From IMG/VR virus record IMGVR_UViG_3300028025_002488, positions 1 to 28,125 of that record: a stretch of DNA of 28,125 bases. The stretch is one strand, 5' to 3'. The notes under the pieces were generated by a model. It had not been told where the DNA came from. It did not search any database and worked only from the letters and a program-made list of their open reading frames with translations. How positions within the stretch are numbered: position 1 is the first letter of the stretch; every line of letters begins with the position of its first letter. Of the stretch, positions 1 through 28,125 are shown piece after piece. The translations under genes and the position numbers were made by a program. Source of the stretch: a virus.

Positions 1-1
1 A

Positions 2-250
2 AATGTTACCTTTGAACTGCGGAAAAGCGGTACTGCAATACGGACTATAACTTATCCTGTTTACGTGGCAAATCAACCATTTACTTTTGACTTATCCGTA
101 GGCACTCAAACTATTGCGACAAATAACACTTTTACTGTTGTGATAATTGGGCATTCATCTGTAACGATTGGAGGTGGAGATATGAAGATTAACACACCAG
201 GCACGGCATATACTTTTAATACTTACACCGATAATTATTTATATCAATAA
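2..250 (+). CDS. Distal tail protein, 5' end cut off by the window
   Basis: The reading frame is open from base 2, the left edge of the window, to a TAA at 248-250, so the 82 visible residues are the C-terminal part of a longer protein. The frame reads NVTFELRKSGTAIRT before an internal GTG at 65, so that GTG is not the start. The visible part is rich in Thr and Val, with alternating polar and hydrophobic residues typical of beta-sandwich tail or baseplate proteins. There are no cysteines or membrane segments. Its stop overlaps the next start (TAATG), so it is translationally coupled to the tail-tube-like protein. Assignment to the tail rests on context only, and no family is recognised. Confidence 0.7.
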   Translation, partial: NVTFELRKSGTAIRTITYPVYVANQPFTFDLSVGTQTIATNNTFTVVIIGHSSVTIGGGDMKINTPGTAYTFNTYTDNYLYQ

Positions 251-858
251 TGGCAGATCCAGTTAAAGCAGAAGGTTTAGTCATAGCGTACACAGTGGGT
301 AGTGATATTTACCCGTTAGCCTGTGCTAAAGACGCATCTATGACTATTACACGTGATATGCTTGAACTTGCTCCGAAATCAAATAATACACATAGGCAAT
401 TCATACCTGGGAAAAGAGCATCAACAATAACGGGGTCAGGACTTGTGAAGATTGTCGGCACTAATCAACACGGGATAGATTTCTTTGAGGACTTACTCAC
501 AACTGTTGACACAAAATATACTGCCTATCTTGATATTATTGATCCTCAGAATAACTATCGTGTTTATCAGTTTCAATGTTATGTTACTGAGGTTTCTTAT
601 GATTCCACGGTGAATAATTTTGCTCAGTATAACTATTCATTGCAGGTCACGGGTGGATTTACGGAGTTGACTGTGATTGATACCTATACAGTGGCATCTG
701 GAACAATTACGGGTCGTTCAACTGCAACACATAAACTTGTAGCGGTTGGCTATGGTGGGAAATGGTATTACAACTACACTGTGAGCGCAGGGCCAGTAAT
801 AACGCTTGGAACTGCTTTGAATGGTACTTCAGTCGTTGCAGCTTATATAACATTATAA
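250..858 (+). CDS. Tail-tube-like protein with C-terminal extension (possible distal tail paralogue)
   Basis: This 202-residue protein probably forms or caps part of the tail tube. Its first ~140 residues resemble in layout the major tail protein encoded at 25877-26320. Both have an early beta segment, a middle acidic stretch and a C-terminal strand pair: YQFQCYVTEVSYDSTV here against YHQFAGYITDLTLNQSTT there, each followed ~15 residues on by a Gly-containing end (TGGFTEL / SSGTLDV). Residues ~145-202 add a Thr/Val/Gly-rich domain absent from the other protein, perhaps Ig-like or receptor-facing. The start overlaps the upstream stop (TAATG) and the next gene begins 2 bases after the stop. The paralogy is my reading of the two sequences by eye. 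A baseplate hub or minor tail protein remains possible. Confidence 0.55.
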   Translation: MADPVKAEGLVIAYTVGSDIYPLACAKDASMTITRDMLELAPKSNNTHRQFIPGKRASTITGSGLVKIVGTNQHGIDFFEDLLTTVDTKYTAYLDIIDPQNNYRVYQFQCYVTEVSYDSTVNNFAQYNYSLQVTGGFTELTVIDTYTVASGTITGRSTATHKLVAVGYGGKWYYNYTVSAGPVITLGTALNGTSVVAAYITL

Positions 859-859
859 T

Positions 860-1198
860 ATGTCAGAACATAATTTAAAAACAATTCGTAAGGGTGACAC
901 ATGGAGCATGGACTTGTCATTTTATGAAGAACCCTGCGAAACAACGCCAATCAACGTGAGTAGTTGGACTTTTAAACTCATGGCTAAGAACGCAGCAGGA
1001 GTTACGCAATGGACTTGGAGCAATGCGGATTTTGTAGCAGGGGCAACAACTAATCAACGGATTGTTACACTTACTGCCGTTACTACGGCTACTTATGTTG
1101 TAGGTGAGTATGCCTATGATTTACAAGTGACTAAGGCTGATGGAGTTTATACCTATATGACTGGTTTTGTAATAGTTGAAGACCAAATAACATCGTAA
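860..1198 (+). CDS. BppU N-terminal-domain-like baseplate/fibre adaptor
   Basis: This is a 112-residue protein. The opening (KTIRKGDTW, then a strand and an INVSSWTFKLMAKN segment) and the later VGEYAYDLQVT strand match the usual pattern of the immunoglobulin-like N-terminal domain of phage upper-baseplate proteins (BppU/DUF2479 type). In that family the domain docks fibres onto the baseplate. Here the domain is a stand-alone gene, directly upstream of a large fibre gene and joined to it by a TAATG overlap. Fibre attachment is therefore the likely role, assuming the fold call is right. There are no signal peptide, cysteine pair or membrane segments. Confidence 0.5.
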   Translation: MSEHNLKTIRKGDTWSMDLSFYEEPCETTPINVSSWTFKLMAKNAAGVTQWTWSNADFVAGATTNQRIVTLTAVTTATYVVGEYAYDLQVTKADGVYTYMTGFVIVEDQITS

Positions 1199-3162
1199 TG
1201 ACTATAAAAGTAACATATAATGTAACCGATGTTTATGTAACGCAGGATGTTTCGCCTGTTTATATAAATGTCTCATATAGTGGTAGCAGTGGCGGTGCAG
1301 CAGTTTGGGGTTCTATTACTGGAACGCTTTCGAATCAGTCGGATTTGCAAAATGCCTTGAATGCTAAATTCGATGACCCAACGGGTACAACCTCACAATA
1401 CCTTCGTGGTGATGGTACTTTGGCTACGTTTCCTGCGATTCCAAGCGGTACGGTCACATCGGTAGGACTTACTATGCCAAGTGCATTTAGTGTTGCCAAT
1501 TCGCCTATAACGAGTTCGGGAACACTTGCGGTGACGGGTGCAGGAGACACAACACAATACATTGCAGGTGATGGTTCTTTAGTGGCGTTCCCTATTACGG
1601 GACAAGCAGATACATTGGTTAGAGAGGTTCGTAATGTAACGGGTGCGACACTCACAAAGGGAACGGTTGTTTACATAAATGGTGCGAGTGGCAATAAGCC
1701 AACTGTGGCGAAGGCATTAGCAACGGGTGATGCGACATCTGCGCAGACATTCGGACTTATTCAAGCAGATATAGCGAATAATAGTAATGGGTATTTAGTA
1801 GCTTTTGGTGATTTGGATGGGTTGAATACATCGGCATTTGCTGAAGGGGTGCAGTTGTATTTAAGTGCAACAACGGCAGGTGATTACACAAGCACAAAGC
1901 AATACGCTCCGAATCATCTTGTCTACATAGGTGTAGTAACAAGGCAGCACGTCAATCAAGGGCGCATTGAGGTACGTATACAGAACGGCTACGAAATGGA
2001 TGAGCTGCATGACGTATCTGCACAAACACCATCTAACAATGATGGGTTATTCTACAATAGCACCAATTCGCTTTGGGAGAATAAAAGCATCGCAACGGCA
2101 TTAGGTTACACTCCTGCAAACGCTGCTACGACATTAACGATTAACGGGGTGACTTACGATTTGAGTACCTCACGGACTTGGACAATTTCAGCAGGTATTT
2201 CGGGAAGCGGTGCGAGTGGGCAGGTATCCTATTGGGATGGGACGACATCACAGGCGGGAAGCAATAATCTGTTTTGGGATAGTGCGAATGTGAGGTTAGG
2301 GGTTGGAACGAATGCGCCTGTTCATACACTTGACATAATGCGTGATGGTATTGGAGCATATTATTCATCACGAACTTATAGAAATAGTAACTTTGCAGGA
2401 GGTTTTACATTCCTACACGCAAGAGGTACAAGTTCTTCTCCTCTTTATTTGTTAGCAGGGGATAGACTTGCATCTATATTTTTTAAAGGATATGATGGAA
2501 CAACGGCAAATGATGGTAATGGTGCATCCATAGAAAGTTTTGCAGCAGCAAATCATTCTTTTACAGAAACTACTGCTGATTTAAGATTTTCAACAACAGG
2601 CGCAGGATTAAGTGTTACAGAAAACATGAGGCTCACATCTACTGGTAGATTAATGCTCCAAAACGGAGGCACATTCACCGACTCAGGCGAACGCCTTCAG
2701 GTGACGGGGACGATGAAGGTGACGGGGAATTTAAGTGTTGTTGAAGGTAGTCAGTTGCAATGGGCAGGCTCAAGAGAATATTTGATTGGGGGTGGTGGTA
2801 GGGCAACGATGGTATTAAATCAAGGAAGTAACGGTTTAGGGTATGCTTTAACTTTTACAATAAGCGGATTAAACCAAACAAGTGGAGTAGGAGGTGGGTT
2901 AAATATTAACCCAACAATAAATCCCACATCTGGCACTGGCGTATTTACATTGATAAATCTTGCACCCACCATCAACCAAACAGGAGGTGCAAATGGAATA
3001 ACTCGTGTATTGTACGTTAACCCTACACTTACAAGTGCTGCTGACTTCAGAGCGATAGAGACAACTAATGGTAAAGTAATCTTCGGCAATTTGCCAACAT
3101 CATCGGCAGGATTGCCAACTGGAGCAATATGGAACGATGCAGGAACAATTAAAATAGTATAA
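1198..3162 (+). CDS. Tail fibre 1 (modular, repeat-rich)
   Basis: This 654-residue protein is very rich in Gly, Thr, Ser, Asn and Ala, as expected of a trimeric tail fibre that contacts the host surface. Two short modules of the form TTSQYLRGDGTLATFP (about 64-79) and DTTQYIAGDGSLVAFP (about 117-132) flank a GTVTSVGL...NSPITSSGTLAVTG segment (84-113), which recurs near the N-terminus of fibre 2. Residues ~141-265 form a distinct beta domain (VRNVTGATLTKGTVVYINGA onward). The C-terminal half has the LRFSTTGAGLSVTENMRLTS pattern of beta-rich fibre shafts and ends with an AGLPTGAIWNDAGTIKIV cap. No S74-type intramolecular chaperone motif is visible. The start overlaps the upstream stop (TAATG). 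Confidence 0.8.
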   Translation: MTIKVTYNVTDVYVTQDVSPVYINVSYSGSSGGAAVWGSITGTLSNQSDLQNALNAKFDDPTGTTSQYLRGDGTLATFPAIPSGTVTSVGLTMPSAFSVANSPITSSGTLAVTGAGDTTQYIAGDGSLVAFPITGQADTLVREVRNVTGATLTKGTVVYINGASGNKPTVAKALATGDATSAQTFGLIQADIANNSNGYLVAFGDLDGLNTSAFAEGVQLYLSATTAGDYTSTKQYAPNHLVYIGVVTRQHVNQGRIEVRIQNGYEMDELHDVSAQTPSNNDGLFYNSTNSLWENKSIATALGYTPANAATTLTINGVTYDLSTSRTWTISAGISGSGASGQVSYWDGTTSQAGSNNLFWDSANVRLGVGTNAPVHTLDIMRDGIGAYYSSRTYRNSNFAGGFTFLHARGTSSSPLYLLAGDRLASIFFKGYDGTTANDGNGASIESFAAANHSFTETTADLRFSTTGAGLSVTENMRLTSTGRLMLQNGGTFTDSGERLQVTGTMKVTGNLSVVEGSQLQWAGSREYLIGGGGRATMVLNQGSNGLGYALTFTISGLNQTSGVGGGLNINPTINPTSGTGVFTLINLAPTINQTGGANGITRVLYVNPTLTSAADFRAIETTNGKVIFGNLPTSSAGLPTGAIWNDAGTIKIV

Positions 3163-3164
3163 AT

Positions 3165-3458
3165 ATGAAATCAATTAGTCCTTTCGCAGTATGGTTCAAC
3201 GGAGCAAACGTTGATGCCGAGTATTTTGCAATGAAATCAATAGACGATAACCTTGAAGACCAAGCGCAATTTTATTGGCAGCTATTCGCCAAAACTCAGG
3301 ATGCTGAAGGTAATGATATCGTAGGTCAGGCATTGAGTCAAGGTAACCTCACTATGGTAAATCCAGATTACACAGATTGGGGAAATCAAGGTGGTTCTGA
3401 TATTAATAATTGGGCGTATACTTGGGCAGCTAATCTGTTGAACATAACGATAATATGA
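3165..3458 (+). CDS. Small protein between the two fibre genes (function unknown)
   Basis: This 97-residue soluble protein starts 2 bases after the fibre 1 stop, and its stop overlaps the start of fibre 2. The N-terminal part (MKSISPFAVWFNGANVDAEY) looks like the short adaptor or fibre-associated proteins that accompany fibres in Bacteroidota phages. It is followed by an acidic helix-forming segment (SIDDNLEDQAQFYWQL) and a C-terminus rich in Asn, Trp and Gly (residues ~65-93). Possible roles are fibre adaptor, fibre chaperone or minor baseplate subunit. Only position and size support these, and no catalytic motif is seen. Confidence 0.65.
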   Translation: MKSISPFAVWFNGANVDAEYFAMKSIDDNLEDQAQFYWQLFAKTQDAEGNDIVGQALSQGNLTMVNPDYTDWGNQGGSDINNWAYTWAANLLNITII

Positions 3459-5296
3459 GGATAAACAAATCCTTAATTACTTATCAGCCTTCGTCAGGAG
3501 CTGGTAGTGGTACGGTGACATCCGTGGCATTGTCGGCTCCTACGGGTTTTACTGTGAGCGGGTCACCTATCACCACATCTGGAACGCTAACCTTAGCCTT
3601 TACAACGGGGTACGGCATCCCTCCGTTGATGACGGGTAATAGTGGCAGATTCCTCACCACCAATGGCACGACAATGTCATGGGTAAGCATCACGGGAACT
3701 GATGTAACGGGTGCTGCAATCAGCACATCTAACGATACCAATATTCTCATAACTGCAAGTGGTAATACTACCAATGCCCTTCTGAGGACAATGACACTCA
3801 CCGCAGGATGGACAGGTCAATTATCAGTTGCAAGGGGTGGAACGGGGGCAGCAACACTGACAGGAGTGGTCATAGGCAATGCTACTTCAAATATGACTGC
3901 GGTTGCAGGAACGGCAGGTCAATTCCTTCGCAGGAATACGGCCAATACTGCATATGAGTTTAGGACTTTACAGGGCGGAGACATCGCAGGAAGTGAGTTA
4001 ACGAAAACGGATGACACCAATGTAACCATCTCACTTGGTGGCACTCCTGCATCGGCATTACTTCAGCCTGTAAGCCTTACGCTTGGTTGGACGGGGCAAC
4101 TTGCCGTTGGTCGTGGAGGAACGGGAGCAAGTACGCTTACGGGTGTACTAATCGGTAACGGAACAAGTGCGGTCACTGCGGTAAGTGGTACTGCGGGTCA
4201 GTTACTGCGTAGGAACGCAGGGAATACGGCTTATGAGTTCTTCACGGCATCATTGCTAACTGGCAACGGCACTGCTAATTTTGTGCCTATTTGGACATCA
4301 TCAACTAATATTCTTGATAGTCCGCTTTCTTTTGTGAGCAGTGAGGCTAATTTCGGCAGTAATAAGTTGGTGGCAGGTAATACATCTGCTCCTAATGGGT
4401 CGATAATGTTGCAGGATAACTACTCAACAGGTCATCTTGGAAACATTGGTACGATGTACTCAGGTGGAAATCTAATGCTTGGGTATTGTGTTACACCTTC
4501 AACATCATCCGCAACGGCATTCCTTTCGGCTACGGGATTGACTGACTTTACAAGATCAGCCATTGTGCTTGGTACTGATGTAAGCATTTATACAGGCGCA
4601 GCACAGACTGTTGCAGTAGGTTCATCGGTTACCATGTCTGAGCGGTTTAGGATGGAGAATAACGGCAGATTAAGACTCAATGCATATACATCCTCATTGT
4701 CATTTACGGGCATCGCAGCAGGTTATTTAGCCTTTACAAGCGGTGGTTACATTATCACTACTGCCACCCCAGGTGGTGTATCGGGTACGCAGGATTACTT
4801 AGCCAAGTTCGATTCAACGGGTATTGCGGTGGGTAATTCACGAATTGTAGACAACGGTACTAACTTCCTGCTTAACTCCGCATCGGCTTATGTTACAGGC
4901 TTAAATCTCATCGGAGATATAGGCATTCAGTCCGCATCAAGTCAGGCATCTTCAATTCTTATGAGGAGTAACCAAACGCCAACAAGCGGAACATCAATCG
5001 GAATAATTGATTCGTACGCAATAACTACGGGTTCAACGTACACACTATCGGCAGGAATAGATTTCAGAGCCTCACAAAATTGGAACTCCACTTCAGCAGG
5101 AACTGATATCTTTGTTCAGACGGCACCTGATAACACTATTGCTCCTGCGGATATGTTTGTATTTCTAAATAATGGAGCGGTGCGGTTTATCGGGAGGACT
5201 TCAAACCCTATCGGAGCAGCAGCAGGAACGATGTATTATAATAGTTCTGCAAATAATATGAGATATTATAACGGAACTTCTTGGATTACTTTTTAA
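3455..5296 (+). CDS. Tail fibre 2 with tandem RGGTGA repeats
   Basis: This 613-residue fibre-like protein starts with the same GTVTSVALSAPTGF-type module as fibre 1 (residues 19-48). It then carries two consecutive units of ~92 residues (about 79-171 and 172-263). Each runs from a D-T/A-G segment through NDTN/DDTN, LTAGWTGQLSVARGGTGA or LTLGWTGQLAVGRGGTGA, and IGN, to a TAYEF end. The GWTGQL-R-GGTGA signature is widespread in phage tail fibres. The rest is beta-rich shaft, ending GTMYYNSSANNMRYYNGTSW, which resembles fibre tips that display trimerised loops. The start overlaps the previous gene by 4 bases (ATGA). It probably determines host adsorption together with fibre 1. Confidence 0.8.
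   Translation: MRINKSLITYQPSSGAGSGTVTSVALSAPTGFTVSGSPITTSGTLTLAFTTGYGIPPLMTGNSGRFLTTNGTTMSWVSITGTDVTGAAISTSNDTNILITASGNTTNALLRTMTLTAGWTGQLSVARGGTGAATLTGVVIGNATSNMTAVAGTAGQFLRRNTANTAYEFRTLQGGDIAGSELTKTDDTNVTISLGGTPASALLQPVSLTLGWTGQLAVGRGGTGASTLTGVLIGNGTSAVTAVSGTAGQLLRRNAGNTAYEFFTASLLTGNGTANFVPIWTSSTNILDSPLSFVSSEANFGSNKLVAGNTSAPNGSIMLQDNYSTGHLGNIGTMYSGGNLMLGYCVTPSTSSATAFLSATGLTDFTRSAIVLGTDVSIYTGAAQTVAVGSSVTMSERFRMENNGRLRLNAYTSSLSFTGIAAGYLAFTSGGYIITTATPGGVSGTQDYLAKFDSTGIAVGNSRIVDNGTNFLLNSASAYVTGLNLIGDIGIQSASSQASSILMRSNQTPTSGTSIGIIDSYAITTGSTYTLSAGIDFRASQNWNSTSAGTDIFVQTAPDNTIAPADMFVFLNNGAVRFIGRTSNPIGAAAGTMYYNSSANNMRYYNGTSWITF
3689..4243 (+). repeat. Two tandem ~276-base protein-coding repeats in fibre 2
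   Basis: Translated units 3689-3967 and 3968-4243 align end to end without large gaps, at roughly half identical residues by eye. They share the DDTN/NDTN, GWTGQL, RGGTGA, LTGV-IGN, GTAGQ-LRRN and NTAYEF blocks. Unit boundaries are approximate. Confidence 0.7.
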
Positions 5297-5301
5297 CTTT
5301 G
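5294..5301 (+). promoter_or_regulatory. Possible Bacteroidota-type -7 promoter element before the lysis module
   Basis: TAACTTTG fits the TAnnTTTG -7 motif known for Bacteroidota primary sigma factors. It overlaps the stop codon of fibre 2 and lies 16 bases upstream of the next ATG at 5318. No TTTG-type -33 box lies at the expected distance, and the motif is short enough to occur by chance. Confidence 0.3.
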
Positions 5302-5317
5302 TATAAACTAAATTACT

Positions 5318-5695
5318 ATGACTTACAAAGACCTCATTGAAACTATGCAGCAATTGGTTCACAATATCGGAAACCAAGAAACTAAGACTCAAAAGAAACT
5401 ACTCGCAATTCATGGTAAACTGAAAAAGCATTACGAAGTTTACGAAGAATTGCTAAACGATATCAGACTTGAAAATGCAATGACTGAAGAGAATGGAGCC
5501 TTGATTTTGGATGACAAGGGTGGTTATAAGTACAATAAGGATGGTCAGAGGAAGATGTATAAAGAGATTAAGGAATTACTCAATAAAGAGTTCAATTATG
5601 AACAGATTGAAGTAATAAATACAAAAGGACTTGAGGAGCATATATATTTAAAACATTTTACCACAGGTATAAATTTTATTGAAGACAATGAGTGA
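5318..5695 (+). CDS. Helical protein of unknown function at the start of the lysis module
   Basis: This 125-residue soluble, charged protein is mostly helical. Residues 1-50 (MTYKDLIETMQQLV, then Lys/Glu-rich) have heptad-like spacing of Leu and Ile. The second half (LNKEFNYEQIEVINTKGLEEHIYLKHFTTGINF) pairs a helix with short strands. The general style recalls DUF1617-like phage proteins found next to lysis genes in Gram-positive phages, but that is a weak resemblance. There is an A-rich leader and no Shine-Dalgarno sequence. Its end overlaps the next gene, whose ATG lies at 5688. A role in tail completion or lysis timing would be a guess. Confidence 0.65.
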   Translation: MTYKDLIETMQQLVHNIGNQETKTQKKLLAIHGKLKKHYEVYEELLNDIRLENAMTEENGALILDDKGGYKYNKDGQRKMYKEIKELLNKEFNYEQIEVINTKGLEEHIYLKHFTTGINFIEDNE

Positions 5696-5900
5696 GATGC
5701 AGTTCATAATAGATCGGTTGGAGGCAATTGATTCTAAGTTTGATGAGAAATTGGATAAAATTCTCATTCAGACTACGAAAACCAATGGTAGGGTTTCTGG
5801 CTTGGAGAATTGGAAAAGAGGCGTTTCCAAAACGATATGGTGGGTTATGGGTATACTTGGTGCAATATTTGCTTTATTAATTCAAAAATATCTATTATGA
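5688..5900 (+). CDS. Coiled-coil plus one membrane helix protein, XhlA-like
   Basis: This 70-residue protein has an N-terminal amphipathic helix (MQFIIDRLEAIDSKFDEKLDKIL), a GRVSGLENWKRG linker and one membrane helix (about 47-68, IWWVMGILGAIFALLI). That layout is typical of XhlA/haemolysin-like phage lysis accessory proteins, which sit in the inner membrane and assist the holin. The frame extends to a TTG at 5679. I prefer the ATG at 5688, which overlaps the upstream stop by 8 bases. Its own stop overlaps the next gene as ATGA. The membrane prediction is clear, but the lysis role comes from context. Confidence 0.65.
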   Translation: MSEMQFIIDRLEAIDSKFDEKLDKILIQTTKTNGRVSGLENWKRGVSKTIWWVMGILGAIFALLIQKYLL

Positions 5901-6124
5901 GTGGTTTATTCAGTCTAAACAAACGTGATGCCATTAATGGTCTTATCGTTGCCTTCCTTTCTGCGGCTCTCACAGGCACATTGGCTGCCCTTGATGCAGG
6001 TGAACTGCCTTCTCTTGATGCTTTAAAATCTGATGCGTTATTCGGCTTAAAAGCAGCAGGTGCGTACCTTCTTAAAAACCTTTTCACGAATTCTCAGGAT
6101 AAATTCCTTGTGGGTGAAAAATAG
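5897..6124 (+). CDS. Small hydrophobic protein, possible holin
   Basis: This 75-residue protein begins MSGLFSLNKRDAINGLIVA. Residues ~11-33 form a membrane helix (INGLIVAFLSAALTGTLAAL). An Asp/Pro/Leu segment follows, then a second hydrophobic or amphipathic stretch (LFGLKAAGAYLLKNLF, about 52-67) and a charged tail. The frame is open back to 5810, but that extension would overlap the previous gene over most of its length, and an ATGA overlap supports the start at 5897. Similar small proteins with a LLKN-FTN ending are common in Bacteroidota phages near lysis genes. Candidate roles are holin, antiholin or pinholin. The two-helix protein at 6566 is an equally good holin candidate. Confidence 0.65.
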   Translation: MSGLFSLNKRDAINGLIVAFLSAALTGTLAALDAGELPSLDALKSDALFGLKAAGAYLLKNLFTNSQDKFLVGEK

Positions 6125-6569
6125 TTTGTTGATTGTAGTTGTTATGGTTCTGGTTGGGTGCAATCCTGTTCGATTCGTTCTACGGGATGCACCTTCCTTT
6201 CGTATTGTAGCTGACGAGGTAATAAAACGTGGCTACTGCTTAAATGATACTACTTACATACATAGTAGTGATACCCTTGAAGTTCACGATACAACTACAA
6301 TGGTGTACGTTGATACCACTATTGTGAATGATACTACTTACCTATGGGAAACAAAATTTCAAACTATAACCAAAACACTTACAATTCGTGATAGTATTAA
6401 ATCCGTGGTGATTGATTCTGCCCAGGTCAAGGTTCTACGCAGGAACTTACAAGACACTGAAATAAAGCTATCCGCTGCGTTAAAAGACCAGAAAGGTCTG
6501 AAAAAGATAATGTTTTTAATGGGTGGTGGTTCGTTACTATTTTTCTTATTATTATTTAAATTGAGATGA
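6114..6569 (+). CDS. Candidate unimolecular spanin (u-spanin): lipobox plus C-terminal membrane helix
   Basis: The start chosen is the GTG at 6114, giving 151 residues that begin (M)KNSLLIVVVMVLVGCNP. This is a short basic n-region, a hydrophobic core and an LVGC lipobox with Cys16, as in a lipoprotein. The middle (20-125) is predicted periplasmic and beta-rich, with repeated DTT motifs (DTTYIHSSDTLEVHDTTTMV). The C-terminus (about 130-149, IMFLMGGGSLLFFLLLF) is a membrane helix ending KLR. A lipid anchor for the outer membrane and a C-terminal inner-membrane helix in one chain is the defining u-spanin topology (phage T1 gp11 type), which fuses the two membranes at lysis. An ORF start at 6060 would hide the signal peptide and overlap the upstream gene by 65 bases. 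It overlaps the next gene as ATGA. Confidence 0.7.
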   Translation: MKNSLLIVVVMVLVGCNPVRFVLRDAPSFRIVADEVIKRGYCLNDTTYIHSSDTLEVHDTTTMVYVDTTIVNDTTYLWETKFQTITKTLTIRDSIKSVVIDSAQVKVLRRNLQDTEIKLSAALKDQKGLKKIMFLMGGGSLLFFLLLFKLR

Positions 6570-6766
6570 ATAATAAAGTACAACAGATATTGTCTTTTTT
6601 AGGGTCATTCTTGATTATAGGACTTGCATTATACATATTTATAATGCTGATGGAAAGGGAAATGCCTGAGTCAAACAGAGAATTACTTATTGCATTTGTA
6701 TCAGTATTGTTCGGGGCAATGGCAGCATCAATGAAAACAATTACAGGTGGAAGAGATGACAACTGA
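6566..6766 (+). CDS. Two-helix membrane protein, probable holin
   Basis: This 66-residue protein has membrane helices at about 8-29 (ILSFLGSFLIIGLALYIFIML) and 39-57 (ELLIAFVSVLFGAMAASM), joined by a charged loop (EREMPESNR). It ends in a hydrophilic tail, TITGGRDDN. The hairpin topology, the Gly/Ala-rich second helix and the short charged tail match class II holins and phage 'pseudo-holin' proteins. It starts with an ATGA overlap to the spanin candidate and lies two genes before the endolysin. Holins form the inner-membrane lesions that let the endolysin reach peptidoglycan. No sequence family can be named for certain. Confidence 0.65.
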   Translation: MNNKVQQILSFLGSFLIIGLALYIFIMLMEREMPESNRELLIAFVSVLFGAMAASMKTITGGRDDN

Positions 6767-6962
6767 AAAACTTGGATGGTTTGATTACGTTTTAATAGTC
6801 GTAGTCTTTATAATTGTAGTGGTATCACTTGGCGGACTATTTACTTTTTACAAAAATAAGGAAGTAAAATCTGACACATTGCTTATTGAGAAAGTGGAAA
6901 CACACGAAATCAGACTAAATAGGATTGACACTTTACACATGAAATACATAAACGAAAAATAA
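6756..6962 (+). CDS. Single-pass membrane protein of the lysis module
   Basis: This 68-residue protein starts at ATG 6756, overlapping the holin candidate by 11 bases. A GTG at 6747 would add three residues. It has one strong membrane helix (about 10-32, YVLIVVVFIIVVVSLGGLFTFY). A charged tail follows, KNKEVKSDTLLIEKVETHEI then RLNRIDTLHMKYINEK, that may form a coiled coil. An Rz-like inner-membrane spanin has this order of parts but is usually longer. Since a u-spanin candidate is present, an antiholin or accessory role is also possible. It lies 1 base before the endolysin gene. Confidence 0.6.
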   Translation: MTTEKLGWFDYVLIVVVFIIVVVSLGGLFTFYKNKEVKSDTLLIEKVETHEIRLNRIDTLHMKYINEK

Positions 6963-6963
6963 T

Positions 6964-7425
6964 ATGCAACTTTCAGCACATCTTTCAGTCGCAGAGTACA
7001 TAAAAAGTGATACGGCAAAACGTAAACAAATCAGCAATGAAATGACTCCCGCCCATTTGGAGAATGCCAAAATACTTGCTGCAAAGATATTTGAGCCTAT
7101 TAGAGTCCATTTCGGTAAGCCTATATACCTTTCATCTGGGTATCGCAGTGAGGCTCTCAATACTGCGGTTGGTGGCAGTTTGACATCTCACCATTGCATG
7201 GGCATGGCGATGGATTTAGACCAAGACGATAGAGGCACAGGCGTAACCAATAGGATGGTATTTGACTTCATAAAAGCCAATCTGAACTTTGACCAACTTA
7301 TTTGGGAATTCGGAACTGACCAAAACCCCGATTGGGTTCATGTTTCCTATGTTGGCGCAGGAAATCGCAAACAAGTTCTGAAAGCCGTAAAGTCGGGTAA
7401 CTCTACAAAATATATTCCTTATTAG
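6964..7425 (+). CDS. Endolysin: M15-family zinc peptidase
   Basis: This 153-residue protein is a single peptidase M15_3-type domain, which cuts peptide cross-links of peptidoglycan. SSGYRSEALNTAVGG (58-71) precedes the zinc motif SHHCMGMAMDLD, which fits SxHxxGxAxD with His77 and Asp84 as ligands. The third ligand is His126 in DWVHVSY. An Asp in FDQLIWEFG is typical of the family's fourth strand. There is no signal peptide, so export must depend on the upstream membrane proteins. It is the last gene of the rightward late operon, and its final 23 bases overlap the end of a minus-strand gene. Confidence 0.9.
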   Translation: MQLSAHLSVAEYIKSDTAKRKQISNEMTPAHLENAKILAAKIFEPIRVHFGKPIYLSSGYRSEALNTAVGGSLTSHHCMGMAMDLDQDDRGTGVTNRMVFDFIKANLNFDQLIWEFGTDQNPDWVHVSYVGAGNRKQVLKAVKSGNSTKYIPY

Positions 7426-7612
7426 GATTTTCGGGAAATCTGCGGAACTCAACCTTAGGAAAGTAGGAATCAAAATGATCTGCTTTTATCCATTGGTCTT
7501 TGTAGCGGAATTTTAAGCCGTCTTTATAACGCCATAGTACGTTATAGCGGTTTAATTTTGCATCAATGTATTGTTTTACATTACTACTTATCGTAACGTT
7601 GCGCATATCCAT
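7403..7612 (-). CDS. Small basic, aromatic protein of unknown function
   Basis: This 69-residue protein is unusually rich in Tyr, Phe, Lys and Arg (YNVLWRYKDGLKFRYKDQW). It has no cysteines or membrane segment. Its start (ATG at 7612, or 7606 two codons on) lies inside the 3' end of the SNase-like gene, a 29-base overlap that suggests coupling. It is the last gene of the leftward early operon, and its 3' end overlaps the endolysin gene on the other strand. The composition suggests nucleic-acid or protein binding, but nothing more can be said. Confidence 0.6.
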   Translation of the reverse strand: MDMRNVTISSNVKQYIDAKLNRYNVLWRYKDGLKFRYKDQWIKADHFDSYFPKVEFRRFPENPNKEYIL

Positions 7613-7880
7613 CTTTTACCATTTTGTCGTTAATATTGCCAATTTTTACGACTGGCCTTCCGTACTTATCAAGTCCTGTGGACTCAATGGTGAACTCTGG
7701 TGGTAGCATCTGCATGAGTGCTACCTTGGAGACCTTGCCTTCTTCCGTGTTCATCTCTGGCGCATTAATTCCCGCAAGTCTGCAATTAGCGGTGTAGGTC
7801 AGTCTAAATCCAAGATCAATGGTCAGATTCACTGTGTCACCGTCTACGACTCTGTTTAGTTTTGCTTTGTAGGTGTACAT
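7584..7880 (-). CDS. Staphylococcal-nuclease-like protein (SNase fold)
   Basis: This 98-residue protein matches the SNase core. NRVVDGDTVNLTIDLGF (9-25) supplies the metal-binding Asp residues (Asp13, Asp15). RLAGINAPE (34-42) supplies catalytic Arg34 and Glu42. DKYGRPV (71-77) supplies Arg75, equivalent to SNase Arg87. The family's Asp40 (VDTPE) is Asn39 here, so one calcium ligand is changed. KMVKDGYAQRY follows the YGR motif as in SNase, but the C-terminal helix of the family is short or missing. It has no signal peptide, so it would act in the cytoplasm, possibly on host DNA or RNA. It begins 1 base after the stop of the previous gene on its strand. Confidence 0.85.
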   Translation of the reverse strand: MYTYKAKLNRVVDGDTVNLTIDLGFRLTYTANCRLAGINAPEMNTEEGKVSKVALMQMLPPEFTIESTGLDKYGRPVVKIGNINDKMVKDGYAQRYDK

Positions 7881-7881
7881 A

Positions 7882-8262
7882 TTAGTAATTTAAAACTTGT
7901 TGAATAAAATCCTTTGTCTCATCGCAATGCCAAGAGTGTTGCAATTCCCAATCCCTTTCTCTAACCCATTTTTTGCAGCTTTCTAAATCATCAAACCAAT
8001 GTATATCATTATACATATTCTGCATTAACTCATCTATCTCATCAGTATTTTGACAACTTTGTAAGGCATCGCAACCACTACAACTTCCAAAACCAAATAT
8101 TAAAATACCATATTTACCATCATTGTATAAAAGCACTCTTGAATCCCCTTGGTAATCATCATCATCTACTTGAATTAAAATTTTCCCGAATTCTTTTAAT
8201 ATAATTTCATAATTGCCCTCGCATAAAAAAAAATCAGGGAATAATTCAATTGCTTTTTTCAT
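7882..8262 (-). CDS. Conserved-looking protein with CxGCDALQ motif (unknown function)
   Basis: This 126-residue acidic protein has beta strands in the first half (EIILKEFGKILIQVDDDDYQ, then RVLLYNDGKYGILIFGFG). The motif SCSGCDALQSC (60-70) follows, then a helical C-terminal half (EIDELMQNMYNDIHWF, CKKWVRERDW). The GFGSCSGCDALQ signature recurs in small phage and bacterial proteins of unknown role; I recognise the pattern but cannot attach a function. The Cys cluster could bind metal. The start overlaps the upstream gene by 17 bases, and the leader is A-rich (cttaaaacacaaaaca). Confidence 0.7.
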   Translation of the reverse strand: MKKAIELFPDFFLCEGNYEIILKEFGKILIQVDDDDYQGDSRVLLYNDGKYGILIFGFGSCSGCDALQSCQNTDEIDELMQNMYNDIHWFDDLESCKKWVRERDWELQHSWHCDETKDFIQQVLNY

Positions 8263-8464
8263 TGTTTTGTGTTTTAAGTTTTTCCAGATAAATAATCGAA
8301 TCCATCAATTCTTCTTGCAAGTGCGTAAGCCACTCCGCATAAGACAAGTCATCTCGCTCCATTGTCGTGCCGTACTTCTTAATCCCAACTTGGCTGCGGT
8401 TGTACATCTTTCGGATGACTGATGCCACTATCGGGTCGCTTTGTTCGTAGGTTTCAAAGTCCAT
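8246..8464 (-). CDS. MazG-like / phage nucleotide-hydrolase-like small protein
   Basis: This 72-residue all-helical protein contains VIRKMYNRSQVGIKKYGTTM, then LSYAEWLTHLQEELMDSIIY. The EELMD stretch resembles the metal-binding EExxD element of MazG-type NTP pyrophosphohydrolases, and the RSQVGIKKYGTTM segment is typical of small phage proteins of that group. It is shorter than full MazG, so it may be a minimal dimeric enzyme or a binding protein. Such enzymes clear dNTPs or alarmone-type nucleotides during infection. It overlaps its neighbours by 11 bases upstream and 17 bases downstream. Confidence 0.6.
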   Translation of the reverse strand: MDFETYEQSDPIVASVIRKMYNRSQVGIKKYGTTMERDDLSYAEWLTHLQEELMDSIIYLEKLKTQNNEKSN

Positions 8465-8657
8465 TGGTGTAAATTTTCATATAATCATTAAAGTCAAGTA
8501 GTTTCATTTGGTCTCTATCACATCTTACGCAAAAATCAGCATAATTATGTGACTGCTCCTTCTCCATTTCTTTGGCTTCCGCGATGTCAGAATAATACAA
8601 TGTACCATAATCGTGAAACTTTTTAACCAAAAAGTCTACTGCTGTTTGTTGTGCCAT
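8454..8657 (-). CDS. Small phage protein of the QTAVEWL type (unknown function)
   Basis: This 67-residue protein begins MAQQTAVDFLVKKF and later has YYSDIAEAKEMEKEQSHNYADF. That is the usual order of a frequent small-protein family in Bacteroidota phages (QTAVEWL, then QAKxMEKEQI, then a hydrophilic end). No function is known. Two Cys at the C-terminal third (FCVRCDRDQ) are unusual for the family as I know it. Its leader contains a 17-base sequence, 8654-8670, that is repeated exactly before the micropeptide gene at 8675-8758. Confidence 0.65.
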   Translation of the reverse strand: MAQQTAVDFLVKKFHDYGTLYYSDIAEAKEMEKEQSHNYADFCVRCDRDQMKLLDFNDYMKIYTNGL

Positions 8658-8771
8658 GTTATTTGTTTTATAAGTTAAAAAAATAGTAGTAAATGAATAG
8701 TTAATACAACTAATAAAAAGACTATTATACCGAATAAAACCTTGATTTCTTTGTCCATGTTATTTGTTTTA
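8654..8771 (-). repeat. 17-base direct repeat covering two start-codon leaders
   Basis: The plus-strand sequence ccatgttatttgtttta occurs at 8654-8670 and again at 8755-8771. On the minus strand it reads as an A-rich leader, TAAAACAAATAAC, ending in ATGG. It gives two neighbouring genes the same translation start region. Confidence 0.85.
8675..8758 (-). CDS. 27-residue single-membrane-helix micropeptide
   Basis: Reading leftward from ATG at 8758 gives MDKEIKVLFGIIVFLLVVLT, then IHLLLFF and TAA. A charged N-terminus (MDKEIK) is followed by ~20 hydrophobic residues, which form one membrane helix. The gene fills the gap between the zinc-finger gene (stop at 8769) and the gene at 8657. It has the same 17-base leader and start context (8755-8771) as that gene. 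The identical leader and the fit into the gap are the main support. It could be a membrane effector, such as a superinfection or stress-related peptide, but there is no direct evidence. Confidence 0.5.
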   Translation of the reverse strand: MDKEIKVLFGIIVFLLVVLTIHLLLFF

Positions 8772-9092
8772 ATCTAAAGCTACCGGATAATAAAAACTCG
8801 CATAGTTAATCTCCATATTCGCCTTCTTTGTAGTCGTGTAACAAGCCTTACACTTGTGAACATACCCATCAGATGGTGAGCGACTTCGAGGAAATGCTGC
8901 ATAGTCCTTCATCTCGCCACAACCTGCACAGGCTTTCTGACCTTCTTTATGCGGTCGCTGAGGCTTTGCTTTGCCTTTGCGGTATAAGGCTTGACACTTC
9001 TTACATTGAGAGTTTAAGCCTCCTTTAAAATAGGATTTAACGCAGTATTCTGATAGCGGTTTCTCTTTTTTACATTTAGTGCAGTTTTTCAT
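8769..9092 (-). CDS. Protein with two tandem four-cysteine zinc modules
   Basis: From ATG at 9092 (107 residues), the protein has two similar modules. The first is C4-x2-C7 with C30-x2-C33 (CTKCKKEKPLSEY, CKKCQALYRK). The second is C55-x2-C58 with C81-x2-C84 (CAGCGEMKDYAAF, CKACYTTTKK). The layout, with K/E-P/D-L/Y-x-x-F after the first pair, is that of small zinc-ribbon proteins related to HNH or endonuclease VII accessory domains. No HNH catalytic histidines are visible, so DNA binding rather than cleavage is likely. I chose 9092 over an ATG at 9101 because it gives an ATGA overlap with the upstream gene. Confidence 0.7.
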   Translation of the reverse strand: MKNCTKCKKEKPLSEYCVKSYFKGGLNSQCKKCQALYRKGKAKPQRPHKEGQKACAGCGEMKDYAAFPRSRSPSDGYVHKCKACYTTTKKANMEINYASFYYPVALD

Positions 9093-9304
9093 AATGTACA
9101 AGCTTGAATATAATCTTGCCTTTGATGTTGAAACTCAATCTGCTGCCATCTGCACCCATGTGCATCAAGTAATGCCTCCCAAACTTCCTCCCAAAATTCT
9201 TTCTCCTTGCTATGTTGATGAAGTAAGCATATAGCTGATTCGGCTGCGTTGAATGATAGGTTCATATATATGTAAATCTGTTCTGCTTTTTGTTTTGGTG
9301 TCAT
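9089..9304 (-). CDS. Small helical phage protein (unknown function)
   Basis: This 71-residue protein begins MTPKQKAEQIYIYM and contains SKEKEFWEEVWEALLDA. That pattern (MTPKxKAxxL, an Ala/Cys-rich middle helix, FWEEV) belongs to a common group of short Bacteroidota phage proteins with no assigned role. The ATG at 9304 directly follows the stop of the zinc-ribbon micro-gene (TAAATG), and the stop overlaps the next gene as ATGA. Confidence 0.65.
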   Translation of the reverse strand: MTPKQKAEQIYIYMNLSFNAAESAICLLHQHSKEKEFWEEVWEALLDAHGCRWQQIEFQHQRQDYIQACTL

Positions 9305-9418
9305 TTAATTCAGTTTTAAGCAATGTGGGCATATTGAGTGCTGCCTACCCATTGCGGTGATTGTATAGTATTTTCGACAACTACGGCATTTAATCCAGAA
9401 TGTTTTAATCATTTTCAT
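9305..9418 (-). CDS. 37-residue zinc-ribbon mini-protein
   Basis: Reading leftward from ATG at 9418 gives MKMIKTFWIKCRSCRKYYTI, then TAMGRQHSICPHCLKLN and TAA. Two Cys pairs (C11-x2-C14 and C31-x2-C34) spaced by 16 residues make a minimal zinc ribbon. The ATG overlaps the stop of the DnaA-like gene (ATGA), and the TAA touches the next ATG at 9304. The gene therefore fits exactly into an otherwise empty 110-base gap. Such ribbons often act as small transcription or DNA-binding modulators; the partner is unknown. Confidence 0.65.
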   Translation of the reverse strand: MKMIKTFWIKCRSCRKYYTITAMGRQHSICPHCLKLN

Positions 9419-9747
9419 AACCCAATGTTTTTCATATGCTGAATAATCTCATTGTCATTCTTGAGTGATATCTGATCTTCAACACCACGTAGCGCATGGA
9501 TTACTGTTGTGTGGTGCTTGATACCTGGGGCAAAGAATGCACCGATATCTTTCAGTTTCCAATGGCATCGGTAATACAAGTAATATGCCAATATAGAACG
9601 GATAACGACTATCCCCCTATCTCTTCTGCGGACACGTAAAGTCTTGATGTCGCAATTGAAATAGGTTAATACTCTTTGAATTACGTATTCGGATGTGTTC
9701 ATCCTTGCTGATTCACGGATGCCAGGTAGTACGTATGGACTTACCAT
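9415..9747 (-). CDS. Orphan DnaA domain-IV-like DNA-binding protein
   Basis: This 110-residue protein aligns with the C-terminal DNA-binding domain of DnaA. VIQRVLTYFNCDIKTLRVRR corresponds to the first helices, IRSILAYYLYYRCHWKLKDIGAFF to the basic-loop region and helix-turn-helix, and KHHTTVIHALRGVE to the DnaA signature (GGRDHTTVxHA). The AAA+ ATPase domain is absent. The two signature residues before HTT are KH instead of RD, so its target may differ from a standard DnaA box. Start 9747 overlaps the upstream micropeptide stop (ATGGTAA); ATG 9702 is an alternative. It could interfere with host initiation, initiate phage replication at 16546-16846, or regulate transcription. Confidence 0.75.
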   Translation of the reverse strand: MVSPYVLPGIRESARMNTSEYVIQRVLTYFNCDIKTLRVRRRDRGIVVIRSILAYYLYYRCHWKLKDIGAFFAPGIKHHTTVIHALRGVEDQISLKNDNEIIQHMKNIGL

Positions 9748-9857
9748 ATATGAGGGTCATTTTCGGTTACTCTGCCAACAATTGCTAATAAAATTAATAT
9801 CACTGCTACTAATATGGCTACTTTGTTTTCAGCATAAAACTGTTTCAATTCTTTCAT
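9741..9857 (-). CDS. 38-residue single-membrane-helix micropeptide
   Basis: Reading leftward from ATG at 9857 gives MKELKQFYAENKVAILVAVI, then LILLAIVGRVTENDPHIW and TAA. A charged amphipathic N-terminus is followed by a membrane helix (about 12-28) and a polar tail. The ATG lies inside the end of the upstream 58-residue gene (29-base overlap). The stop overlaps the ATG of the DnaA-like gene. The coding layout is plausible and tightly coupled, but the function is unknown. Confidence 0.5.
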   Translation of the reverse strand: MKELKQFYAENKVAILVAVILILLAIVGRVTENDPHIW

Positions 9858-10005
9858 TGATTTTGGTTTTTAACGTTTGTAAATCTGTGATTTGGACTTC
9901 AAAAAAGCTATCTAACTGCCCTTTATCTAAGAAACTGTGATATAAATTGATTTTCTCATCAAGCAGTCTCTGAATAGTTAGTAGTTCGTAAATTGTTAGG
10001 TTCAT
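9829..10005 (-). CDS. 58-residue helical protein (unknown function)
   Basis: Reading leftward from ATG at 10005, the protein begins MNLTIYELLTIQRLLDEKIN and contains SFLDKGQLDSFFEVQ and LQTLKTKINERIETVLC. It is predicted all-helical, with Leu/Ile heptads in two helices joined by a Gly-Gln turn, like a small coiled-coil hairpin. There is no membrane segment. It sits between the gene at 10046-10279 and the membrane micropeptide, overlapping the latter by 29 bases. A small dimeric adaptor would fit; no family is recognised. Confidence 0.5.
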   Translation of the reverse strand: MNLTIYELLTIQRLLDEKINLYHSFLDKGQLDSFFEVQITDLQTLKTKINERIETVLC

Positions 10006-10045
10006 GATTAATGAGGTGTAGGATGCCTCTCCCCGTGTTTTTATT

Positions 10046-10279
10046 TTAGTTATTTAATCTTGCACTTCCTAAAGTATTACTAATGATAATGCCATTATTT
10101 AACTTGATTGCTGCGAGTCTAAGAAATTGACCATCTTTTATGCAAGTATTTTCAATAGATACAATTATTGCATTAAATGAAAAATTGCCAGTAATAGAGT
10201 TGTAAATGGAAATTTCATCATTAACTCTAAATGAATTTAATTGGTCTAAGTTGTTTCTTTGAAATTTTGTTGTGTTCAT
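10046..10279 (-). CDS. First gene of the leftward early operon, unknown beta-rich protein
   Basis: This 77-residue protein is rich in Asn, Ile and Ser, with several short strands (DEISIYNSITGNFSFNAIIV, AAIKLNNGIIISNT). It resembles a small beta-barrel or SH3-like fold, but I recognise no family. It is the gene nearest the divergent promoter region on the minus strand. It has an A-rich leader (ataaatcacaacaca) and no Shine-Dalgarno sequence. Being promoter-proximal, it is probably among the earliest transcripts, where phages often place host-takeover proteins. Confidence 0.55.
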   Translation of the reverse strand: MNTTKFQRNNLDQLNSFRVNDEISIYNSITGNFSFNAIIVSIENTCIKDGQFLRLAAIKLNNGIIISNTLGSARLNN

Positions 10280-10298
10280 TGTGTTGTGATTTATAACT

Positions 10299-10306
10299 CA
10301 AAACTA
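10299..10306 (-). promoter_or_regulatory. Candidate -7 promoter element for the leftward operon
   Basis: On the minus strand this reads TAGTTTTG, matching TAnnTTTG. It lies about 20 bases upstream of the ATG at 10279 inside the only divergent intergenic region. A TTTG lies 12 bases further upstream, closer than the usual -33 spacing, so only the -7 element is supported. Confidence 0.5.
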
Positions 10307-10353
10307 TCCCTTTATCATCAAATAAAAAAATATTTTTTATATTTATTTTTTAC

Positions 10354-10361
10354 TATATTTG
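10354..10361 (+). promoter_or_regulatory. Candidate -7 promoter element for the rightward early operon
   Basis: TATATTTG matches the Bacteroidota TAnnTTTG motif. It lies 25 bases upstream of the ATG at 10386, preceded by a ~35-base A/T-rich stretch. No clear TTG -33 box is seen. The divergent setting with 10299-10306 makes this the most credible promoter in the window. Confidence 0.55.
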
Positions 10362-10385
10362 CAATTCACCAAACATATTTAAAAC

Positions 10386-10547
10386 ATGGAAGAAAAGCAA
10401 AGACAGAAACCTGGAAGGAAGAAACTCCCCGAAGATCAGCGTAAGTTAATAGTTACGGCTTATCTCACCGCTGATGAAAAACGTATTATAAATGAAAAAT
10501 ACGGGAATTTATCTAAGGCAGTACGTACATTATTAAATAATAACTAA
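10386..10547 (+). CDS. 53-residue ribbon-helix-helix-like DNA-binding protein
   Basis: From ATG at 10386, the protein begins MEEKQRQKPGRKKLPEDQRK and continues LIVTAYLTADEKRIINEKYG and NLSKAVRTLLNNN. A basic GRKKLPED N-terminal arm, a strand (LIVTAYLT), helix 1 (ADEKRIINEKY), a turn, and helix 2 (LSKAVRTLL) follow the order of small RHH/CopG-type proteins that bind operators as dimers. It is the first gene of the rightward early operon, 25 bases after the promoter motif, so it may regulate the divergent promoters. The stop is 10 bases before the next ATG. Confidence 0.7.
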   Translation: MEEKQRQKPGRKKLPEDQRKLIVTAYLTADEKRIINEKYGNLSKAVRTLLNNN

Positions 10548-10557
10548 AAAAGCAGCA

Positions 10558-11199
10558 ATGAAACAGGAACTCATTAAAGCACAAGACGCTCTCTCATTAG
10601 GCGAAACATTCCATAAATCAGGAATGTTCTCAGACATCAAATCCGCCTCACAAGCAGTAGTTAAAATAATGGCAGGTGCTGAAATGGGCATCTCACCATT
10701 TCAAGCCATGAGCGGAATCCATATAATCCAAGGCAAACCAACCATCGGCGCAGGACTCATGGCATCAAGAGTCAAGGCATCTGGCAAGTACAATTATCGT
10801 GTAACTGAGATGTCAGACACAATTTGCACAGTAGAATTCACCGAAAATGGGCAGTCAATCGGGGTATCAACATTCACCATCGAAGATGCTAAGAAAGCAG
10901 GAACAAAGAACCTTGACCGATTCCCACGAAATATGCTATTCGCTCGTGCTATGAGCAACGGAGTGCGTTGGTACTGCCCAGATATCTACGAAGGCCCAGT
11001 CTACGTGCCTGAAGAAATGCAGGAGCCTGAGCATCCGATTCAGACACCCAAACGCATTCTTGATGAAGAGCAATGGTCAAAACTCATTGAATCGGTTAAA
11101 TCGGGTAAAAACTACGATTGGGCAATCGAAAACGTAGAGATGACACCCGACCAAAGAGCGGAGTTAGAATCTGCCAATTCCAATAACATAGTATTATGA
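10558..11199 (+). CDS. RecT-like single-strand annealing protein
   Basis: This 213-residue protein has a core, AVVKIMAGAEMGISPFQAMS then IHIIQGKPTIGAGLMASRV, then STFTIEDAKKAGTKN and PRNMLFARAMSNGVRWYCPD. It matches the RecT-family arrangement of E-G-PP-A, (I/V)I-G-P and a YP/FP-RML-ARA motif. Such proteins coat single-stranded DNA and anneal complementary strands. The C-terminal third (about 150-213) is acidic and less conserved. It is followed, after a micropeptide and a coiled-coil gene, by a PD-(D/E)XK exonuclease and an SSB-like gene, which is a standard phage recombination set. The family call is by pattern; sequence identity to E. coli RecT looks low. Confidence 0.7.
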   Translation: MKQELIKAQDALSLGETFHKSGMFSDIKSASQAVVKIMAGAEMGISPFQAMSGIHIIQGKPTIGAGLMASRVKASGKYNYRVTEMSDTICTVEFTENGQSIGVSTFTIEDAKKAGTKNLDRFPRNMLFARAMSNGVRWYCPDIYEGPVYVPEEMQEPEHPIQTPKRILDEEQWSKLIESVKSGKNYDWAIENVEMTPDQRAELESANSNNIVL

Positions 11200-11288
11200 A
11201 ACGATGGAAATTCCGACTCATTTGGTCATTGATTACATTACTAACCGCTATGATTTGGGCGGTAATAATCACAAAAATATGGAACTAA
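11196..11288 (+). CDS. 30-residue single-membrane-helix micropeptide
   Basis: From ATG at 11196, the peptide reads MKRWKFRLIWSLITLLTAMI, then WAVIITKIWN and TAA. A basic N-terminus (KRWKFR) and ~20 hydrophobic residues predict a membrane helix with the N-terminus inside. The ATG overlaps the stop of the RecT-like gene (ATGA), and the TAA overlaps the ATG of the coiled-coil gene at 11279. That precise fit supports a real, coupled gene. It could alternatively be only a translational relay for the downstream gene. Confidence 0.5.
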   Translation: MKRWKFRLIWSLITLLTAMIWAVIITKIWN

Positions 11289-12280
11289 CAACACAAGAAA
11301 AGGGTTGGCTGCGCATGGCAGACATGAAAAACACCCTATTTGATGAACTCCAACGGGCTGAACTTCAGGTTCAGTCCACTCTTGAGGAAATCACCACAGA
11401 GAACCTCAAATCTGCTAAATCCATCATGGCAGGAGCCAAAGACAAACGTATGGCGTTCACTGGCATGATTACGGACAAGCTGATAAATGCTGCAATGGAC
11501 TACGAAAAGCGTATGCAGAATGTGATTAACGCTGCTGCGGTGGTAGAACTTGAGATGAGGAAGAAACAAGAAGAGGAAACATTACAGGCTCAAGCACTAA
11601 TCAACGAAGAAACTGCACTTCGTAACCACATCACCAATGAGTATTTCCGCATAGCTGCGGAGAATCGGTTGAACTACCAGAAGGGTATTGATGCATCCTA
11701 TCGGAACTGCCTTGCAAATCGGGTACCTGTTGAGAAAATACCTGCAATGATAGCAGATATGAAACGAATACTATCACTATTTGAGGTACCTGAGATGGCT
11801 AAATTTCAGCGTACATTGATATCCGATGAGAGGGCATTGCAGATATTTCAATCCATTGAAAAGTATGATCCTAAGATGGATTTAATGCGTTATCAATCCG
11901 AGGCTGAGAAGAAGTGGGTAAATTATGAGATGGACTTAGCCAATGCCGATGTAGCCATCAAGGCTCTTGAGAAACAAGCAGCAGAGAGAGAGGCTGAAAT
12001 AGCACAAGAGATAGCCATTGAGACGGCTACGAATACTTTGATTGCCCAAGCTGAGACAATTACCCTTGAAACGCCTAAAATTAAACGTGAGGTTAAAATT
12101 ATAGTAGTCGAATCTGAGGCATGGGCAAAAGCGGTGATTGTAAACTTTATACGTGTATTCCCCGTGGATAAGTTACGTGTAAAGTCTTGGAGTAAACTCA
12201 CTTTAGCTCAAATGGCTGAGGCACTCGCTAAGTCTGGAGCGGAATTGCATAACCTTAAAACTGAAGAAGTATGCAAGTGA
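11279..12280 (+). CDS. Coiled-coil protein between annealing protein and exonuclease
   Basis: This is a 333-residue protein starting at ATG 11279 (MELTTQEKGWLRMADMK). The frame extends to an ATG at 11204, but that region is better explained by the 30-residue micropeptide in another frame. It is almost entirely helical, with long Glu/Ala/Gln coiled-coil stretches (EMRKKQEEETLQAQALINEE; ALEKQAAEREAEIAQEI). A small C-terminal globular part follows (about 275-325, IIVVESEAWAKAVIVNFIR). In Gram-positive phages a DUF1351-type protein occupies the same place next to RecT, and this may be its counterpart. A role supporting recombination is inferred from position. It overlaps the exonuclease gene by 10 bases. 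Confidence 0.7.
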   Translation: MELTTQEKGWLRMADMKNTLFDELQRAELQVQSTLEEITTENLKSAKSIMAGAKDKRMAFTGMITDKLINAAMDYEKRMQNVINAAAVVELEMRKKQEEETLQAQALINEETALRNHITNEYFRIAAENRLNYQKGIDASYRNCLANRVPVEKIPAMIADMKRILSLFEVPEMAKFQRTLISDERALQIFQSIEKYDPKMDLMRYQSEAEKKWVNYEMDLANADVAIKALEKQAAEREAEIAQEIAIETATNTLIAQAETITLETPKIKREVKIIVVESEAWAKAVIVNFIRVFPVDKLRVKSWSKLTLAQMAEALAKSGAELHNLKTEEVCK

Positions 12281-12831
12281 GTAATATCCAGTACTATAGA
12301 AACAATTTCGAGGCTTACAATACGATGAAGGGATATTCATACTCAGGTATTACCAAAGGGGCAGGATTTATTCCATCTGCAAAGATGCGCCTTGGTACTG
12401 CGGTGCATGAGTATCTCCTTGAACCTGAGAATTATAACCATGAGAATAGGGATATCGTAGTGCCACTTGCAAACGCAGTACGGGCAGAATTAGGAGGTTT
12501 ATTACCGTTCCTTGATACTGAGTTATCAGTTTATGCAGAGTTTGAAAATAACAGTCTTATATTGCCTTACAAGGGCAGGGTTGACATGGTAAGAACTGGT
12601 AAAATAGTCTTAGATTTGAAAGTATCACAAGTCCCTTTGCGAAATTCAATAGCATTCTTTGGATATGGTAACCAGGTTAATGGGTACATGGCAGCCACGA
12701 TGTGTGACTATGGTATGATTATCCGCATTGACCCCAAGACATCAAAGGTTGAGAAGAAAATGATACCAAAAGACCATTTATGGTGGGAAGATCAGATTCA
12801 ACGGTTAGGAGTTCCTAAAGAAATTTATTAA
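12271..12831 (+). CDS. PD-(D/E)XK exonuclease (RecE/YqaJ/DUF3799-like)
   Basis: This 186-residue protein shows the motif series of phage recombination exonucleases. GTAVHEYLLEPENY carries His46. YKGRVDMV carries the first metal ligand, Asp105. IVLDLKVSQ carries Asp115 and Lys117. NQVNGYMAA is a Q-x3-Y motif (Gln135, Tyr139). The protein is shorter than RecE or lambda Exo cores (about 220-260), so it looks like a compact version. It would resect 5' ends to give the annealing protein its substrate. It overlaps the coiled-coil gene by 10 bases and is followed after 12 bases by the SSB-like gene. Confidence 0.8.
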   Translation: MQVSNIQYYRNNFEAYNTMKGYSYSGITKGAGFIPSAKMRLGTAVHEYLLEPENYNHENRDIVVPLANAVRAELGGLLPFLDTELSVYAEFENNSLILPYKGRVDMVRTGKIVLDLKVSQVPLRNSIAFFGYGNQVNGYMAATMCDYGMIIRIDPKTSKVEKKMIPKDHLWWEDQIQRLGVPKEIY

Positions 12832-12843
12832 ACATCAATAATT

Positions 12844-13104
12844 ATGAGTCAGTTATTTACAGGCAGCATCTGCGTTTCAGACATCGACAAAAGCAAATTA
12901 ACACAAGCCAAGAACGGCAAACTCTACTTATCCGTAGACATTTGGATTAATGACCAAGCTGATAACTACGGCAATACTGGTAGTATTTCAGTCCGCCAAT
13001 CCAAAGAAGAAAGGGAGGCAAAGACCAAAAAGAGCTATATTGGTAACCTGAAGCCCGTTGAAAAATCCAATAGTGCAGCACCTATAAATGATTTACCTTT
13101 TTAG
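12844..13104 (+). CDS. SSB-like single-stranded-DNA-binding protein
   Basis: This 86-residue protein begins MSQLFTGSICVSDIDKSKLT, then AKNGKLYLSVDIWIND, NTGSISVRQSKEERE and YIGNLKPVE, and ends in NDLPF. A short strand-rich core followed by a flexible linker and an acidic/Pro-Phe tip is the hallmark of SSB-type proteins, whose C-terminal tip recruits replication and repair enzymes. At 86 residues it is much shorter than bacterial SSB (about 170), so the OB fold may be reduced. It is the third part of the recombination set and is followed by an intrinsic terminator at 13125-13155. Confidence 0.7.
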   Translation: MSQLFTGSICVSDIDKSKLTQAKNGKLYLSVDIWINDQADNYGNTGSISVRQSKEEREAKTKKSYIGNLKPVEKSNSAAPINDLPF

Positions 13105-13124
13105 TATGTTCAATCTGTGATTTA

Positions 13125-13155
13125 CCCTCGGTGTGTCTACATCGGGGGATTTTTA
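13125..13155 (+). terminator. Intrinsic terminator after the SSB-like gene
   Basis: A 10-bp stem pairs 13125-13134 with 13139-13148, with two G-U pairs and a GTCT loop. A T-run (atttttaac) follows. The next gene starts 17 bases after the stem, at 13166. Confidence 0.6.
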
Positions 13156-13165
13156 ACTATTTATT

Positions 13166-13582
13166 ATGAAAGAACGATATAACGCAGCACATAAAGCATG
13201 GTTTGAAGAACAATATCCAAATGCTTGGAAGGATGGACTTTATTCGCCTCCACCGGTGCCATCAGTAGCTAAAGCCAATGGATTGACGAAGTATATCACA
13301 AACTTTCTATTCTGGAAAGGTCACAGAGCAACACGTGTAAATGTTCAAGGCAGGATCGTAAAGGGTAAATGGATTTCGTCAACAACAAGGAAAGGAACTG
13401 CGGATATTTCAGCGACAATCAAAGGTAGATCAGTCATGATAGAAATTAAGGTAGGTTCAGACAGACCAAGACCAGAGCAGTTACAAGAGCAGGAAAGGGA
13501 GAGGCGAAGTGGTGGTATTTATGAATTCATAAGGACTGCAGATGAGTTTTTGGAACTTTATGATAAAGTTGTAAATTTGTGA
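13166..13582 (+). CDS. VRR-NUC domain nuclease
   Basis: This 138-residue protein has in its second half the VRR-NUC form of the PD-(D/E)XK fold. KGTADISATIKGRSVMIEIK carries Asp80, Glu93 and Lys95, and is followed by PRPEQLQEQERERRSGG with a conserved Gln and Arg/Gly. The N-terminal part (NAAHKAWFEEQYPNAWKDGL, SVAKANGLTKYITNFLFWKG) resembles the first helix of the domain, which binds branched or flap DNA. Phage members act as stand-alone Holliday-junction or repair nucleases. It is separated from its neighbours by hairpins on both sides (13125-13155 and 13588-13698). Confidence 0.8.
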   Translation: MKERYNAAHKAWFEEQYPNAWKDGLYSPPPVPSVAKANGLTKYITNFLFWKGHRATRVNVQGRIVKGKWISSTTRKGTADISATIKGRSVMIEIKVGSDRPRPEQLQEQERERRSGGIYEFIRTADEFLELYDKVVNL

Positions 13583-13587
13583 TGAAT

Positions 13588-13698
13588 CTGATGACGTGAA
13601 ACCCATCAGGTAATAAAAAACATTAATGCCCAAAATGGCAGGGAGGTTGCGCAAAAGCGTTTCCGGTTTCACCCCTGCTGTTTTGGGTTTCTTTTTTT
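13588..13698 (+). ncRNA. Structured intergenic RNA with pseudoknot-type pairing and terminal terminator
   Basis: Three helices and one long-range pairing can be drawn. P1 pairs 13588-13593 (CTGATG) with 13604-13609 (CATCAG), leaving a 10-base loop. P2 is 15 bp long, 13629-13643 with 13673-13687, including two G-U pairs. P3 lies inside the P2 loop: GG 13645-13646 with CC 13663-13664, then 13649-13652 with 13657-13660 around an AAAA loop. The P1 loop 13596-13603 (GTGAAACC) is exactly complementary to 13665-13672 (GGTTTCAC), next to the P2 3' arm. P2 is followed by a T-run ending at the ATG of the HNH gene. This could be a leader control element or a free phage RNA. No known Rfam class is recognised. 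Confidence 0.55.
13629..13698 (+). terminator. Intrinsic terminator with long stem, ending at the HNH start codon
   Basis: A 15-bp stem (13629-13643 with 13673-13687) is followed by tttctttttttat. The last T-run base is next to the ATG at 13699. The loop is unusually long (29 bases) and contains its own small hairpin. Confidence 0.65.
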
Positions 13699-14283
13699 AT
13701 GCAAGTATGTAAAAAATGCGGAAGTACAAACATCATTTTACAAGATGTTGAATTCAAACAATTTTTTGGATGCTATGATTGTGGTGAACATGGTAAGACT
13801 TACGATTATGGTGTATGTTGTAAGTCAGAAAATCTAACACATATCATGGTTGAGCAATCAAATGGCTCTTGGGTTAGAAAAACCGCTTGTAAGAATTGTA
13901 AAATAGTAAAAGGAAAAGCAATCCCAAAGGGTACAGACTACCAAACATTACCACATTTGACAAAAGAAAGACGTGAAGAATACCAAAAAAATCATGATCG
14001 TGTTTCTAATCTGTATTACGAAATAGTAAGACAATTTAATGAAGAATTAAAAAGAAGAAATCAACTTGAATGGAAAGCCATTTATGATACTTACATAAAA
14101 TCTGAAAAGTGGAGGCAGAAAGCTGCCATTGTTAGAAAAAGAGATAATAACATTTGCCAAGCGTGTTTATCTGCTCCTGCACAAGCCGTACACCATTTAA
14201 GTTATCGTAATTTAACAAATGAACCATTATTTGAATTGGTATCTGTTTGCCATGCTTGTCATTCCCAAATACATAACCATTAA
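13699..14283 (+). CDS. HNH endonuclease with N-terminal zinc-ribbon region
   Basis: This is a 194-residue protein. The N-terminal third has Cys pairs C4-x2-C7, C25-x2-C28, C40-C41 and C64-x2-C67, likely zinc ribbons for DNA binding. A basic helical linker (about 88-130) follows. The C-terminal domain is HNH: YIKSEKWRQKAAIVRKRDNN, CQAC (153-156), VHHLSYRNLTNE (His165/166) and CHACHSQIH (Cys184, Cys187, His188, His192). The size and layout fit a free-standing phage or homing-type HNH nuclease. Codon use is more A/T-rich than in the structural genes, and it lies between a structured RNA and the primase gene, so it may be a mobile insertion. Confidence 0.85.
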   Translation: MQVCKKCGSTNIILQDVEFKQFFGCYDCGEHGKTYDYGVCCKSENLTHIMVEQSNGSWVRKTACKNCKIVKGKAIPKGTDYQTLPHLTKERREEYQKNHDRVSNLYYEIVRQFNEELKRRNQLEWKAIYDTYIKSEKWRQKAAIVRKRDNNICQACLSAPAQAVHHLSYRNLTNEPLFELVSVCHACHSQIHNH

Positions 14284-14295
14284 CTTTACTACCCG

Positions 14296-16545
14296 ATGAT
14301 AGAACAATATTATAACGATTACGCAGAGTTAGGGTTATTCCCCATTGGTGTTAATTGGGATGCAGAGAAGAAATCAACTTACCACCCAGTAGGATGGGAG
14401 AACGCAACGGAATTATTCCCCTTAAATAATACCCATAATGGATTAATGGTCAGAATTGATGATGACTATGGATGCCTTGACTTTGACCTAAAGAATACCC
14501 AAAATAAGGACATATTTAACCAATGGAAGGCAATCGTAATAAATACAATGCCTGATGTATATGATAAATTATACATTGAAGAAACACGAAATAAAGGGTA
14601 TCACGTTTGGTTTAAATACACAGGACTAACGCATAAAACAGGCATAGCCAAATCTGAGGAAGGTGCTGAAGTCATCGCAGTTTACTGCAAACGTAAACTG
14701 ATTTACACATACCCTACTCCAGGGTATTCTCTTTACCACCAATCAATGGAGGATGTTGGGTACCTGACATCAAAGGAATACCAATACTTAGTTGAGACAA
14801 GTCAGCTATTCAATGAGTATAAACCAAAATACGACCCAAATAAGAAGGCGGTAAATTACCCAATAGAACATCAAGATGTTCTGATGAAATTCGATAAAGT
14901 GCTATCTGATGAGAATTTTACTCAGATACTTAATGAGATAGGTCTTGAGCAAGTACATGATTTTAGGTACAAGCAGAAAGATTCGTTTGTGGCATTTAGA
15001 CGTAAAGGATCAGAGGCTTTATATTCTGCAAAAGTTTATTATAAAAGTAAAAGAATGATGCTATTTACGGCATCAATGCCAGAATACCCATCGTGGCACG
15101 ATAAAGAAGAATATAAAATATGGTCTCTTCCCCCATCGTTTATCTTGTTTTATAAGAATGATAGAGACTGGGATGCAACTGTTGAAGTATGCAAAATGAT
15201 ACTTGATGCTCAAGGCGAAGAATTACCAATAGTGGAAAATGAAATAAAATTTCCATTAGATGTATTTCCTAATGTTATAGCTAAATCAATCCTTGAAGTT
15301 TCAGAGGCAAGATCACTTGCTCCTCAATTTGTTGCCACGGCAGGACTTTGGACAATAAGCAGTTTAGCAGGAGATAGGTATTTTTCTGATTTCAATGGGG
15401 ATGGGAAAAACATACTTTTCTGCTTAATGATTGCTCCAGTCTCTGTTGGTAAAACTCCTGCTTATAAAGTAATGTGTGAAACACCACTAAAAAGAATACA
15501 AGAAGAAGGTGATAAAAAGTTTAACGAAGAATTAAAGGAATGGATATTAAAAAAGTCTAAATCACAAAAAGACAAACAATCTTTTGATGAGCCAAGACCA
15601 AAAAGATATATCCCAATAATTGTGGATGGTACTACTGAAGGCTATATAAGTAAATCTATGCACCAAAAAAATGGTATGGGTGTATACCAAGATGAAGCCG
15701 AAACTATTTTAAACGCAGGAGGTTACAAGAAAAGCAATGATTCAATATCATTCTTTACACAGGCTTTCTCTGGTGGCAGGATTACACAAATACGTGCAGA
15801 TGAAACACTTGAAAGGGTTGTACCTAACCTTAATTTAAACTTACTTATGGGTACTCAACCAAGCCGATTGAAAAATATATTTACTGATGATAGGCTTGAG
15901 AGCGGATTCGCATCAAGGTTTTTAATGGTTGATTCTGATTACATTTTATTGAATATTGATGAAGACCCATTCAGCCAAAAAAAGGAGATGTGTAGTGAAT
16001 GGGTTCAGATAGTTGAAGACTTGTATTCCATTGGTTATCAATACAATAACGATGTTTTAGTAAAGCAAAGGATTAGGATAACTGAGGAAGGTAAAAATGT
16101 TTTTAGGCATTACAATAAACAAATAAAAGGTGAGGCAAATAATCGAATAAAAAACAAATCAGAAGGATTTATCATGGGTACAGAGGCTAAAATGTCCGCA
16201 TACCTTCCAAGGCTTTGCCAAGTACTTGCAATTATGAATGATATAGTAAACCCAATAATTGATGATAAAACAGTACACAATGCATACAGATTGTACAGAT
16301 ACTATGCAGAAAACACAATTAGGATTATTGGTGGACTAATTAATGAAATTAACACAGGATTAAATAAAGAATCACAAAAACTTTATGATCTGCTGCCTGA
16401 TGAATTTACATCTAAACAAGCAAAAGAGATTTGTAAAATAAATAATTTACCAGAACGTAAGTTTGAAATTACAATGAAGAAAAAGGATTTCGCAAGTATG
16501 TTTAAACAAGAAGGAAGGGGTAAATTTAGCAAAATAGTGCCATAA
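14296..16545 (+). CDS. Bifunctional primase-helicase (AEP prim-pol plus DUF3987-like ATPase)
   Basis: This is a 749-residue protein. Residues ~1-170 look like an archaeo-eukaryotic primase/polymerase domain: IDDDYGCLDFDLKN with Asp62 and Asp64, NKGYHVWFKY with His103, and GAEVIAVYCKRKLIYTYP for the later metal/nucleotide strand. Residues ~315-720 resemble the DUF3987 ATPase: FPNVIAKSILEVSEARSLAP, Walker A APVSVGKT (380-387), QDEAETIL as probable Walker B, and a later RLESGFASRFLMVD arginine segment. Such fusions prime and unwind at phage origins. The gene sits directly upstream of the iteron region 16546-16846, its probable site of action. The domain order is clear; the exact helicase class is inferred. 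Confidence 0.8.
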   Translation: MIEQYYNDYAELGLFPIGVNWDAEKKSTYHPVGWENATELFPLNNTHNGLMVRIDDDYGCLDFDLKNTQNKDIFNQWKAIVINTMPDVYDKLYIEETRNKGYHVWFKYTGLTHKTGIAKSEEGAEVIAVYCKRKLIYTYPTPGYSLYHQSMEDVGYLTSKEYQYLVETSQLFNEYKPKYDPNKKAVNYPIEHQDVLMKFDKVLSDENFTQILNEIGLEQVHDFRYKQKDSFVAFRRKGSEALYSAKVYYKSKRMMLFTASMPEYPSWHDKEEYKIWSLPPSFILFYKNDRDWDATVEVCKMILDAQGEELPIVENEIKFPLDVFPNVIAKSILEVSEARSLAPQFVATAGLWTISSLAGDRYFSDFNGDGKNILFCLMIAPVSVGKTPAYKVMCETPLKRIQEEGDKKFNEELKEWILKKSKSQKDKQSFDEPRPKRYIPIIVDGTTEGYISKSMHQKNGMGVYQDEAETILNAGGYKKSNDSISFFTQAFSGGRITQIRADETLERVVPNLNLNLLMGTQPSRLKNIFTDDRLESGFASRFLMVDSDYILLNIDEDPFSQKKEMCSEWVQIVEDLYSIGYQYNNDVLVKQRIRITEEGKNVFRHYNKQIKGEANNRIKNKSEGFIMGTEAKMSAYLPRLCQVLAIMNDIVNPIIDDKTVHNAYRLYRYYAENTIRIIGGLINEINTGLNKESQKLYDLLPDEFTSKQAKEICKINNLPERKFEITMKKKDFASMFKQEGRGKFSKIVP

Positions 16546-16554
16546 ATGCCAAAG

Positions 16555-16649
16555 TTTTACACCATTTACACTAAGTTTACACCTATTTGGTGTAAAAGCA
16601 AACGCAGTCCCACATTGAGTTTGAGGCACTTTTACACCATTTACACTAA
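16555..16649 (+). repeat. 20-base direct repeat, left arm of the iteron region
   Basis: ttttacaccatttacactaa occurs exactly at 16555-16574 and 16630-16649. Between the copies, 16576-16596 forms an inverted repeat of two 8-mers around TATTT. Confidence 0.85.
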
Positions 16650-16740
16650 AATCTCTATTAATATATATTTATATATATATATATTATATACAAAAATGGT
16701 GTAAATGGTGTAAAACACGCTGAAACGCAGTCCCACATTG
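16600..16740 (+). repeat. 18-base direct repeat on both sides of the AT tract
   Basis: AAACGCAGTCCCACATTG occurs exactly at 16600-16617 and 16723-16740. It contains no iteron core, so it may be a second protein-binding site. Confidence 0.85.
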
Positions 16741-16760
16741 GTTTTCCTTTTACACTAACA

Positions 16761-16800
16761 TGGTGTAAATGTGGTGTAAATGGTGTAAATGCGGTGTAAA
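16761..16800 (+). repeat. Two 20-bp tandem iterons
   Basis: 16761-16780 and 16781-16800 are the same 20-bp unit (TGGTGTAAATG, then T or C, then GGTGTAAA) with a single T/C difference. The 20-bp period is close to two helical turns, so bound proteins would sit on one face of the DNA. Confidence 0.85.
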
Positions 16801-16833
16801 AAAAATATTTCGCCATAAATATCCAAATCTGAT

Positions 16834-16841
16834 TAATTTTG
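16834..16841 (+). promoter_or_regulatory. Possible -7 promoter element upstream of the packaging operon
   Basis: TAATTTTG fits TAnnTTTG and ends 5 bases before the ATG at 16847. If used, the transcript would be nearly leaderless. No -33 box is seen at the normal spacing. Confidence 0.3.
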
Positions 16842-16846
16842 TTTAA

Positions 16847-17053
16847 ATGGCAAAGAAAGGCTTTTACATACGGCATAATACAAAAGACAATAGCATAATG
16901 CTCAATGTCTTTGTAAGCGATTTTAAGGCGTATTTAGACACTTTGCAAACAAATGATGGTTGGGTTAAGCTAAGGATATTTGAGAGGCAAGAAGTGGATG
17001 CTAAAGGCTTCACGCATGATATGCAGGCGATACAGATGAAAACTGAAAACTGA
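16847..17053 (+). CDS. Small protein at the head of the packaging operon (unknown function)
   Basis: This 68-residue protein begins MAKKGFYIRHNTKDNSIMLN. It looks like a compact alpha/beta domain: strand FYIRHN, strand IMLNVFV, helix SDFKAYLDTL, strand WVKLRIF, and a final strand MQAIQM. There are no Cys or membrane segments. It starts just downstream of the iteron region, and its stop overlaps the TerS start (TGATG). It might bind the iterons or help TerS, but no family is recognised. Confidence 0.6.
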   Translation: MAKKGFYIRHNTKDNSIMLNVFVSDFKAYLDTLQTNDGWVKLRIFERQEVDAKGFTHDMQAIQMKTEN

Positions 17054-17442
17054 TGGGGAAAAAGACAATATTGCACAATGATTTGAAAAAAGAGGCTTTC
17101 ATCAAAGCGTTTCAAAATAACTATGGAAATATAACTCAATCCGTTGAGGCTGCTGGTGTTTCAAGGGGGATGTATTATCAATGGGTAAAGGATGATCCCG
17201 AATTCCTTGCACGTATTGAGGCAATCGAACCAAAGGAGATAAAGAAGGATTTCATTGAAAACGCACTTCTCAAGAAAATCCGTGAAGGCGATACCGCTGC
17301 CATCATTTTTGCAAGTAAAACGCAGCTGAAGGATAGAGGGTACATCGAACGACAGGAATTGACTGGAGCCGATGGCGATAAATTGGGAGCATTCACAGTA
17401 GAAATCATCAATGGGGCAACCGCTGAAAATACAGACAAGTAG
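17053..17442 (+). CDS. terS: Terminase small subunit
   Basis: This is a 129-residue protein. The N-terminal helix-turn-helix, FIKAFQNNYGNITQSVEAAG then VSRGMYYQWVKDDPEFLARI, is the standard DNA-recognition domain of small terminase subunits. A central helix follows (about 58-95, IENALLKKIREGDTAAIIFA), then KTQLKDRGYIERQELTGADG, which recurs in many small terminases just before the C-terminal TerL-binding tail. It recognises the packaging site and delivers DNA to TerL. The start overlaps the upstream stop (TGATG), and its end overlaps TerL by 32 bases. Confidence 0.8.
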   Translation: MGKKTILHNDLKKEAFIKAFQNNYGNITQSVEAAGVSRGMYYQWVKDDPEFLARIEAIEPKEIKKDFIENALLKKIREGDTAAIIFASKTQLKDRGYIERQELTGADGDKLGAFTVEIINGATAENTDK

Positions 17443-18559
17443 AGTATTCGAACTATTAAAGGATTCGTCTACCCGTATCACTGTGATGCAGGGCGGATCA
17501 CGTTCGGGTAAAACGTACAACATAATCCTGTGGTTTGTTATTAAACTTTTACAGGAACGTGGCAAAACCCTTTCGATTGTGAGGCAGTCACTTCCGAGCA
17601 TTAAGGGTTCGGTGCTGCGTGATTTCATTGAGATTCTGCTCAAGATGGGTATTTACGATGAATCGAACCACAATAAGACCGAGCAGACTTACAATCTCAA
17701 TGGGAACCTGGTTGAGTTCGTTTCCGTTGACCAACCGCATAAAATACGTGGTCGTAAACGTACCTACTTATTTATGAACGAATGCACCGAGATGTCTTAT
17801 GAGGCATGGGTGCAGCTTACAATGAGGACTGAGGGTAAAATTGTTCTCGACTATAACCCATCAGATGAATATCATTGGGTATTCGATAAAGTAATCCCAA
17901 GGGATGATGCTGATTTCTTCATTACCACGTACAAAGACAATCCATTCTTGCCGAAGGAACTCGTGGCTGAGATTGAACGCCTCAAGGATGCAGACGAAAA
18001 CTACTGGCTTGTCTATGGATTAGGGCAAAAGGGAAATCAGAACGATACTGTTTACACCCATTGGAGGCCAGTGACGAAGATGCCTGAAGGTGAGACCGTT
18101 TACGGCTTGGACTTTGGATTCAACAACCCCTCCGCTATGGTTAAGGTGGTATTTTATGATGGTGGTATTTACGCAGAGGAGATGCTCTATGAAACTAAGC
18201 TAACAACAAATGACCTTGTAGAACGTATTAAGAATCTTGGTATTTCAGCATACGATGAGATATTCTGCGATTCAGCCGAGCCGAAGACCATTGAGGAACT
18301 TGTGAGGAATGGGTTTAATGCGAAGCCTTCAAATAAAGATGTGTTTGTTGGTATTCAAAAGATAAAATCTTTACCTTTCTTTGTGTTGGATACATCAGCC
18401 AACTTAATCAAGGAACTGAAGAACTATAAGTGGAAAACGGATAAGAACGGCAAACGATTAGATGAGCCTGTGAAATTCATGGATCACGCAATAGACGGAC
18501 TTCGATATAGTGTATATACGAAATTAAACGCACCTCAGTTGACCTGGGGTATAATGTAA
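17411..18559 (+). CDS. terL: Terminase large subunit (packaging ATPase-nuclease)
   Basis: This is a 382-residue protein. Walker A is GGSRSGKT (28-35). The Walker B-like strand is TYLFMNECTE with Glu124, where the usual Asp before Glu is Asn123, as often in this terminase group. KIVLDYNPSDEYHW (143-156) is the coupling motif region. The C-terminal RNase-H-like nuclease has acidic residues in YGLDFGF (Asp234), IFCDSAEP (Asp287) and DHAIDGLRY (Asp362). It powers DNA entry through the portal and cuts genome ends. The length is near the lower end for the family (about 400-430). The ATG at 17411 lies inside terS. Confidence 0.95.
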   Translation: MGQPLKIQTSRVFELLKDSSTRITVMQGGSRSGKTYNIILWFVIKLLQERGKTLSIVRQSLPSIKGSVLRDFIEILLKMGIYDESNHNKTEQTYNLNGNLVEFVSVDQPHKIRGRKRTYLFMNECTEMSYEAWVQLTMRTEGKIVLDYNPSDEYHWVFDKVIPRDDADFFITTYKDNPFLPKELVAEIERLKDADENYWLVYGLGQKGNQNDTVYTHWRPVTKMPEGETVYGLDFGFNNPSAMVKVVFYDGGIYAEEMLYETKLTTNDLVERIKNLGISAYDEIFCDSAEPKTIEELVRNGFNAKPSNKDVFVGIQKIKSLPFFVLDTSANLIKELKNYKWKTDKNGKRLDEPVKFMDHAIDGLRYSVYTKLNAPQLTWGIM

Positions 18560-18563
18560 TCAT

Positions 18564-19940
18564 ATGGGTATTTTAGATATATTCAAAAAGAAAGGACTCA
18601 ATCCGAATATCGGAGCGCAAAGAGAAGTACAATCCGTTAATGGTGTTGTACTTCAGCCGTTTTACTCAGAGGCATATGTGACTGATGGATACATGGGTAA
18701 CTCCGATGTTTACTCAATCGTTACCTTTCTTGCACGGAAAGCGGGGTCAATCCCTTGGTACGTTTACAAGATGAAGACAGGAGAGAAGGCAAAGACATCA
18801 TTGGAACGTTATAAGCAACTCTCAAAGGGTCTGCACAATAAAGGTGCGTTTGAACGTGCCTTGATGGAGAGAAAGAACGCCTATGAGGAAAACATGGTGA
18901 CTAATTCACCTTTGGCTAAGTTATTGGAGAAACCGAATCCACAACAGGCTCAAGACCAGTTCTTTCAGAACTTGTTTGGATATCGGATATTGAGCGGTGA
19001 GGGTAACATCTACGGGAACGATGGAAACATTGAGAATGGTAAATTCGTTGAGCTAAACGTTCTGCCCACTCAGTTCCTTGAGATTTACCCTGATCCGAAC
19101 GACCTTTACGGGTTATTAGGTTATAAACTCATGGTGGCTCAAGGTATCAACATACCAAAATCGAATGTCTGCCATTGGAAGTCATGGAATCCAGACTTTA
19201 ACGATGTGACTCGTTCACACCTTAGAGGCGTTTCACCACTGCGTTCAGCGTGGAAACTCTTGAGGATGTCGAACAACGCAGCGGATGCATCAGCTAAGAT
19301 GACTCAGAATGGTGGTGCGAAGGGTGCGCTCGTTCCTCAGCCTGTGAATAACAACATCCCTCAAATGACTCCAGAACAGGCATCAATAATACAACGTGCC
19401 ATCAATGAGCGGATAAATGGAACTGATAATAAAGGCTCAGTTGGAGTGATGCAATACCCGTACAACTATCTCAATTTCGGGTTGTCATCGGTTGACATGG
19501 AACTTGTGAAGACTCTTCAGATGACACTGCATCAATGGTGTCGGGTATTCGGTATGCCTATTGTGTTGTTTGATACTGACACTTCATCTTACAATAACTA
19601 CACCAATGGTATGCGTGATCTCATCACTAACACCATTGCACCACTTTGTGCTGAATTAAGGGATGAATTAAATGCTTGGCTCGTTCCAAGGTTCGGTGAA
19701 AATGTTTACATTGATTTTGACATATCTGCACTCCCAGAACTCCAAAGCGACATGGAAAAGATGGTTTCTCAGCTCAAACAAGCCGATTGGCTGACCTTTG
19801 ATGAGAAGAGGACTGCAATGGGTTATGAAGAAAAGGGTGGTGCTTATGCCTCATCCTATGTGAGCGGAGGCATGATGCCACTTGAGATGTCAATGATGGA
19901 TTTAACTGTACCTGATGACAATAATGGAAATGGTATATGA
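18564..19940 (+). CDS. Portal protein (HK97-type)
   Basis: This 458-residue protein forms the dodecameric ring at the capsid vertex through which DNA passes. Recognisable parts are the N-terminal DVYSIVTFLARKAGSIPWYV, the FFQNLFGYRILSGEGNIYGN clip/stem region, VCHWKSWNPDFNDVTRSHLR then GVSPLRSAWKLLRM, and the C-terminal FGMPIVLFDTDTSSYNNYTN then IAPLCAELRDELNAWLVPRF. All are typical of Phage_portal (HK97 gp3) proteins. The length is within the normal range. It starts 4 bases after terL and ends overlapping a small ORF at 19930. Confidence 0.92.
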   Translation: MGILDIFKKKGLNPNIGAQREVQSVNGVVLQPFYSEAYVTDGYMGNSDVYSIVTFLARKAGSIPWYVYKMKTGEKAKTSLERYKQLSKGLHNKGAFERALMERKNAYEENMVTNSPLAKLLEKPNPQQAQDQFFQNLFGYRILSGEGNIYGNDGNIENGKFVELNVLPTQFLEIYPDPNDLYGLLGYKLMVAQGINIPKSNVCHWKSWNPDFNDVTRSHLRGVSPLRSAWKLLRMSNNAADASAKMTQNGGAKGALVPQPVNNNIPQMTPEQASIIQRAINERINGTDNKGSVGVMQYPYNYLNFGLSSVDMELVKTLQMTLHQWCRVFGMPIVLFDTDTSSYNNYTNGMRDLITNTIAPLCAELRDELNAWLVPRFGENVYIDFDISALPELQSDMEKMVSQLKQADWLTFDEKRTAMGYEEKGGAYASSYVSGGMMPLEMSMMDLTVPDDNNGNGI

Positions 19941-20094
19941 GAAATACCCAAAAACGCAGTCTGAAAGGACTTGCATCGTGGAAAAGAGGATGATGGATGC
20001 ATTAAGGGCATCATATAAACAAAAGTTGGAAAATGAACGCAAAGCAGCGGAAGGAATATTGGATGAAAACGGAGAGACTCAGAGCAGGTCTTGA
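19930..20094 (+). CDS. 54-residue charged protein between portal and MuF genes
   Basis: From ATG at 19930, the protein begins MVYEKYPKTQSERTCIVEKR and continues MMDALRASYKQKLENERKAA and EGILDENGETQSRS. ATGs at 19915 or 19924 would lengthen it to 59 or 56 residues. It is helical and highly charged. It overlaps the portal stop by 11 bases and runs 62 bases into the MuF-like gene in another frame. The near-empty 92-base gap between portal and MuF genes, and the sensible composition, favour a real gene. The long overlap counts against it. No family is recognised. Confidence 0.4.
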   Translation: MVYEKYPKTQSERTCIVEKRMMDALRASYKQKLENERKAAEGILDENGETQSRS

Positions 20095-20908
20095 TAAAAA
20101 GTACTTTGAGCAGATTCAACAATCTGTTTGGAATACTTACAAGAGATTTGCTCGTGACATTGAAGTCATCGGCATTGATGCTGCACGTTCACGGCTTGGA
20201 TTGGATTTGTGGGATAAGGAGATGCTCAAGATATTTGAATCACTCTACAAAGAATCAGTTTTACTATTTGGCAATAGTGTTTATCGTGCATTGAGGATTG
20301 AGGCGCAAAAAGCAGAAACCTTTGGATTTAATCGTGAGTGGACTGATGCGGTGTTGGAGTTCTTGCTAAAGCAAGGATTTGTATTGGTGGCTGATATAAC
20401 ATCAACAACAAAGAAGAAACTAAATGATATTGTGACGAAAGGAATTGAGGAAGGTTTAGGCGTGGATGAGATTGTGAAACTCATCCTTTCTGATGAGAAC
20501 CTCGCATATTCAGCAATGAGAGCAAGGAGGATTGTCAGAACGGAGGTTATGCGGTCAAGCAATATCGGAGCAATGAAAGGAGCGGAGGCACATGGATTCT
20601 ATGTAGATAAAGAATGGATATCGGCAAGGGATAAACGGACACGAAGAATACCTGAGGATGAATTCGACCACGTGCAGATGGATGGGAAGGTTGTGCCGTT
20701 TGAAGAGCCATTCACCTCAACGGGTAAGAAGGGTGAGCCTGTTGTAATTATGCAGCCTGGACAATTGAGTGATGAAAGTAATGGTATTTTTGCACCTCCA
20801 GGATTCACGATTAATTGCCGTTGCACTGTTGGATTCATTCCAAAGAGAGATGCCAATGGTCGTTTATTAAGGAAACCAAGATTAAATGAACCTCAAATTA
20901 TATCATAA
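20033..20908 (+). CDS. Head morphogenesis protein (SPP1 gp7 / Mu gpF-like)
   Basis: This is a 291-residue protein. A helical N-terminal region (about 1-150) precedes the MuF signature: ARRIVRTEVMRSSNIGAMKG, VDKEWISARDKRTR, DHVQMDGKVVPFEEPF, and the closing APPGFTINCRCTVGF with its CxC motif. Proteins of this family are minor head components that bind the portal and are carried in small numbers in the capsid; some lie next to effector domains. Here the ~35 residues after the CRC motif are short and basic, so no toxin domain is attached. In-frame stop TAA at 20003 makes ATG 20033 the first start. It overlaps the next gene by 1 base. Confidence 0.85.
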   Translation: MNAKQRKEYWMKTERLRAGLDKKYFEQIQQSVWNTYKRFARDIEVIGIDAARSRLGLDLWDKEMLKIFESLYKESVLLFGNSVYRALRIEAQKAETFGFNREWTDAVLEFLLKQGFVLVADITSTTKKKLNDIVTKGIEEGLGVDEIVKLILSDENLAYSAMRARRIVRTEVMRSSNIGAMKGAEAHGFYVDKEWISARDKRTRRIPEDEFDHVQMDGKVVPFEEPFTSTGKKGEPVVIMQPGQLSDESNGIFAPPGFTINCRCTVGFIPKRDANGRLLRKPRLNEPQIIS

Positions 20909-21762
20909 TGCCGATTTATAGGTGCGAAAATAACAGGTACAGAATTGGAGATGGTGAATGCGTATTCACCTCAAGAGCATCAGCAGAAAGAGCCTATGCG
21001 GCTTATTTGGCTGAGGAGGAGGATGATAATGAAAATCATGAAGAAAACCACAATAATAAAAAAAGTATGATATACAATTACAAACATCAGAGCATAGACA
21101 TAAAAGATGTTGATGCAAAACAGGGTATAGTCACAGGCTATTTCTCCGCATTCGGAAATATAGACTCTGATGGTGATATCATGATGCCAGGTGCGTTCAA
21201 ACGTTCCATCCAAGATTGGGGACCAGATGCGAAGGGGAGGATTAAGCACCTATTAAATCATGATCCAAGTAAACCACTTGGTAAAATCATTGAACTTAAA
21301 GAGGATGGATATGGCTTGTATTATCGCAGTAAGGTAGGAACCCATAGACTTGGTCAGGATTATATAAAGATGGTGGAATCAGACCTCATTAAGGAGCATT
21401 CAATTGGTTTCAGAATATTAAGGGAGCAAAAAAACCAAGATGCAAATGAGATTCATGAAGTGATGCTCTTTGAAGGTTCTTCATTAACCGCATGGGGTGC
21501 GAATGAGGCAACCCCAATTGTGAATATGAAGTCAATAAATGATTTAGCTGAATATAAAAATCAAATTCGTAATTTTGAGAAGTTTATCCGTGATAGTGAT
21601 GTCACTGATGAAACGATTGAACTATGTCTAATAAAAGTAAGACAACTCGCACAGGCGGTTGAAAAAATGAGTACCACGATGGTTACTGAAGAAGAGCCAG
21701 AGCAGGGAAAAGAGATAAAAGTGCCAGTGGACTCATTTATAAACATTATAAAAAACATTTAA
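20908..21762 (+). CDS. Prohead protease (S78/HK97 gp4 type) with extra N-terminal domain
   Basis: This is a 284-residue protein. Residues ~55-215 are the protease: GIVTGYFSAFGNIDSDGDIM, PGAFKRSI, IKHLLNHDPSKPLGKI (His118), GYGLYYRSKV, GQDYIKMVESDLIKEHSIGF (Ser165), and EVMLFEGSSLTAWGANEATP. It matures capsids by cleaving scaffold and capsid N-termini. The first ~50 residues (MPIYRCENNRYRIGDGECVF then SRASAERAYAAYL) are an added small domain of the YR-G-G-CVF-S-A-RA type seen alone in other phage proteins, followed by an acidic His/Asn linker. An internal ATG at 21067 (Met54) could give a protease without it. The start overlaps the MuF gene (TAATG). Confidence 0.85.
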   Translation: MPIYRCENNRYRIGDGECVFTSRASAERAYAAYLAEEEDDNENHEENHNNKKSMIYNYKHQSIDIKDVDAKQGIVTGYFSAFGNIDSDGDIMMPGAFKRSIQDWGPDAKGRIKHLLNHDPSKPLGKIIELKEDGYGLYYRSKVGTHRLGQDYIKMVESDLIKEHSIGFRILREQKNQDANEIHEVMLFEGSSLTAWGANEATPIVNMKSINDLAEYKNQIRNFEKFIRDSDVTDETIELCLIKVRQLAQAVEKMSTTMVTEEEPEQGKEIKVPVDSFINIIKNI

Positions 21763-21764
21763 CA

Positions 21765-22934
21765 ATGGAAGAATTAAAGAAATTTGAGGATGCTCTTGCA
21801 TCCAAACTGGCGGAGCAAAAAGCTGCCGTTTCAGCAGAAAACGAAAAGGCTGCAAAAGCCTTCGAAACACGCATTGAGCAAATCAATGAGCAACTTGTAA
21901 AGAACAACCAATCTCTTGAAGAGGCTCGTAAAGATGCCCTTGAAGCTAAAGCAGCATTGGGTAAAATCAATGCAAAGACTGAAAGCAAAGTAGCTACATC
22001 TTACGCAGAGCATATCAATGCAATTAAAGCAGAGATTGCTAATGTAATCGAGAAAGGTTACAATGAAATCAAAAATGCTGCACGTACTAATGGTAAAGGT
22101 TTCTCAGCAGACCTTGACCTGAAAGCAGTTGGCACAATGACCATTGCAAACAACCTTACAGGTTCTGTTTACACATCTTACGTTGACAATCCTGCTCTGC
22201 GTTCATTCGTGAATCCGCACCTCAGAAGCGTTTTCAACATCATCCCTGTTAGCACAGGTTCAGTATCTTTCCCACGTGGTAATACCCCTGTTGGTGAAGG
22301 TTCTTTCGGTAAGCAAACTGAAGGTTCTGCAAAACCTCAAGTTGATTATGACGTAACTGTTGTAAACACTGCTTTGTCATTCATCGCAGGTTACGCTAAG
22401 GTATCTCGTCAGATGATTGATGATTTGCCTTTCCTTCAGGCTTACTTGCAGCAGTCACTTATTGAGGACTTCCAGAAAGCTGAAGATACCTACTACCTGA
22501 ATGCAATTGCTGCATCAGCTACCGCAGGTTCTTCTTCTGGTGCTAACACCGCAGAGAAGTTCATTGATTATCTTGCACAACTTGGTGCAGCGAATTGGAC
22601 TGCTAACCTCGCATTGACTACTCATGCAGGTTGGGCAGGTTTGTTGAAAACCAAGCCGTCTGACTACTCAGTACCTGGTGGAATGGTAATAGACCAAAAT
22701 GGTAATGTACGTATCGCAGGTGTACCTGTAATACCTCATAGCCTTGTAACTGCATCCAAGATTTATGTAATGGACTCTACAAAGTTTGCCATTGCTCAAC
22801 AATCTGGTCTTGCGGTTAGGTCTACTGAGTTCGATCAGGACGACTTTATCAAGAATCTCATCACTTTCCGTTGTGAGGCTCGTTGTGAACTACTTCAGTT
22901 CCAACCTGGCGCAGCAGTTTACGGAGCAATCTAA
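21765..22934 (+). CDS. Major capsid protein (HK97 fold) with N-terminal scaffold domain
   Basis: This is a 389-residue protein. Residues 1-105 are a long coiled coil (LAEQKAAVSAENEKAAKAFE onward), the delta/scaffolding domain that the protease removes. The capsid domain begins near 115 (VGTMTIANNLTGSVYTSYVD). It includes FVNPHLRSVFNIIPVSTGSV, FPRGNTPVGEG (E-loop region), TALSFIAGYAKVSRQMIDDL, and C-terminal domain segments VIDQNGNVRIAGVPVIPHSL and ITFRCEARCELLQFQPGAAV. This order is typical of the Phage_capsid family. Codons are more regular and C/G-ending than in neighbours, as expected for the most abundant late protein. It starts 2 bases after the protease gene and is followed by a strong terminator at 22955-22991. 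Confidence 0.93.
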   Translation: MEELKKFEDALASKLAEQKAAVSAENEKAAKAFETRIEQINEQLVKNNQSLEEARKDALEAKAALGKINAKTESKVATSYAEHINAIKAEIANVIEKGYNEIKNAARTNGKGFSADLDLKAVGTMTIANNLTGSVYTSYVDNPALRSFVNPHLRSVFNIIPVSTGSVSFPRGNTPVGEGSFGKQTEGSAKPQVDYDVTVVNTALSFIAGYAKVSRQMIDDLPFLQAYLQQSLIEDFQKAEDTYYLNAIAASATAGSSSGANTAEKFIDYLAQLGAANWTANLALTTHAGWAGLLKTKPSDYSVPGGMVIDQNGNVRIAGVPVIPHSLVTASKIYVMDSTKFAIAQQSGLAVRSTEFDQDDFIKNLITFRCEARCELLQFQPGAAVYGAI

Positions 22935-22954
22935 ATCCTGTTTCATTCTCATAC

Positions 22955-22991
22955 GGGGGAGGTGTTAAAGCCTTCCCCTATTTTTGTTTTT
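22955..22991 (+). terminator. Intrinsic terminator after the major capsid gene
   Basis: An 8-bp G/C-rich stem pairs 22955-22962 with 22971-22978 (one G-U pair), with an 8-base loop. The following T-run (tatttttgttttt, 22979-22991) ends exactly at the ATG of the methyltransferase gene. It should lower expression of everything downstream relative to the capsid protein. Confidence 0.75.
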
Positions 22992-23480
22992 ATGCCATAT
23001 TCATACGATTATTTTAAAGAAGAGTTTTTCCACCACATGAAATCTACTTTCCCTGTTGGAATGTATATTTTGGATGTAGGTGCAGGGTCTGGTCAGTATG
23101 GTAAAAATCTAAATAGTAAATTTGAGATTGATGCTCTTGAAATATTTAGACCATATGTTGAGGAGTTTGATTTAAAGTACGTTTATGATAATGTGATTAT
23201 AGGTGATATAAGGGAGTTTGATACTAAAGGATATGATTATGTAATCATGGGTGATATCTTGGAGCATTTGACATATGATGAAGCCACAGAGGTATTAAAT
23301 GGCATTAAATGTAAATATATGTTTGCCGTACCCTATAAAATGAAACAAGGCGAAGTAAATGGCAAAATACATGAAACGCACCACCAAGATGATTTGACAC
23401 ACGAATTGGTTTTGGAAAGATATAAAGGTGTTCGGTGTCTATTTAGGAATTTGGACTATGGCTATTATGTAAACTATTAA
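22992..23480 (+). CDS. SAM-dependent methyltransferase
   Basis: This 162-residue protein starts at ATG 22992. A frame-open upstream ATG at 22962 lies inside the terminator stem and is less likely. Motif I, YILDVGAGSGQYG (25-37), binds S-adenosylmethionine. EIDALE (45-50) supplies the acidic residue after strand 2, and YDYVIMGDILEHL (81-93) is motif IV/post-IV of class I methyltransferases. It is smaller than most stand-alone enzymes (about 200-250). The target is unknown. The glycosyltransferase gene follows after 2 bases, so both may modify the same sugar or capsid/tail glycan. Codon use is A/T-rich compared with the capsid gene. Confidence 0.8.
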   Translation: MPYSYDYFKEEFFHHMKSTFPVGMYILDVGAGSGQYGKNLNSKFEIDALEIFRPYVEEFDLKYVYDNVIIGDIREFDTKGYDYVIMGDILEHLTYDEATEVLNGIKCKYMFAVPYKMKQGEVNGKIHETHHQDDLTHELVLERYKGVRCLFRNLDYGYYVNY

Positions 23481-23482
23481 CT

Positions 23483-24457
23483 ATGAAAATACTTGCATCC
23501 ATTCATTTATATCCACCTCAACACAATTGTGGTGCAGAATATATGTTGCATGGAATACTAAAACACTTACAATCAGAAGGGCATCAGATTAAAGTATTAC
23601 TACATCAGGCGAATCATTATAAAATAACAAATAATTACGTTTTTGATGATATTGATGTATTCCCACCGAATACAAATGTCATTGATGGCTTAATGAGATG
23701 GTCAGATGTAGTATTTACCCACTTGGATTATACAAGATGGACAATTCACACCGCTAAACTATATCGGAAACCAGTATTTCACCTTATACATAATTCTCAT
23801 CCGTACCCTGAGATTATTGATGCTGAAAATAAGCAGCACATTATTTATAATTCTTTGTGGTTAAAAGACCTATTGAATTACAAATATCCTAATTTTGTAT
23901 TAACCCCTCCTTGCGATTATCGTTTCTACGATACTAATACTGACACTTCCAAGAATACTTTCATTACACTTATAAACTTAAACGAAAACAAAGGGGGGAA
24001 GGTCTTTGCAGATATTGCCCGTGCGATGCCACATAAACGATTTTTAGGTGTTCTTGGTTCTTATGATGAGCAAGTAACCGAAAATCTGCCAAATGTGGTA
24101 TATGTGAAAAATAGTCCGAATATACTTGATGCTTATAAGCAGACTCGTATTTTATTAATGCCTTCGGATTATGAGAGTTGGGGCAGAACGGCAACAGAGG
24201 CAATGTCAAGCGGTATTCCTGTGATTTGTACTGAGGCGGACGGTTTGAAGGAAAACTGCGGTAAGGCAGGTATATACATTAAAAACAGAACCAATGTTAA
24301 GGAATGGGTTAGACGAATTACTGAACTTGATGAAGAAAAAGCCTATCAAGGAGCATCAAGAAAAGCAAAAGCAAGGTCAAGAGAACATGATCCGAGAGAA
24401 GCACTCAACAACTTTAGCACTTGGTTCAAAGAAAAAGTACAACAATGGTATACATAA
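23483..24457 (+). CDS. GT4-type glycosyltransferase (GT-B fold)
   Basis: This is a 324-residue protein. The N-terminal Rossmann half begins MKILASIHLYPPQHNCGAEY with the Gly/Ala-Glu turn of the family. The C-terminal half has FITLINLNENKGGKVFADIA, then GVLGSY, and NILDAYKQTRILLMPSDYES with the E-x7-E motif (Glu231, Glu239) in ESWGRTATEAMSSGIPVICT. These residues bind the nucleotide-sugar. It would add a sugar to a protein, DNA base or glycan; the head-gene location favours a virion protein. It lies directly after the methyltransferase, and its last 13 bases overlap the connector gene, so it is well integrated. Confidence 0.85.
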   Translation: MKILASIHLYPPQHNCGAEYMLHGILKHLQSEGHQIKVLLHQANHYKITNNYVFDDIDVFPPNTNVIDGLMRWSDVVFTHLDYTRWTIHTAKLYRKPVFHLIHNSHPYPEIIDAENKQHIIYNSLWLKDLLNYKYPNFVLTPPCDYRFYDTNTDTSKNTFITLINLNENKGGKVFADIARAMPHKRFLGVLGSYDEQVTENLPNVVYVKNSPNILDAYKQTRILLMPSDYESWGRTATEAMSSGIPVICTEADGLKENCGKAGIYIKNRTNVKEWVRRITELDEEKAYQGASRKAKARSREHDPREALNNFSTWFKEKVQQWYT

Positions 24458-25002
24458 ATAGCGTAGTAATTCAAGCCGATGCCGTTGCAGAGCCTGTAAG
24501 CAGGACTGATGCAAAGAATTGGATGAGGATTGACTATACCACCGATGATACTTTAATTGACAATCTTATCTCAGCAGCAAGACAACATCTTGAGAAATTA
24601 ACGGGAAGGTCATTTGCGAATAAGCTGATACAAGCCAATGTTGAATGCACTGGTAATAATCCACGTGTATGGATAATTGATTTACCTTATTCTCCTTTAG
24701 TTTGCGTTAATAGCGTTACAATGAAAGAGGGTATCAATGATAATGAGACTTTGACTGCAAATGATGACTATGAGGTGATTGGGGGCAAGTTGTGGTTGTA
24801 TATCCCAGGTACGTACACAGTTACATATCAGGCAGGATATGGAACACTCCCGAATGATTTGAGGAATGATATACTTACTTTAGTTTCGTGGATGTACGAA
24901 AACAGAGGCAAGAAGATGAATGCTGATCCAAGGCAATCTATTTCGCAGTATCCTTCATGGGAAGGACTTAATTATCACCAATACAGGCAAGTAGTTATAT
25001 AA
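24445..25002 (+). CDS. Head-tail connector (HK97 gp6-like)
   Basis: This is a 185-residue protein from ATG 24445. A TTG at 24421 would add 8 residues and lengthen the overlap with the glycosyltransferase. The N-terminal helical part has the gp6 pattern: SRTDAKNWMRIDYTTDDTLI then DNLISAARQHLEKLTGRSFA. A strand-rich middle follows (WIIDLPYSPLVCVNSVTM, DDYEVIGGKLWLYIPGTYTV, TYQAGYG), with a final helix LPNDLRNDILTLVSWMYENR. The protein forms the ring below the portal that joins head and tail. Its length is larger than HK97 gp6 (about 110) but typical of the gp6-like family with a beta insertion. Confidence 0.8.
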   Translation: MVYINSVVIQADAVAEPVSRTDAKNWMRIDYTTDDTLIDNLISAARQHLEKLTGRSFANKLIQANVECTGNNPRVWIIDLPYSPLVCVNSVTMKEGINDNETLTANDDYEVIGGKLWLYIPGTYTVTYQAGYGTLPNDLRNDILTLVSWMYENRGKKMNADPRQSISQYPSWEGLNYHQYRQVVI

Positions 25003-25442
25003 TGGCTAAAGGTTTTAACATAGAGGTAAATGACAGAGCAATTAACAACATACTTAAAAAGTATAAAACACTTGTTAATGATGCTGCCATTGAGATTGAT
25101 ATGGAATTAGCTGCTCATGGTGAGGATATGGCAAGGAGTGCAAAGAATCTTGCTCCTGTTGACACTGGAAGACTTAGAGCATCCATAAGCCTAAAGAAAG
25201 ACCAATTCATGAGTTATCAGCTTGTTGCACAAACAAAATACGCTGCATACCACGAATTTGGTACAGGTACATTGTATGAGGCACCTGAATATCCTGAATG
25301 GCAAGATTTGGCATCAAAGTTTAAAGGAAAGGGTATCAGACCTGTGAACATCCCTGCAAGACCATTCATGCGCCCATCAATTTTGGCTTACTGGCCTAAA
25401 TTTAAAACAAGAGTTATTGAGGTGCTAAAAATGTATAAATGA
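25002..25442 (+). CDS. Neck protein (HK97 gp10-like)
   Basis: This is a 146-residue protein with AKNLAPVDTGRLRASI (47-62), YAAYHEFGTG and NIPARPFMRPSI. These are the signature blocks of the HK97 gp10/Phage_gp10 family of neck or tail-attachment proteins. The N-terminal helix (NNILKKYKTLVNDAAIEIDM) and C-terminal helix (FKTRVIEVLKM) frame the core. It lies between connector and tail-terminator genes, as in other siphoviruses. The start overlaps the upstream stop (TAATG), and the end overlaps the next gene as ATGA. Confidence 0.88.
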   Translation: MAKGFNIEVNDRAINNILKKYKTLVNDAAIEIDMELAAHGEDMARSAKNLAPVDTGRLRASISLKKDQFMSYQLVAQTKYAAYHEFGTGTLYEAPEYPEWQDLASKFKGKGIRPVNIPARPFMRPSILAYWPKFKTRVIEVLKMYK

Positions 25443-25870
25443 AAGACGCATCAAATAACATACGTGTAATTTATGTAAACGCCTTAAATGGTAACTTGTC
25501 TTACAATGGGCAAGATGTTCCCGTTTATGGACAGACACCATTTCGGACTACTCCGAAAAACTATGTTGTAATTTCCTCCATTACGGAATCAGCAAATAAT
25601 AATAATCAGTATTTCGGGAACATTGTGGATGTTGTGATTGATATTTTCAGCGAACAATATCGTATATATGATAATTCGATTGTAGATAATATCTCATCAC
25701 AAATATTGAACATATTAATTCCTGATACTGCGGTGGATGGGTTTAGTGATGCTGATTTTGTGGTATATCCAACGGCAAGAACTTCATCAACATATTTACC
25801 GCTACAAGACGGAGATAATTTTGTTGCTCGTAAGATAATAACAATTAGTAATTTAGTAAATCAAAAATAG
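25439..25870 (+). CDS. Tail terminator / tail completion protein
   Basis: This 143-residue alpha/beta protein has a short N-terminal strand (IRVIYVNALNGNLSYNG) and PVYGQTPFRTTPKNYVVIS. A central strand, NIVDVVIDIFSEQY, then helix NSIVDNISSQILNIL and terminal strands follow. This order fits tail-terminator proteins (gpU/gp11 or DUF3168 type), which close the tail tube and bind the neck. Sequence similarity to any named member is weak, and position between the gp10-like and tail-tube genes is the main support. It is followed by the tail tube after 6 bases. Confidence 0.65.
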   Translation: MKDASNNIRVIYVNALNGNLSYNGQDVPVYGQTPFRTTPKNYVVISSITESANNNNQYFGNIVDVVIDIFSEQYRIYDNSIVDNISSQILNILIPDTAVDGFSDADFVVYPTARTSSTYLPLQDGDNFVARKIITISNLVNQK

Positions 25871-25876
25871 AATACA

Positions 25877-26320
25877 ATGCCACAGCAAATTTTAGGGTCA
25901 ACACAGAATGTTGAAATAGATGTTTTGGGTAGTACTGCTTACAAGCCTCTGGTTTGTTTGCGTACTTCATCAGTTAACACAACAATGGATGCAACAGTTG
26001 AGCAAACCAATTGCGGAGTTCTGACTTCACCTTCAGAGGCTCAAATGACAGTTGATTTTGATGCAATTTGTGAGGTTAACCCAGGTGCATTTGCCACTCC
26101 TTCAATTTCTTATGAAGACTTGATAGGTGTAATGGTTAACAAAACATTAGTAACTGTTAGAGTACAAAGTCCTGTCTTTACAGGTTCAAGTGCAGGTGCG
26201 GTTTACTACCATCAATTCGCAGGGTACATCACTGATTTGACTTTAAATCAGTCTACCACCGAATTCATCAACTTCAGCGGAACTATCCAATCTTCAGGAA
26301 CTCTTGATGTAACTGTATAA
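25877..26320 (+). CDS. Major tail (tube) protein
   Basis: This 147-residue protein is almost entirely beta strands with Thr/Val/Ser-rich repeats: VEIDVLGSTAYKPLVCLRTS, TMDATVEQTNCG, MTVDFDAICEVNPGAF, and the hallmark YHQFAGYITDLTLNQSTTEF then INFSGTIQSSGTLDVTV. Small proteins of this type (TP901-1/lambda gpV fold) form hexameric rings stacked along the tail. It lies directly upstream of the frameshifted chaperone and the tape measure, the expected place. Codons are regular, as in the capsid gene, suggesting high expression. A second protein of similar layout is encoded at 250-858. Confidence 0.85.
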   Translation: MPQQILGSTQNVEIDVLGSTAYKPLVCLRTSSVNTTMDATVEQTNCGVLTSPSEAQMTVDFDAICEVNPGAFATPSISYEDLIGVMVNKTLVTVRVQSPVFTGSSAGAVYYHQFAGYITDLTLNQSTTEFINFSGTIQSSGTLDVTV

Positions 26321-26321
26321 T

Positions 26322-26705
26322 ATGAACTACTGCACTATAACTATAAACGGCACTAAGACTGGCATTAAATTCGGCATGGCATCATTTAGGTACTTAGGTG
26401 ATGGAAAACTTGTTGAAGGCAAAACACACAAGGGTGATGAACTTAATGAAATCGGGATTGCTCATATTCTTTATTCTGGATATTGGAATAACTGCATTGT
26501 AAAGGATGCAGAGCCTGAACTGACTTTCTCCGATTTTGTAGACTACATAGAATCCAATTTGCGTAATGAAGAGGCAATGATTGAGATAAGAAACGCATTG
26601 GAGATATGGACTACCAATGAGTTCATTAAGCAAGTCACTGAGCCTGAAGCAAAAAAAAAGACTTCACCTTCGAAGAAATTGAAGCCTACGCCTTCGGTGA
26701 AATGA
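26322..26705 (+). CDS. Tail assembly chaperone gpG-like (short form)
   Basis: This 127-residue protein is compact alpha/beta in its first ~100 residues (CTITINGTKTGIKFGMASFR, ELTFSDFVDYIESNLRN, EAMIEIRNALEIWTTNEFIK). It ends with a Lys/Pro/Ser tail (KKKTSPSKKLKPTPSVK) made by reading past the slippery run at 26651-26660 in the zero frame. In lambda-like siphoviruses the chaperone coats the tape measure during tail assembly and leaves the finished tail. It starts 1 base after the tail tube gene. Confidence 0.8.
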   Translation: MNYCTITINGTKTGIKFGMASFRYLGDGKLVEGKTHKGDELNEIGIAHILYSGYWNNCIVKDAEPELTFSDFVDYIESNLRNEEAMIEIRNALEIWTTNEFIKQVTEPEAKKKTSPSKKLKPTPSVK

Positions 26706-26953
26706 TGCTTTTGCCTAATGAGTTTTATAAGATGTCTCCGAGGCATTTTTCACTAATGCTCAAAGGACATCAAGAAAAGAAGGTGGATGCTTACAGACAG
26801 ACGAGGCTATTGATGTTTACGATGGTTCGTTTGCATGGTGATCCGAAATCTTCACCTAAATCACCAGAGGCGTTGTGGGAATTGCCTGGGGATGAGGTCA
26901 AAGGGATGTCAGATGAAGACTATCGGGAAATATTTAAAAGATTGGTTAAATGA
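26322..26953 (+). CDS. Tail assembly chaperone gpGT fusion made by -1 frameshift
   Basis: Reading 26322-26660 in the first frame and re-reading base 26660 after a -1 slip gives ~210 residues (113 plus 97). The -1 frame is open from the A-run with no start codon until 26702, and it reads DFTFEEIEAYAFGEMMLLPN then EFYKMSPRHFSLMLKGHQEK. That is the typical gpT start (EEIE, G, L-P-EF, PR-F). The conserved residues before any ATG show that the second part is made as a fusion rather than as a separate 83-residue protein. The fusion binds the tape measure and recruits tail tube subunits. Confidence 0.8.
26654..26660 (+). promoter_or_regulatory. Programmed -1 ribosomal frameshift site (A AAA AAG)
   Basis: The run of nine A plus G (26651-26660) includes A AAA AAG in the zero frame, the same heptamer as the E. 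coli dnaX site. A possible stimulatory hairpin follows: 26663-26668 with 26696-26701 (6 bp), extended by 26672-26675 with 26692-26695 past a 3-base bulge. The 2-base spacer is shorter than usual. Confidence 0.75.
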
Positions 26954-28125
26954 ATGAAGATTTTATATTTCGGCTTGGTGCGGATGTAAGTTCATTTACC
27001 AAGTCTATAACCGATGTTGAGAAGGAACTTGACTCAGCACGTAAAGCCATTAAAGGTGCTTTAGGTGATGACCTTGTAAAAGGTAACCAATATGTTCAAG
27101 ACCTTGAGCAATCCTTAAAAGATTTAAGGTCTGTTGGTGTTCAGGTACCTGGTGCAGCAAAGGCAGCTACTGAGATAAAAAACGTTGCTCCTGCTGCTCA
27201 GAAAGCGCAGAACACACTCACGGGATTGTCAGGTGTTGTAAGGGATTTACCATTCGGATTTGTTGCGATACAGAATAACTTACCAATTCTTATTGACCAA
27301 TTCTCTGCTTTAAGTAAGACAAGTGGTGGTGTAGGTGGAGCATTAAAGGGGTTAGGTAGTGCATTAGTAGGCCCTGCGGGAGCAGCATTTGCCTTTGGAG
27401 CGGTTGTTTCCGTAGTTACTGCATTAGTGCAAAAGTATGGTAGTCTTTCTTCTGCTATTAGTGAAGTGCTTGTATTACAGAAATCTCAAAAGGATTTGAC
27501 CAATGAGTTAAATACCTCTATTGGTAAAACTGTAGGAGAGGCACAAGCTGAGATAAATACTCTCAATAACCTCACTAACATACTTACTAATACCAATAGC
27601 ACACTAAATCAAAGAAATGGTGCTTATGAGGAACTCAATCAAAAGTATCCAGGTTTATTATCCAATCTAAGCAAAGAAGAGATTGCATCGGGTAAGGTTA
27701 ACTCAGTCATTGCAGGTCGTATAGCCTTATTTGCAAAGGAGGTTGAATTAAATGGTAAGCGGTCTGCACTTGAAAAACTAATTGGGCAAGAGGCTGAAAA
27801 GTCTTATACTTCATTAAGTAAATTGGCTAATCAGTCATTTCTTGATGGTCTGACGGCTGAACTTCAAGGTGTTTTACTTGGATTCAACGCAGGAACTGCG
27901 GGGTTACAAGTATTTGCTCAACAAACACAGAACGGAGCGAAAGCAACGCAATTCTTTGAAGGTGTATTAAAAGGTGTACAAGGTGAGTTGTCAGAAACAG
28001 AAGGTGCGATAAAAACACTTACTGATGCTGAGAAGAAAAGAAAACAGGAAGAAAAGAAAGCAGCAGAAGAAGCAGCAAAAAGAGCAAAAAAGGCTAAGGC
28101 TGATAAAGATAAGCAAATAGCAAAA
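26950..28125 (+). CDS. Tape measure protein, 3' end cut off by the window
   Basis: The ATG at 26950 overlaps the chaperone stop (ATGA), and 392 codons run open to the right edge. The N-terminus (MNEDFIFRLGADVSSFTKSI) is typical of tape measures that begin with a short strand and then a long coiled coil. RDLPFGFVAIQNNLPILIDQ (99-118) is a frequent motif in Bacteroidota phage tape measures. A hydrophobic Gly/Ala-rich segment (about 132-160) could cross a membrane during DNA entry. The visible end is a Lys/Ala/Glu-rich coiled coil (KKRKQEEKKAAEEAAKRAKK). Its total length sets tail length and cannot be known here. Confidence 0.9.
   Translation, partial: MNEDFIFRLGADVSSFTKSITDVEKELDSARKAIKGALGDDLVKGNQYVQDLEQSLKDLRSVGVQVPGAAKAATEIKNVAPAAQKAQNTLTGLSGVVRDLPFGFVAIQNNLPILIDQFSALSKTSGGVGGALKGLGSALVGPAGAAFAFGAVVSVVTALVQKYGSLSSAISEVLVLQKSQKDLTNELNTSIGKTVGEAQAEINTLNNLTNILTNTNSTLNQRNGAYEELNQKYPGLLSNLSKEEIASGKVNSVIAGRIALFAKEVELNGKRSALEKLIGQEAEKSYTSLSKLANQSFLDGLTAELQGVLLGFNAGTAGLQVFAQQTQNGAKATQFFEGVLKGVQGELSETEGAIKTLTDAEKKRKQEEKKAAEEAAKRAKKAKADKDKQIAK

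Follow-up and report, generated by a model that had tools for sequence, protein, structure and literature searches.

The closest described parallel to the locus analysed here is offered by the SaPI Rep helicases, which use their C-terminal domain to recognise an iteron origin lying immediately 3' of rep, apparently as two hexamers (PMC7581432). In Gram-negative PICIs an A/T-rich region always stands between two sets of iterons at the origin, and the rep-ori unit drives plasmid replication (PMC6092414). The alpha protein of phage P4 is a fused primase and helicase with its own cognate origin, ori/crr (PMC7145576, PMC6092414), and the minimal replicon of pRN1 is reported to require a stretch of 166 bp lying 3' of its replication operon (PMC4234260). 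For DUF3987, the family to which the protein discussed below belongs, a helicase function had been no more than a prediction (PMC5862659).

The window, by which we mean the whole 28,125-base virus fragment from IMG/VR, holds an array of short repeats between the stop codon of a 749-aa rep gene (14296-16545) and a gene for a 68-aa protein, which is followed by the genes for the small and the large terminase subunits. We propose, with a probability of about 0.88, that this array is the replication origin of the phage and that the neighbouring DUF3987 Rep is its own initiator, predicted to bind through a C-terminal winged helix. By analogy, the best reading of its type would be a SaPI/PICI Rep-ori origin, bound by Rep itself and served by an MCM-like helicase. 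The features concerned are:

14296-16545, plus strand: rep, coding for the DUF3987 primase-helicase of 749 aa (Pfam DUF3987, E 3e-34; PHROG DNA helicase/primase), the proposed initiator.
16366-16533, plus strand: part of rep coding for the winged-helix domain (residues ~691-746), the proposed reader of the word, from models, winged-helix matches and co-variation.
16459-16476, plus strand: predicted Rep recognition helix, residues 722-727 (KFEITM), in which positions 724 and 725 follow the word most closely.
16546-16846, no strand: array region between the stop codon of rep and the gene that follows, putative replication origin.
16556-16646, minus strand: left arm, with words at 16556(-), 16565(-), 16576(-), 16590(+), 16631(-) and 16640(-).
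16600-16622, no strand: left copy of a second element, the imperfect palindrome AAACGCAGTCCCACATTGAGTTT.
16656-16690, no strand: A/T-only tract of 35 bases, putative unwinding element, with the mirror centre at 16672.5-16673.
16699-16800, plus strand: right arm, with words at 16699(+), 16708(+), 16749(-), 16763(+), 16774(+) and 16783(+) and an extra word at 16794(+).
16723-16745, no strand: right copy of the second element.
16834-16841, plus strand: TAATTTTG, a promoter-like element directly before the next start codon, fitting TAnnTTTG.

Our analysis confirms the array and finds it more regular than first described. The initial annotation had counted 13 copies of the repeated word, a number that holds for GTGTAAA, while only 10 of these have the exact form GGTGTAAA/TTTACACC and the other three read AGTGTAAA. 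Outside the array, the exact GGTGTAAA occurs at just two sites in the window (8466 and 18051), and in 5000 dinucleotide-keeping shuffles of the array region no GC-containing 7-mer exceeded five copies, against the 13 observed, which upholds the view that the array is not a product of chance. Words had been said to point mostly one way to the left of the A/T tract and mostly the other way to its right; this is so, with exceptions at 16590(+) and 16749(-), but a stricter mirror order had gone unnoticed. Reflected about 16672.5, the midpoint of the A/T tract, 12 of the 13 words fall exactly on a partner, and the two words that run against the simple polarity mirror each other; at most seven of the 13 were paired in any of 1000 random placements. 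Each arm comprises six words, with the extra word at 16794 standing at the right end, a number that would fit one hexamer per arm. The 35-base tract, an exact 20-base repeat in the left arm (16555-16574 and 16630-16649), a repeat flanking the tract at 16600 and 16723, and 20-bp tandem units at 16761-16780 and 16781-16800 (19/20 identical) had all been reported and were all recovered. GC skew, put forward earlier as a check on the origin, does not shift where the array lies, whether in the window or in four long relatives; it follows the coding strand throughout and is uninformative on the origin.

Each arm also carries one copy of the second element, which is distinct from the iteron word. Across the family this element was found in 10 of 31 arrays, at 15 sites (shuffles gave a mean of 2.8 and a maximum of 8), and the arrays that have it carry differing iteron words. 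It is thus a real feature, confined to part of the family, and could be bound by a second protein.

As in SaPIs and PICIs, the putative origin lies directly 3' of rep and has two iteron sets flanking an A/T-rich region. The Reps of those elements contain a DUF927 or D5/Primase_Cterm helicase, whereas DUF3987 was the sole match in all 30 Reps scanned from the phage family described here; because the helicase family differs, we do not class the locus as a SaPI replicon, although it would operate in the manner of one. Also unlike the SaPI/PICI case, Rep is found here in full phages with terminase genes, the array of the window is an exact mirror, and the word has switched many times along with changes in the recognition helix. 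P4 alpha shares the primase-helicase fusion with Rep, but its helicase family differs and P4 is a satellite. The origin-binding winged helix of P4 alpha lies at the C-terminus. ORF904 of Sulfolobus pRN1 has a prim-pol fold that matches Rep, although pRN1 is an archaeal plasmid. Iteron plasmids and DnaA/oriC systems resemble the array in that short words recur next to an A/T-rich unwinding region; those systems use Rep_3/RepA_N proteins or DnaA, whereas the predicted reader here is a primase-helicase, and the word is not a DnaA box.

In an AlphaFold2 model of full-length Rep (mean pLDDT 87), the N-terminal domain resembles a prim-pol, the middle forms an MCM-like AAA+ helicase and the chain ends in a winged helix; the last 125 residues reach a pLDDT of 90 when modelled alone. 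In Foldseek searches with the model, the N-terminus matched the pRN1 ORF904 prim-pol (1rni, 3m1m) and the middle matched MCM helicases, and winged-helix matches of the C-terminal model included BlaI, RuvB and MCM8, with modest scores (Z 5-7). The predicted architecture therefore has the features of the P4 alpha/pRN1 ORF904 kind: an AEP-like N-terminus, an AAA+ helicase and a C-terminal winged helix. Candidate prim-pol motif residues D62, D64 and H103 are invariant in 30 Reps. Searching solved structures with the Rep sequence gave no match, and tblastn of Rep against annotated phages returned just three matches, at 22% identity and unannotated.

Relatives were collected by searches with the 749-aa protein and with alignments of its relatives, giving about 100 distinct contigs. 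In most of these an array with inverted arms, centred on an A/T-rich core, lies beside a DUF3987 rep gene, so that the search for the array in relatives suggested at the outset found the arrangement conserved and the word itself different from one relative to another. Among the words are GTGTAAA, TGTAAA, TGTGTA, TGTACA, TGTATT, TGTTTC, TGCGAA and TGAGAA, as well as TGAACT/TGAACTT, TGCAAA, TGCAAT/TGCAATT, TGCTAAA, GGTAAAA and others, and repeats of the array type are present even in relatives with 26-30% identity (L093, L096). In 25 scored arrays, 181 of the 228 words point outward from the core, with an outward majority in 22 of the arrays. When the rigid spacing template of the window was laid on relatives, few arrays fitted better than random; family-wide, it is polarity and the central A/T core that are kept, with exact spacing variable. 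A clear array near rep was looked for and not located in the clade of L107-L112, L115 and L228. The array stands directly 3' of the initiator-helicase gene in the window and most relatives, and is displaced in L055, in L059, L061 and L097, and in L068, L070 and L077. In L055, L061, L068 and their relatives extra sequence, apparently a gene in L055, separates rep from the array.

In six contigs (L050, L076, L086, L117, L130 and L146), hairpins that resemble terminators and are accompanied by T runs lie between the stop codon of rep and the array, and would shut transcription out of the array. Elements of the TAnnTTTG type, which we take to be the Bacteroidota -7 promoter consensus and which TAATTTTG fits, stand 3' of the array in the window and also in many relatives. 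Together with two weak genome matches, the promoter-like element suggests that the host is probably a member of the Bacteroidota. The array could on this ground be mainly an operator, through which Rep or another regulator controls the promoter of the downstream genes, and repeated words could well serve as operators. We nevertheless regard this as improbable, since the downstream genes vary between relatives and since exact two-fold symmetry about an A/T tract, with a helicase-bearing reader, fits an origin better. A regulatory role at the promoter-like element (16834-16841) alongside the origin role is possible.

Between window positions 15300 and 17400, comparison with L011 reveals a mosaic exchange: L011 has different sequence in place of the 3' half of rep and of the array, shares the 68-aa gene at 91% DNA identity, and then carries a second replacement in the terS part. 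At the protein level, the RHH protein (96%), the 68-aa protein (94%) and TerL (98%) are nearly identical in the two phages and TerS differs. That TerS differs along with the array, and that the array lies just upstream of terS and terL in the window, would suit a cos/pac site, the alternative raised in the initial annotation, with the small terminase subunit binding it for packaging; judged on the window and L011 alone, TerS may be the reader of the words. We think it very unlikely: the array keeps to rep even though TerL lies anywhere between 0.74 and 6.1 kb from that gene, giving the array no fixed place beside terS and terL; the array-adjacent 89-aa protein, a candidate TerS, is 100% identical in phages with the words TGCGAA and TGAGAA; and the word tracks residues of Rep.

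The same comparisons bear on the choice of initiator. Three proteins had been put forward as readers of the origin (an orphan DnaA-domain-IV protein, the RHH protein and the 68-aa protein), in which case Rep would only be recruited, and a DnaA-domain-IV protein is indeed encoded in 31 fetched loci. Yet the RHH and 68-aa proteins are nearly unchanged in L011, where the array has been replaced, and identical 144-aa copies of the DnaA-domain-IV protein accompany TGCGAA in L015 and TGAGAA in L031, which is not what would be seen if domain IV read the words as it does at oriC. As the word follows Rep's own helix instead, an origin read by any of the three is highly improbable. Together, the results on the RHH, 68-aa, DnaA-domain-IV and 89-aa proteins and on the TerL distance argue against both the three proposed initiators and a packaging site. 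What stands of the earlier interpretation is that iterons beside an unwinding tract are best read as an origin, and that its initiator is probably not DnaA; the most likely initiator is the adjacent Rep.

The case for Rep comes chiefly from the residues that change with the word. We scanned all 764 columns of the Rep alignment over 75 close pairs with different words and 90 pairs with the same word, and the best trackers of a word switch were the columns of window residues 725, 724 and 721, which differ never or almost never in same-word pairs. In the model, the co-varying residues lie within or adjoining recognition helix 722-727. In the clade in which TGCGAA and TGAGAA alternate, 80 of 730 Rep positions are variable, and at just three of them the residues sort without exception according to the word; these three, 699 (L/F), 708 (D/N) and 710 (M/I), belong to the C-terminal domain. 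In the DNA of the same clade, the final ~1 kb of rep has 268 variable columns, of which four partition, at codons 672-710, and neither the last 60 bases of rep nor the inspected first ~120 bases downstream partition by word. Co-variation thus points to the Rep C-terminal domain as what sets origin specificity.

This co-inheritance is due in part to linkage, the 3' end of rep and the array being neighbours. In a tree of the Rep core, built with the C-terminal 75 residues removed, phages with different words are nearest neighbours with strong support (L066 and L076, L078 and L086), and the cores of L158 and L077, whose words differ, are 98.2% identical. In seven contigs the array is set apart from rep by other sequence (L055, L059, L061, L097, L068, L070 and L077), and the word that forms the densest cluster, 0.8-1 kb downstream, is still the one expected from the helix. 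For nine new contigs we recorded the word expected from the helix before looking at their DNA, and eight of these predictions were right; the eight include L200 and L222, where the predicted TGAACT takes the form of AAAGTTC variants as the most frequent 7-mers. In L200, L201 and L240 the nearest Rep core has a different word and the helix still predicted correctly; it is therefore the helix, not overall kinship, that predicts the word. The one miss was L246, whose helix, FDN, had not been met before; TGAAAA was predicted and CAG[TC]AAA found.

A universal code of one base per residue (FxD for TGC, FxN for TGA) holds in one subfamily and failed for L246. In the subgroup with F[ED]xx helices, which includes the window, there is no clean residue-to-base code. 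The association between helix and word is strong across the contigs compared, and a general code is not established.

Based on these data we can outline how replication might begin. The C-terminal winged helix of Rep would bind the repeated word (GGTGTAAA in the window) in the two mirror-image arms, thereby placing Rep assemblies, perhaps one hexamer per arm, to the left and right of the A/T tract, which would then melt. Two MCM-like helicase rings would load and leave in opposite directions, so that replication would be bidirectional, with priming by the prim-pol domain of Rep or by host enzymes. This would give the present family of DUF3987 phages, probably of Bacteroidota, a concrete origin and initiator, neither of which our literature search found, and would tie DUF3987, known as a family of predicted helicases, to origin recognition.

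We also lean towards the view that the origin of this family is recodable, in that the word and two or three recognition-helix residues have switched together repeatedly, making close relatives replication-incompatible. The Reps of co-switching phages are otherwise near-identical, up to 98%. If this is true, these phages would document, in natural material, the way in which an initiator and a dozen scattered binding sites can alter their specificity and stay functional, and the co-switching of word and residues would make the evolution of initiator specificity directly testable in natural pairs that differ at few positions. L016 (TGCGAA) and L021 (TGAGAA) form such a pair, their C-terminal domains departing from each other at residues 699, 708 and 710 and at few more.

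The orphan DnaA-domain-IV proteins, which lack the AAA+ part, are encoded on the opposite strand in the window (9415-9747) and in the 31 fetched loci. A search with this protein against annotated phages gave no match. In L036 the core of the copy has diverged and its C-terminus is kept, as if recombined. Elsewhere in the window, at 22962-24457, open reading frames that resemble a methyltransferase and a glycosyltransferase, judging from their translations, lie amid the head genes.
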